The notes under the pieces: generated by a model | What the model saw: only the letters and a program-made list of their open reading frames with translations | Databases searched by the model: none | What the model was told of the DNA's origin: nothing | From: a virus | Direction: 5' to 3' (one strand) | IMG/VR virus record: IMGVR_UViG_3300035016_000036 | Span: 1-43,908 of that record | Length of the DNA: 43,908 bases | Program-made: the position numbers and the translations under genes | In this document: positions 1 through 43,908 of the stretch, piece after piece | Layout: the number at the start of each line of letters is the position of its first letter | How positions within the stretch are numbered: the stretch's first letter is position 1

Positions 1-993
1 ATGCCGCACTATCCGAAGCCGTTCTTTCGCCCCAAGCGGGGCCTCTGGTACGTCCAGCTCGAAGGCAAGCAGCACAATCTCGGTCCTGACCGGGAAGCTG
101 CCTTCACGGCGTACCACGAGTTGATGTCTCGGCCTGCTCCAAAGCCCATGCGGGCTGATGCCGTCGTCCTGATCGTGGACGACTACTTGGAGTGGTGTCA
201 GAGAAACCGGGCCCCCGACACGTACCGCTGGTACCTCGACCGCCTTCAGGCGTTCGTGAAGACGATTGACCCGGCTCTGACCGTGGGGGAGCTGAAGCCC
301 TTTCACGTCCAGCGGTGGGTCGATAGCCGAACGGACTGGGCGAAGGGCAGCCGCCGCAATGCCATCGCGTCGGTGAAGAGAGTCTTCCGGTGGGCTCAGG
401 AGCAGGGCTACATCGAAGTAAATCCCATCGCCCTGATGAAGAAGCCTGCCTGCGGGAAGAAAGAGCAGGTGGTGTCCGAAGCCGAGTACGCGGCGATCTT
501 GGCCGAGGTACGCGATCAAGCCTTCACCGATCTGTTGGCCGTGACGTGGGACACGGGGTGTCGTCCCCAAGAGTCCCTTCGGGTCACTGCTTCGCAAGTT
601 GATCTGGTCAATCAACGCTGGGTGATCCCGACAACTCCCGGCAAGCCCGATAACCGGGTCGTCTACATGACGGACGCGGCTATGGTGATCGTGAAGCGAC
701 GGATGGCTCAGTTCCCGACGGGTCCGATCTTCCGCAACACGGACGGGGTGGCGTGGACGACGGATGCTGTCGGCTGTCGGTTCCATCGGATGCTGACGAA
801 GCTGAAGGTGCGGTACTCGCTCTACGCTCTGCGACATACGTGGATCACGCGGATGCTTCAGTCCGGCGTCGATAGCTTGACGGTGGCATTTCTCGCTGGT
901 CACAAAGACCCCTCGATGCTCGCCAAGCACTACGCTCATCTCACGCTCAATCCTCAGCATTTGCTCCAGCAGGCGAAGAAGCTCAGCGCATAA
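1..993 (+). CDS. int: Tyrosine recombinase / phage integrase
   Basis: This 330-residue protein should catalyse site-specific integration and excision of the element. It has a SAM-like core-binding domain (about residues 52-145) and a C-terminal catalytic domain (about 155-325). Visible active-site residues are Arg188 in GCRPQE, Arg278 in YALRHTW (Tyr replaces the first His of the usual HxxR box, a common variant), His301 in AGHKD and the nucleophile candidate Tyr311 in KHYAHL. The N-terminal stretch (WYVQLEGKQHNLG) resembles integrases I know from Planctomycetota. It is the only rightward gene in the left 8.5 kb and sits at the window edge, so its promoter and any attachment site to its left are not visible. 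Confidence 0.95.
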   Translation: MPHYPKPFFRPKRGLWYVQLEGKQHNLGPDREAAFTAYHELMSRPAPKPMRADAVVLIVDDYLEWCQRNRAPDTYRWYLDRLQAFVKTIDPALTVGELKPFHVQRWVDSRTDWAKGSRRNAIASVKRVFRWAQEQGYIEVNPIALMKKPACGKKEQVVSEAEYAAILAEVRDQAFTDLLAVTWDTGCRPQESLRVTASQVDLVNQRWVIPTTPGKPDNRVVYMTDAAMVIVKRRMAQFPTGPIFRNTDGVAWTTDAVGCRFHRMLTKLKVRYSLYALRHTWITRMLQSGVDSLTVAFLAGHKDPSMLAKHYAHLTLNPQHLLQQAKKLSA

Positions 994-1017
994 AAAAGCC
1001 CCGCGTCCATGCGGGGC
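992..1017 (-). terminator. Rho-independent terminator for the leftward left-end operon
   Basis: A 7-bp GC stem (GCCCCGC at 998-1004 with GCGGGGC at 1011-1017, 6-nt loop) is flanked on its left by six A residues, which read as a U-tract on the minus strand. It ends leftward transcription just before it would run into the integrase gene. Confidence 0.85.
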
Positions 1018-1024
1018 ACGAAGG

Positions 1025-1297
1025 CTAGACGGTGACGCCGTTGCCGAAACGCTTCTCCACAAGAAGGAGAATGTCGGACCGGGCGAATGAAGACTCGTAC
1101 GTCCTGGGTTCCGTTCCGAACGCGCGGCAGACCATTTCCTCTTCGTTCCTCGGCTGGAAGGTGAACTTCACCCGAAGACGCCCGCCTGCGATCCACATGC
1201 GGGTGATCGACTCGACCCCTAGCCCCTGTCGATCGCTGATTTCGTCTTTGACGATCTCCTCAAGCTGCTGGCGGTGTTCCTTGGTCATTCGCGGCAT
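1025..1297 (-). CDS. Hypothetical protein, 90 aa
   Basis: I do not recognise this family. The protein is charged, with an acidic/basic N-terminal helix (residues 1-25) followed by predicted beta strands (GGRLRVKFTF) and a VEKRFGNG end. It is the last gene of the leftward operon, 8 bases before the terminator hairpin, so expression with the HTH/excisionase-like gene upstream is likely. A role in integration/excision control is only a guess from position. Confidence 0.6.
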   Translation of the reverse strand: MPRMTKEHRQQLEEIVKDEISDRQGLGVESITRMWIAGGRLRVKFTFQPRNEEEMVCRAFGTEPRTYESSFARSDILLLVEKRFGNGVTV

Positions 1298-1354
1298 GTC
1301 TGAGACTCCGGAAGAGGGGAAAGAAACCCCGGCGGTCCCTGCCGGGGCAGTCGA

Positions 1355-1579
1355 CTAGACTTTGATGTGACGAAGGCGGGGGCGGGGCTGCTGTCTCCTG
1401 GCCGGGGATTCGCCCCGCTCCCGTTTCGTCTTTTCCAGAAAGTCGCTGAGTTGAGCCTCGCTTACGCGAAGTGCCCCGCCCAGCCGGTAATGCGAGATTG
1501 AGCCATCGGCCAATTTCGCGTAGACGCACGACTCACTGAGCGCGAGCCGCTGGGCTACCTGCCGCACGGTCAGGAGCAC
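1355..1579 (-). CDS. Helix-turn-helix excisionase/MerR-type DNA-binding protein
   Basis: This 74-residue protein starts with a compact winged-helix domain of the HTH_17/excisionase type. LLTVRQVAQRLALSESCVYAKL forms the helix-turn-helix, and HYRLGGALRVSEAQLSDFLEK forms the wing and last helix. The C-terminus is Arg-rich. Such proteins act as recombination directionality factors or local repressors. Being one gene from the integrase, it is the natural candidate for Xis. Its start overlaps the end of the upstream zinc-ribbon-like gene by 47 bases. Confidence 0.8.
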   Translation of the reverse strand: MLLTVRQVAQRLALSESCVYAKLADGSISHYRLGGALRVSEAQLSDFLEKTKRERGESPARRQQPRPRLRHIKV

Positions 1580-1739
1580 GGTCCTCCTCCTTTCGCTTGG
1601 GAGGGTAGAGCTGTTCCCAAGCGCAGTCCTTGCAGAGAACGCCCTGGAACGTCTTGTCCTTCAGGTGGATTTCAGCCGTCTGTACCGTCGACCGGCACTT
1701 GAAGCACGGCTTGTCGCTCGGTCCCTTTGTTGTGAACAC
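1533..1739 (-). CDS. Small CxxC zinc-ribbon-like protein
   Basis: This 68-residue protein has two cysteine pairs, CFKC near residue 12 and CKDC near residue 36, separated by a beta-hairpin-like stretch. That is the pattern of a small zinc ribbon. The C-terminal third is low-complexity and overlaps the HTH gene. Its start codon lies immediately beside the stop of the prim-pol gene, so the two are probably translated from one message. Function is unknown. Confidence 0.6.
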   Translation of the reverse strand: MFTTKGPSDKPCFKCRSTVQTAEIHLKDKTFQGVLCKDCAWEQLYPPKRKEEDRAPDRAAGSPAARAQ

Positions 1740-2372
1740 TCAGGCTTTCTCCTTTGCGTAGGTTCTGGTGATCGCCCTGGCGATGTCTTCCGGCTCCCAC
1801 GGGGGCGAAACCGCAGGAGTTTGATTCCATTGAAGCAAGAGGATGGTTGCCTCAGATTCGGATAGACCGCAGTCTCGGGCCACTGCCGCCGCCCGGACCA
1901 ATCCGTGGCTCCCATGCTCCCCTTGCCGCGACTCAATCGCCATCACGTACCGGGCGACGTTTCGGATCTCCCGGCTGGTCCTGCGGATCTCCTTTCTCGT
2001 GTCGGGGAAGAGCTGCTCGGGGAAGGGCTGAAGCTCTCCCTGGCAGATGAACTCGTACTTCTTGCCATCCACGGTGGACGGCGGCATCACGACGTAGGCG
2101 TGCGGACCACTCTTGATGTCCCCATGCTCGAATTTGCGTGCTCTCGTTTCTCCTGTGAAATGGAAGTGAACGCCCTTGGGGGTCCGAACTGCAAAAGTGC
2201 AGAGATCGCGGTAGCGTTTCCAGAACGTTCTCGCTTCCGAAAGCACGTCGTAGTCCACCACCGTCCGATTCTCCAGCGTGAGGCCGTTGTTGGCTCCTTC
2301 CCACGGTTCGGGTGAGAGCTGCCAGTCTCCTCGAACGGGCTTCTTGGAGTCGGCAGCGAGTTTGAGGTACAT
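1740..2372 (-). CDS. Small bifunctional primase/polymerase (AEP prim-pol)
   Basis: The 210-residue protein matches the archaeo-eukaryotic primase/prim-pol N-terminal domain found in phages and plasmids. The metal-binding motif is VVDYDV (Asp40, Asp42), the nucleotide-binding motif is RTPKGVHFHF (His69/His71), and the third motif is GDIKSG with Asp85 followed by AYVVMPPS. Residues about 138-205 look like a PriCT-type helical tail (ESEATILLLQWN, PEDIARAI). It would make primers or short DNA for replication. It is short: no helicase domain is fused, and I see no separate replicative helicase in the window. Replication may therefore depend on the host. Confidence 0.85.
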   Translation of the reverse strand: MYLKLAADSKKPVRGDWQLSPEPWEGANNGLTLENRTVVDYDVLSEARTFWKRYRDLCTFAVRTPKGVHFHFTGETRARKFEHGDIKSGPHAYVVMPPSTVDGKKYEFICQGELQPFPEQLFPDTRKEIRRTSREIRNVARYVMAIESRQGEHGSHGLVRAAAVARDCGLSESEATILLLQWNQTPAVSPPWEPEDIARAITRTYAKEKA

Positions 2373-2381
2373 GCCGACAGA

Positions 2382-2846
2382 CTACTCCTCTCTCCGGCGC
2401 GGCGGCATCGGCGGCTGAATGGTCGGGAGGCTCGTGAAGGTCGGCTTCGGCTTGGCGAGATGCTTCTGAAGACGCTCCTCCATGGGCTCCCGGTTTCCCC
2501 AGTAGTCCCGTTCAGGATTCACGAAATGCTGATCGGCCAGCTCATTTGCAGTAGCGAAGGGAGCCGTCTCGGCAGCGCGTCCGAGGACGTACATCACGTA
2601 GTCGCGTTCCCCGTCCTCGTAGGGAAACTGCGATAGAAACGCTGCGTGCTGCACCATCTTCCTTGCCCGGTCCTCGTCGTTTCCGAGTTCATGGCGGGCG
2701 GCTGCGAATCCTCCGATCCCGCCGAATATGGCTCCGCTTACCAGTAGCGAAGCAGACATGATCCGCACGAAGGGTCGCGTCAGCATGAGATACTTCTGCC
2801 CCGGCTTCAGACCGAGCGGGGCGACGACTTCAGGGTCCACTTTCAC
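2382..2846 (-). CDS. Predicted single-pass membrane protein, 154 aa
   Basis: A short cytoplasmic N-terminus (LKPGQKYLMLTRPFVRI) is followed by one hydrophobic, Gly/Ala-rich membrane segment at about residues 30-50 and a soluble, proline-ending domain of about 100 residues. I do not recognise the family. It lies in a run of small membrane-protein genes between the prim-pol and the VirD4/HerA-like ATPase, so a shared membrane-associated complex is possible but unproven. Confidence 0.65.
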   Translation of the reverse strand: MKVDPEVVAPLGLKPGQKYLMLTRPFVRIMSASLLVSGAIFGGIGGFAAARHELGNDEDRARKMVQHAAFLSQFPYEDGERDYVMYVLGRAAETAPFATANELADQHFVNPERDYWGNREPMEERLQKHLAKPKPTFTSLPTIQPPMPPRRREE

Positions 2847-2892
2847 GGTTCACCTCATTTCGTTGTTGAGCTGCCTTCTCATTCACAGATCG

Positions 2893-3051
2893 TCAGCGAC
2901 GGTGAGTACCGAAGACGTCCTCGTAGGACATGACATCGGGGTCAATGGGCTCGGTGAGATTCTTGTAGATCCCCATTCCGATCCCGCCGAGCACCACCGC
3001 CGCGAAGACGATGCACAGGGCGTTGAAGACGCGATTTGCCAGTCGCTTCAT
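2893..3051 (-). CDS. Small membrane protein, 52 aa
   Basis: The protein has a basic N-terminus (MKRLANRVF), one hydrophobic segment at about residues 8-30 rich in Val/Gly/Ile, and a short acidic tail (PIDPDVMSYEDVFG). The frame stays open upstream, but the ATG at 3051 gives a sensible membrane-protein N-terminus, while upstream residues look like an antisense shadow. Its position in the run of membrane genes suggests co-expression with its neighbours. Confidence 0.6.
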   Translation of the reverse strand: MKRLANRVFNALCIVFAAVVLGGIGMGIYKNLTEPIDPDVMSYEDVFGTHRR

Positions 3052-3086
3052 GTCTGCCTTTCGTGTTGAGAGTTGCCCGAAACGCG

Positions 3087-3596
3087 TTACGTCCTCCCCT
3101 GGGCACCGGAGATGGACAGGATGGAGCTGAAGAGATTGAAGAACCCGCCCTGCGTGCGGATGTAGTCGCCAAACAGCGTCGTGATGAACGGCCCCATCGC
3201 CACAAGAATCGCCGTCACCAATCCGACGATGATGGAAGAGGCATTTCCCTGCGAAAGGGCAGAACCGATGTTGTCGGTTCCGGTCATCAGGGTGAGGAAG
3301 CCGACGACGCTCGATCCCCAATCCCAGACGAACGTGATGATGAACGACACCCACAATCCGATCAGGCGAGCCTTCGACTCGTCTTCCGACTGAATCATCA
3401 TGAGGATGTACATAGCCAGACCGTTGAAGGCGAGACAGATGGCCGACAGCGCCCACGGGGCAACGGCCATGATCCAGTGGGGTTTGGCGTTTTGCTGAAA
3501 GCTCTGGTATCCCTCGACGCTCGTGAAGAAGTCGAAGGCGACGAGCACGAGCCCGCCTGCCAGACCGACGTAGGCCAGTAGCAGCTTTAGATTCAT
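3087..3596 (-). CDS. Multi-pass membrane protein, 169 aa
   Basis: Four hydrophobic segments can be seen at about residues 4-24, 43-66, 78-103 and 115-140, with short polar loops and a Gly/Ser-rich C-terminus. The size and topology would fit a small membrane component of a transfer or export complex, but I cannot place it in a named family. It lies in the same leftward run as the VirD4/HerA-like ATPase. Confidence 0.7.
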   Translation of the reverse strand: MNLKLLLAYVGLAGGLVLVAFDFFTSVEGYQSFQQNAKPHWIMAVAPWALSAICLAFNGLAMYILMMIQSEDESKARLIGLWVSFIITFVWDWGSSVVGFLTLMTGTDNIGSALSQGNASSIIVGLVTAILVAMGPFITTLFGDYIRTQGGFFNLFSSILSISGAQGRT

Positions 3597-3660
3597 GGCT
3601 CTCCTTTGGTTGGGGGCAAAAGGGGGAGGAGGACGTCAGGGCATCCTCGCTCCGACTCTC

Positions 3661-3843
3661 TTAACGACCGAAGATCAGTCGCTTCCACAAAGGGCGTCGA
3701 GTTGCGTACCGGGCATCCTCAACAGCCGAGATGACTGATTGCGGATGATCCTTGATCTGCTGGCAAACGGCTTTATGAGCCGATGCTGGCGAATCAGCCT
3801 GAATGGTCAGGCAGTACACAAAGCGAATCCTGTAGAGAGTCAT
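3661..3843 (-). CDS. Hypothetical protein, 60 aa
   Basis: This small basic protein begins MTLYRIRFVYCLTIQADSPASAHKAV, which suggests a beta-alpha unit, and ends with RRPLWKRLIFGR. Its ATG overlaps the stop of the upstream 66-residue gene by 4 bases (ATGA), which supports translational coupling and reality. The family is unknown. Confidence 0.6.
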   Translation of the reverse strand: MTLYRIRFVYCLTIQADSPASAHKAVCQQIKDHPQSVISAVEDARYATRRPLWKRLIFGR

Positions 3844-4040
3844 GTGGAATGGGGAACGTCCTTTTTCCTGCTGGTTTTGAGATACAGTTCAGCAAACTGC
3901 TCGTCATGGCTTGCAAGAGCTTCCCAGACTCGCTCGATGCGCTCGAAAGCACGGTTGAGGAGAATGGCAGTTCTCATGCTCACCATGAAGGAAACGACTG
4001 CTGTTGAAGTCATCAGCAGCTCCGGCCAAGTGATTTCCAT
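3840..4040 (-). CDS. Small membrane-anchored coiled-coil protein, 66 aa
   Basis: An N-terminal hydrophobic stretch (residues 7-28) is followed by an amphipathic helix (LLNRAFERIERVWEALASHDEQFAELYLK) typical of short coiled coils. It overlaps the next gene by 4 bases (ATGA). A perfect 16-bp palindrome lies 23 bases upstream of its start. The function is unknown. Confidence 0.6.
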   Translation of the reverse strand: MEITWPELLMTSTAVVSFMVSMRTAILLNRAFERIERVWEALASHDEQFAELYLKTSRKKDVPHST

Positions 4041-4062
4041 ATGCGAAATGGGTAGGAATAGA

Positions 4063-4078
4063 AGCCTCGCGCGAGGCT
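4063..4078. repeat. Perfect 16-bp palindrome AGCCTCGCGCGAGGCT
   Basis: This perfect inverted repeat lies in the 132-base gap between two leftward genes. It could be a dimeric protein-binding site or, as RNA, a 6-bp hairpin with a GCGC loop that insulates the two genes. There is no U-tract on either side, so it is not a classical terminator. Confidence 0.6.
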
Positions 4079-4172
4079 CACGTTGCCGGTCCCTGAACCG
4101 ACGCGGTGAACGGGTATTAGTCGCGCTCCCGCGGTCGGGTGATGCGCGCTGACGTGTGTGTCGGTGTGCGAG

Positions 4173-4772
4173 TCATGGCGTGGGCTGGGTGTTCTGCTGC
4201 CAGATTGAGGGATCTCGCCAGTTCTCCATGGCCTGTCTATAGGTAGTGAAGTAGTGGTTCGCGGGCGGCCTGCACGAGCCAATGATGTTCTTGATCCGGG
4301 CGTCGGTATCAACGACCCAACACACATCTCCGCCGCAGCCGTCGTACTGGCGAATCCGCTCTCGCACCTTGTCCAGTGACTTCCTCGTCCGTTCCCGCTC
4401 CAAGTAGAGGACGGTCTGGCCGAAGAGGAGTTCTGCATCGGGGCGATAAGGGCCAACCTGATAGCCACGGCGGTAAGCATCCGGCTTCGCTGAGAGAATG
4501 AGTTCGGTGACTTCGTACTCGTGCTGGAGCAGCTCTCTGGGAATGTCAAAACGAGCGAACAGCATCTCTCTGCGGCCTTCCAAGTTCAGGATGTGGCCGA
4601 GATACGCCACGATCCCCTGCTTTACCGCCTTGTTGTTCCTTTCCCGCGCTTTCTCGGCTGTGGGGTAGATGCCTGCTTTGACCTGTTGTTCTGCGGTAGC
4701 GGGTGAAACGTCGAGGAATTCGTCTCGTTGCTCGTCGCGTTCTCGTGCGAAGATGTTGTTGTTGATTGCCAT
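4173..4772 (-). CDS. Replication-relaxation-like protein
   Basis: The 199-residue protein resembles the replication-relaxation family (Pfam Replic_Relax) found on conjugative and integrative elements. It has an N-terminal winged-helix-like region (residues 20-70) and a core containing RPDAELLFGQTVLYLERER, then LDKVRERIRQY and VCWVVDTDARIKNI. The PD...ExE pattern recalls a PD-(D/E)XK-like fold, although catalysis is not established. Its first 150 bases overlap the low-complexity end of the upstream ATPase gene in another frame. A later start such as Met70 is possible, but the N-terminus looks like real protein. Its pairing with a VirD4-like ATPase is typical of mobile DNA-transfer modules. Confidence 0.65.
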   Translation of the reverse strand: MAINNNIFARERDEQRDEFLDVSPATAEQQVKAGIYPTAEKARERNNKAVKQGIVAYLGHILNLEGRREMLFARFDIPRELLQHEYEVTELILSAKPDAYRRGYQVGPYRPDAELLFGQTVLYLERERTRKSLDKVRERIRQYDGCGGDVCWVVDTDARIKNIIGSCRPPANHYFTTYRQAMENWRDPSIWQQNTQPTP

Positions 4773-6247
4773 AGCGACTCGTCTAACTCTACAGGAGTCT
4801 TGAATTCAGCCCTCTGTTGACTTTCCCTGATAGCCCGCTCCAGCTTCTTCTCAGCGAGTCCGGGGTATAAGCGTGCGGGCCACGGTTCGGGCAGCATTTG
4901 GACATACTCAGGGCTCTGGCTCACGTAGTCGGGCCGGACGATCATGCGGTAGCCCTTGCCCATGCCCATGAGCTTCTGAACCTCCAACTTGATCTGGTCG
5001 TCCAGACTGAAGAACTCCGGTCGCCTGTCGATGACGGGCTTATACTTCGCCCGCTCGGTGTTGGTCTCCGTTTCTGTTTCCTTGCTGCCGGACTTACTCT
5101 TGCCGGTTCTGGTCACGTTCTCCCATTTGTCGAAAACCATTCGCTCCGTCTCGTGAACATGCTTGACCTTCAGGGGGTCGAGTTTTCGAAAGGCGAGGGA
5201 TTTGCCTGCGTCGGTCCCAAGCTCGTCGTCGCCGGGGTTGTACCAGACCTTCTCCGGCGTGCAGGACTTGATCGTTTCCCACTGCTCGGGCGGACCGAAG
5301 TTTGAGTCCTGGTTGATGATCCAGCCTGCGAAACCCGTCTTGCGGAGTTCGCGGAGCATGTCCACTTCGTTAGGTCCGATGATGTCGGTGGCCCCGGCCT
5401 CTTCCCACACGACAACGACGGGAGTGGGCTTCCCCGTGCGAGTAAAGCGACGGCGGAGAACCTGATCGATCTGAAGATTCAGTGCTCCATAGACGGCAGT
5501 GACTGATTGCTTGGAGACGGTCCCGTCATCGCTTCCGTCCACGATGATGATCTGACGGTTGACGAGGGCCTGTTCAAGATCGAAGGAACCGTCGCACCGC
5601 TCGCGAAAGGCTGGGAGACCGAAAGTCTGACGAACGAGCCTCTTGATCGGCCCGATGGCATCTTCAAGCTGTTTGTCAGCGTTCTTGGCCTTCAGCCGTC
5701 GAAGGTCCGACATTCGTTCACGGACTTCCTCGTCGGTGCAGCCCTCGATGAGCCTCTGGCATATGGGGTGGCTGAAACGCATTGCATACGGGAGTAGGGA
5801 CAGAGGCATCGGCTCGCGCTGGAAAAGCATCAGTCGGATTACGATGTCCGCTCCTTCCGACATCGTGGGCATGGAATGCGGATCTCCCTCTCTGCGGCTC
5901 GCTCGCCACATGAGGTCGATTAAGCTCATGATCCGTTTAGTGTTCTCGCTCTCTCTTTTAAGGAAGTGTTCTTCGACAGACTGCGTGAGCTTGAAACCCG
6001 CGAGGATTCGGTCGAACGAGGAGAGGCGGTCGTACAAGAGGCGATTCTGCATCCCCCGGCTAACGAGCTGGAGCGCGAAGTTTTCGGCAAGGAGGCCGTG
6101 CGGGTCCATCACGATCATGGCGCTGTCGCGGGCTTCGGCGACGGCCGTCATATCGCTCAAAGAACCCAGCGATTTGCCCGATCCACTCGACCCGATGATG
6201 AGCCTGCTGAATCGGCTCACAGCGTCTGCGAAGAAGGCGGGAGACAT
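4622..6247 (-). CDS. VirD4/TraD/HerA-like DNA-translocating ATPase
   Basis: This 541-residue P-loop ATPase has Walker A GSSGSGKS at residues 19-26, a following VMDPHG motif, Walker B VVVVWEEA at 277-284 and a sensor-like NQD at 312-314. This arrangement matches type IV coupling proteins and HerA-type ATPases, which pump DNA at a membrane pore. It lacks the N-terminal membrane anchor of VirD4, but several small membrane proteins are encoded next to it. The ATG at 6247 places Walker A close to the N-terminus as usual; the frame is open to 6469 but that extension reads as Arg/Pro-rich noise. The C-terminal 50 residues are Ser/Thr/Asn/Lys-rich and overlap the next gene. A coupling-type ATPase is unexpected in a siphovirus that has its own terminase. 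Confidence 0.8.
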   Translation of the reverse strand: MSPAFFADAVSRFSRLIIGSSGSGKSLGSLSDMTAVAEARDSAMIVMDPHGLLAENFALQLVSRGMQNRLLYDRLSSFDRILAGFKLTQSVEEHFLKRESENTKRIMSLIDLMWRASRREGDPHSMPTMSEGADIVIRLMLFQREPMPLSLLPYAMRFSHPICQRLIEGCTDEEVRERMSDLRRLKAKNADKQLEDAIGPIKRLVRQTFGLPAFRERCDGSFDLEQALVNRQIIIVDGSDDGTVSKQSVTAVYGALNLQIDQVLRRRFTRTGKPTPVVVVWEEAGATDIIGPNEVDMLRELRKTGFAGWIINQDSNFGPPEQWETIKSCTPEKVWYNPGDDELGTDAGKSLAFRKLDPLKVKHVHETERMVFDKWENVTRTGKSKSGSKETETETNTERAKYKPVIDRRPEFFSLDDQIKLEVQKLMGMGKGYRMIVRPDYVSQSPEYVQMLPEPWPARLYPGLAEKKLERAIRESQQRAEFKTPVELDESLWQSTTTSSHENATSNETNSSTFHPLPQNNRSKQASTPQPRKRGKGTTRR

Positions 6248-6453
6248 TGCTCTAGTCCTTTTGAAGCCCACTCTCGGACGATCTGGCCGCCTCGTGCTTT
6301 GAGGCCCTCTTTCTCGTCCTGGTCGATGTTCTGGAGCGTCTGGATGTAGTCGAGCCAGAGGCTCACTCGTTGATCCGCGTTCTGGACGTCTTCCGGGCGA
6401 ATCTCGGTCGCGTGTGTGCGGGGGGCCGGTACCTGCTTCTTGCGCCAGAGCAC
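6217..6453 (-). CDS. Hypothetical protein, 78 aa
   Basis: This is a mainly helical soluble protein (LWLDYIQTLQNIDQDEKEGL) starting with a GTG at 6453. It lies between the hydrophobic 142-residue gene and the ATPase gene and overlaps the ATPase start by 31 bases, suggesting coupled translation. I do not recognise the family. An accessory factor for the ATPase is conceivable from context only. Confidence 0.55.
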   Translation of the reverse strand: MLWRKKQVPAPRTHATEIRPEDVQNADQRVSLWLDYIQTLQNIDQDEKEGLKARGGQIVREWASKGLEQCLPPSSQTL

Positions 6454-6468
6454 AGACCCATGCTCTCA

Positions 6469-6897
6469 CTACCGGGCGAGCCGCGCCAGTTTCTCGCGGT
6501 AACGGGCTAATGCCCCTGCGGCGTACGCTTCCCGCTCATCGGGGTCGGCGTGTGCTTCAGCGATTTGCAGCTCTCGCTGATAGATGTCCTGCGCCTGCCG
6601 GATTGCGCGTTGCAGGAGTTCCTGCGGAGACGGCGGTTTGGGCGGCGGGACGGGTCTGGGTGCCGTCAGCGTCTTGCATGCGCCAGAGGCCCCTTGAAAG
6701 GCCGCGCTGATGCCTTGCCCCGTAAGGATCGCCGCATCGACTGCGAGGATGGTCCCCGCAACTCCGGCGATGATCGGGAGCCCGATGGCCGGAACCGAGA
6801 CGGCTGTAGCGGCAGCCGCCATTACCGCAAGCGTGGTACCTGCATCAGAGTCCTTAGCGGGCTCGTTCAGGTAGCGGACGATCTTAGTTGAAAGCAC
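6469..6897 (-). CDS. Membrane protein with helical cytoplasmic tail, 142 aa
   Basis: Ala/Val/Ile-rich membrane segments occupy residues about 20-60, followed by a proline-rich linker (PRPVPPPKPPSP) and a long charged helix (about 90-142). The start is a GTG at 6897 with GAGGAG nine bases upstream. That ribosome binding site lies in one arm of a stem-loop in the leader, so translation may be controlled. It opens the gene set containing the VirD4/HerA-like ATPase. Confidence 0.7.
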   Translation of the reverse strand: MLSTKIVRYLNEPAKDSDAGTTLAVMAAAATAVSVPAIGLPIIAGVAGTILAVDAAILTGQGISAAFQGASGACKTLTAPRPVPPPKPPSPQELLQRAIRQAQDIYQRELQIAEAHADPDEREAYAAGALARYREKLARLAR

Positions 6898-6901
6898 GGG
6901 A

Positions 6902-6950
6902 AGTCACTCCTCAAGGTCTGCACGAGGCGTGCAGATGGAAGGAAGTGACT
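6902..6950 (-). promoter_or_regulatory. Stem-loop that covers the ribosome binding site of the 6897 gene
   Basis: On the minus-strand RNA, the bases opposite 6941-6950 can pair with those opposite 6902-6910, which include GGAG of the GAGGAG ribosome binding site (6907-6912). The two arms enclose a second, perfect 8-bp hairpin (6917-6924 with 6928-6935, 3-nt loop). When folded, the binding site would be hidden, suggesting translational control by temperature, a protein, or an antisense RNA. Confidence 0.6.
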
Positions 6951-6989
6951 CACACAGCAGAGCGGCGGGGGAAAAGCGAAGATAGAGCG

Positions 6990-7051
6990 TTCTTAGGCCG
7001 CCCTGACATGCGAGTCAGGGAAGAAGCGAAGGATTCGCGTTGGCCTAAGAA
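6990..7051. ncRNA. Three-way-junction RNA structure in the gene-free leader
   Basis: A perfect 10-bp helix (6990-6999 with 7042-7051) encloses two further perfect hairpins: 7001-7007 with 7014-7020 (7 bp, 6-nt loop) and 7026-7030 with 7034-7038 (5 bp, 3-nt loop). Such nested complementarity is unlikely by chance and no convincing gene lies here. It sits in the 421-base gap (6898-7318) between a terminator and the next leftward gene, so it is most likely a 5' leader element or a small RNA. Its strand is not certain; leftward is favoured by context. Confidence 0.6.
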
Positions 7052-7074
7052 GTACTGGCTGGGGGCGGGACGCC

Positions 7075-7152
7075 GCGCGGAAGTAACCACGACCGAAGTC
7101 GCTCCGCGCTTGAAGGTTATCGACTGTTGACGCGGTTCCTGGGTGTGAACCG
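7075..7152. ncRNA. Further stem-loops in the same gene-free region
   Basis: A 7-bp stem (7075-7081 with 7103-7109) encloses a 4-bp hairpin with a CGAA tetraloop sequence (7090-7093 with 7098-7101). A separate 6-bp stem with an 8-nt loop lies at 7133-7138 and 7147-7152. The 13-base segments starting at 7101 and 7170 are near-identical direct repeats (GCTCCGCGCTTGA and GCTCCGCGTTTGA). I see no supported gene in 6898-7318. Confidence 0.5.
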
Positions 7153-7255
7153 GCCCGCCTAAATGACCCGCTCCGCGTTTGAGTGCTACGCCCGTTACCT
7201 CTTTGGTTGTAACTGTAGAATTCCCAGCAAATCAATCGTCCCGCTGGAGAATTTC

Positions 7256-7285
7256 GGAAAAAAGCCTGCATCCGAAAATGCAGGC
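7256..7285 (-). terminator. Rho-independent terminator after the DUF932/PC4-like operon
   Basis: A perfect 8-bp stem (GCCTGCAT at 7264-7271 with ATGCAGGC at 7278-7285, 6-nt loop) is preceded on the plus strand by a run of A, giving a U-tract for leftward transcripts. It closes the two-gene unit to its right and isolates the structured leader on its left. Confidence 0.85.
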
Positions 7286-7318
7286 AGACTCCAGCCCGTG
7301 AGCTGAAGCCGAGGGGGC

Positions 7319-7645
7319 TCATCGCTTCGCCTGGACTTCGCAGATGTAGGCGTGAGCTTGGAGCATGAGCGAGATCAGGACCGGAACGTCGTCGCTGCGG
7401 AAGAAGGTGGTGGACTTGTACTCCTCGTCCTGACGCCACGTTCTCTTGCACGAAACTGCGTACGCTACAAATTGTCCATCCTGCGCCTCGTTGACGAGAC
7501 GCTCGAACACGGCCACTTCGATGTTGGCCGAGCCCGTCCATGCCTTCCGTGACCAGATTGGCGGATTTCCCTTCTCCTCCGCCGTACGGCCGTTGCCGTT
7601 CCTAGACGGCGAGGATGCCGTCTGGTTCCCTCTTGAACGCGCCAT
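7319..7645 (-). CDS. PC4-like (transcriptional coactivator p15-like) nucleic-acid-binding protein
   Basis: After a Ser/Arg-rich, probably disordered N-terminus, residues 32-108 give a single domain: a run of beta strands (ANIEVAVFERL, FVAYAVSCKRTW, EEYKSTTFF) and a last helix (SDDVPVLISLMLQAHAYICE). This matches small bacterial PC4-like proteins that I know as frequent in Planctomycetota and that are thought to bind single-stranded DNA. It follows the DUF932 gene with a 44-base overlap and ends before a terminator. An SSB-like role is inference. Confidence 0.55.
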   Translation of the reverse strand: MARSRGNQTASSPSRNGNGRTAEEKGNPPIWSRKAWTGSANIEVAVFERLVNEAQDGQFVAYAVSCKRTWRQDEEYKSTTFFRSDDVPVLISLMLQAHAYICEVQAKR

Positions 7646-8384
7646 CGATGATGTCCTCCGGTGGCTTCAGGAGAAGCCGTTGAAGTTGGATCGTTTCAGA
7701 CGCCGCCCGCGCGGGCTGGGACATCTGACGATCCTTCAGAACCTCGGTGAAGGCGTTCAGAAGGGAGAACGCCGTACGGGGGGCGAACTCCTCATGCCTG
7801 GGCTTCCGCCATTCGGCGATCACCTTCGGCAGAAGTCGCCATCCCACGATCCCCCGCTCCGCAGAGAGAAGCAGAAGAGAATTAGCCGCGTCCTCGCTGA
7901 GCGAAAGGCTCTGAAGCCTCTCGATCCGCTCCGCCGCCACGCTGGCGTATTGACGTAGGCCGAGCACCGCCCGCGAGAGCGCATCGTTGAATCTCCGTTC
8001 GCCGTTACGAGTGTGCTTGCGGGCGATGACGACCTCGGACGAGAACGCTCCGTTGTCGCATACGAAAATTCTTTCGCCCGCCGCGAAGCCGATGGGCATG
8101 GTCTGATCGGTGCTATTGCGAATGCCGATCATGAGAGAGACGCCATCAGCGACCGAGGTGTGCAGATCCAGCGTTCCGAAGAAACGATGGTTGTCCGCAG
8201 ACAGGCCGAGTTGCTGGCGAGCGATGTCATAGCCGGACGCCTGGAGCGTTTCGGCCACGCGGCTGAGCACCGTTGAATGCTTCAGCGGGAACCAAGAGGC
8301 AGTTGCCTCCGGCGCTTCGACAGAATCGAGTTCATCGAACTCGACCATACGAGCACCACGATGGAGCATCAGGGAAGAACCCAC
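7602..8384 (-). CDS. DUF932 family phage/plasmid protein
   Basis: The 260-residue protein fits the DUF932 (phage/plasmid-like) family. Recognisable segments are MIGIRNSTDQTMPIGFAAGE, then RIFVCDNGAFS and the following RKHT. The family is common on phages and plasmids but its biochemical role is unknown. I place the start at the GTG at 8384 because AGGAGG (8391-8396) lies 6 bases upstream; the longer ATG frame lacks a binding site and would include this site in its coding sequence. A TTGCGC promoter-like element and a 12-bp palindrome lie upstream. Confidence 0.8.
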   Translation of the reverse strand: MGSSLMLHRGARMVEFDELDSVEAPEATASWFPLKHSTVLSRVAETLQASGYDIARQQLGLSADNHRFFGTLDLHTSVADGVSLMIGIRNSTDQTMPIGFAAGERIFVCDNGAFSSEVVIARKHTRNGERRFNDALSRAVLGLRQYASVAAERIERLQSLSLSEDAANSLLLLSAERGIVGWRLLPKVIAEWRKPRHEEFAPRTAFSLLNAFTEVLKDRQMSQPARAASETIQLQRLLLKPPEDIIDGAFKREPDGILAV

Positions 8385-8446
8385 TACAGACCTCCTATGC
8401 TTTGAATGAGCCGTGATGAGCAATCAGGAAACTGACTGCTTAAAGC

Positions 8447-8458
8447 GAGCGTACGCTC
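8447..8458. promoter_or_regulatory. 12-bp perfect palindrome GAGCGTACGCTC, possible operator
   Basis: The palindrome lies between the divergent DUF932 (leftward) and endonuclease VII (rightward) genes, and overlaps the putative -10 of the leftward promoter. That is the expected position of a dimeric repressor site. The binding protein is unknown. Confidence 0.5.
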
Positions 8459-8476
8459 ATTCTTTCGGAGGCGCAA
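8448..8476 (-). promoter_or_regulatory. Promoter-like element TTGCGC-17-TACGCT for the DUF932 operon
   Basis: On the minus strand TTGCGC (8471-8476) is followed after 17 bases by TACGCT (8448-8453). The -10 match is weak, but the same TTGCGC hexamer precedes -10-like boxes before other operons in this window. Confidence 0.35.
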
Positions 8477-8536
8477 AAGCAAGCGACCCTTGCGCGTGAG
8501 CGTAGGGCCGCTAAGCTGCGAGGGCTTTACTTTCGC

Positions 8537-9094
8537 ATGGCCACAGTACCATCTCGTTTACCACAGGCAAAGAAACGGAACCGCGAGCGGGAACGGGCTA
8601 GAGCGAAAGAGTATTCACAAGCGAATAAGGAGCGGATCAAGGCTCGCGTCATCGCATATAGGGAGCGGAATCGCGACTACATCCGCGTGAGAGACTGGTT
8701 TCGCCGCGAGTTCAATCGTGTGATGAAGCCGGAATTGCGAGAGCAGAGCTACAGAAAGCACCATCTGAAGCGGAACTACGGCCTGACGGAGGACGATTAC
8801 ACCGGCCTATTGCTGAAGCAGGATGGTGCCTGCGCCATCTGCCGAACGAAGAAGCCCGGAAACAAGCGATGTAAGTACTTCTTCGTTGACCACTGCCACG
8901 ATTCGGGCAAGGTTCGCGGCCTACTTTGCTACGAGTGCAACTCCGCTCTTGGATTCGCCCAAGACAGCACGGTGCGTCTCGGCGCGATGATCGAGTATTT
9001 GCACAAAGCGCAAGATCCCCTCGCTACCCCTTCAGGGTCGGCAGAGACAGGATCAGGGACAGACACAACGTCACAATGCAGGAGACGTGTGTAA
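8537..9094 (+). CDS. Recombination endonuclease VII (HNH/zinc) family protein
   Basis: A basic, Arg-rich N-terminal region (residues 1-75) precedes a phage endonuclease VII domain (about 76-155). Visible marks are RNYGLTEDDYTGLLLKQDGACAIC, zinc cysteine pairs CAIC (99/102) and CYEC (131/134), the catalytic FVDHCHDSGKVRGLL (Asp118, His119) and the closing helix. The family resolves branched DNA, such as Holliday junctions, during packaging or recombination. It is a single rightward gene between two leftward operons and may be a mobile HNH insertion or a resolvase. Confidence 0.85.
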   Translation: MATVPSRLPQAKKRNRERERARAKEYSQANKERIKARVIAYRERNRDYIRVRDWFRREFNRVMKPELREQSYRKHHLKRNYGLTEDDYTGLLLKQDGACAICRTKKPGNKRCKYFFVDHCHDSGKVRGLLCYECNSALGFAQDSTVRLGAMIEYLHKAQDPLATPSGSAETGSGTDTTSQCRRRV

Positions 9095-9109
9095 GGGCGA
9101 GAGAGACTC

Positions 9110-9301
9110 TCAGACCGTGGGGGCAACGGATACGGCGGTCTTCGTCTTGAAGCGAAGGGCGGCATTCACGAGCGCGAGAATGTAACCCTGAACGATCGGA
9201 TCAATGACGAATCCGTACTCGGACTGGACGAAGAGGGCGACAGCGGCGACGAGGTTGGCCCAGAGCGTCGTGGATTGCCAGAATGGCTTGGGAGAGGTCA
9301 T
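9110..9301 (-). CDS. Holin-like small membrane protein
   Basis: The 63-residue protein has a KPFWQSTTLWANLVAAVALFV start, a hydrophobic segment at about residues 10-27, a second at about 33-50 (IDPIVQGYILALVNAALRF) and a basic LRFKTKTAV end. This layout matches small phage holin-type proteins. It is the last gene of the leftward late operon, beyond the other holin candidate. Confidence 0.6.
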   Translation of the reverse strand: MTSPKPFWQSTTLWANLVAAVALFVQSEYGFVIDPIVQGYILALVNAALRFKTKTAVSVAPTV

Positions 9302-9321
9302 GCCGACACTCTACCAGTCTT

Positions 9322-9834
9322 TCATCGTGCAGACGAATTGCCAGAACCCGTCTGTTGTGTGGGGATAGCTCTCGGCGGGAGAACCTCAAACTCTCCGGTG
9401 CGGTAGGTCTTTTCGATGATGTGCTGACGCTGGCCCTCGGCATAGGCGTTCAGCTCGAAATAGTAGTGGCCTGGAGGAGCATCGCGGGGAATCGGTTTGA
9501 GATTGCCGTCGCTGATCTTGCATGGTTCCTCGCGGTCGCGGATGAGGAACAGGTAAATCGGCGGGACGAGAAAAGAGACTGCGGGATCGTCCACCTTCAC
9601 AAGCTTCTGGACGACGTTGTAGCTGGTGGAGTAATTGATGCAGTAGTCGAAAATGAAACTCGCCTTGTCTCCGGCGTGGAAAGCTGGTGCAGTCGGTGGA
9701 AGGGGTTCCTGATTGAGCGTGATTGGGAACTCGTCGGTGAGATAGAGATACTGCTCTCTGAGGACCGTAACTCCAATTGCCATCACGAAAAGGAAGATCG
9801 CTGTTAAGCCGTAGTTCTTGAGGGTATCCATCAT
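9322..9834 (-). CDS. Membrane-anchored beta-rich protein, 170 aa
   Basis: An N-terminal membrane anchor (residues 8-27) is followed by an extracytoplasmic domain of about 140 residues rich in aromatic and beta-strand segments (KASFIFDYCINYS, VSFLVPPIYLFLI, GHYYFELNAYA). It lies between the two holin-like genes, so a spanin-like or lysis-accessory role is possible. I do not recognise the family. Confidence 0.6.
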   Translation of the reverse strand: MMDTLKNYGLTAIFLFVMAIGVTVLREQYLYLTDEFPITLNQEPLPPTAPAFHAGDKASFIFDYCINYSTSYNVVQKLVKVDDPAVSFLVPPIYLFLIRDREEPCKISDGNLKPIPRDAPPGHYYFELNAYAEGQRQHIIEKTYRTGEFEVLPPRAIPTQQTGSGNSSAR

Positions 9835-10155
9835 CTACTTAGATTGCCGGACTTTGTACATCTTCACAAGTTGATCGATGCCCTTGTTTCCGGCGTGTCC
9901 AAACAGCCCAGCTCCGACAAGAATAGCGGTCTGAGATTCCCAGATTTCAGAGATGGCCATACCTGCAAGTAGCCCGGTGATGGCCGCAACACACAGAGAG
10001 CCAAAGAAGCGGATAAAGAACCACACGACGGTGTGACGGGTGAGAACGAGCGGAACTTCTCCTTGAAGGCTAAGGGCAATGTACTTCGCCATGCCTCCAA
10101 TCGCCCCGAAGCCCGCGTAGAGGAGCCAAGTGGTGAGAGGGATTCGCTCAGGCAT
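9835..10155 (-). CDS. Phage holin-like protein, 106 aa
   Basis: Three hydrophobic segments (about residues 8-30, 42-64 and 66-90) and a basic end (DQLVKMYKVRQSK) are typical of holins. The GGMAKYI segment and GHAGNKGIDQL motif resemble LydA/phage holin families. A holin forms the inner-membrane hole that lets the endolysin out. It directly abuts the previous gene and overlaps the baseplate-like gene by one base. Confidence 0.7.
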   Translation of the reverse strand: MPERIPLTTWLLYAGFGAIGGMAKYIALSLQGEVPLVLTRHTVVWFFIRFFGSLCVAAITGLLAGMAISEIWESQTAILVGAGLFGHAGNKGIDQLVKMYKVRQSK

Positions 10156-10550
10156 CAGGTGAGGGATTCAACGGCACCTTGTACAAAGGGCACCTCGATG
10201 TAGGGAACGGCGTAGTCCTCGTCTTTCCAATCGACGACTGAGCCGTCTTCTGCGTTGAGGCGGAGGGAAGCGAAGTATGATCCCTGAAGTGCAGCCGTAT
10301 CGGTCGGTTCAAGCAGGACGCGGGCCATTCCGTTTTCGATAGTGATGCCGCTTCCTAGCGTTTTGGCGACAACGGCATCTTCGTCGCTATCGAGGAGATG
10401 CCGCTTCAGCATGAATTTGGCACCAGAGAATCCAGTCGCTTCGATCTCCGTTCCTTCCTTCTCTTCGTCAGTCCATTTGGCGTAAGTCGTCTCGAAGTCG
10501 ATCGCGTGGGTGGTGCCTGAAGAGAGGGGGTCGAGCTGGCGATGGGTCAT
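10155..10550 (-). CDS. BppU-like baseplate/fibre N-terminal domain protein
   Basis: The 131-residue protein is one all-beta domain. It carries FSGAKFMLKRHLLDSDEDAVV, then ITIENGMARVLLEPTDTAALQG and YFASLRLNAEDGSVVDW, the pattern of BppU N-terminal-like domains used in phage baseplates to hold fibres. Its start overlaps the stop of the 1001-residue repeat protein (ATGA). It is likely a small virion component connecting receptor-binding proteins. Confidence 0.65.
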   Translation of the reverse strand: MTHRQLDPLSSGTTHAIDFETTYAKWTDEEKEGTEIEATGFSGAKFMLKRHLLDSDEDAVVAKTLGSGITIENGMARVLLEPTDTAALQGSYFASLRLNAEDGSVVDWKDEDYAVPYIEVPFVQGAVESLT

Positions 10551-13500
10551 ACACTTCCCATGATACCTGTGGTATTGCTTATCGCGCCACGCACGGAATC
10601 GCGGTTGGCGAGTGTGCCTCTGAGAGCGGTGTGATTGCGGATACTGCCAGCGATTGTGGTGCGGTTCGTCAGCCGACCCGTGACGATTGATCGATTGCTG
10701 ATTGAACCAGTGAGCGTGACGACATGCCTTCCCTGTCCCGTAACGGCCTGCACTGCCGGTTCCGGTAGCACGGCTGCTCCTGTCAGCGTGTCTGCCTGAA
10801 GGCTTACCCCGACAGACGGTTCCTGAGCGGGTAAGACTCCCGTTCCGCCCACTGGAGAAGGCTCTGCTGCCGCTTCCGTAGAGAGGTTTGGAGCTGGGAC
10901 GCTTCCTGAGCCAGAGCTGGGGTCCGCGTCTTGGGATGTACCGGTGCTGACCACCGGGGACATAACGCTGCCCGCTCCCGCGACGGTAGACGGTGAGACG
11001 TCGGTGACGCTGCCGGCGTCAACCGATGGAGCTGGCGTCGTGCCTTCTCCCGCAACAGTTGATGGCTGGAGCTCTGCTTCTGCAGCAACGGATGGTGTAG
11101 GCGTTGATCCCTCTCCGCTCGTGCTCTCCGCCGGAGCGTCTGAGCCAGTGCTGATCGCAGGGGCCTCTGAGGCTCCCGCTCCAGTGACCGTGTCGACTGG
11201 AATGCCTACTCCTGCATCGGACTGTACGGTGGGCTGTGGTACGGCTCCGGAACCGCCAATCGTCTCTGGCGTCGCGGACGCGGCAGCGCTGACGCCGGGG
11301 CTCGGCGTCTGTCCTTCGCCCGTTGGTGCGTCTGCGTCCTCTTGAGCGGCCGCCGTGATGCCCGCTGAAGGCACTTCTCCCGTGCTTTCGAGACTGTCGG
11401 GGGCGATACCGCTTCCAACGGTGACAGACGGCTCTGAGAGGCTTCCTATCCCTTCTACGGCGTCGGGCGAAGCCGTCGCTCCGCTTTCTGTGGCTGGAGC
11501 AGCGGGAGAACCTTCGCCTGCCGCGCTCTCCGGTGAGACGTTTGCCGCTTGCTCTCCGACCACAGCAGGAGCCGGAACTTCGCCGATCCCGGACAACGCG
11601 TCAGTTTCGATGCTCTGTCCAGCCGAAACGCCGGGAGCTTCGACCGTTCCCTCGCCAGCCGTGCCGCCTGACACGTCCGTTCCCGTCGAGATAACTGGAT
11701 CTGGGACGGTGCCCGTTGCTTCTTGTGCGGCGGGAGTGACTTCCGCTGCCTGTCCTGCGAAGATGGACGGGGCAGGAGTGGAACCTGCTGCCGACGGATC
11801 GTCCGCCTCCAGATCGCTTCCACTGGAAACAGAAGGGCTCGGCGTTGATCCCGCTGCCTCGACCGACGAAGGAGCGTGCTCGCTCGCGGTGCTGAGAGAG
11901 GGAGCCGGGAGTGCTCCCGTGCCGGCTACGGCATCAGGCGTGACGGTCGCGACTTGGCCTGCCTCGACCGCGGGTGCGGGCGTCGAACCTGCTGCGTCAA
12001 GTTCATCGGCAGTGGCAGAGGCGGATTGCTGGGCCTCGATGGACGGTGCCGGCGTTGCTCCCGCTCCCGTGATGCTGGCAGGTGAGACAGCGGCGGCTTG
12101 GGCGGCCGTGACGGTCGGGCCTTGGACGCTTCCCGCCGCCGTGACAGGCGAAGGGGTTGCTTCGGCCGGTGAACTCGACCCCGCTGCAGCCCATGACGCG
12201 AACACTGCAGCCGGGACGCTGCCGCTGGACCAGTTGCAGGTGATCGGCAGATTGCTCTCAGCACTCGGAAACGCGCCGCTCGCACCGGAATGCGTGGAGA
12301 AGGCATTGAAGTTGTCGTCAAAGTCTTCCGTCAGTCCGGTCCACGTCGCGCTGTCAGCAGCGGCGCTGTTTGCTCCGGCAATGGCAACACCCCCTGCGGG
12401 GATATCCAGATTCACGGTCGGATCCGTCGCCGTGCTGGTGGCAGAGTCGTACGCGGTCACCCCGTCGATGCCCACGACCCTATAGGCCGCGACAGAACAA
12501 CGAAGGTGATGAATGTTCATCGTGACCACGATGTCGCCGGTCGTACCTGTGGGGACGGCTGCGATGGCGATAGCCGAGACGTTGCTGTTGGTGCCTCCGG
12601 GGTTCGTGATCTGATTCGTTATCGTCGCTGGTACTCCTGCGATAGTGACGGAACTAACCGCTCCATCCGACTCGAAGCCCGCGCGAGCGACGATGCTGAC
12701 AGCGATGTACCGCTCCGCATCCGCTGCGCCGAGGTTCTGGTCCTCAAACGTGAACGTCGTCTGCGACGTGATATCCTCTGCCTGCTGAAGAAACGCCACG
12801 CGAGCTCCGACCGAGGGCATTGGTGCCGGGATCGTACCTGCCCCCGCGACTGCGGAAGGGGTGACGTTCTGCGGCGTGGCGAATAACTCGCCATAGGTGG
12901 TGCCGGAACCGCCGTTGTAGAGATCGGAGACTTCGGTCGACGTGAGTGCCCTGTTGGTGATGACGACTTGCTGGACCTTTCCGTCGAGGTACTGGTTGAG
13001 CTGGCTTTCGCGACGTCCGACGTAGATTTCACTACCTGACCAGTTGGTGTTGATCGTGAAGGCCGCGCTCGTCCCGATGGAGGAGCCGTTCTTGTAGGCG
13101 GTGTACCGTCCCGTCGAGTGGTCGTAGGACAGAGCGACGTGCGTCCATGTGGATGCGGAAATCGTGCTCGACAGATCCACGAGCGTTCCGTTGCTTGCAC
13201 CCATACGGAACAGAAGCGTCCCGTTGACGTTCAGAATCGAGAAGTGGGGAACGGCGTCAGCGTTTCCGTTGTGAAGAAAGCGCTGTGCTCCGGTGGTTGT
13301 GTCTAGGTAGACCCAGATACTCACCGAAAACGACGCTTGGTTCGTGAGCTGGTGGTTCAGCTCCACCCGGTCCGCGTTCCCCGGCACGAAGTCGAGGACA
13401 TGATCGAAGGACGCGGAAAGAAGCGGGCTGGAGAGCCAGTCGGGCGTGTGAAGCGAGCCGTGGTTCCCGTTGCCCGACGCGTCGGTCAGCGTCGCTCCCG

Positions 13501-13552
13501 AACCATCCGTTAGGTCGTACCAAGCTTTGATGTCGGTACTGAGGAGGCTCAT
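10547..13552 (-). CDS. Giant LamG-domain tail/fibre protein with Pro/Ala repeats
   Basis: This 1001-residue protein has four parts. Residues 1-215 form a LamG/concanavalin-like lectin domain (WYDLTDGSGATLTDASGNGNHG, WTHVALSYD, GKVQQVVITNRALTSTEV). Residues about 245-460 are a second beta-rich domain. Residues about 460-930 hold about 21 degenerate copies of a roughly 20-residue unit with the core GxGxxPxPxV, and one further copy lies between the two folded domains. The last 65 residues are five 11-residue repeats (pattern GxIxNRxxxxx). Such architecture suits a surface fibre or host-adhesion protein in which a long spacer presents a sugar-binding head. It lies in the fibre part of the late operon. 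Confidence 0.8.
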   Translation of the reverse strand: MSLLSTDIKAWYDLTDGSGATLTDASGNGNHGSLHTPDWLSSPLLSASFDHVLDFVPGNADRVELNHQLTNQASFSVSIWVYLDTTTGAQRFLHNGNADAVPHFSILNVNGTLLFRMGASNGTLVDLSSTISASTWTHVALSYDHSTGRYTAYKNGSSIGTSAAFTINTNWSGSEIYVGRRESQLNQYLDGKVQQVVITNRALTSTEVSDLYNGGSGTTYGELFATPQNVTPSAVAGAGTIPAPMPSVGARVAFLQQAEDITSQTTFTFEDQNLGAADAERYIAVSIVARAGFESDGAVSSVTIAGVPATITNQITNPGGTNSNVSAIAIAAVPTGTTGDIVVTMNIHHLRCSVAAYRVVGIDGVTAYDSATSTATDPTVNLDIPAGGVAIAGANSAAADSATWTGLTEDFDDNFNAFSTHSGASGAFPSAESNLPITCNWSSGSVPAAVFASWAAAGSSSPAEATPSPVTAAGSVQGPTVTAAQAAAVSPASITGAGATPAPSIEAQQSASATADELDAAGSTPAPAVEAGQVATVTPDAVAGTGALPAPSLSTASEHAPSSVEAAGSTPSPSVSSGSDLEADDPSAAGSTPAPSIFAGQAAEVTPAAQEATGTVPDPVISTGTDVSGGTAGEGTVEAPGVSAGQSIETDALSGIGEVPAPAVVGEQAANVSPESAAGEGSPAAPATESGATASPDAVEGIGSLSEPSVTVGSGIAPDSLESTGEVPSAGITAAAQEDADAPTGEGQTPSPGVSAAASATPETIGGSGAVPQPTVQSDAGVGIPVDTVTGAGASEAPAISTGSDAPAESTSGEGSTPTPSVAAEAELQPSTVAGEGTTPAPSVDAGSVTDVSPSTVAGAGSVMSPVVSTGTSQDADPSSGSGSVPAPNLSTEAAAEPSPVGGTGVLPAQEPSVGVSLQADTLTGAAVLPEPAVQAVTGQGRHVVTLTGSISNRSIVTGRLTNRTTIAGSIRNHTALRGTLANRDSVRGAISNTTGIMGSV
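10720..12190 (-). repeat. Coding tandem repeat, about 60-bp degenerate period
   Basis: The DNA encoding the Pro/Ala-rich part of the fibre protein repeats with a period of about 60 bases, but the copies have diverged strongly at both DNA and protein level. It keeps antisense frames open, which creates long spurious ORFs on the plus strand. Confidence 0.75.
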
Positions 13553-13605
13553 CCGGGATGTTGGGGGCGTATGTGTGCCCCTATTCTACCACTCCTTTCC
13601 GACGG

Positions 13606-14028
13606 TCAGGCGTAGTAGAAGATGCCGCTGGGGTTCCACGTGATAGAGAAGGCGGCGTTGCTGGAGGTGTAGTTGCTGCCGAAGTCGATCAGGGCGAGCA
13701 GCGGGCTTGTTGAAGCCGTGCCGGTGCTGCGGTAGACAACGGCGTAGCGGGCCGTGATGGAGGAGCTGGCCCACGAGACGTCGGCGGCGTCAAAGACGCC
13801 ACGGTCGTTCGTGTCGTCCTTCGTGACCGTCTTGCTGCCGAGCGTCGCGCCTCCGGCGGTATAGCCGGTGCCGGATGCCTCGTAGGTCGACACGTCGTCG
13901 AAGAAGTCGTGGTCCTTGTTCGGCGTGTACGAACTGGTGAGAAGAGCTACTTTGATCGTCGCGCTTTCGAGGTCAGTGTCGGCCTTCATCAGCTCCGTAT
14001 GGAGCTGGTTGTAGAGCAGGGATGCCAT
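13606..14028 (-). CDS. Phage virion structural protein (decoration/fibre type)
   Basis: The 140-residue beta-rich protein contains the recurrent phage pattern TIKVALLTSSYTPNKDHDFF, then GTGYTAGGATLGSKTV, ARYAVVYRSTGTASTSPLLALIDFG and a final FSITWNPSGIF. I know this pattern as a small structural protein found in many tailed phages near fibre genes. Its ATG overlaps the stop of the 41-residue gene upstream (TAATG), so the two are coupled. Confidence 0.75.
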   Translation of the reverse strand: MASLLYNQLHTELMKADTDLESATIKVALLTSSYTPNKDHDFFDDVSTYEASGTGYTAGGATLGSKTVTKDDTNDRGVFDAADVSWASSSITARYAVVYRSTGTASTSPLLALIDFGSNYTSSNAAFSITWNPSGIFYYA

Positions 14029-14153
14029 TATTCAGCGGGGGAATCGGATGAATCTCCTTTCTGTTCGGACGTGCGGCCGTCAACGATGTCTGGCATGACG
14101 TTTACAGAACCGTCTTCGTTCTGGGCCGGTGATGTGGGAGAGGTGTTTTCCAT
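14028..14153 (-). CDS. Small acidic peptide, 41 aa
   Basis: This ORF encodes a hydrophilic Ser/Asp/Glu-rich peptide (MENTSPTSPAQNEDGSVNV at the start, SSDSPAE at the end). AGGAGGGG stands 12 bases upstream, and the stop overlaps the start of the structural gene (TAATG). It may be a coupling ORF or a disordered virion peptide. No family is recognisable. Confidence 0.5.
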   Translation of the reverse strand: MENTSPTSPAQNEDGSVNVMPDIVDGRTSEQKGDSSDSPAE

Positions 14154-14191
14154 GCGGTCATTATCCCCCTCCTGATTCAGGAGCGCAAACA

Positions 14192-14422
14192 TCAGTCGTG
14201 CAGGGGCAGTGCTGGGCCTTCGGGAACCATCACGGGTTCTCCACCGATGCCGAGGCCGAAGGTGATTTCAGGGTTGAGCACCCGTAGCTCATAAATGACG
14301 CCCGGATCCAGAACGGAGTTCATCACCTCATCGCCGCGAATACGCTTCCACTCGCCGCCTGGAGCCCGTATTTCGATCTCAAAGATGCGGAAGATGCCGT
14401 TTTGCGGGTGAAGGTTAGCCAT
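14192..14422 (-). CDS. Small beta-rich protein, 76 aa
   Basis: I use the ATG at 14422 (MANLHPQNGIFRIFEIEIRA) because upstream in-frame residues look non-coding. The chain reads as beta strands (IFRIFEIEI, VIYELRVLNPEITFGLGI) ending in a short loop. The family is unknown. It lies between the endolysin and fibre genes and is probably a virion accessory protein. Confidence 0.6.
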   Translation of the reverse strand: MANLHPQNGIFRIFEIEIRAPGGEWKRIRGDEVMNSVLDPGVIYELRVLNPEITFGLGIGGEPVMVPEGPALPLHD

Positions 14423-14458
14423 GGGCCGGAGTATTCCACTCTCGTGAGAACATCGCAA

Positions 14459-15004
14459 TCAGATGCGATCGATCTTAGCCTGAAGCTCGCGCCTTGCCGT
14501 TCGTAGCTTCGCCTTCCGCTCCTCCGTGACTGCGGGCGATGCGATGGCGTGATCCATCTTCGCGAGTCTCTTTTGAAGATCTGATCGCCATTCGTTCCTG
14601 GCACGCGTTAGATCCAGCTTCCTGCCGCTCTTGAATTGCGCGAGCGTGAGCCCCTGCGTGTACTGGAGGTGCGGCTTGTCGGGAAAGGACGTCCAGTCGC
14701 CGCCCCACTCGAATCCGAGTTGCTTCGCGATCGAAGCGATGTTCTTGTATCGATGAAGAGCCGCCCATTCGAGCAAGTACCGTTTGGAGAGCGGAATGCC
14801 GAGCGGCCCCACCGGCACGATGTCGATGGCAACACCGTGGACGTGCAGCGAGTTGTTGCCAGAGGCGTTGGTAACGATCCTGCCCGGCTTGGTCCTGCCC
14901 TGAGCGTAAAGAGCGTTCTGCTGCGCGATCGTCCGTGTTCCGTCCGTGATGAGAACGTCTTCGCCGATCTCCTCTAGGTGCTCCAAGAGCTGTCGGACCT
15001 TCAC
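14459..15004 (-). CDS. Endolysin: M15-family D,D- or L,D-peptidase
   Basis: The 181-residue protein is a zinc peptidase of the M15 (VanY/L-alanyl-D-glutamate endopeptidase-like) family, which cuts peptidoglycan cross-links. The zinc motif SLHVHGVAID gives His54 and Asp61. The second part, DKPHLQ, gives His112 with Asp109 as likely catalytic acid. The N-terminus RTIAQQNALYAQGRTKPG is the usual substrate-cleft start. Residues 125-181 form a Lys/Arg-rich helical tail that may bind cell wall or DNA. It has no signal peptide, so it needs the holins. Its place inside the fibre genes is a little unusual. Confidence 0.85.
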   Translation of the reverse strand: MKVRQLLEHLEEIGEDVLITDGTRTIAQQNALYAQGRTKPGRIVTNASGNNSLHVHGVAIDIVPVGPLGIPLSKRYLLEWAALHRYKNIASIAKQLGFEWGGDWTSFPDKPHLQYTQGLTLAQFKSGRKLDLTRARNEWRSDLQKRLAKMDHAIASPAVTEERKAKLRTARRELQAKIDRI

Positions 15005-15064
15005 GGCCGCTGCTGGGTCGAGTGAGGCGATGGCCGATTGATTGCGGGTTTCGTAGGTCAGAGG

Positions 15065-16216
15065 TTAGTTGAGGATAACAGTGGCGCTTGGCACCTTCGA
15101 GGCAAGAAGGGTGAATGACTCTGCTGTGACGAGGTGGTTTGTCATGTTGTCGGAGATATAGAGCTGTACCAAGTCACCTGCGACGACAGTGATGTCCTCG
15201 GTGTAGTCAACCCCGCCCGTCGAACTGTTCGTTCTCTCCGTTCCCACGGCCACGCCGTTGACGTAAATCCGACCTTTTGCTGTCCCAAGTGCGCTAGCAA
15301 CCCGGAGGTTGAAGGAGACGCGGATCGTCCCTCCCATGTTGACTCGTATCTCCTTCTTCTTCGTGTAGCCGGTGTTCTGCACTGTGACCGCAGCGGCAGC
15401 CTGTGCGAGGACGGCAGTGCCTGCAACGAACGATCCGGGGTAGAAGTCCATCGACTCGATCTTGTCGCGAACGGCGTTCTTGCTCGGTGCCACGTCGGTG
15501 ACGCCGTTCCAGGCCGTCGCGTCGTAGGCGTCGTCGCTGATCGTGCCGACGTTGGCATGAAGTTCGGCCAGAACCTCTTCGACAGTCTCTCCGGCGAAGT
15601 TTCCGGCTGCGTCTTCCACGCCGATGCCCGACGCCCCTTTGCCCGTTGCCGTCGAAGCCATGTCTGCCACACGAGCAACGTCGGCTAGCACGTCCGGGTC
15701 CAGCTCCACGAACGTGCGGCTGTCCGTGATCTGGTCGTCGGTGACGCTCGCATCGCTCGCGGGGACGTCGATGATCGCCAGCGTTATTGCGTTCGCGGGC
15801 TCTGCCTGTGCGGTGGGCGAACCAGCGGGGGTGCCTGCGAGCAGCTCAAGCACAGCGATGTTGGAACTAGCGGCGTTCGGATCCTGCGAGACGTCGATCC
15901 GCAGCACGAGACGGTCTTTGCGAGCGTTGGTGCCGTCAGCGGTCGTGACGGAGAGGCTTTCAATTCCGGTGCTCTCGAACCACGTCTTATAGGTGCGTCC
16001 GTGGGCGACGTTCGTGTTCGTGATCTCGATGAGGGCCAATCCGGCGGAGACTTCCACCGTCATGTTGGCCCCTGCCGCTCGCTGGGTGACGGCAAAGCCC
16101 CGCACGACGCCTTCGGTCAGCAGTTCTGTCGGAACGCGAGTCAGGTCATAGTCGTTGACGCCGGGTACGATCGCGGCGGTAACGGGGGAGTTGATGGGAT
16201 AGGCGCGAAGAACCAT
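15065..16216 (-). CDS. Tail fibre / baseplate receptor-binding-type protein
   Basis: The 383-residue protein starts with the segment VLRAYPINSPVTAAIVPGVNDYDLTR. A beta-rich region with KDRLVLRIDVSQDPNAASSNIAVLELLAGTPAG follows, as in phage fibre attachment domains that list values and properties. A spacer (ADVARVADMASTATGKG) leads to a C-terminal jelly-roll-like domain (KEIRVNMGGTIRVSFNLRVAS, then GRIYVNGVAVGTERT). It follows the hub gene in the transcribed order, as a fibre normally does. Confidence 0.75.
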   Translation of the reverse strand: MVLRAYPINSPVTAAIVPGVNDYDLTRVPTELLTEGVVRGFAVTQRAAGANMTVEVSAGLALIEITNTNVAHGRTYKTWFESTGIESLSVTTADGTNARKDRLVLRIDVSQDPNAASSNIAVLELLAGTPAGSPTAQAEPANAITLAIIDVPASDASVTDDQITDSRTFVELDPDVLADVARVADMASTATGKGASGIGVEDAAGNFAGETVEEVLAELHANVGTISDDAYDATAWNGVTDVAPSKNAVRDKIESMDFYPGSFVAGTAVLAQAAAAVTVQNTGYTKKKEIRVNMGGTIRVSFNLRVASALGTAKGRIYVNGVAVGTERTNSSTGGVDYTEDITVVAGDLVQLYISDNMTNHLVTAESFTLLASKVPSATVILN

Positions 16217-16241
16217 AGATTAGGGTTACGCAGGGAGTATA

Positions 16242-17372
16242 TCACGAGAGAGCATTTTCCATGTCACGGATGCGGCGTGAGAGGTCTTTGACCTGGGCGG
16301 CGTCCAGGTAGCTAGCAGTGACGAAGACTCCGGCTTCCGAAAGCGTGAGAGCGAGCGTCTCGCTACCGGTATCGTCGACCGTCACGTTGATCTCCGCGAT
16401 GCGCTTCGCGGTCGTCTGGCTTTGGTTCTCCGTCTGGATCGTGACTGTGCGCAGGTCGCCCACGCGGAAGTCCGTCACATCGAAACCTGTCTCCTCGCGC
16501 TCTCCAGAGATTTGGTTGAAGGTTTTGCCCTTTGGTTGTGGAATGATCTGAAAATCAGGGATCGGGTTTGATCGCTGCTGACCGTAGGTCGTGGTGAGCT
16601 GCTGGAGTGTCGCGTCGTTCTGGGCCTCATTGAAGGCTCTCACTTCCTCGATCAGCCCATACGTCGTTTGATCCGGGGCATTCCAGACGTAGTCCGCAAG
16701 ATCGCTGCTTGTGCCGATGACGCGGGTAGCCATATCCCTGCCGCTCTCGCCGATCTGCATACTGTTCACGTTGGTGCCCGGTTGTCCGCCGCGTTGGAAG
16801 ATGAGCGACGTTTGACTCGTCTTGTCCGTTCCCAGCAGCGGCACGACATTGAGCGCGAAGCTCGCGTCTACCTCGAACTCCGCGCCCACGGATGCGGATT
16901 TCAGCTCGATTGCCTTCAGCAGATCGGTTCGTCGCTGCAAAGAGATGTTGCTGGTGGCCGCGACTCCGCCCGTCCCTTGGACGATGCCGGTGTCCTGGTC
17001 TGCGTTGGCTTCCGAGAGGAGCGTGAATGCGTCTGCCGAGCCCTGCCCGTTGAGCACTTTGTTCTCCGCGGCGAAGCGTCTTGCGAGAATGCCGAGCATC
17101 CCCGTACAGATCACCTCGATTCTGCCGTCCACCTCGTTCTTGTCCTCGATATACCCGGACCATTCCGCTGTCTCTCCGCGCGAGAGGAGCACGCGACGGA
17201 AGAGGCGAAGATTCTCCGGTGTCGCCTTCGGATGATTGGCGGGTATGGAGAAGGTCAGCTTGCCGGGAGCATTGATGCGGTGGCTCCAGCGTTCGACGGA
17301 GATAACGGGCGAGGAGAGCGACACGTGCGGGGTAAGCGGGCCCGTGGTCGAGAAGAGGTACAGCCTATACAT
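16242..17372 (-). CDS. Gp37-like tail hub protein
   Basis: The 376-residue protein begins with a domain seen in siphovirus ReqiPepy6 Gp37-like and Tal-type hub proteins (SVERWSHRINAPGKLTFSIPA, then RRVLLSRGETAEWSGYIEDK and the ICTGMLGILARRF strand). A central region and a C-terminal segment (FRVGDLRTVTIQTENQSQTTAKRIAEINVTVDD) follow. Such proteins close the tail tip below Dit. Its start overlaps the Dit stop by 8 bases. Confidence 0.75.
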   Translation of the reverse strand: MYRLYLFSTTGPLTPHVSLSSPVISVERWSHRINAPGKLTFSIPANHPKATPENLRLFRRVLLSRGETAEWSGYIEDKNEVDGRIEVICTGMLGILARRFAAENKVLNGQGSADAFTLLSEANADQDTGIVQGTGGVAATSNISLQRRTDLLKAIELKSASVGAEFEVDASFALNVVPLLGTDKTSQTSLIFQRGGQPGTNVNSMQIGESGRDMATRVIGTSSDLADYVWNAPDQTTYGLIEEVRAFNEAQNDATLQQLTTTYGQQRSNPIPDFQIIPQPKGKTFNQISGEREETGFDVTDFRVGDLRTVTIQTENQSQTTAKRIAEINVTVDDTGSETLALTLSEAGVFVTASYLDAAQVKDLSRRIRDMENALS

Positions 17373-18297
17373 AGGCGTTGCGGAAGCTGACCGTGATCTC
17401 TGCTTCCAAGGTGCCGGGCGTGGAGTCCAGCAGGTTCAGCTCATTGACGCCCGGCTCAAGGAAGATCCACTGCGAGTCGCTGGAAAGGTAGGCCGAGACG
17501 TCTGTTTCAACGTCAGAGGAGTCGAACTTGGTGATGCTGTAGCTGGCGGTGTCGATCTCCACCCGCTCGTCCGCGAGGAGAGTGAGTCCGGTCAGATCCA
17601 TCGTTTTGCCGGTCGTCTCGTTGGTGACGACTGGATCAGCCGTCGGGCCATAGATGGTGATGACGGGAGGAGTGCCCGTTGTTCCCTCGTTCTCGACGCT
17701 GAGGCCGTACACAAGCGATTCCTGCAGGGCCGGGAGGTTCCCGTCCTGGAGAGCCATCAACGAGCCGTCCTGAAGCGTGAAGGTCGAGCTGTACGATGCT
17801 TCGGGCCCGGTGGTTTCAGAGAGGCTCTGGGCGTAGAGGAACGGATCTTCCGCGATCATGGCGAAGCGGAATCGGGAGAGCGTCGATTTACCTTCAGCGA
17901 ACAGCGTGAACTCCGGCATGTCGATGATCTTCGCGTACGTCTGAAGCGAGAGCCCATCCTCGGTCGTGATCTGGATGAGCTTGTAGCCGTCGTTGCCGGT
18001 GAGGGACTGGCTTCGCGGCAGAGCCAAGCACTTGCGGAGGTTCTGCTCCAACGTGATCCGTTGGGCGACGCTCGTGCCATGGATCTCGCCCTCGAAGGGC
18101 AGGAACCGGGGGCCGTAGTAGGACAAGCTGCCTTCGACGCCATGGTCGCCCTGCTTGGGCGTTTCGCTTCTGCGCGTGCCGAGAGCTGAGAGCAGCTCCT
18201 TGATGTTGGTCACGCTATAGAAGTTGCTTCCTGAGCGCAGGTTGACGTTCAGATGAACCGTGACGGTGCCGACGATGGAGATGCGGGCATAGCTCAT
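17365..18297 (-). CDS. Distal tail protein (Dit, siphovirus tail component)
   Basis: The 310-residue protein has the Dit layout: an N-terminal beta domain (VHLNVNLRSGSNFYSVTNIKELL, RSETPKQGDHGVEGSLSYYGPR, LPFEGEIHG) and a C-terminal galectin-like domain (PVITIYGPTADPVVTNETTG, MDLTGLTL). Dit forms the hexameric ring linking tube and baseplate. It directly follows the tape measure gene, the canonical position, with a 4-base ATGA overlap. Confidence 0.8.
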   Translation of the reverse strand: MSYARISIVGTVTVHLNVNLRSGSNFYSVTNIKELLSALGTRRSETPKQGDHGVEGSLSYYGPRFLPFEGEIHGTSVAQRITLEQNLRKCLALPRSQSLTGNDGYKLIQITTEDGLSLQTYAKIIDMPEFTLFAEGKSTLSRFRFAMIAEDPFLYAQSLSETTGPEASYSSTFTLQDGSLMALQDGNLPALQESLVYGLSVENEGTTGTPPVITIYGPTADPVVTNETTGKTMDLTGLTLLADERVEIDTASYSITKFDSSDVETDVSAYLSSDSQWIFLEPGVNELNLLDSTPGTLEAEITVSFRNAYV

Positions 18298-20639
18298 GTG
18301 ACTTTCTTGAGATTCCAGCTAATCAGCTTCGGGTCAGCGTTTACGCGTGCCGCATCCCCGTAGTTGTTGACGTTCACGTTGTTCGTCTGCGTGCTGGTGT
18401 TGGTGACGCCGGAGGGATTGAGACTGCCGGGCGTCATGCCGAGGGAGCGGTACTTCCGCTCCAGCTTGTCCAGTTCGTCGATTTGGGCCTGGACGTGGGT
18501 TCTCGTGTCCTCCTCGATGAGTCTGTTGGTAATCTGCGTCTGCGTGTAGCGGTCATTCAGGGCATCGACGATAGCCCGCTGCGTTTCAACTGCCTGAGAC
18601 TTCAGGACGTCCAATCTATCCCGCTCCTCATCGATCTGCCGCAGTAGATCGTCCCTCTTCTGCTTCTCCTCATCGATGAGAGCCTGCTTCTTCTGGGCAG
18701 CTTCCTCGTCGGAAAGCTGAAGATCGGTGAGGCCCGAGAGCCGTTGTGCTTCGGCCAGCTCTGCGGGGCTGGCACCGGCCAATTGCGAGTCGATCTCTCC
18801 GATCCTGAAGCTGTCATCTCCAGATAGGCCCGCGCCGGGCGTATACTTCGCGCGGATCTCGTTCTGTTCCTTCAGAAGCTCGGTGATCTTTCTGAGACGC
18901 GCTTCTGCATTGTCGGCGTCGATCTCTTTTAGGTTCGCCGCCAGATCGTCCTGCAACCCCTTCAGTTCCGCTCTCAGGTCGGCCAGCTTCTTCGCCGAAG
19001 CTTCGATCGCGTCCTGCTGGTCCTCCCACTTATCCACCAGATCGTCCATCGCCTCGCCCGCGAACTCCAAGCGGCCGTTGATCCGCCGCAGCTCTTCCTC
19101 TTCGCGCTTGGTCAGCACGCCGAGCTTCTGACGTAGCTCCAAGTCCTCTTTGCGGGAGCGGATGTTCTCCAGATTGAGCTTCGCCTCTTCAGACAGAGCT
19201 TTCAGGATGTCCTCTTGTGCCTTCACGATGTCGTTGAGCAGCTTCTCTTGCTCCTTGGCAGCAGACGCACCCCCACCTGCTTTCGCTCCCGTTCCCTCGT
19301 ACTCCTTCATCATCTCCTGCAAGGTCTTCACGCCCGTCGCTTCGTACTGCGTCGGCACGTTGAAGTCGGGGCGGGTGAACTGAGGCTTGTTCTTCTCGGC
19401 CTCGATCCGTTGTCCGAATGCACCGAATGCACGCGCCGCTCCAGCCCTCAATGCTGGTCCCGTGACTGGTCCGAGCGCTGTGTCGATCAGTCCGTTTACT
19501 CCGGACTTAACCGTGCTGGCGATGGCCCCGCCGATGTTCGTCACGCCGAGGACCGAGAGCAGCCGCTGGATGTCCTGAATGAGGAGCCCGACGAAGATGC
19601 GGGTGTTCTGAAGAGCTCCGTTGAGCAAGGCCAGTCCGCTCGCGAGCGCTGGCGTGGCACTCTTGCCGAGCTGTTCGTTCAGTTCCGTGATCTCGCCCGT
19701 GAGACGTCTTTGCTGATTGGCGTAGCTCTCTGCGGTGCGTGCGGCATCGCCTTGGGCCGTCTCCGTACGCGCGAGCAGGTAGTTGTACCGAAGGGCGGTC
19801 AACTGAGCCTGGTTCATTGTCTCGATCTTCTTGCTGATCCCTTTCTCCAGCGCAAACGCCGCGAGGTTCGCCTGGGTCATCACGACGCCGAATCGCTTCA
19901 TCGGCTCCAGCTCGCCTGTGATGGCTGACCGGAGTGCGTTGAACGCCTCGATGTCCGACGTGTTGTGGAAGGACGCGAGGTCCACCGCGAGCTTGGCAAA
20001 CTCCGTGCTCATGCCTGCCGTGGCCTCTTTCGTGAGGCCGGCGGCATCGATCACCGCTCCTAAGTCTGCGGCGTACTGCAGGATCGCCGAGTCCGCACGA
20101 CCTACCTCTTCGGCGATCGCCTTCACCCGCGTCTCGACCTGTGGAAAGGTCTGCCCGAAGACGACGCGGGCCTTGCTATCCAGCTCCTGCATCGCTGAGC
20201 TGGAGCTGAGGATTGCTCCTCCCCAATCTTTGAAGAAGGCGATCGCACGCTGGACGCCTGCCGCACCAAGGAATCCTGCTCCGACCGCTCCAGCGATCTT
20301 GCCCGCTCCCGTCGAGAAGAAACCCGTCTTCTCGACTCCCTGAGCGGCCGATCGGACGTCCTTCAGCTTCTGTTCAACTTCGGACAGCTTCCGAGCTGTG
20401 CTGATGAACCGTTGCGTGCCGGGCGCGAGATTGTCGAGCGACTTAGAGAGGGCCGTCGCTTGCGTCTTTAGAGCCGCGATACTTCCTGCTGCGGGCTTCG
20501 CTTTGTCCTCAATTGCCTTGACGCCGGTGGCGGCTTTGATGGCGTTCTCATTAAACCGGCGAAATTCAGCCGTTGCCTTCTTCAGGTCCTCATGGAGGGC
20601 GGTTGTATCGCCGTAGATTTCTAATCCGGCGTTGGGCAC
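18294..20639 (-). CDS. Tail tape measure protein
   Basis: The 781-residue protein is the longest helical protein in the late region. The N-terminus (EIYGDTTALHEDLKKATAEFRRFNE) is typical of tape measure proteins. A membrane-active hydrophobic stretch (AGAVGAGFLGAAG) follows, then a TP901-type region (KARVVFGQTFPQVETRVKAI), a second hydrophobic/Gly region around residues 330-400, and long coiled coils to the end. By the usual 0.15 nm per residue rule it would set a tail of about 115 nm. It sits between the chaperones and Dit. Confidence 0.9.
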   Translation of the reverse strand: MPNAGLEIYGDTTALHEDLKKATAEFRRFNENAIKAATGVKAIEDKAKPAAGSIAALKTQATALSKSLDNLAPGTQRFISTARKLSEVEQKLKDVRSAAQGVEKTGFFSTGAGKIAGAVGAGFLGAAGVQRAIAFFKDWGGAILSSSSAMQELDSKARVVFGQTFPQVETRVKAIAEEVGRADSAILQYAADLGAVIDAAGLTKEATAGMSTEFAKLAVDLASFHNTSDIEAFNALRSAITGELEPMKRFGVVMTQANLAAFALEKGISKKIETMNQAQLTALRYNYLLARTETAQGDAARTAESYANQQRRLTGEITELNEQLGKSATPALASGLALLNGALQNTRIFVGLLIQDIQRLLSVLGVTNIGGAIASTVKSGVNGLIDTALGPVTGPALRAGAARAFGAFGQRIEAEKNKPQFTRPDFNVPTQYEATGVKTLQEMMKEYEGTGAKAGGGASAAKEQEKLLNDIVKAQEDILKALSEEAKLNLENIRSRKEDLELRQKLGVLTKREEEELRRINGRLEFAGEAMDDLVDKWEDQQDAIEASAKKLADLRAELKGLQDDLAANLKEIDADNAEARLRKITELLKEQNEIRAKYTPGAGLSGDDSFRIGEIDSQLAGASPAELAEAQRLSGLTDLQLSDEEAAQKKQALIDEEKQKRDDLLRQIDEERDRLDVLKSQAVETQRAIVDALNDRYTQTQITNRLIEEDTRTHVQAQIDELDKLERKYRSLGMTPGSLNPSGVTNTSTQTNNVNVNNYGDAARVNADPKLISWNLKKVT

Positions 20640-20648
20640 GTCCCCAGT

Positions 20649-21002
20649 CTAGCGCATATGTGGTGCGTCGCGCTTGCCCTCCTTTTCGTATAGCGCAGCA
20701 ACCCCTCCTTCTAGTTCAAGGTTCACGCTCTTCCGCGCGAGACGGGGGTTATCTCCCTCCAGATAGGACAGCGATTCATCTAAGCGAGACTGCACGATGG
20801 AGAGAAGCAAATCGCAGGGAACGGTCAACGCAACGTCGTACGGCTGGTTCTTCTCCATCAGGAGATCCATCAGTCCGTGGATGACGGGGACGCTGTGCCC
20901 TCCGTGGTCCTTTCCTCCGTAGACAAGTCGGACATCTCCGTAGACGACGTGGAGCTGTTGCAGGCGTTGATGGAACGCAGAAACTCGGCTCTCACATGCG
21001 AA
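20649..21002 (-). CDS. Tail assembly chaperone T-extension, made by -1 frameshift
   Basis: This segment is read when ribosomes slip back one base at the T-run in the G-like gene. From 21002 the -1 frame has no stop until 20649 and gives 117 residues, fused to the first 87 residues of the upstream frame (about 204 residues total). The last 73 residues also form an open frame beginning at an ATG at 20870, which could be mistaken for a separate gene. Fusion products of this kind (lambda GT type) load the tape measure protein for tube assembly. Confidence 0.8.
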   Translation of the reverse strand, partial: FACESRVSAFHQRLQQLHVVYGDVRLVYGGKDHGGHSVPVIHGLMDLLMEKNQPYDVALTVPCDLLLSIVQSRLDESLSYLEGDNPRLARKSVNLELEGGVAALYEKEGKRDAPHMR

Positions 21003-21262
21003 AAAAAAAGCGCGAACAGCGTAGGATCGGCCTGCTCGTAGTCGAAGTCAGCAGGGAAGTACGGGCGGCAGAAATCCTGATAGGCGTGCAGGACGGTCTT
21101 ATCTGACCGTCGAACGCGAAACCACGCCCATTGCAGCTCCGCGCAGCGCATGAGCGTCTCTTCGACCTGTTGAAGCAACGCCACGGTGAACGGGACGCGA
21201 ACCTGCACGACGCCGTCTTTCAGCTCCAGCGGGATCTCGATGGTGCGAAAGGCGTGAAGCAC
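20870..21262 (-). CDS. Tail assembly chaperone, G-like
   Basis: The 130-residue in-frame product lies between the tail tube and tape measure genes, where the G chaperone is always found. Residues 1-87 form a mixed helical domain (LELKDGVVQVRVPFTVALLQQVEE, PYFPADFDYEQADPTLFALFF). After the slippery site, the in-frame tail is Ser/Thr/Glu-rich and looks poorly constrained, while the shifted frame looks like real protein. The start is GTG at 21262, without a clear ribosome binding site. A terminator separates it from the tail tube gene. Confidence 0.8.
   Translation of the reverse strand: MLHAFRTIEIPLELKDGVVQVRVPFTVALLQQVEETLMRCAELQWAWFRVRRSDKTVLHAYQDFCRPYFPADFDYEQADPTLFALFFSHVRAEFLRSINACNSSTSSTEMSDLSTEERTTEGTASPSSTD
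21001..21010 (-). other. Programmed -1 ribosomal frameshift site (T-run)
   Basis: On the coding strand the codons are CTT TTT TTT TCG, giving the perfect heptamer T TTT TTT in frame. It lies at codons 85-87 of the G-like gene. Re-pairing one base back opens a frame that continues through the following ORF to 20649. This is the standard arrangement for siphovirus tail chaperones. Confidence 0.85.
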
Positions 21263-21283
21263 GGACGAACAATGCCTGAAACG

Positions 21284-21307
21284 AAAAAGAGCGGCAAGTG
21301 CCGCTCT
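21284..21307 (-). terminator. Rho-independent terminator between tail tube and chaperone genes
   Basis: A perfect 8-bp stem (AGAGCGGC at 21288-21295 with GCCGCTCT at 21300-21307, 4-nt loop) is followed on the minus strand by UUUUU. It would end most transcripts after the major tail protein, lowering expression of chaperones and tape measure, which are needed in few copies. Confidence 0.85.
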
Positions 21308-21326
21308 AATCCGTCCTCCTTATGGA

Positions 21327-22136
21327 TCAGACGTTGTACGTGTCCACGATGGACCACGGGGCGTAGTTCTGTGCCTCTTCCTGCGTGTCCTGAGCGAAGA
21401 CGAGATTGAGCACGTTGAGGTTCTGGTTCTCGGTGCTGACCTTGAGCAACCGCTGGACCAAATCGGACTCGATCGTCGCGTTCGGAAGGTAGTAGCGGAT
21501 GTACTTCGTCGGGTCGGTGGGATCGGGCAGAATCTCGATCACGAAGTAGCGCGGAGCCAGCTCGCCGCTCTCGACCGGCTTGAGCATCGTGCTCGCCAGC
21601 GGGGTGTAGCTGTACGTGACGAGGATGTCCGTATCAACCGGGATGTCTCCGGCTCCGACGTGGCTGATGTAGGAGTAGCCGGTGTCCGCATCAACAGCAA
21701 CGGCGTAGTCAGTGGCGACGGTGAAGGTCGTGGACACGTCATCCGCTAAGGTGACGGCGGAAATCGTGACGGGGGTTTTGTCTCCGTTGAAGCCGGGCAG
21801 CAGGAAGGCTTCGCCGGTATTGCGGAAGCGAACGCGAACGGTCTCCGATTGTGCGGTGGTACCGTCGTAGTTGGTATTCGTGACCGCTCCGCGCAGGAGC
21901 AATTCGAGCTTCGCGTTATCGCGGGGGTTGTACCAGTCACAGGTGAGTCTGGCCTTCATGTCGATGAAGGACAGAACGGTGATACCAGACGGGCTCTTGA
22001 GCTTTACGGGATTGGCGGGATAGGCCATCTCGATGGAATCGACGAGCGAGATTTCAACCAAGTCTTTGACGCCGGACGATTCATCCCAGACGTAGAGTCG
22101 GCCTTTCTCTTTGGGGAGGGCTTTGACGTTGCTCAT
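21327..22136 (-). CDS. Major tail (tube) protein
   Basis: The 269-residue protein lies between the tail terminator and chaperone genes and has the beta-rich make-up of a tail tube protein: VEISLVDSIEMAYPANPVKL, then DMKARLTCDWYNPRDNAKLELLLRG, then the insert DYAVAVDADTGYSYISHVGAG and a C-terminal strand set (RYYLPNATIESDLVQRLLKVS). It polymerises into the tail tube. The following terminator fits its need for high expression. Confidence 0.8.
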   Translation of the reverse strand: MSNVKALPKEKGRLYVWDESSGVKDLVEISLVDSIEMAYPANPVKLKSPSGITVLSFIDMKARLTCDWYNPRDNAKLELLLRGAVTNTNYDGTTAQSETVRVRFRNTGEAFLLPGFNGDKTPVTISAVTLADDVSTTFTVATDYAVAVDADTGYSYISHVGAGDIPVDTDILVTYSYTPLASTMLKPVESGELAPRYFVIEILPDPTDPTKYIRYYLPNATIESDLVQRLLKVSTENQNLNVLNLVFAQDTQEEAQNYAPWSIVDTYNV

Positions 22137-22174
22137 GGGTGCGGAGAGGGGGTAATTGCCCTCAGTCTACACCC

Positions 22175-22585
22175 TTATGAGAGGACGCCAAAATGCAGTG
22201 ATACCGTCACCACTTTGTGCTCCGTAATGGGGTTCCGGCTCTGGCTGAAGAGCGCGGGGCCGAGCACTTCGTAATGCGTTCCGTCCGAAAAGATGTTGGA
22301 ATCACAGAAGATGTCCCGCACTTCGCGAGCGAGCCTCCATAGCTCGGAGGCGTCCGTGCCCTCGCCGGTGACATGGAACATCGCTTCCGGTTCGCTCCAC
22401 TCGGTCAGACGGTGGACGTTTACCGGGAGGAAGTCCACGGTGATGAACGGCGTTTGTGCGGTCGGAGACTCGTCGCCGTCGAAGACTTTGAACCGGCCTT
22501 TGCTGTCGTTGAAGCTGGCGAACGTCGGATGAGCTTTGAGAGTGCCGAAGAGCTTTGGGAACATGTCCACGCTCACAGCATACAT
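22175..22585 (-). CDS. Tail terminator / tail completion protein
   Basis: The 136-residue alpha/beta protein (MFPKLFGTLKAHPTFASFND, then PFITVDFLPVNVHRLTEWSE and LWRLAREVRDIF, ending in HKVVTVSLHFGVLS) sits just before the tail tube gene in the direction of transcription, the usual place of the tail terminator (lambda gpU-like). Its ATG touches the stop of the gp10-like gene by one base. Confidence 0.7.
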   Translation of the reverse strand: MYAVSVDMFPKLFGTLKAHPTFASFNDSKGRFKVFDGDESPTAQTPFITVDFLPVNVHRLTEWSEPEAMFHVTGEGTDASELWRLAREVRDIFCDSNIFSDGTHYEVLGPALFSQSRNPITEHKVVTVSLHFGVLS

Positions 22586-23181
22586 CAGCGGAGCTTCTTC
22601 AGCTCGGCCATGACTTCAGCGCGATAGAAGCTCAGCAGCTCGGCCTCCAGTCGGGCGAAGATGCGTTTCTCCTTGGTGCCCCTGGTCGCGATGGATCTGC
22701 CAATCAGATAGAGCGCGGAGAGGTGCTCTCTGTAGGCTTTCTGCTGCGCCGTGGCCTTCTTGCCGCCTGTCGTCGCGAGTGCCTTTAGTTGCTCGTAGGT
22801 GAGGTTCACGCGGGTGTTCACGCCACGTTCCTTGAGCTTCCGACCTACCCACTTCGTCATCGCGTCGAGATTCGGGAAGCTGCCGGGTTTGCGTCCGTGC
22901 TCCACCCACCACATATGCGGCGCGGCGGCAAAGAGGTGTCCGGTCACGCGGGAGTCTCTGACAGTGATGTCGTGCGTGACGCTGCGAAGGCCCTCTCCGG
23001 TGTCGTAGGCTTCCGCGGCGATGATCCGCTTCGCCTTACCCTCTCCGTGGATCATGGTCGATCGCATGGCCCGCACGGCGGCTTGCTGGGCGTCCTTCTC
23101 CAGCTTCTTGAAGTACGCTTCGGCCACCTGCGGGATGTTGCTCTTAATCCTCATCGGCGGTCTTGAGGCGTTCGATGTCAC
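22585..23181 (-). CDS. HK97 gp10-like neck / tail-completion protein
   Basis: The protein (198 residues from 23181, or 189 from the ATG at 23154) begins with VAEAYFKKLEKDAQQAAVRAMRS, continues with RIIAAEAYDTGEGLRSVTHDI and contains AAAPHMWWVEHGRKPGSFPN, the typical core of HK97 gp10-like proteins. Residues 120-198 are helical and basic. It works at the head-tail junction. The start is uncertain because neither candidate has a clear ribosome binding site. Confidence 0.75.
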   Translation of the reverse strand: MTSNASRPPMRIKSNIPQVAEAYFKKLEKDAQQAAVRAMRSTMIHGEGKAKRIIAAEAYDTGEGLRSVTHDITVRDSRVTGHLFAAAPHMWWVEHGRKPGSFPNLDAMTKWVGRKLKERGVNTRVNLTYEQLKALATTGGKKATAQQKAYREHLSALYLIGRSIATRGTKEKRIFARLEAELLSFYRAEVMAELKKLR

Positions 23182-23509
23182 ACGCCCACCGTCCGCCCCG
23201 GAGATCGGGCACGAAGACGGGATCGTTCACGGTGTAGGTGAGGATCTCGTTGGATCCGTCCATGCGGACGTCGACTTCGCATCCGACGGGCAGGGAAGGG
23301 CTCGCGTAGGTGGTGAACGAAAGGCCCAGCACGGGTTTGCTCACCTCTCTCAGTCCATCCTGGTACTTCACCCGTGTTCCTTTGCGGGTCGCGACGAAAC
23401 AGCGAACGTCCTGCAGCAGCTCGATCGACGTTCCCTGCTCAAGCCGGCCAGTAGTTTGGTTGTAGGTTTCTCCCGTGCCTCTGAAGGTGGCGGTAGCGTT
23501 GAAGATCAC
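23144..23509 (-). CDS. Head closure (stopper) protein
   Basis: The 121-residue beta-barrel-like protein (MIFNATATFRGTGETYNQTTG, QDVRCFVATRKGTRVKYQDG, GCEVDVRMDGSNEILTYTVND) lies between the connector and the gp10-like gene. This is the usual position and fold of head closure proteins such as SPP1 gp16. It seals the portal after packaging. Assignment rests on position and composition. Confidence 0.7.
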   Translation of the reverse strand: MIFNATATFRGTGETYNQTTGRLEQGTSIELLQDVRCFVATRKGTRVKYQDGLREVSKPVLGLSFTTYASPSLPVGCEVDVRMDGSNEILTYTVNDPVFVPDLRGGRWACDIERLKTADED

Positions 23510-23518
23510 GTGTCGAGT

Positions 23519-23983
23519 CTAGCACGGTTCGCCCACGGCGAAGTAACCTCCGACTCTGCGGTAGGGATCAAGCAACGGATAGACTTCGGGAGGGAAGCTC
23601 TCGAAGCCGATCTCTGCTTCCTGCGTTCGTTTGTGCTTCGTGTAGGAATGTCCTTCGCCTCCCCACGATGCAACCTCGTGGGGAAGCACTCCCTTGTGCC
23701 GTCTCTCCAGCATGGAATCTGCGACCATGCGGGTTGCGAGAGCGACGCGACGGGGAATGAACGTCTCTCCTGCGTTCTCGTCTTGAGTGCGCGGGAAAAC
23801 GAATTCCTGTTCGTCGTCATAGGGAGCCCAGCCCGAACCGATGTAGGCGTCAATCAAGGCCATCGCTTCGATGACCAGTGACTCGACCTCCTCATTAGTC
23901 TTGGCTTGAAGTAGGGTTTGGACCGTGGATTGGGTCCGATAGTCCGCAGCCGTCAGGTAGAACAGCTCAGGATTGCTCGGCAT
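23519..23983 (-). CDS. Head-tail connector (adaptor) protein
   Basis: The 154-residue mainly helical protein has the LTAADYRTQSTVQTLLQA start, an IEAMALIDAYIGSGWAP helix and the RRVALATRMVADSMLERR helix seen in connector adaptors of the HK97 gp6/SPP1 gp15 type. It binds the portal and continues the DNA channel. It overlaps the 60-residue gene upstream by 17 bases. Confidence 0.75.
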   Translation of the reverse strand: MPSNPELFYLTAADYRTQSTVQTLLQAKTNEEVESLVIEAMALIDAYIGSGWAPYDDEQEFVFPRTQDENAGETFIPRRVALATRMVADSMLERRHKGVLPHEVASWGGEGHSYTKHKRTQEAEIGFESFPPEVYPLLDPYRRVGGYFAVGEPC

Positions 23984-24149
23984 CAGAGTCGCGGGATTTC
24001 TTCTTCTCCTTGTCCTCTTTCGCCAGACCGGCGAGCGTCATCTGACGGATGAGCTTGGGATCGTCCGTGTGGTACGGCTCATTCTGCTCCAGCGTGAGTC
24101 CGGCGATGAAGAGGCGCTTTTCAGGGCCTGTGTAGACGAATGTCTTCAT
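23967..24149 (-). CDS. Small head-region protein A, 60 aa
   Basis: The protein starts MKTFVYTGPEKRLFIAGLTL and ends with a Lys/Glu-rich tail. Its first 12 residues parallel those of the 55-residue product just upstream (MRIFQYTGPKNS), so the two look like tandem paralogues. The ATG overlaps the previous stop (ATGA). A small virion or connector accessory role is likely from position. Confidence 0.65.
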   Translation of the reverse strand: MKTFVYTGPEKRLFIAGLTLEQNEPYHTDDPKLIRQMTLAGLAKEDKEKKKSRDSDAEQS

Positions 24150-24313
24150 GATCGGTCGGGGGTAAGTTCCTTCACGTCCTTCTCGTTGGACATGCGGGCC
24201 TCAAGGGCCGCGATTACCAGCGTGTTCTCCGTGGAGAAGGGCTTGCCATGGTGGAGAGTCTCGCCTTTCACGCCGATGGAGTTCTTGGGTCCGGTGTACT
24301 GAAAGATGCGCAT
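24146..24313 (-). CDS. Small head-region protein B, 55 aa, paralogue of the next gene
   Basis: This short ORF encodes MRIFQYTGPKNSIGVKGETL followed by a helical segment (TENTLVIAALEARMSNEKD). The shared (K/R)xFxYTGP start and size indicate duplication with the 60-residue gene, and the 4-base ATGA overlap supports coupled translation. The function is unknown. Confidence 0.6.
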   Translation of the reverse strand: MRIFQYTGPKNSIGVKGETLHHGKPFSTENTLVIAALEARMSNEKDVKELTPDRS

Positions 24314-24330
24314 GGATGCGGGGGAAAGGA

Positions 24331-24645
24331 TTACTTCTTCGCTTCCGTCTTCTTCTCAGCCTTCTTCTCCGTCTGCGGGCCGGAGAGCAGTTCCGCCCGG
24401 CGAGCCTTCTCCTCTTCCTCGTGTTTCTCCATCGACTCAGCGATGGACGGCTTGGTGTCCTTGTCGAGACGAACGGCCTTCTTGTAGGTCACGAGCTTCT
24501 CAGCGACGTCCTCGTACACCTCCACGACCTCGCCGAGCGAGAAGACGCGGGGCGTGCGGTTCTTCTTCTCCTTCTCGAAGACGGAGCGGGGTTCGATCAC
24601 CTTGCCGTCGGTGATCTCGATTTTGACGTTCTTGGCCTCAGCCAT
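24331..24645 (-). CDS. Charged head-region protein, 104 aa
   Basis: The protein has a short beta N-terminus (KNVKIEITDGKVIE), a central region with VFSLGEVVEVYEDVAEKLVTY, and a Lys/Glu-rich helical tail. It directly follows the major capsid gene and may be a head accessory protein. The family is not recognised. Confidence 0.65.
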   Translation of the reverse strand: MAEAKNVKIEITDGKVIEPRSVFEKEKKNRTPRVFSLGEVVEVYEDVAEKLVTYKKAVRLDKDTKPSIAESMEKHEEEEKARRAELLSGPQTEKKAEKKTEAKK

Positions 24646-24672
24646 AGGGAATGGGGGTAGTCAGATAGAACA

Positions 24673-24688
24673 GGGGCCTTTCGGCCCC
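24673..24688 (-). terminator. Terminator-like hairpin after the major capsid gene
   Basis: A perfect 6-bp GC stem (GGGGCC with GGCCCC, loop TTTC) lies 11 bases downstream of the capsid stop. The U-tract on the minus strand is weak (UGUUCU), so it may only attenuate or protect the message end. Confidence 0.5.
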
Positions 24689-24698
24689 CGTGATGGGC

Positions 24699-25868
24699 TT
24701 AGAAGCCCGTGACCAGCTTGGCGTGGACCTTGTCCGCGTTCTGCCAGATCGTGCCCCACTTCTGGTGAAGGTAGGACACCTTGTTCTTGAAGTTCGACTC
24801 GCTCTCCTCGTCGATGACGTTCATGTTCCAGACCTTGCCCGTATTGTCCTGGTAGTACGCTTTGCGAGCGTAACGGGTGGAGACGAAGCGGACGTCGTTG
24901 TCGATGATCGTCGGGTCCATGTAGAAGGGGTAGCGCACGCCGTTGACGGTCACGCCCTTGATGGACAGGCCGACGAAGACGGAGTCTTCGGGAGCGACCT
25001 CGGAAGAGAAGTCGGTCATGGAGTCCTCGTACTCGTAGTACGCATCCGGGCTGACGAGCACGGCCGTGCCTGCGCCGACACCGGCACCGTTGGCCTGCAG
25101 GAAGCGGGCGACGCCCTTGATATCGTCCATGTCCGGGGTACCGGAGACGGCGGCGTCGATCTCATTGCCTGCCATGGCGACAACGTGGTCGAAGCCTGCC
25201 GTGGCGGCACGCTGACCGGCTGCCTCATCGGACGGAACGCCGTAGATGATGTTCTTGTTCAGATCTTTGACGTACTCCTCGATACGCTCGTCAATCAGCA
25301 TCTCCTCGTTCATGCCCCAGTTGAGCTGCTGGCCGAGGAAGGTGCGGGAGAAGTCGAGACGCTCGGTGGAGTCCTGGATGTAGTTCTCCTCCGTGGTCGT
25401 GCTGCCGAAGCGCGACGTAGCGTTCAGCTCGTCGTAGTGCTCGGCGTGACCGATCCTGTGGAAGGTCTGGCCGATCGCGACGTTGGCACCGGCCGCGTCG
25501 CCGATCACGTCAACACGCTCAAGCGTGGCGACACCCGTCGTGGTGTCGTAGGAGTCGATGACGAACACCTGCTTCGTCGGCGAGTGGTACAGGATATGAC
25601 CCGCCGTCAGACGCTTACGCGTGGCGGAGTCGAAGGTGATCGTCGTGGAAGAGCCGGTGGTATAGAGCGTCGTGGAAACGACCGTGCTGCCTTCCGGCGC
25701 GCGGCTCGCCATCTTGTAGTCGAGACCCGTGAGAGGCTTGCTCCACGGAATCAGATCCCACGAACGGGAGAACTCGGGCTGCACCCTGTCGAGAAGGGAG
25801 AGGGTGAGCGGGTCTGGCTGCACCGCATCGCTGTCGTAGGTGCGCCATTTGGGGATAACGATGGACAT
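24699..25868 (-). CDS. Major capsid protein, SU10-like
   Basis: The 389-residue protein is preceded by the scaffold-like gene and followed by connector genes, as expected. The N-terminal region with SWDLIPWSKPLTGLDYKM, then SRAPEGSTVVSTTLYTTGSS and the ERVDVIGDAAGANVAIGQTF segment resembles SU10-family (DUF5309) capsid proteins with an HK97-like fold. Later parts (NWGMNEEMLIDERIEEYVKD, VRFVSTRYARKAYYQ) fit the spine helix and peripheral domain. It forms the capsid shell. Confidence 0.8.
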   Translation of the reverse strand: MSIVIPKWRTYDSDAVQPDPLTLSLLDRVQPEFSRSWDLIPWSKPLTGLDYKMASRAPEGSTVVSTTLYTTGSSTTITFDSATRKRLTAGHILYHSPTKQVFVIDSYDTTTGVATLERVDVIGDAAGANVAIGQTFHRIGHAEHYDELNATSRFGSTTTEENYIQDSTERLDFSRTFLGQQLNWGMNEEMLIDERIEEYVKDLNKNIIYGVPSDEAAGQRAATAGFDHVVAMAGNEIDAAVSGTPDMDDIKGVARFLQANGAGVGAGTAVLVSPDAYYEYEDSMTDFSSEVAPEDSVFVGLSIKGVTVNGVRYPFYMDPTIIDNDVRFVSTRYARKAYYQDNTGKVWNMNVIDEESESNFKNKVSYLHQKWGTIWQNADKVHAKLVTGF

Positions 25869-25900
25869 CGGGTAGGGAAATGAGGGGATAAAGAGTGCCC

Positions 25901-26632
25901 TCAGCTACCTTTCAGCTCCTCGTTGAGACGCAGCATTTCCTGTGTCTCGGCCGGTGTGCGACGCGGCTTTCTCGTCAGTTCGGTCAGACGATCCTGAGCA
26001 GAAGCGTCGACCTCTTTGCGAACACCGGCACCCACGGCGGGCTTCTTACCGGATTCGAGGAGAGACTTGGCGTACTTGGCTTGAGCGAGACGTTTAGAGA
26101 CGGGATCAGTGTCGTCGAGAGGCGGCTTCTTCTCGTCGGGGATCCCTTTCAGGATCTCGACGAGTTCGGCTTCCTGCGCATCCTCGAAGGTTTTGACCTT
26201 CGCTTCAGCGGCATCGGCTCGGGCCTTCTCGCGGGCGGCTTCGTCGGCTTTGGCTTTCGCCTCGGCCTCGCGCTGCTGGGCGAGTTCCTCGAACTTCTTC
26301 TCGTCGGCGAGCTTCGCTTCGGCTGCCTTGCGGTCAGCTTCTTCGCGTTCGCGGAGCTTCTTCTCGGCTTCGGCCGCCCGTGCCTCTGCGGCTTCGCGGG
26401 CTTCCTGGACCTTCTTGAAGTTGCTCTTCTTCTCCTCGTCTTCGTTTGCCTGACGCTCTGCCTCTTCACGCTTTTGACGTTCCTCGTCCGTCTCCGCCAT
26501 GTTGAAAGCGAAAGGGCCACGGAACTGCGAGAAGAGAACTGGCTTGGAGCTGTGGGTAGAAAGGACGGGTGCCGCAGTAACGCCGGGCGAGACGAGAGAA
26601 GCGTGACCCTGCTTCAGGGAGACATCAGACAT
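25901..26632 (-). CDS. Scaffold-like protein, long charged coiled coil
   Basis: The protein is dominated by Glu/Lys/Ala/Arg heptads (about residues 45-190), as in capsid scaffolding proteins, followed by LVEILKGIPDEKKPPLDDTD and a C-terminal segment rich in Lys/Arg. It lies immediately before the capsid gene. I place the start at 26632 (MSDVSLKQGH) because codon use looks coding there; the ATG at 26500 (MAETDEERQK) is the alternative. No strong ribosome binding site precedes either. The Thr/Val/Pro-rich first 45 residues differ from the coil and may be a separate small domain. Confidence 0.75.
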   Translation of the reverse strand: MSDVSLKQGHASLVSPGVTAAPVLSTHSSKPVLFSQFRGPFAFNMAETDEERQKREEAERQANEDEEKKSNFKKVQEAREAAEARAAEAEKKLREREEADRKAAEAKLADEKKFEELAQQREAEAKAKADEAAREKARADAAEAKVKTFEDAQEAELVEILKGIPDEKKPPLDDTDPVSKRLAQAKYAKSLLESGKKPAVGAGVRKEVDASAQDRLTELTRKPRRTPAETQEMLRLNEELKGS

Positions 26633-26665
26633 CTGATGAGGGGGAAATGACAAAGAACTGCCCGC

Positions 26666-26695
26666 AGTCTACAGGCAGCCGAGCATCGAGCGCAA
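26666..26695 (-). promoter_or_regulatory. Promoter-like element TTGCGC-18-TAGACT before the scaffold/capsid genes
   Basis: On the minus strand TTGCGC (26690-26695) is followed after 18 bases by TAGACT (26666-26671), upstream of the scaffold start. It shares the TTGCGC hexamer with other candidate promoters here. Confidence 0.35.
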
Positions 26696-26713
26696 ATTCA
26701 CGGATTTCAAAGG

Positions 26714-26742
26714 TTGACTGGACACCTGTTCGCATCAAAAAT
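26714..26742 (+). promoter_or_regulatory. Promoter-like element TTGACT-17-AAAAAT for the small + gene
   Basis: TTGACT (26714-26719) and AAAAAT (26737-26742) are spaced by 17 bases, about 58 bases before the start of the small basic protein gene. The -35 matches the sigma-70 consensus at five of six positions. Confidence 0.45.
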
Positions 26743-26800
26743 CTACTAATCGGGCAAGCAGTCCCGAGATTCCACAACAGCTTGTGTGGAGGGACGGAGC

Positions 26801-26929
26801 ATGGCGAAGAAAGCTGGCGGAGCGAGCAAGGGTCGATACCGCAGTGCCGTGTCGGGACGTTACGTCACGACGAAGCACGGGAAAGCCAATCCTCGAACGA
26901 CCGTGAAAGAGTCGAGCAAGAAGAAGTGA
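26801..26929 (+). CDS. Small basic RSAVSGRYVT-type protein, 42 aa
   Basis: This short rightward gene encodes MAKKAGGASKGRYRSAVSGR followed by YVTTKHGKANPRTTVKESSKKK. The RSAVSGRYV...NPRTTV pattern is a widespread, uncharacterised small protein motif (RSAVTGRFVT...PxTTV) in bacteria and phages. A purine-rich GGAGGGACGGAGC stands before the ATG. It lies alone and inverted inside the late operon, with its own promoter-like sequence, so it looks like a moron expressed from the prophage. Confidence 0.75.
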   Translation: MAKKAGGASKGRYRSAVSGRYVTTKHGKANPRTTVKESSKKK

Positions 26930-26955
26930 GCCGACTCACCACCGTATTCTGAGAG

Positions 26956-26979
26956 CCGCCGGAACGAGCAGTCCGGCGG
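26956..26979. terminator. GC-rich hairpin between convergent small genes
   Basis: A perfect 8-bp stem (CCGCCGGA at 26956-26963 with TCCGGCGG at 26972-26979, 8-nt loop) lies between the rightward small gene and the convergent leftward membrane gene. There is no T-run, so it is a likely but not classical terminator. Confidence 0.45.
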
Positions 26980-26989
26980 TCTACGGGAG

Positions 26990-27139
26990 CTATCGTCGCG
27001 TCGCACACGCTCGTGCGATCAAGCTGGCGACGATGAGGACAGAGAGTCCAGCAAGAGCTGCTCGGATCGCTTCCCCGCTGGTGAGCCCCATGTCCGCGAG
27101 GATGAGCTCGATCTCCCGGCGGGTGATGAGGGGCCACAC
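26990..27139 (-). CDS. Small single-pass membrane protein
   Basis: The C-terminal half (EAIRAALAGLSVLIVASLIARACATRR) has one strong membrane segment with a basic end, after an amphipathic start (TRREIELILADMGLTSG). The start is uncertain. GTG at 27139 gives a 49-residue product; a longer frame reaches 27211 and would overlap the upstream gene by 4 bases. It follows the secreted NlpC/P60-like gene and may form a pair with it. Confidence 0.5.
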   Translation of the reverse strand: MWPLITRREIELILADMGLTSGEAIRAALAGLSVLIVASLIARACATRR

Positions 27140-27207
27140 AAGCGAGATTCTAGCGCATCTGTCAGATCGGGACGAAGCCGAAGCGGAAATGCGATGCACG
27201 GCGGCCT

Positions 27208-27837
27208 TCAAAACCCCTCTTCGTAAGTCACGAAACTGTATTCGCTCAGGTCCGTGATGCCCCCGAGGCCAGTCACCGTCATTTCGTGCTTCCCGACGGC
27301 TTGAGCACGGTCTCGATCGCTAATCCAGTTCTGGTCAGCTACCTCCAGGGTATAGTCGTCGACGCGGCGAAGGACCACCGCGGCGTGTCCGCCGTCGTAC
27401 CTTCCGTCAGTAAAGGTGGCGATCACGGAACCTGAGCTGATCGATTCGGGGAGCTTTCCGTCAGCCTTGATAACATCGGGTCCCGGTCGCCAGTCGAAGT
27501 TGGCAGAGATGTGCAACGTCTCGCTGACGGCCTTAATGAAATTGACGCACTGGCCCACGTCGAAGTTATCGGCGACCTGCACCATGTCGTCGTAGGTCGT
27601 CGGTCCGCACGTCCACGAAGTGCGATTAGATTTCGGCAGATCAGGAGCTGAATACTTGTAGTAGTACGAGTCGCCCTCGCACTGAAAATCGCCATAGTTC
27701 GCCGGGTCTCGCAAAGGGCGCAGATAATCGATGTGGGCGCGGATCGCCGTCCGGTACTCCGTCTGGGCGGATGAGTAGCTTGCGAACGCGGTGACCGCGA
27801 ACACCGAAATCAGAACAGGAATGATGGTGCGTTTCAT
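27208..27837 (-). CDS. Secreted BPSL0067/NlpC-P60-like cysteine peptidase or amidase
   Basis: The 209-residue protein has a clear signal peptide (MKRTIIPVLISVFAVTAFAS, cleavage near SSAQ). The mature part contains VGQCVNFIKAV (Cys97), GGHAAVV (His151) and EVADQNW (Asp168), the triad spacing of BPSL0067-type CHAP/NlpC-like enzymes that cut peptidoglycan. The ATG at 27837 follows GAGGGAAACGAA and fits the signal peptide; upstream residues do not. It lies between head genes, is unlike virion proteins, and may be a moron acting in the periplasm or outside, for example in competition or superinfection control. Confidence 0.65.
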   Translation of the reverse strand: MKRTIIPVLISVFAVTAFASYSSAQTEYRTAIRAHIDYLRPLRDPANYGDFQCEGDSYYYKYSAPDLPKSNRTSWTCGPTTYDDMVQVADNFDVGQCVNFIKAVSETLHISANFDWRPGPDVIKADGKLPESISSGSVIATFTDGRYDGGHAAVVLRRVDDYTLEVADQNWISDRDRAQAVGKHEMTVTGLGGITDLSEYSFVTYEEGF

Positions 27838-28015
27838 TTCGTTTCCCTCGCTGCGAAAAGAGTTCCAGAAGACGCTTCGGTAGTCCATCCATAAGCATCT
27901 GTTGGGCCGTATAACTCGCTCTGGAACCTGTGCTACAAGTTCACTGATAATCCACGGTGCGCCGTCAGTCTCTCACCAAGTTGCCTAACCGGAACGACCG
28001 CTCAAGTCCAAGCGT

Positions 28016-28825
28016 TCATCGACGCATCATCGCTTGCTTCGTAAGAACAGGGACGCGGGGATCTTCGGGCGAGCGGATGGCGGTATCCGGGATACCCGGC
28101 ACAGGGATCAACCCACCCCGGCACCGGGGGTGGTACGGTGGGCGAAGCTTCGGGTCGCCGAGCCAGATAAACTTGTCGTTCATCGGGCTGCAAACGGCGC
28201 AGGCTGTCTCCCGTTCGACCACTTGCGCGTATTCGACGCCGTTCGCTGCGTACCGGGTAGCAGCTCCCGTGTTGTGGGCCTCGGCGGAAATCGAACGCAC
28301 GAGGATGTCCGCGTAGTCCTCCAGCCCGATCGTCCGATTGGGCGTCCTGAAGGCTGTCACTCCGGCGAAGACGCTCTTCACCGCCTTCGTGGCGTCGGCT
28401 CCCGTCAGCTCCTTCTGCATCATGCCCTGAAGAACAGCCTCTTTGCTGGCCTGAGAGAGCTTTACGGTGGCGGAACGCCTGACGGTCTCGATCGCCTCTC
28501 CAAACCGCAGGGAGGCGTCTCTGGCGAGTTCCCTGACGGCTTCTAGATGGATGCCGGTGAAGTCGGTGTCCAGGTCGCTCAGCCTGAGCTTCCGCAGCTC
28601 GTACAGTGCGACGGCGGAACCGATCTTGAACTGCTCCGCGAGTCCTTCCCGGATGTAGTCTGCCGAGAGCTGGTCGAGCTGGGCAAGGATCGCGTCGATC
28701 CGCTGAAGGATCCGAGCGACGTCCTTCGGATCGCGGAACGAGCCCAGTTCTCGTGAGAGCTGAAGCGCCGCCTGTGTGTAGGCGGTGAGAAGCCGATGCT
28801 CGGCCTCGGTGAGATCCGGCTTCAC
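28016..28825 (-). CDS. Minor head protein (phage minor capsid protein 2 / Mu F-like)
   Basis: The 269-residue protein has a helical N-terminal half and a C-terminal domain with RTIGLEDYADILVRSISAEA, then GVEYAQVVERETACAVCSPM and PPYHPRCRGG. The CxxC and HPxC pattern is typical of Mu F/SPP1 gp7-like minor head proteins, which ride on the portal and help DNA injection. It follows the portal gene, separated by a small membrane gene. Confidence 0.8.
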   Translation of the reverse strand: MKPDLTEAEHRLLTAYTQAALQLSRELGSFRDPKDVARILQRIDAILAQLDQLSADYIREGLAEQFKIGSAVALYELRKLRLSDLDTDFTGIHLEAVRELARDASLRFGEAIETVRRSATVKLSQASKEAVLQGMMQKELTGADATKAVKSVFAGVTAFRTPNRTIGLEDYADILVRSISAEAHNTGAATRYAANGVEYAQVVERETACAVCSPMNDKFIWLGDPKLRPPYHPRCRGGLIPVPGIPDTAIRSPEDPRVPVLTKQAMMRR

Positions 28826-29019
28826 AGCAAGCTGGGAATCACTGAAAACCAGAACGTCAGCGATGCGAGAATCAGGTTGAACGCCAGAAGCCCCTTCCAG
28901 AACCAGCGGTGAATCGCCGGGCGATGGCGGTCGAGCGCCTTCACTGCGTGATTGATCCTGCTTCCGTCCGTCTCAGGGACGTCGGGGAGCTGCTGGCCGA
29001 CGGGGTCGTTGATGCTCAT
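28822..29019 (-). CDS. Small membrane protein, 65 aa
   Basis: A polar N-terminus (residues 1-35) precedes one hydrophobic segment at about 38-62 (FWKGLLAFNLILASLTFWFS). It is linked to both neighbours by 4-base overlaps, so it belongs to the late operon. A membrane protein between portal and minor head genes is unusual; its function is unknown. Confidence 0.65.
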   Translation of the reverse strand: MSINDPVGQQLPDVPETDGSRINHAVKALDRHRPAIHRWFWKGLLAFNLILASLTFWFSVIPSLL

Positions 29020-30479
29020 AGGACGATGTCAGTGGGACGGGCGAGTTCAGACTGCCGCTTCTCTCCTTTGATCCGGGCGAGATAGTCGTTCACCTCCTCC
29101 GGCGTCTTGTCGCTGTGGACTCTTCGCACGGCGTCCTCTTCGCTGATGAGCGTGGCCGTGGGATTCATCTCCCGCACGAGCGCGACTTGCTCTTCCTGCG
29201 AAAGGTTGAACGGATCTGCGAAGCTCGCCTCTACGACGATCTCTTCGCCGTGCTTCCAGAACCAGTACATCTGCAGGAGTTGCTGGAGAGAGGTTTCGAT
29301 GCGGGACTGACCTTGAATCACCTTCCGCATGTAGCGGCGGTCCTTGCGCTTCTCCACTTCGACCTTCACGTTTCCGCCGGCCTCCTCCAGATTCAGCACG
29401 TGCCGAGGACAGCCGACAATTGCCGCGGCCTTGGACAGCAGGTCGTTGATGTGGTCGATGCCCTTGCTGATCGACTCCAGGTCTCGCTGGATGTAGGCGG
29501 GAGTGGGGTCGCCGGCCATGAGCGGGATGATCTCTTGGTTCACGTCGAACAGAGCCGCGTTTTCGGCTGCGAGAGCGGCTGCCTGCTTGAACGTCGCAAC
29601 GCTGCCGTCCGACCGTTCCCGGTCCACGCGCTGAAGACTGCGAACGGCTGCTGCGAGCTTCGCGCGAAGGTGCTTGATCCTCTCCTGCCTGATCTGCGTT
29701 TGAGTTTCGCTGATCTCCTGCAGGATGCCCCAGATCGGGTAGAGCACGGACTGACCGCAGATGTGGCGGGATGACTTCTGCCTATCCGCCTGGACGATCG
29801 GGATAATGTCCAGATCGGTCGTGACGGACTTGGCGAGCCCCTCGAAGCGCGAGAGCCTCGATAACCCGATGTCTTTACCCTCCAAGGCGTCCGGGCCGTC
29901 GATGGAGTACAGCCTGTAGGTGAGGCTTCCGGGCTTGTGCTCCTCGATGAAGGCGTACCATTGGGTTGCCTTCTTTGTGGTCTCCGAAAAGACGCTGATG
30001 ACCCGGCCGCTCGTGACCTTCTGCCACGAGAACGTCGGGATGTCGGGGTACCACGTTGAGGAATCGAGCGTGATCGCGGTGAAGCCGTTTTCCCCTTCCT
30101 CCTCGGTGCGGAAGAGCTGCATCACCCCGTAGCCCGTGCCGTAGAAGCTGCGGGCGACCTCGTCGAGCTTCGCCTCGTAGTCGATCTCGTTCAGCCATTC
30201 CCAGAGCTCATCGACAATCGGCCCTTTCTCCTGTTCGTCGACCTTGATCGTCAGCTCGGTAAGCGTATCGGCGACGAAGTGCTCAATGAGCGCGGAGCCC
30301 GCGTTCACCTCCAGCATCTTCACGTTCTTCCCGAGCAGCTTGTTCTTCAGGTAGCTGTGGATCGGGAAGGGCGAGTGCTCATCGTCCTCCGTGGTGTACT
30401 GCTTGCCTTCCGTGACGGACTGGAACTTCGCCGCCCATTGGGTGCGCAGCAGTTCGTCTTTGGTGCGGAAGATGGGCAT
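29016..30479 (-). CDS. Portal protein, SPP1-like
   Basis: The 487-residue protein lies just after TerL in the order of transcription. It shows portal features: an N-terminal clip/wing region (VARSFYGTGYGVMQLFRTEEEG), a central GQSVLYPIWGILQEISETQTQIRQERIKHLRAKLAA helix, and the long crown/stem helix (RDLESISKGIDHINDLLSKAAAIVG). It forms the dodecameric DNA gate in the capsid. Confidence 0.85.
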   Translation of the reverse strand: MPIFRTKDELLRTQWAAKFQSVTEGKQYTTEDDEHSPFPIHSYLKNKLLGKNVKMLEVNAGSALIEHFVADTLTELTIKVDEQEKGPIVDELWEWLNEIDYEAKLDEVARSFYGTGYGVMQLFRTEEEGENGFTAITLDSSTWYPDIPTFSWQKVTSGRVISVFSETTKKATQWYAFIEEHKPGSLTYRLYSIDGPDALEGKDIGLSRLSRFEGLAKSVTTDLDIIPIVQADRQKSSRHICGQSVLYPIWGILQEISETQTQIRQERIKHLRAKLAAAVRSLQRVDRERSDGSVATFKQAAALAAENAALFDVNQEIIPLMAGDPTPAYIQRDLESISKGIDHINDLLSKAAAIVGCPRHVLNLEEAGGNVKVEVEKRKDRRYMRKVIQGQSRIETSLQQLLQMYWFWKHGEEIVVEASFADPFNLSQEEQVALVREMNPTATLISEEDAVRRVHSDKTPEEVNDYLARIKGEKRQSELARPTDIVL

Positions 30480-31987
30480 CAGTAGATGTCGTAAGACGCC
30501 AGGTCGAGGGACCCGACAGTAAACATCTCGCGGCAGGCGAGATTAGCGAGAGCCGATGAGATGACACGGTCGTCTTTCTTACCCGGCATTGCACCCATGA
30601 TACCACGTTCGCCGTGAACATAGGTTGTCAGCTCACTATACGTCTCGACGGAGTGGGGAATGCACTTGCCGTCCTTCAGATCGCGGTGGAGCGTGTCGAT
30701 GAGAACTGCCTTGCTGCGGGGGTTGGTATCCCAACCGATGACGGTGCTGATCTTCTCCGTGATCTTGTCCGTTTCCCTGCGCTGGTAGAGCTTGATACGC
30801 GGATCGTCCTTGGCTCGATCAATGACAGCGTGGCCGTGGTTGTTTCGCTCGATCATGCACAGGTGGTTGGGGAAGATGCGTGCGAGAACGCCGATCTTCT
30901 GAGCCGTTTCATGCGGGGCGAGCTTGCCCGTGCACTGGGCGACTTCCTCACCCGTCTCGCGGCAGGTGATGGTGATCGACGTGTTGTCGCCATGAGCCAG
31001 TCCCTCGGCCGTGTCGACGCCGATGCCGTAGCTCTTGTCTTCCTCCGGTTCGGCGAAGAACTCGATGTCGTCCTCCGTCTTGATGGGCTGGCGTTGGTGC
31101 CGCGCCTTCAGGGATTTCAGCAGCTCCAGATTGAAGACGGGCCTGCCGGAGTGAAGAAACGCCTCTTCGGGCTCGGTCGGGTAGAACTGGAACACCTCCT
31201 CGTCCAGGTCCGTGTACTTCTGGTCGTAGAAGTGCTTCTGCTCCTCGCTCAGGATCGTTCCGTCGAGAGCGAAGATCCGGGCAGAGAGCGCTTCGATGAA
31301 CGCTTTGTTCTGAAGCTCCATTCCCGGATAGACCGGGACGGTGTTCGTCGGGTCCGTGTACCACGGGAAGAACAGCGCGATGCGGTGGTGCTTCTTCCCT
31401 GCCTGCTTCGCGACCCATGCTTCCATGAAACGCTCGTTGAACAGGTTCCCCACGCCGAAGCCGGTGCTCTCCATGATCCTGATGCCGTTACGGCGGACCA
31501 TCTGCTCGGCTTCGGTGATCTTGCTCTCGTCCTCGAAGTAGGGAGCCTCGGAAGTGTGCAGAATGTCGGTCGGCTCGGACTTCGTAGCGGAGATGATGTA
31601 CTTGCTGCTGATGCCGGCGAAGTTCAACTCAGAGACATTGTCGTTGGTCGCCTTTGGCCTGAGCCCCTTCGGGATGTTGTCGATCGCCAGCTTGGCGACG
31701 TTGGTGAAGATGGCACTGGCGCGAGGCTGCGTGTCGGCGAGCGTGTCTGCGACGCGGCCGGGGTAGTACATCGTGCAGTCCAGACAGAACAACGAGCACC
31801 ACGTGGAGGTGCCGTTCTGGCGGTTCTTCAGGATGACGACGTCGAGCGGCTGGCGGCTGAGGTACGCGGGGTAGAGGAGCTGAGAGAGTTCCCGCTGGTA
31901 AGAGCGCTCGCGAATGCGAACGACGCCTTCCTCGGAGCGGATCTTGTAGAGGTGCTTCCAACGCCAGTCATGCTGCAGGAGCTGCAC
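30479..31987 (-). CDS. terL: Terminase large subunit
   Basis: The 502-residue protein has an ATPase part with Walker A-like LKNRQNGTST (residues 53-62), a Walker B region ILHTSEAPYFED (142-153), and a nuclease part of RNase H type with YGIGVDTAEG (Asp325) and IERNNHG (Glu380). It cuts concatemers and pumps DNA through the portal. Its stop touches the portal start. Between it and TerS lies a kinase-like gene, an uncommon insertion. Confidence 0.92.
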   Translation of the reverse strand: MQLLQHDWRWKHLYKIRSEEGVVRIRERSYQRELSQLLYPAYLSRQPLDVVILKNRQNGTSTWCSLFCLDCTMYYPGRVADTLADTQPRASAIFTNVAKLAIDNIPKGLRPKATNDNVSELNFAGISSKYIISATKSEPTDILHTSEAPYFEDESKITEAEQMVRRNGIRIMESTGFGVGNLFNERFMEAWVAKQAGKKHHRIALFFPWYTDPTNTVPVYPGMELQNKAFIEALSARIFALDGTILSEEQKHFYDQKYTDLDEEVFQFYPTEPEEAFLHSGRPVFNLELLKSLKARHQRQPIKTEDDIEFFAEPEEDKSYGIGVDTAEGLAHGDNTSITITCRETGEEVAQCTGKLAPHETAQKIGVLARIFPNHLCMIERNNHGHAVIDRAKDDPRIKLYQRRETDKITEKISTVIGWDTNPRSKAVLIDTLHRDLKDGKCIPHSVETYSELTTYVHGERGIMGAMPGKKDDRVISSALANLACREMFTVGSLDLASYDIY

Positions 31988-32002
31988 GCGAGGAGTGTAG
32001 CA

Positions 32003-32470
32003 CTAGAACCAGTCCGCCTTCTTGGTTGCTTTGCTCAAGGCGTGGTTCACACAGAGATTGTTCGCGTAGTCGTGCGCGACGAGGCACTTCTCGAAGATGC
32101 CGAAGTTCTGCCGCTTCAGATCCGTCATGAAGCGCGGGACGCGATCGGGCAACTTGTAGTGATCCGGCAAAGGCTTGGTACGCTTCTGCACAAGCCAGAT
32201 GCCGTTCTCGGAGATCGAGACACACGGAGCAAGCCAGCGGTGGACGTATGGCTCGTGCTTCACGCTGTTCCACAGATCCCACTCCCGGACGTTGTCGAAG
32301 AAGCCTGGCTGGTTCTGGTACTTGATGACGCACGTCGGGTCCGGCCTGTACGCGAAGACGATACGGTGGATGCCGAAGCCGAGCAGATCGCCACAGACGA
32401 ACTCAAAGAGCTCCTTGCCGGGAATAGTCTCGAAGTACGCCTCGCGTACCGAGATCCGCTGATTGCTCAC
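32003..32470 (-). CDS. Kinase-like phage protein
   Basis: The 155-residue protein has a protein-kinase-like pattern. GFGIHRIVFAYRPDPTCVIK resembles the glycine loop with Lys50, and FDNVREWDLWNSV the C-helix with Glu63. Then come WLAPCVSISENGIWLVQKRT, a catalytic-loop-like MTDLKRQNFG (Asp117, Asn122) and a HDYAN segment (Asp134). It is much shorter than a kinase, but similar phage proteins recur near terminase genes. It may be a minimal kinase or pseudokinase. It sits between TerS and TerL with a 4-base overlap to TerS. Confidence 0.6.
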   Translation of the reverse strand: MSNQRISVREAYFETIPGKELFEFVCGDLLGFGIHRIVFAYRPDPTCVIKYQNQPGFFDNVREWDLWNSVKHEPYVHRWLAPCVSISENGIWLVQKRTKPLPDHYKLPDRVPRFMTDLKRQNFGIFEKCLVAHDYANNLCVNHALSKATKKADWF

Positions 32471-32877
32471 GCTGTGGCGGGGGAATCAGCTTCCTGCTGC
32501 TTGATCAGATCCTCGATCGTCACGTCCGCGTTAATATTCACCTTGTTCGGGAACGCGTCGAGAAGCTCGGCCCCGAGCTTGTAGAAAATGCCGCGGGCGC
32601 GGTAGTCCGGGTGCTCGCCCCTCTCGCCGATGGACGTGGCTCCTGCCCCCTCGACGATGCCCTCTGCGAGGAACTGCTCCGTGAAGCCAGCTTTCCGCAA
32701 AGCCTCCTGCATCTTCGTATTGGACCGAAGGCCTCCGAGGATGGTCGACTGCTGATCGGCGGTCGATTCGGCATAGCCCGCCTGGAGCATCGCCTGCTTC
32801 ATCGTGAGCTCACCAGACTCTACCTTCGGCATCAGGCTGATGAGCTTCTTCTGCCGCGGCGTGAGATCGACGGACAT
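32467..32877 (-). CDS. terS: Terminase small subunit
   Basis: The 136-residue protein begins with a DNA-binding HTH (LTPRQKKLISLM, LTMKQAMLQAGYAESTADQQ, ILGGLRSNTKMQEALRKAG), the usual TerS arrangement, then an oligomerisation region and an acidic end. It recognises the packaging site. It is the first late gene, and the promoter-like sequence ends directly before its ATG. The only binding-site-like GGAG is a single base from the start, so it may be translated from a nearly leaderless message. Confidence 0.85.
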   Translation of the reverse strand: MSVDLTPRQKKLISLMPKVESGELTMKQAMLQAGYAESTADQQSTILGGLRSNTKMQEALRKAGFTEQFLAEGIVEGAGATSIGERGEHPDYRARGIFYKLGAELLDAFPNKVNINADVTIEDLIKQQEADSPATA

Positions 32878-32883
32878 GCTCCA

Positions 32884-32911
32884 AGTGTACGCGTCACGCG
32901 AAAAGGCGCAA
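32884..32911 (-). promoter_or_regulatory. Promoter-like element TTGCGC-16-TACACT before TerS
   Basis: On the minus strand TTGCGC (32906-32911) is followed after 16 bases by TACACT (32884-32889), with transcription expected to start at or next to the TerS ATG (32877). It is the candidate late promoter. Confidence 0.35.
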
Positions 32912-32984
32912 TCGACGATCGCTCGGGCTCCTCCTGGCGTTAAAATCTCCCCCGTACCGGGTCCGTTAACTGAATAGGCCGCGC

Positions 32985-33422
32985 ATGCTGACCGATAGCG
33001 ATGTTGTCCGACTACTCGACCTCGTCAAAAGGTTCGTCGATGCGTCAACCATAGACTTTCCTGCCGCCGGTAGTTCACTGGAACGGGAAGTCCTCTCTGA
33101 AGACGGCCATGAGTCATTCCTGATCGACGTAAACCGCAAGGGAAAGGTGAAACCCACGAAGTGCACCTTTCAGGAACGCTACGCGATGACGGACATTCTG
33201 TATCGCTTGGACATCGACGGCCCTCCGCACACGAACCCTGACGGCATGGATGTGCCTTGCCCGCACCTGCACGTTTATCGTCAAGGCTTCGCGGATAAGT
33301 GGGCGTTTCCCATCGATCCGAGTGAGTTCACAGACACGTCAAACCTGCTGCGGACCTTCCGGCAATTCTTAACACGGTGCAACGTCTACGACGTCCCTGA
33401 TATTCAAAGCTCGTTGACATGA
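32985..33422 (+). CDS. DUF6978-like protein, first gene of a two-gene cassette
   Basis: The 145-residue protein matches what I know as DUF6978: LLDLVKRFVDASTIDFPAAG, then ESFLIDVNRKGKVKPTKCTF, LYRLDIDGPPHTNPDG and CPHLHVYRQGFADKWA. The DIDGPPHxNPDG...PHLH histidines could bind metal, but no activity is known. A TAAAAT -10-like box stands at 32941-32946. Its stop overlaps the start of the DUF1828/DUF1829 gene by 4 bases. The cassette is inverted relative to the late genes around it, like a moron. Confidence 0.7.
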   Translation: MLTDSDVVRLLDLVKRFVDASTIDFPAAGSSLEREVLSEDGHESFLIDVNRKGKVKPTKCTFQERYAMTDILYRLDIDGPPHTNPDGMDVPCPHLHVYRQGFADKWAFPIDPSEFTDTSNLLRTFRQFLTRCNVYDVPDIQSSLT

Positions 33423-34186
33423 ATCCAGAGTACGAGAACTTGGTTGAGTCGTACGTGCAATGGCTCCGCAACCGTACTCAGCTTTCGGATGTGGACGGCG
33501 TATGCGAGATCACGACTCCGTTTACCGATCGCCACAACGACAGAATCCAGATTTATGTGGAGCCAATCAAAAGCGGCGGATACGAACTGCATGACGACGG
33601 GTACACACTCTCAGACTTGGAGTTATCGGGGTGCGGCCTCACTACCTTGAACCGCCATCAAATGCTCCATGTGATCCTGAATGGGCATGGAGTAAAGGTA
33701 TCGAAAGATGTCTTATCGATTGAAGCGACGCGCGACAATTTCCCTCAGCGGAAGCACGCACTGCTGCAAGCAATTCTCACCGTCAACGACATGTTCATGA
33801 CGGCGAAACACCAAGTGGCTCGATTTTTCTTGGAAGATGTGTCCAACTTCTTGGACGCTAACGAAGTGCGTTACATCCGCAACGTCGTCTTCAACGGAGG
33901 AAGCGGGTTTCCGCATAAATTCGATTTCGTCATTCCACGCTCCTCGAAGCAGCCGGAGCGGGCTCTGCGAGTCATTAACAATCCCAACAAGGATACGGCC
34001 TCAAATCTCTTGTTCGCCTGGATGGATACAAGAGAGAGCAGACCGAAAGACTCGCAGGTCTACGCCATCTTGAACGACGTTGATCGGCCACTCAAACCGG
34101 ATGTGGTCGATGCCTTCCGACGCTACGAGGTTCGGACGGTCCTGTGGAGCCAGCGGGAAGAATACGCTCAGGCTCTAGTCGCGTAG
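33419..34186 (+). CDS. DUF1828/DUF1829 protein, partner of the DUF6978 gene
   Basis: The 255-residue protein has a DUF1828 domain (about 25-120: EITTPFTDRHNDRIQIYVEP, YELHDDGYTLSDLELSG) and a DUF1829 domain (about 130-250: FLDANEVRYIRNVVFNGGSG, FDFVIPRSSKQPERALRVIN). The second part resembles nuclease-like folds with acidic residues, but no catalytic site is proven. DUF1828/1829 proteins are common on mobile elements next to DUF6978-type partners, which makes a toxin-antitoxin or defence role possible; this is inference. Confidence 0.75.
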   Translation: MNPEYENLVESYVQWLRNRTQLSDVDGVCEITTPFTDRHNDRIQIYVEPIKSGGYELHDDGYTLSDLELSGCGLTTLNRHQMLHVILNGHGVKVSKDVLSIEATRDNFPQRKHALLQAILTVNDMFMTAKHQVARFFLEDVSNFLDANEVRYIRNVVFNGGSGFPHKFDFVIPRSSKQPERALRVINNPNKDTASNLLFAWMDTRESRPKDSQVYAILNDVDRPLKPDVVDAFRRYEVRTVLWSQREEYAQALVA

Positions 34187-34413
34187 GGGCAGAGGTAACA
34201 GCCGCAGGACTCTCCCTCAGCGATTCGATGGTTGTGCTGGCGAACGTGAAGGTGAATGAACGGCTCATGCGGGAAGCAGGGCTGTTCCGCTATCTGCTTC
34301 ATGGCCGATCGGAGGTCGTCGAGCGTGAGCGGTTCGATCTCGCGGGCCCCGGGGGAGGGAGCGTAGGTCACGCGGAGAGGGCGGAACGGGCAGTGCCAAC
34401 ATGGCAGTTGCAC
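34168..34413 (-). CDS. Cys/His-rich small protein, 81 aa
   Basis: The protein has CWHC near the start and a Cys/His-rich end (HEPFIHLHVRQHNHR, CGCYLC). Between them LTLDDLRSAMKQIAEQ looks like a helix. The metal-binding pattern favours a real small zinc protein. It overlaps the DUF1829 gene end by 19 bases and the next leftward gene by 46 bases, which lowers confidence. Confidence 0.45.
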   Translation of the reverse strand: MQLPCWHCPFRPLRVTYAPSPGAREIEPLTLDDLRSAMKQIAEQPCFPHEPFIHLHVRQHNHRIAEGESCGCYLCPYATRA

Positions 34414-34625
34414 AGGTCGAGTTCAAAGCAGGTTTCGAGGTGCTTGCTTCCGCTGATGTCCTCTAACGCCTTCTGCTGCCTCTCGATGAGACTTACAGCC
34501 TGCCAGTGAAGACACTGGACGCATTCCTCGTCGAAGTCCGGGCAAGGTTCTCCGAACAGCTCCTTGTTCATGAGTAGCTCGATGAGCCTTCGGGCGTCCG
34601 GCCGTTGTTCCTGAGTGGGCTTCAT
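34368..34625 (-). CDS. Small Cys-rich protein, 85 aa
   Basis: Residues 1-25 form a helix (DARRLIELLMNKELFG); a CPDFDEECVQC cluster and a CFELDLCNC cluster follow around a helix (WQAVSLIERQQKALEDIS). The cysteine spacing suggests a structural zinc site. It is a leftward gene in a group of small accessory genes. Confidence 0.55.
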   Translation of the reverse strand: MKPTQEQRPDARRLIELLMNKELFGEPCPDFDEECVQCLHWQAVSLIERQQKALEDISGSKHLETCFELDLCNCHVGTARSALSA

Positions 34626-34671
34626 GCCTGCTTAGATTGCCTGGGAAGGGGCAAATGAGCAAGAAAAACCG

Positions 34672-34854
34672 ATGAACGAACCGCAGAAGCGTTTCGACGA
34701 CATCAGCCGCGAACTCTACGTCCTCTGGGCTGCCAAAGGCTGCCCGGACGATGCGGACGAACGCAATTCGCCGCGAGAGCTAGAGTTGCTCGAAGAGCTG
34801 GACCGCCTCGAATTCGAGGACGGTCTGGAATGGTTCAGACAGCGGTACGTTTAG
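34672..34854 (+). CDS. Small acidic helical protein, 60 aa
   Basis: A short rightward gene encoding an acidic, Leu/Glu-rich helical protein (RELELLEELDRLEFEDGLEWF). It is preceded by a six-codon mini-ORF (MSKKNR, start 34655) that has the GGGAAGGGG ribosome site and whose stop overlaps the ATG (ATGA), so translation may be coupled. It overlaps the convergent methyltransferase end by 4 bases. Confidence 0.55.
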   Translation: MNEPQKRFDDISRELYVLWAAKGCPDDADERNSPRELELLEELDRLEFEDGLEWFRQRYV

Positions 34855-36560
34855 TCGAAGAGCGGCTTGGAGCGCGTGGTCTTCTCTTTCTTGGCGGGTT
34901 TGAAGTTCACGTCGGGAACGTAGTCGGGGTGCTCTGCCCGCTGGCTGTGGTTGAGAAGCCCCTCGATGGTAAGAATCTGCACGCGGGGGAACTTCAGAAT
35001 GCCCTCTGGTCCCGCTTCATAGATTCCCGCCGCTGCGGCGTCTTTCTTCATCCCGGCAGTCGGCTCGTTGAGGGAGATCAACACGGCGATCTCGGCCCCC
35101 TCACGCGTGCGGACGCTGTTCAACGCCCGCACGTCGTCCGCTTTGAGCTTCCCGCCTTTGACACTGACGATGATCTTTTGGGCCGGGCCGGTGATGTCGT
35201 GGAAGAACTTGATGGCGTCGATGCCCGTGTCTGCGCCCTTTTTCTTCTTCTTGAACGGCTGGGCCTTGATGAGTTTGACGGCCCACCACTGGAATTGGTA
35301 CTTGTCGCGCAGCGCGAGGTTCCGAGCCCCCTCCAGATCCGTGGGGGTGCCGATCACGTCGTACTTACACGACCCCTGAAAGGCTTTATTGAGTCGGTCC
35401 TCGATAGTGGCGATGGCGAGTGTGGTGATGTCGATGCCGAGCCATTGTCTGCCAAGCTTCTGCGACGCATGAACGGCGGTCCCGCAACCGCAGAACGGAT
35501 CTAGAACCACGTCCCCCTCGTTACTGCTGGACAAGATGATTCTTTCCAGAAGGGCAACGGGCTTCTGGGTGTCGTAGCCGAGATACTCAGCTCCCTTGGC
35601 AGGTTGGATGTCCTGCCAGTCGTTCTGAAGGGGGATACCGGGCATTTCGTCGGCGTACTGGATGATGCGAGGCATGCCCGTGCTGCGGTGGCGGAGCTTG
35701 CCCTGCAAGGCGAAGTCCACCATGTTCTGTTTCGAGTATGCCCAGTAGCGTCCCGTGTAGGGAAAGACGCCTTTGTACTCGTAACCCTTGACGGGCTTCA
35801 GGTGCTCGTCCTTGAGGTCTGCTTCCCAGCGGGCTTTGGGCTTGAGCTGTCGCTTCACACGCCACTCGTAGCTGACGTCTCCGCCATCTTTATTCGCCGT
35901 GGGGTCCGTCTCTTTGAACCGGCGGCCGTCTTTCGCCTTGTGTTTGTACTCGCTTTCGAGATACGCGGCGGTGTAGGGTGTGTATTGCCAGTTCCACGTC
36001 CATTCCTTCTTCGACTTGGTGTAGAAGAAGATGATGTCGCGGACGTTGCCTGGTTGCTTCCGCCCCTGTTTTGCGTCGTTGTGCGCGGCGGAACGACGCC
36101 AGTTGATCTCTGTCTTGTAGTTCAGCTTCCCAAATACGCCGTCGAGAATGATCTTCAGGAAGTGTGAGGCTGTTGGATCGCAATGGAGGTAGAGCGAGCC
36201 TGTTGGCTTCAGGACTCGATGTAGCTCCAGCAGACGGTTGGCCATCATCACGAGATAGGCCATCATGTCGTTCTCTTTGAGAAACGACCGAAGAGCCTGC
36301 ATGATCTCGGCAACGTCGGTGTTGGGCTGCTTGAGTAACTCGTTGTATTCCAGCTCCGCCTGCGGTCCCCAGTGCCACGTGTCGAGAAACGCCGTGACCT
36401 GGGCCTCGCTCTGTGTCCCTTTCGGGCCTCTGAAGAGCAGGTTGTAGTTGCGTTTGGAGTTAAACGGCGGATCGAGATAGATCAGGTCAACCGACTCGTC
36501 TTTGAACTCGTCGCTGCGGAGGACTTCAAGGTTGTCTCCGAAGAAAAGCTTGTTCGCCAC
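34851..36560 (-). CDS. DNA methyltransferase fused to an Mrr-like nuclease domain
   Basis: The 569-residue protein (from GTG 36560, with GGAG 5 bases upstream) has a beta-class adenine/cytosine-N4 methyltransferase. Motif IV is DPPFN (residues 30-34); then come a GxG-type region, QKPVALLERII (motif X-like) and the AdoMet motif DPFCGCGT (354-361). Residues about 440-525 add a PD-(D/E)XK/Mrr-like domain with GADTGID (Asp448) and IVSVKGGK (Lys near 468), then an AEIAVLISLNEP core. It may both modify and cut DNA, or use the nuclease part only for recognition. No separate restriction gene is seen. The frame is open to 36626, but that start lacks a ribosome site. Confidence 0.85.
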   Translation of the reverse strand: MANKLFFGDNLEVLRSDEFKDESVDLIYLDPPFNSKRNYNLLFRGPKGTQSEAQVTAFLDTWHWGPQAELEYNELLKQPNTDVAEIMQALRSFLKENDMMAYLVMMANRLLELHRVLKPTGSLYLHCDPTASHFLKIILDGVFGKLNYKTEINWRRSAAHNDAKQGRKQPGNVRDIIFFYTKSKKEWTWNWQYTPYTAAYLESEYKHKAKDGRRFKETDPTANKDGGDVSYEWRVKRQLKPKARWEADLKDEHLKPVKGYEYKGVFPYTGRYWAYSKQNMVDFALQGKLRHRSTGMPRIIQYADEMPGIPLQNDWQDIQPAKGAEYLGYDTQKPVALLERIILSSSNEGDVVLDPFCGCGTAVHASQKLGRQWLGIDITTLAIATIEDRLNKAFQGSCKYDVIGTPTDLEGARNLALRDKYQFQWWAVKLIKAQPFKKKKKGADTGIDAIKFFHDITGPAQKIIVSVKGGKLKADDVRALNSVRTREGAEIAVLISLNEPTAGMKKDAAAAGIYEAGPEGILKFPRVQILTIEGLLNHSQRAEHPDYVPDVNFKPAKKEKTTRSKPLFD

Positions 36561-36662
36561 GGCTGCTCCAATCCCTAGAGGTCCAAACGAACGGGTGAAG
36601 GTAGCCTCAGCCCTCGGACGGGTCAAGTTCGCGGCGCATCCCGCACCAGCGTCAGAGCCCGC

Positions 36663-36690
36663 AAAAGAGCCCCCAGCCGTAGCTGAGGGC
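36663..36690 (-). terminator. Rho-independent terminator with UACG tetraloop
   Basis: On the minus-strand RNA a 9-bp stem (with one U-G pair) is capped by UACG, a UNCG-type tetraloop, and followed by UCUUUU. It lies just downstream of the 139-residue gene (stop at 36696) and before the methyltransferase start. Confidence 0.75.
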
Positions 36691-36695
36691 GGATG

Positions 36696-37115
36696 TCACA
36701 CGACTCGTTGCGACATCTCGTGGACGTTCCGATCACCCGCCGTTCCTCCGTAGCTGAGGATGCGTCTGGGATCGCCGCAGAGCTTGCGGATCTCCTCCTC
36801 GTCGTCCCGGTGCTCGATGCCGACGATCTTGTCCTCGTAGAGGAAGACTTTGCGGCAGCGGTCGTCGAGCAGACAGAAGACGCCGAGCGGGAGCAGGGTT
36901 TCGGGTGAGAGCATGATGGACGCGACGTGCGGATCGTCCGTGGGCCCTGAGTTCCACGCCTCGGACGTGAGAGCGATGCCGAAGCACTTCTCGACGGTCT
37001 TCTTGGCCTTGGCGTTCAAGTCATACAGCAAGCGATAGGTGAGGCCACAAGCCTCGCCCGTGAGGCAGTCGAAGCCGTAGGGCTTCAGATCGTTCGGACA
37101 GCGGATCGTCTTCAT
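36696..37115 (-). CDS. Hypothetical protein, 139 aa, cysteine-containing
   Basis: I use the ATG at 37115 (MKTIRCPNDLKPYGFDCLTG) with GGGGGAAG upstream; upstream in-frame residues look non-coding. Cysteines at about residues 6, 17 and 23 recall a small zinc site. Then come a helical core (YRLLYDLNAKAKKTVEKCFG) and a beta region (LGVFCLLDDRCRKVFLYEDKIVGIEH). I do not recognise the family. A good terminator follows. Confidence 0.65.
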   Translation of the reverse strand: MKTIRCPNDLKPYGFDCLTGEACGLTYRLLYDLNAKAKKTVEKCFGIALTSEAWNSGPTDDPHVASIMLSPETLLPLGVFCLLDDRCRKVFLYEDKIVGIEHRDDEEEIRKLCGDPRRILSYGGTAGDRNVHEMSQRVV

Positions 37116-37179
37116 AGCTTCCCCCGGAGTGAAGGATCGGAACCGGGAGAAGAGTGCTCCTAAAGCGAGCGACGCGCAA

Positions 37180-37377
37180 TCACCAGCTACAGAACGGGAA
37201 AGCAAGGTGCTGGCACGCGCAATGCGAGCGAACCACTTCTTTGGCTATCGGGCGTTCCTCGTGCATGGCTCTGTTCTTGCACTGGTAGTACTCCCCGTAC
37301 CGGGAGACGAGCTGCCACGAGAAGAGCGCGGCAAAGAAGGTCAGCACGAGCCCGGCGATGGGAACGGCCTTCCTCAC
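37180..37377 (-). CDS. Small membrane protein, 65 aa
   Basis: One hydrophobic segment (residues 3-25, AVPIAGLVLTFFAALFSWQL) is followed by a short polar, Cys/His-containing tail. It overlaps the HNH-AP2 gene end by 4 bases, supporting coupled translation. The function is unknown. Confidence 0.5.
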   Translation of the reverse strand: MRKAVPIAGLVLTFFAALFSWQLVSRYGEYYQCKNRAMHEERPIAKEVVRSHCACQHLAFPFCSW

Positions 37378-37862
37378 GCTGCGATGTCGTTTGGTAGCGC
37401 GAACTCCCCAAAGTGCTTCTTTGCCGCGCGGTTATAAGTCAGAGCCGCCTCGTTCTCAGTGTCGAAATATCCGAGGTGCTTGAACTTCGTTTGCACCACG
37501 ATATACGCCCTCCACTTACCAGCGCGGGAGCTCCACGAAACTCCCTTGTATCTCGACGACCATGTGCCACGTTGCTTGCAGTGATTACTGGCGTTCTGAG
37601 AGGAAGAGCATGGGCGGAGGTTCTGGCGGCGATTATCAAGGCTGTTCCGGTTCGCATGATCGACGTGTGACCCCTTCGGGGCACCGGTGATCTGTCGGTG
37701 CATGAGCACCGCCCGCTGCTTTCCGTCCCTCGTGACGAGCCTGACGGCGTACGCATTGCCTGTCTTAGTCACCATAACGTGCCACTTGTGACGTGAAAGA
37801 CTCTCGTAGTCCTCATCGTCCACAATCGTGACATAGCCTTTGGTGAGGGCGATCTGCTTCAC
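37374..37862 (-). CDS. HNH-AP2 homing-type endonuclease
   Basis: The 162-residue protein has an HNH domain (residues 50-95) with MHRQITGAPKGSHVDHANRN (His66, Asp68, His69) and NRRQNLRPCSSSQNASN, then an AP2 DNA-binding domain (about 102-157: RYKGVSWSSRAGKWRAYIVV, HLGYFDTENEAALTYNRAAK). This pair is typical of free-standing homing endonucleases in phages, which cut intronless copies of a target and spread by repair. Confidence 0.9.
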   Translation of the reverse strand: MKQIALTKGYVTIVDDEDYESLSRHKWHVMVTKTGNAYAVRLVTRDGKQRAVLMHRQITGAPKGSHVDHANRNSLDNRRQNLRPCSSSQNASNHCKQRGTWSSRYKGVSWSSRAGKWRAYIVVQTKFKHLGYFDTENEAALTYNRAAKKHFGEFALPNDIAA

Positions 37863-37899
37863 CTTGTGAGTTTAGCAAGCTGTTTGTGGTAACACAACG

Positions 37900-37932
37900 A
37901 AAACGCCTCTTGCTGCTGGAGCGAAGAGGCGT
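37900..37932 (-). terminator. Rho-independent terminator, 9-bp stem
   Basis: A perfect 9-bp stem (ACGCCTCTT at 37903-37911 with AAGAGGCGT at 37924-37932, 12-nt loop) is followed on the minus strand by UUUUCGUU. It would end leftward transcription from the gene-free stretch to its right, before the HNH-AP2 gene. Confidence 0.8.
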
Positions 37933-38330
37933 AATATCCAATTGCTTAGAAAGGATGGCTTGAGTCTAAATCAACTCCATCCACCGAAGCAAGATCATTC
38001 ACCCGATTGTGTGTGACTCACTGACAGTCCACGATTCTCGGCAAAGCATGAGGGTTACGCTCCGGCTCCTCATGAACTGGTCGAGCATGACATGGCTGAA
38101 GTGCTTCAGTGCGAAGCTAGGCACGAAACGAAAACGTGCCGCAACGAGACGGTTTCCCTCGGAAGAGACTTCTCTGCTGGATATCTGTCCTATGCAGCCC
38201 TCGATAAGGGTAGGAGGCAGAAACGGATCCACAGAGCGGCAGTCTACCTGACTGGATGGGAACGAGAGGGAGAAACGAGTGTCAAACGCAGCTCACAAAG
38301 CCTGACCGCTGTCATGCCTGAAGAACGGGA

Positions 38331-38359
38331 AATGTAAACATGCACTAACATCTTGACAA
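38331..38359 (-). promoter_or_regulatory. Promoter-like element TTGTCA-17-TACATT
   Basis: On the minus strand TTGTCA (38354-38359) is followed after 17 bases by TACATT (38331-38336). With the terminator at 37900-37932 it defines a possible transcript of about 420 bases that has no clear gene. Confidence 0.45.
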
Positions 38360-38433
38360 CGTGTGATACCCTGACGGTGCCTTCGGGCACGGGAGGGGGC
38401 CGGAGGCAACAATCCTGCCGCAGCAGCTCCACT

Positions 38434-38637
38434 TCAAAACTTCAGGTAGATCGCATCCTGCACGCGTCCTTCGATGCTCTGATCCTCGTCGTTGTTCATC
38501 CTGTCGAGAGCTGCCGCACAGTCAATCATCAGTCGTTCGATCTGTTCTCTCGTGAGGGATTGGATCTGTGGAGGCAGGGCCAGAGGTTCTTGTTGGTCAG
38601 GATCTTCGTTGATCGGGAGGCGTTCGTCGGGCTTCAT
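38434..38637 (-). CDS. Small helical protein, 67 aa
   Basis: A Pro/Glu/Asp-rich start (PDERLPINEDPDQQEPLAL) is followed by a helical segment (LTREQIERLMIDCAAALDRM). Its ATG overlaps the stop of the gene upstream (ATGA). It belongs to a chain of small leftward accessory genes; the family is unknown. Confidence 0.65.
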   Translation of the reverse strand: MKPDERLPINEDPDQQEPLALPPQIQSLTREQIERLMIDCAAALDRMNNDEDQSIEGRVQDAIYLKF

Positions 38638-38798
38638 GCTGCTTCCTGCGTAAGCTGCACGATCTCTTCTCTTGTTTCTCGTTGTGCCTGAAGCACTCTC
38701 CTGATCTCCTCCTTGAGCATCTGGGTGTTCGGGGAGACCAGGTACATCTCAGGGCAGTCGAGAACGGCGGAGAGCAGATCAAGGGGGGAGCGGTCCAT
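38634..38798 (-). CDS. Small helical protein, 54 aa
   Basis: I use the ATG at 38798 (MDRSPLDLLSAVLDCPEMYL); the chain ends with LKEEIRRVLQAQRETREEIV, a charged helix. A seven-codon mini-ORF (MTEHIYC) with its own ribosome site (TTGAGG region) ends in TGATG overlapping this start, so translation is probably coupled. A TTG-started longer frame to 38828 is less likely. Confidence 0.6.
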   Translation of the reverse strand: MDRSPLDLLSAVLDCPEMYLVSPNTQMLKEEIRRVLQAQRETREEIVQLTQEAA

Positions 38799-38944
38799 CA
38801 GCAGTAGATGTGTTCGGTCATGCCTCAATCCTACTCCGTTCCCGTTTTCAGGCCCATCATCCTTTCGTTCCGCGTCAATCGGACTTGTCGAGAAATGGGC
38901 GTACCATCGGGGTGAGCGTTCTGCTCCTCTTCCCTCCTCTCCGT

Positions 38945-39064
38945 ATGTCAGAAACTCCTTGCCAGCATAAGTACGAACTGCGTCGCCTTGGTGACACTGA
39001 AACGGGCCTCGAACAGTGCGTGAAGTGCCTCAACATCAAAGGGACTGAGCCCGTCAATGGGTAA
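38945..39064 (+). CDS. Small cysteine-containing protein, 39 aa
   Basis: The short rightward gene encodes MSETPCQHKYELRRLGDTET, then GLEQCVKCLNIKG. C-x2-H and C-x2-C give a zinc-finger-like pattern. It overlaps the next gene by 8 bases. It is the first of a small rightward group at 38.9-39.8 kb. Confidence 0.6.
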   Translation: MSETPCQHKYELRRLGDTETGLEQCVKCLNIKGTEPVNG

Positions 39065-39248
39065 GCCATCCAACCAGTTCTGGCGGTTCTATCTCCAGTT
39101 GGATGGATGCTGGAAGCTCTTCAGGCGTGAGAAAGTGGGATCTTCCGAAGAGAACTGGCATGTGGCCGACTTCTACGATGGAGACGCGGAGAGGTCGTTA
39201 TTGGGCGAAGCGGTCTGTAACTGGCTCAATGCGAATCTTTCCGACTAG
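39057..39248 (+). CDS. Small aromatic-rich protein, 63 aa
   Basis: The chain (NQFWRFYLQLDGCWKLFRRE, then ENWHVADFYDGDAERSLLGE, then VCNWLNANLSD) looks like a compact alpha/beta protein rich in Trp/Phe. It is the second gene of the small rightward group. The family is unknown. Confidence 0.6.
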   Translation: MGKPSNQFWRFYLQLDGCWKLFRREKVGSSEENWHVADFYDGDAERSLLGEAVCNWLNANLSD

Positions 39249-39301
39249 CTCTTGGAGACACGTCAATGCGTAGTTCTCTTTCCGTCTGGTAGTGTCGGGG
39301 C

Positions 39302-39559
39302 ATGGAAAACAAAACCTCTTTGGCCGTCGATGAGCTGTTCATCCGCTGGAGCGAAGTGGATGAAACCGTGGGGACCGCGCACAACGAGAAGAACTGCCGA
39401 GCGATGCAGGCCATTGCCCAGAGGTTTAAGCGGATGGAGGAGGCTCTGGAATTCTGCAAAACGACGTCCAGCTTTGAGTCGCCGGACAAGTTTGAGCGGT
39501 GCATGAAGCTGATTCACCAGTCTGCGGAGGAAGCCCTCGCCTTCGATCCTCTCCTGTGA
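39302..39559 (+). CDS. Small helical protein, 85 aa
   Basis: The protein is helical and acidic (SLAVDELFIRWSEVDETVGT, MQAIAQRFKRMEEALEFCKT, FERCMKLIHQSAEEALAFD). A TAGTGT -10-like box ends only 7 bases before the ATG, so the message could be leaderless. The next gene begins with a GTG overlapping its stop (GTGA). Confidence 0.65.
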   Translation: MENKTSLAVDELFIRWSEVDETVGTAHNEKNCRAMQAIAQRFKRMEEALEFCKTTSSFESPDKFERCMKLIHQSAEEALAFDPLL

Positions 39560-39780
39560 CCGACTACAAGCCCGCTCCGATGGCTCTCTCGAACCTCCTG
39601 CCGAAAGGCTGCGATCCCACCTGCCAGAGCTGCAAGGGAAAGGGCACGGTCAAGTTTGAGGGAACCTACGTTTTCTGCGTCTCGTGCTTGGGCGAAGAGC
39701 GGGTGACGGGGGTATGGTCCTATCTCGCCGTGAGGTTCTCTGGCCGGACGGCTCACAGGCGAAGCACAGCCCGTTCTTGA
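39556..39780 (+). CDS. Small zinc-ribbon protein with CxxCxGKG motif, 74 aa
   Basis: Starting at GTG 39556 (overlapping the previous stop), the protein has CDPTCQSCKGKGTVKFEG and CVSCLGEERVTG, four or five cysteines resembling a DnaJ-type zinc-binding repeat. The last 20 residues lie antisense to the convergent gene at 39650-39844. The function is unknown. Confidence 0.6.
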   Translation: MTDYKPAPMALSNLLPKGCDPTCQSCKGKGTVKFEGTYVFCVSCLGEERVTGVWSYLAVRFSGRTAHRRSTARS

Positions 39781-39844
39781 GCATCCCCGCGTTCCCGCAC
39801 AGACACTCGCCCGCGTGTCTGTCGATGAAGAACGGATCAGGCAT
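39650..39844 (-). CDS. Small Cys-rich protein, 64 aa
   Basis: The N-terminal half (MPDPFFIDRHAGECLCGNAG, then LKNGLCFACEPSG) has CxC and CxxC pairs suggesting a zinc ribbon. The C-terminal half is Arg/Pro-rich and overlaps the convergent rightward gene by 131 bases, so the true end is doubtful. It overlaps the upstream 70-residue gene by 8 bases. Confidence 0.45.
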   Translation of the reverse strand: MPDPFFIDRHAGECLCGNAGMLKNGLCFACEPSGQRTSRRDRTIPPSPALRPSTRRRKRRFPQT

Positions 39845-40049
39845 TGCGGCAGTAGGGGCAGGTTTTCCCTATCTCCACCTTCCGCTGCGGGTGCTGGGCT
39901 TTGGCAATGAAGGTGTGCAGTGCACAGACCAGCAAGAGAGCTTTGGGCGGCTCTTCGGTGACGTCGCGGGTGGTGCGAAGGATGCGACGGTGCTCAGCGC
40001 ATTCATCACAGGCACAGAAGCTTGTGTGCCGTTTCCATGAGGGGATCAT
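39837..40049 (-). CDS. Small Cys/His protein, 70 aa
   Basis: I take the ATG at 40049 (MIPSWKRHTSFCACDECAEH) because residues upstream in the frame look like noise. The chain has CACDEC at the start and CPYCRNA at the end with a helical middle (PPKALLLVCALHTFIAKAQH), fitting a single zinc-bound fold. The family is unknown. 172 bases upstream hold no supported gene. Confidence 0.55.
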   Translation of the reverse strand: MIPSWKRHTSFCACDECAEHRRILRTTRDVTEEPPKALLLVCALHTFIAKAQHPQRKVEIGKTCPYCRNA

Positions 40050-40221
40050 GGGCCACAGTGTAGCTGGCTTGTCTTCAGCTTCTCGCTTGCGCCCGATCTC
40101 GTTTCGGCGCAGGATGCGAGGGCATTCCGACAGCTCCGCTGCGGCATCACTCCGCCCTGGGCGGCTGCTCCGAAGGTCGAAGCAGCTTAGCCGGACTTTG
40201 AGTGGCTCTAAGCGCAGTCGA

Positions 40222-40713
40222 CTAACCTTGGCCACGATGCGGCACCGCTGGAGCTGCCTGCGTAGTCTTGGCCGCATCCTGGTGGTGTTTCGACCAGGAT
40301 TCACCGGAGGCGCGAAGGATGTCCTGCATCCGCTCAAAGCACTGGTCTAATCCCTCGCTATCGCCTGCGGGAAGTGCTTGGTACTCCAACTCCCGCTTAA
40401 CGTCCAACAACAGGTACTCCGTCCTCCGCTCCGTATGCCACTTGTCGGCGGGTTTCCGCATGCCCTCGACCGATGCGACTGCCCCGATCGCTGCCGTGGT
40501 AAAGACGAGGAAGACATTCAGCACCTTCTGCGAAGGACCCTCTAGTGCCACGGCCACCGACGCGAGAACGGTTGAAACAACAGTAAGGACAAAGATTGAG
40601 TACCGGCACCAGTTGAAGACCTTCTTGTGCTTGTTGGCTTCCTTTCGGAACCACTTGATGCTGTCGTCGAGCGTTTTAACGAGGTAGTCGTGGCGGCTGA
40701 CTGGTTCGCTCAA
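40222..40713 (-). CDS. SLATT/DUF4231-like two-TM protein
   Basis: The 163-residue protein starts with a charged helix (LDDSIKWFRKEANKHKKVFN), then has two membrane segments (about 37-57 and 63-82) and a helical region (KWHTERRTEYLLLDVKRELE). This matches the SLATT/DUF4231 pattern of two-TM effectors predicted to form pores in nucleotide-activated defence systems. No SMODS or SLOG partner is seen, so the trigger is unknown. It overlaps the RusA-like gene end by 38 bases. Confidence 0.65.
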   Translation of the reverse strand: MSEPVSRHDYLVKTLDDSIKWFRKEANKHKKVFNWCRYSIFVLTVVSTVLASVAVALEGPSQKVLNVFLVFTTAAIGAVASVEGMRKPADKWHTERRTEYLLLDVKRELEYQALPAGDSEGLDQCFERMQDILRASGESWSKHHQDAAKTTQAAPAVPHRGQG

Positions 40714-41080
40714 CTGTTGCTCCCCTTTTCTGCAATGCGTCTTGTGTAGCGGATAGTAGGTCGTAGTCTATCGTCACGACCATGCGTGGGTCCTCTCCCT
40801 TCGCGCATTTTCGCTGGTCCGCGACGATGGTCAGATCGTTGTAGCTGTCTCCGGTGAGCCAGCCCTGCTCCACGAATGCGTCGAGAAGCCATTTCAAGCC
40901 GGCGTAGACGTTGAGCGGGTCGATCAGGCGGGAAGACACTCGGACGATCTGAACGTCGGCTCTCCGTGGCTCAGACGGGCACCTACCGGCGATCGCCCAC
41001 ACGGCCTCGTGCCAGTAAACCTTCTGGGCGTGCTTCACGCTCCAGTGTTTGCCGTCCAGCGCGTTCTGACTGAGCGTCAC
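40676..41080 (-). CDS. RusA-like Holliday junction resolvase
   Basis: The 134-residue protein has the RusA pattern: LSQNALDGKHWSVKHAQKVY at the start, DPLNVYAGLKWLLDAFVEQG with Asp54 and Asp67, and GDSYNDLTI with Asp78, then a closing strand (RMVVTIDYDLL). Acidic residues at these places bind metal in RusA. It resolves four-way junctions from recombination or replication. Confidence 0.8.
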   Translation of the reverse strand: MTLSQNALDGKHWSVKHAQKVYWHEAVWAIAGRCPSEPRRADVQIVRVSSRLIDPLNVYAGLKWLLDAFVEQGWLTGDSYNDLTIVADQRKCAKGEDPRMVVTIDYDLLSATQDALQKRGATVERTSQPPRLPR

Positions 41081-41103
41081 GCCGGGCAGGGTGAACTCGT
41101 GCC

Positions 41104-41598
41104 TCAGCCGATTGCGGAGTAGAGATCGCTGAACTCCGGATGCTTCTCCCGGACATACGCGACGAACGCTCGGTCAACGTCGTTCAGTTCGTACGTTCCC
41201 TGCCCGGCGGCGTTCATCACGTGCGAGACGGCCACGCGCAGGTAGACCGCTCGCTGGTCGTACGAGTCACGGAGCGGGCCCTGGTGGATGTCCCACCGAA
41301 GCGGAGCCATGTTCAGGACGGATGACATGACGCTGCGATCGCCTCTGCCGCCGCGGCCGAGGATGTGGTGCTTCTCAACGGGCTGCTCGGGGAGCGAGGG
41401 CCTTGCTGTCTGGAAACAGCGCAGGTCCGGGCCATACACGGCCAGCACGTCGGCTTCCCGAAAGCTGGCTGGATCGTGCGTCATTCGGCGGAGCGGAGAG
41501 CGGGCCACTCGTTTTTCGGAATGCCTCTGTAGGGACTTCTTCCGGCGGATGGGCGTGGGGGGCTTACGTCCTCGTTTCGGGGGCTTCGGGTAGAGCAT
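41104..41598 (-). CDS. NinG/HNH-like recombination nuclease
   Basis: The 164-residue protein has a very basic start (PKRGRKPPTPIRRKKSLQRH) and an HNH-type core EKHHILGRGGRGDRSVMSS with His77-His78, Asn96 and His105 (RWDIHQG). This resembles NinG/Rap and related phage HNH proteins that act on recombination intermediates. It lies next to RusA, consistent with a recombination module. Confidence 0.65.
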   Translation of the reverse strand: MLYPKPPKRGRKPPTPIRRKKSLQRHSEKRVARSPLRRMTHDPASFREADVLAVYGPDLRCFQTARPSLPEQPVEKHHILGRGGRGDRSVMSSVLNMAPLRWDIHQGPLRDSYDQRAVYLRVAVSHVMNAAGQGTYELNDVDRAFVAYVREKHPEFSDLYSAIG

Positions 41599-41753
41599 GG
41601 TGGGAGGGGAAGGCGAAACAGCTCTTCAAGAGTCACCTCGGCCTCGGCTAGACCAGGGTCCGTCGAGCCCTTGACGGTGATCGGGCTGAAGAGCGGGAGC
41701 TTCACGCCAGCGGGCCAAGAGACGTAGCCTTCAAGGACGTAGACGGTCTTCAT
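41481..41753 (-). CDS. Hypothetical protein, 90 aa, with real-looking N-terminus
   Basis: Residues 1-50 (MKTVYVLEGYVSWPAGVKLP, then TDPGLAEAEVTLEELFRL) look like a beta/alpha protein. The rest is low-complexity and overlaps the HNH gene by 118 bases. The ATG overlaps the previous stop (ATGA). The family is unknown. Confidence 0.5.
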   Translation of the reverse strand: MKTVYVLEGYVSWPAGVKLPLFSPITVKGSTDPGLAEAEVTLEELFRLPLPPCSTRSPRNEDVSPPRPSAGRSPYRGIPKNEWPALRSAE

Positions 41754-41953
41754 GAGCGGTCGATAAGTCCTTTGGCAAAGTCGATTGTCTCTCGCCAGCC
41801 GTCGTGAGCCTTGTTGACGTACTGTTCCATCTTGTCCGCGTACCAGTCTGTGATCGCGTAGCGGACGAAGTAGAACACAACCATCAGGCACAGAACGACG
41901 GTCGCCCAAACGCCTGCCATGATCCGAAGCTCTGTCCATTCAAGAGGCGTCAT
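41750..41953 (-). CDS. Small single-pass membrane protein, 67 aa
   Basis: One hydrophobic segment at about residues 10-31 (MAGVWATVVLCLMVVFYFV) follows a short N-terminus; the rest is a charged helix. It is coupled to both neighbours by short overlaps. The function is unknown. Confidence 0.6.
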   Translation of the reverse strand: MTPLEWTELRIMAGVWATVVLCLMVVFYFVRYAITDWYADKMEQYVNKAHDGWRETIDFAKGLIDRS

Positions 41954-42122
41954 GCTGCTGGGGGGAATTGAACTGGCTCCAGATTGCTAACCATTCTGCT
42001 CGTGTCTGGGCTCCGACTCTCTCGATAAGTTCCTCCGTGGAAAATTCGGGGTGCTCCTCGTGGAGCTGGAGGATCAAGTCTCGCTCCTTGGCGTCGAAGT
42101 CTTGGAGGGAGAGGGAGGTCAT
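41940..42122 (-). CDS. Small helical protein, 60 aa
   Basis: The sequence (LQDFDAKERDLILQLHEEHP, STEELIERVGAQTRAEWLAI) predicts a three-helix, acidic fold, possibly a small DNA-binding or adaptor protein. Its ATG overlaps the stop of the ribbon-helix-helix gene (ATGA), so the two belong to one operon. Confidence 0.6.
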   Translation of the reverse strand: MTSLSLQDFDAKERDLILQLHEEHPEFSTEELIERVGAQTRAEWLAIWSQFNSPQQHDAS

Positions 42123-42256
42123 TTAGAGGCGGGAACGTAGTTCTCCAGTAGCTTGCAGACGAGATAGGAAACGCTGCGGTCGTCCTGGGCGGCTTTCTCT
42201 TTGGCTTCCTCCCACTCCGCGTCATCTATCCATATTGTGCGTGCTCGTTTGGTCAT
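42119..42256 (-). CDS. Ribbon-helix-helix (CopG/Arc-like) regulator, 45 aa
   Basis: This short ORF encodes MTKRARTIWIDDAEWEEAKE, then KAAQDDRSVSYLVCKLLENY, the classical ribbon-helix-helix pattern: a basic beta strand (TIWIDD), helix A, the SVSYLV turn, and helix B. Such dimers repress their own promoters. It opens the leftward early operon and faces a rightward promoter at 42302-42329, so it may control both directions. Confidence 0.75.
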   Translation of the reverse strand: MTKRARTIWIDDAEWEEAKEKAAQDDRSVSYLVCKLLENYVPASK

Positions 42257-42301
42257 GTCTGGAGCTTACGCGTATCCTATAGCGTGTCAAGCGAAGTTCT
42301 A

Positions 42302-42329
42302 TTGCGCGTCTGTATTGGTCTGCTATGAT
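42302..42329 (+). promoter_or_regulatory. Promoter-like element TTGCGC-16-TATGAT with TGC extended -10
   Basis: TTGCGC (42302-42307) and TATGAT (42324-42329) are 16 bases apart, and TGC directly precedes the -10, as in extended -10 promoters. It would drive the small rightward genes and lies 46 bases from the ribbon-helix-helix start, which reads the other way. Confidence 0.55.
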
Positions 42330-42354
42330 GGGTACATCCCTTCCACTACTCCCG

Positions 42355-42429
42355 ATGTTCACCCGCATCCTTCTCACCTTCATCCTCGCCATCTCGGTCG
42401 TAGCAATTATCCTCTCGGCCAACGTCTAA
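42355..42429 (+). CDS. 24-residue membrane peptide
   Basis: The ORF encodes MFTRILLTFILAISVVAIIL followed by SANV, a single hydrophobic helix. It lies 26 bases downstream of a good promoter-like element. Short membrane peptides of this type can be toxins, holin-like or lysis regulators; nothing here decides which. Confidence 0.5.
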   Translation: MFTRILLTFILAISVVAIILSANV

Positions 42430-42449
42430 GGCCGCTTCCCTTCCCACCT

Positions 42450-42590
42450 ATGTACCACTGCCCCATCTGCGACAAGATTGTCCCTGAGAATCGCCCCACG
42501 AGTGCGGACGGTCAGCGCGACTGCTACTGCTCGGACGCCTGCTACAACGAAGGCCGCGAGATGCCGTACGATGCTCCCATCCCCGCCTAA
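42450..42590 (+). CDS. Small zinc-finger-like protein, 46 aa
   Basis: MYHCPICDKIVPENRPTSAD, then CYCSDACYNEGRE: five cysteines (CPIC ... CYC ... C) predict one zinc site in a treble-clef-like fold. It overlaps the next start (TAATG). Confidence 0.65.
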   Translation: MYHCPICDKIVPENRPTSADGQRDCYCSDACYNEGREMPYDAPIPA

Positions 42591-43111
42591 TGCACTCTCT
42601 CATTCTCATCAAAGACGCCCCCGGCTACGGCAAGAAGTTCGACCGCATCGACGTCGATCACGAGACGATGCTCGACCTGCTCTCGAAGCGTCTGGCCAAG
42701 TGCGACACCCCCTTGGTACGCAAGCAACTGGGACTGGCTGTAGATTCTTCCCCCTCGTCCATGACTCACTCTGAAAAGCTCGAAGCGGTACGGCAGAAGT
42801 GCGTAGAGGCGAACCCAGCGATTGAAAAGCACACCTGTTGCGAATGCGACGCCCTGCTAGGTGAGTTCGTCCCCTGCCCAGATTGCGGAAGCGAAAACAG
42901 CTTCATGGACGTGCGGGAGCCACGCCTCGCGGACATGCTGCTGGCCTACCAGCATGCAAAGGAGCGGCAAGGGAACTGGAACGATAACGACTGGCGAGTG
43001 TTTATCTACCCGCTGCTCCAAGCCGTCGGCGGATGGAACCTCTCTAAAGACTCTCTCGACGCCCAGAGCCCCGAAACGATCTCGTTCCTCTACGACCTTC
43101 TCCATGACTGA
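42590..43111 (+). CDS. Zinc-ribbon-containing protein, 173 aa
   Basis: The N-terminal half is helical (ETMLDLLSKRLAKCDTPLVR, SEKLEAVRQKCVEANPAIEK). A CCECDALLGEFVPCPDCGSE zinc ribbon sits at about residues 83-102, and a helical C-terminus follows (LADMLLAYQHAKERQGNWND). The family is unknown. It is coupled to the genes on both sides by short overlaps. Confidence 0.65.
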   Translation: MHSLILIKDAPGYGKKFDRIDVDHETMLDLLSKRLAKCDTPLVRKQLGLAVDSSPSSMTHSEKLEAVRQKCVEANPAIEKHTCCECDALLGEFVPCPDCGSENSFMDVREPRLADMLLAYQHAKERQGNWNDNDWRVFIYPLLQAVGGWNLSKDSLDAQSPETISFLYDLLHD

Positions 43112-43223
43112 GCACGACCCGCTGACGGAGGCAGACCGCCAGAGACTCGAAGCTCTCCGCCGAGCAATCCAGTACCACCTCGCGCATCCCGATCCTTCCG
43201 AGTCTCGAAGCGTGGACGAGTGA
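43104..43223 (+). CDS. Small acidic helical protein, 39 aa
   Basis: The ORF encodes MTEHDPLTEADRQRLEALRR, then AIQYHLAHPDPSESRSVDE, a helix with an acidic tail. It overlaps the upstream gene by 8 bases. The family is unknown. Confidence 0.5.
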   Translation: MTEHDPLTEADRQRLEALRRAIQYHLAHPDPSESRSVDE

Positions 43224-43256
43224 CCGTTCACGCTCCGGCCCTTGGCATCATCGGTA

Positions 43257-43389
43257 AGAGTGTCCCGTCGGGGGCGTGGCGTCTGCCAGAAAAGCGAGTG
43301 CGGTCAGCTGGATGCCTCGCGCGAAGACGGTCCGTTCCAATAAGGCATCCCCGCAGGTGCAATCCCTGCCGCCTCCGACCGGGCACTCT
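43257..43389 (+). ncRNA. Cloverleaf-like structured RNA closed by a 20-bp helix
   Basis: The segments 43257-43276 and 43370-43389 are complementary over 20 positions, with one mismatch and two G-U pairs. They enclose TGGC/GCCA (43277-43280 with 43285-43288), a perfect 7-bp stem (43310-43316 with 43344-43350) and GCAGG-TGCAATC-CCTGC (43353-43369). The last has the size of a tRNA T-arm (loop TGCAATC instead of TTCRANY) and abuts the closing helix without a gap, as in tRNA. No anticodon arm of normal form is visible and the helix is far too long for a tRNA. The strand is assigned by its rightward neighbours. Confidence 0.65.
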
Positions 43390-43405
43390 GAACTCGATCC
43401 CCTTT

Positions 43406-43465
43406 ACGCGGCCTTCCGGTCATAGGTGGGAAGGCACCCTATGAACGTACAACGGGAGGCCGTGT
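43406..43465 (+). ncRNA. Second stem-loop of the structured region
   Basis: A 9-bp stem with one G-U pair (43406-43414 with 43457-43465) encloses a perfect 7-bp stem (TCATAGG at 43420-43426 with CCTATGA at 43438-43444). An alternative pairing, 43411-43417 with 43429-43435, excludes both, which is the kind of mutually exclusive fold seen in regulatory RNAs. Confidence 0.55.
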
Positions 43466-43492
43466 ATGGCGGATCGGGAACACTATTGACTC

Positions 43493-43521
43493 TTGCGCGG
43501 AATGTCGTTCCGTGCTAGAAT
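43493..43521 (+). promoter_or_regulatory. Promoter-like element TTGCGC-17-TAGAAT with TGC extended -10
   Basis: TTGCGC (43493-43498) is followed after 17 bases by TAGAAT (43516-43521), directly preceded by TGC. It stands 32 bases before the 50-residue membrane gene and copies the layout of the element at 42302-42329. Confidence 0.55.
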
Positions 43522-43552
43522 GAGAGCACATACAAACTTCCCTTCTCGTTCT

Positions 43553-43705
43553 ATGTTCTCTTCTCTCATCCGAGCCCTTCGGGATAACCCTACGGTGCTC
43601 ATCCTCGGCGTCCTGTGTGTCGCCATCGCATTTCTGACGGGGCAGGCAACCGCTCACTTCGGGCTGGTGCCATTCGTATCCCCGTTCTTCTCCCCGCTCG
43701 TATGA
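43553..43705 (+). CDS. Small membrane protein, 50 aa
   Basis: The ORF begins MFSSLIRALRDNPTVLILGV and continues with LCVAIAFLTGQATAHFGLVP: one hydrophobic helix at about 14-33 and a short tail. It has a good promoter-like element upstream, and its stop overlaps the start of the next peptide (ATGA). The function is unknown. Confidence 0.6.
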   Translation: MFSSLIRALRDNPTVLILGVLCVAIAFLTGQATAHFGLVPFVSPFFSPLV

Positions 43706-43785
43706 CTGATCCGCTCGTGATCCTGCTCGGCATCGCTACGGTGATGCAGGGCGTGGCGATCATCCTCGTTCTGTACAAAGACTAA
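43702..43785 (+). CDS. 27-residue membrane peptide
   Basis: MTDPLVILLGIATVMQGVAI, then ILVLYKD: a single hydrophobic helix. It is coupled to the previous gene by an ATGA overlap. The pair may act together, but its function is unknown. Confidence 0.55.
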   Translation: MTDPLVILLGIATVMQGVAIILVLYKD

Positions 43786-43800
43786 GAACCGGACAAACAA

Positions 43801-43908
43801 CTACCTGACGGTCGGTGGATCGTCGTGGAGCATACCGAAGCAGATGGCGGCTGCTGCGAGGCTGGCCCAGGCGTCGATGACGACGCCCGATTTATCGTAA
43901 CGGACGCG
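43801..43908 (-). CDS. IS5-family-like transposase, C-terminal fragment cut by the window edge
   Basis: The minus frame is open from the edge to a stop at 43801 and reads RVRYDKSGVVIDAWASLAAA, then AICFGMLHDDPPTVR. The RYxKxxxxxDAWxxLAxA pattern is the C-terminal helix of IS5-family (DDE) transposases, which are abundant in planctomycete genomes. It marks host DNA or an insertion at the right end of the phage. The rest of the gene lies outside the window. Confidence 0.65.
   Translation of the reverse strand, partial: RVRYDKSGVVIDAWASLAAAAICFGMLHDDPPTVR

Follow-up and report, generated by a model that had tools for sequence, protein, structure and literature searches.

A predicted structured segment in an intercistronic gap of a putative Planctomycetota phage, and a candidate three-way-junction RNA family with the same T-loop hairpin

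What is the strongly folded sequence that occupies a non-coding gap near the right end of this virus record, and does it act as an RNA? An earlier note, made by reading the letters, had described it as a tRNA-like structured RNA that could be a phage small RNA, a tRNA-like decoy or the relic of an attachment site. The window, meaning the whole stretch of DNA that was analyzed, is the entire virus record (43,908 bases, linear). Its PHROG assignments include tape measure, portal and terminase large subunit, a siphophage-like gene set, and a tyrosine integrase gene (1-993, PF00589) opens the record, its ATG beginning at base 1. The two nearest integrases (65% and 46% identity) are found in Planctomycetota genomes, where an ordinary tRNA gene lies next to each, 150-200 bp upstream (tRNA-Arg ACG in L038; in L039 a tRNA called Ser-ACT). 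Because its integrase relatives reside in Planctomycetota genomes and adjoin tRNA genes, the record most likely comes from a temperate Planctomycetota phage and was cut off where the integrase begins. The phage's own attachment site would then lie to the left of base 1, outside the record, since the nearest integrases adjoin ordinary tRNA genes. Searching IMG/VR with the terminase and the integrase returned nothing usable, and the terminase recovered a single distant terminase from the Planctomycetota genomes.

Several other features of the record can be mentioned here. Three possible accessory or defence-type genes encode an N6/N4 methylase fused to an Mrr-like domain (34851-36626, - strand), a protein related to phage DUF1828 proteins (33419-34186, + strand) and a DUF4231/SLATT-like protein (40222-40713, - strand). 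A homing-endonuclease type HNH endonuclease with an AP2 domain is encoded at 37374-37862 (- strand). Shortly past the integrase gene, positions 1296-1450 (+ strand) also fold strongly (z -4.0 to -4.2; -83.9 kcal/mol for 161 nt).

The non-coding gap is 329 bases long, as the earlier note had it: a small ORF ends at 43223, the next starts at 43553, and the genes on both sides are on the same (+) strand (Table 1). The 173-aa protein encoded upstream (42590-43111) belongs to no Pfam or PHROG family; it has no relative in 392 Planctomycetota genomes and only weak partial matches in IMG/VR. Between the RNA structure and the 43553 gene sits a promoter-like site with an operator-like dyad, GCGCGGAA-TGTCG-TTCCGTGC (43495-43515), placed between a weak -35 (TTGCGC) and a -10 (TAGAAT). 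This candidate promoter (43493-43521) is not among the listings of the promoter scan. On the 3' side of the dyad, two small hydrophobic ORFs overlap (43553-43705 and 43703-43786).

Table 1. Features of the gap and its surroundings, and locations of the R3 family
Feature	Position	Strand	Basis or remark
Upstream gene pair (173 aa, 42590-43111; 39 aa, ATG at 43104)	42590..43223	+	no known family
Non-coding gap holding the structure	43224..43552	+	neither strand with a plausible gene
Domain 1: closing helix around four hairpins	43257..43389	+	p = 0.0015 per site vs shuffles, not significant window-wide
Hairpin 1, UGGC-GUCU-GCCA	43277..43288	+	MFE and centroid
Hairpin 2, weak, bulged	43293..43309	+	MFE and centroid
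Hairpin 3, 8 bp GGATGCCT/AGGCATCC, 25-nt loop	43310..43350	+	MFE and centroid
T-loop-like hairpin GCAGG-UGCAAUC-CCUGC, 5 bp/7 nt, abuts closing helix	43353..43369	+	fold
Domain 2, long hairpin, -50.9 kcal/mol; statistically strongest element	43393..43480	+	shuffles, window scan
Competing proximal pairing GCCUUCC (43411-43417)/GGGAAGG (43428-43434)	43410..43435	+	constrained fold
Possible weak promoter TTGCGC-17-TAGAAT, upstream of 43553 gene	43493..43521	+	sequence reading
Downstream 50-aa ORF, hydrophobic, membrane-peptide-like	43553..43705	+	no Pfam match
R3 family loci	L003, L004, L007, L011, L015, L016, L020, L021, L024, L025, L032-L034, L073-L087		
R3 copies in L082	5032-5082, 5305-5355, 5822-5871, 6350-6399		
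Further R3 copies	L002:7158-7206, L009:6824-6873		

The fold consists of two adjacent domains. The closing helix of domain 1 (43257-43276/43370-43389) pairs 19 of its 20 positions, including two G·U pairs, with one C·C mismatch (43266/43380). The near-perfect 20-bp helix described earlier is therefore present, but it encloses four hairpins rather than three. The last hairpin does have the T-arm geometry claimed for it, with 5 bp, a 7-nt loop and no gap to the closing helix. Considered on its own, domain 1 is near the chance level. Equally good folds were obtained from 6 of 4,000 dinucleotide shuffles, the regression z is -3.3 and is bettered by 16 of the record's 2,504 windows, and a shuffled window contains on average 0.78 helices as good as the closing helix (21 of 40 shuffles had them).

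The statistical significance sits in domain 2, not in the tRNA-like part. Shuffled versions of domain 2 average -29.8 ± 3.4 kcal/mol (z -6.3), and none of 20,000 reaches its energy (Table 1), the best (-49.2) falling 1.7 kcal/mol short; it also ranks first among the window's 88-nt stretches. Taken jointly, the domains (43254-43480) have a z of -5.5 to -5.6, are matched by none of 1,200 shuffles and rank first among 1,460 windows of 227 nt. The judgement that the fold is too regular for chance thus fails for domain 1 alone, where both shuffles and random helices come level, and holds better for domain 2 and for the pair. The mutually exclusive pairings attributed to the second stem-loop were recovered as well: GCCUUCC can take GGGAAGG as its partner in place of the distal GGGAGGC, an alternative that is 13 kcal/mol weaker (-38.0 vs -50.9 kcal/mol). 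Two coding stretches, 7561-7787 and 3601-3827, reach z values of -5.2 and -5.0, so fold energy alone is no proof of function. Raw stability is unexceptional, with a local fold (≤90 nt) below -48 kcal/mol in 24 of 24 block-shuffled genomes. Folding is stronger on the + strand (-116.7 kcal/mol) than on the - strand (-102.4 kcal/mol). The two long helices contain five G·U pairs and zero A·C oppositions, which as an argument about the strand is weak support because the pairs were picked on the + strand fold. The apical part of domain 2 also overlaps a 25-codon ORF (43441-43518; MNVQREAVYGGSGTLLTLARNVVPC), whose ATG is in the stem of the apical hairpin with an AAGG in and beside the loop; this could be a hidden translation start.

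No relative of the element was found by any of the searches. With blastn, the element gave a single chance match among phages, no relative among plasmids and chance-level matches in 392 Planctomycetota genomes, and a pattern scan of IMG/VR for the apical 19-mer of domain 2 found none. Two single-sequence covariance models (R1 and R2), each run over 246 Planctomycetota genomes, likewise gave chance-level matches only. The best R1 match (L061; E 9.5e-4 in one genome) was rejected because the T hairpin is missing and many pairs are broken. We conclude that the element is an orphan with respect to IMG/VR, phages, plasmids and Planctomycetota genomes.

The T-loop hairpin alone has a wider distribution, its 17-mer occurring in 34 stretches of IMG/VR DNA. 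Some of these are tRNA T-arms, for instance that of a true phage tRNA-Arg (L005), others (L006, L022 and L031) fall inside coding sequence by chance, and 13 of the 34 trace to a single recurrent element. When this element was sought with a second scan and a covariance model, R3, the number of candidate matches rose to 59, spread over 28 loci, and the weakest are doubtful. The element folds as a three-way junction formed by a 4-5 bp helix (P1), a hairpin CCG-UNNAAG-CGG and a hairpin NNNNGG-UGCAA(A/U)C-CCNNNN. In the MAFFT alignment, 35 cells differ on both sides of a pair, where shuffles give 12.2 ± 2.9 and slid controls no more than 8; a wider, model-fitted alignment gives 138 vs 45. Compensatory changes are strong in P1. 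R3 copies, often 2-4 per contig, start at or next to a stop codon and precede the next start, with a second hairpin following. Synechococcus phage S-EIVl carries two copies (KJ410740.1, 43453-43502 and 43747-43796, - strand; 5705-5754 and 5999-6048 in L088), which end or separate small hypothetical genes that follow one another. None of the family's sites matches Rfam, and R3 looks like an undescribed intercistronic RNA family of uncultured phages. We consider it of more consequence than the window's orphan, being a covarying RNA that can be tested directly in a cultured cyanophage.

Two further observations concern the R3 loci. Just downstream of the three-way junction, L082:5305-5420, L011:9371-9480 and similar sites could form a pseudoknot, GCCUA-CAGCGGAGA-UAGGC, in which GCGG is able to pair with a following CCGC. 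L015 contains a Glutamine-II riboswitch (3889-3953, - strand; 52.6 bits), and the ORF for a short peptide that comes after it has its stop codon within the three-way-junction RNA.

How, then, should the structure in the window be read? Its T-loop hairpin stacks on the closing helix as a tRNA T-arm does on the acceptor, the identical T-arm 17-mer occurs in the true phage tRNA of L005, and RNase P processes the phage C4 and M3 RNAs (PMC11143913). A tRNA-like small RNA, either processed by RNase P or mimicking tRNA in the way of C4 antisense RNA or M3 RNA, is nevertheless unlikely. ARAGORN found no tRNA in the structure with default settings, introns and tmRNA mode, and with lowered thresholds and intron, tmRNA and mitochondrial modes gave just low-scoring candidates that we took as noise. 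Rfam (4,227 families) has nothing at the gathering threshold and, at E ≤ 5, only two implausible, far sub-threshold matches, neither of them to tRNA, tmRNA or C4; the earlier note was thus right that this does not match a normal tRNA, and right in assigning it to no riboswitch class. The acceptor end has no unpaired leader, and an anticodon-like 5-bp/7-nt arm is missing. Of the description as tRNA-like, the hairpin geometry survives; the likeness itself does not carry far, since it rests on one hairpin whose 17-mer also arises by chance in coding sequence. A cobalamin riboswitch was dropped on motif reading and the absent Rfam match, and an integron attC site on motif reading. An attachment-site relic, in which the T-arm and the 3' strand of the acceptor would have been copied from a host tRNA gene, is very improbable. 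The hairpin does lie on the strand expected for attR and toward the end opposite the integrase, and the related integrases adjoin tRNA genes. Against this, the identity check proposed earlier against host tRNA genes gave no match: the T-arm/acceptor 20-mer GGTGCAATCCCTGCCGCCTC occurs in 0 of 84,980 species genomes, and a pattern scan of IMG/VR viral contigs did not find it. The sequence preceding the hairpin shows nothing recognisable as the anticodon stem or variable loop of a tRNA, and the left end of the record is the integrase ATG, so the att core falls outside the record. It is just as hard to see in the window a diverged member of the R3 family of T-loop three-way-junction RNAs of cyanophage-like contigs. 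It shares the R3-type hairpin GG-UGCAA(A/U)C-CC, with the identical 17-mer, and its upstream GTCCGTT..ATAA..GGCAT resembles the family's GTCCGT-ATAAGCGGCAT. However, the P1 closing helix and the CCG/CGG hairpin were not found at family spacing, the R3 score of 21.3 bits comes from the 17-mer only and equals that of chance and coding loci (L006, L019, L022 and L035), and the upstream resemblance (p = 0.03-0.05) is scored equally by the non-member controls L008 and L022. Membership is largely refuted by these controls.

We favor, at a probability of roughly 0.42, a structured untranslated intercistronic segment whose duplexes would affect the stability or processing of a phage message. The segment would most likely be carried at the transcript 3' end of the gene pair 42590-43223. 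There exonucleases would be stopped by the domain 2 duplex, perhaps together with the domain 1 closing helix, or the duplexes would offer a site for a double-strand-specific RNase. In this way the structure would set the 42590-43223 message apart from the genes for small membrane peptides at 43553, which would have a promoter of their own. Also in favor of this reading are the same-strand genes on both sides, the first rank of the two-domain unit among 227-nt stretches and the promoter-like site with its dyad ahead of the next gene. The analysis shows that the fold exists, that it lies in non-coding sequence, that it favors the + strand and that domain 2 exceeds shuffled sequence; that the segment is transcribed, kept up by selection and active in processing or stability, we infer. 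Against the untranslated-segment reading, the promoter scan revealed no clear promoter for the RNA itself, there is no U-run terminator and no homologue, the phage's coding stretches fold nearly as strongly and domain 1 is within chance. A close rival, quite possible in itself, is that no RNA structure has been selected here, the gap being a GC-rich regulatory spacer in which domain 1 arose by chance and domain 2 is a functionless inverted repeat. Closing helices like that of domain 1 are expected by chance at this window size, its p value (Table 1) is given before correction, coding stretches show similar z values and no relatives were found. Yet domain 2 exceeds 20,000 shuffles, and both domains stand side by side in one non-coding gap, where jointly they come first in the window. 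A DNA-level element, whether a MITE-like insertion whose terminal repeats would be the 20-bp arms or a protein-binding region made of inverted repeats, is improbable: the arms at the ends of domain 1 are inverted and the gap is dyad-rich, but there is no second copy in the record, the 392 Planctomycetota genomes, phages or plasmids, no target-site duplication was seen in the flanks, and the exceptions to base pairing favor G·U on one strand. As a MITE or IS end it was dropped, in view of the missing copies and target-site duplication. We regard as slightly less probable still a self-standing two-domain phage RNA of ~225 nt, belonging to no described class, in which the T-loop hairpin on its long helix would serve as a tRNA-mimicking binding module. 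More generally, the phage small RNA suggested in the earlier note is conceivable. Returning to the untranslated segment, the structure is so far one orphan, probably among many structured phage intercistronic regions, and little follows from it.

Comparison with known systems shows both likenesses and differences. As in tRNA (RF00005), a 5-bp/7-nt hairpin of the T-loop type (UGCAA) stacks on a closing helix without a gap, but that helix runs 20 bp rather than the 7 bp of an acceptor, and the D and anticodon arms, an acceptor of tRNA length and the CCA are absent. The C4 antisense RNA of P1/P7 (RF01695) and the phage M3 RNA are also phage RNAs with tRNA-like parts, although the window gives no C4 match at E ≤ 5. 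R3 RNAs differ by their CCG/CGG hairpin and by a P1 at family distance, both lacking in the window, and are similar in having the same GCAGG-UGCAAUC-CCUGC hairpin beside a closing helix, in an intercistronic gap, with a second hairpin next to it. In T7 and other phages, intercistronic stem-loops are cut by RNase III or protect mRNA 3' ends. The multi-branched domain 1 is not typical of these stem-loops, but the window, like them, has a long imperfect duplex between gene groups on the same strand.
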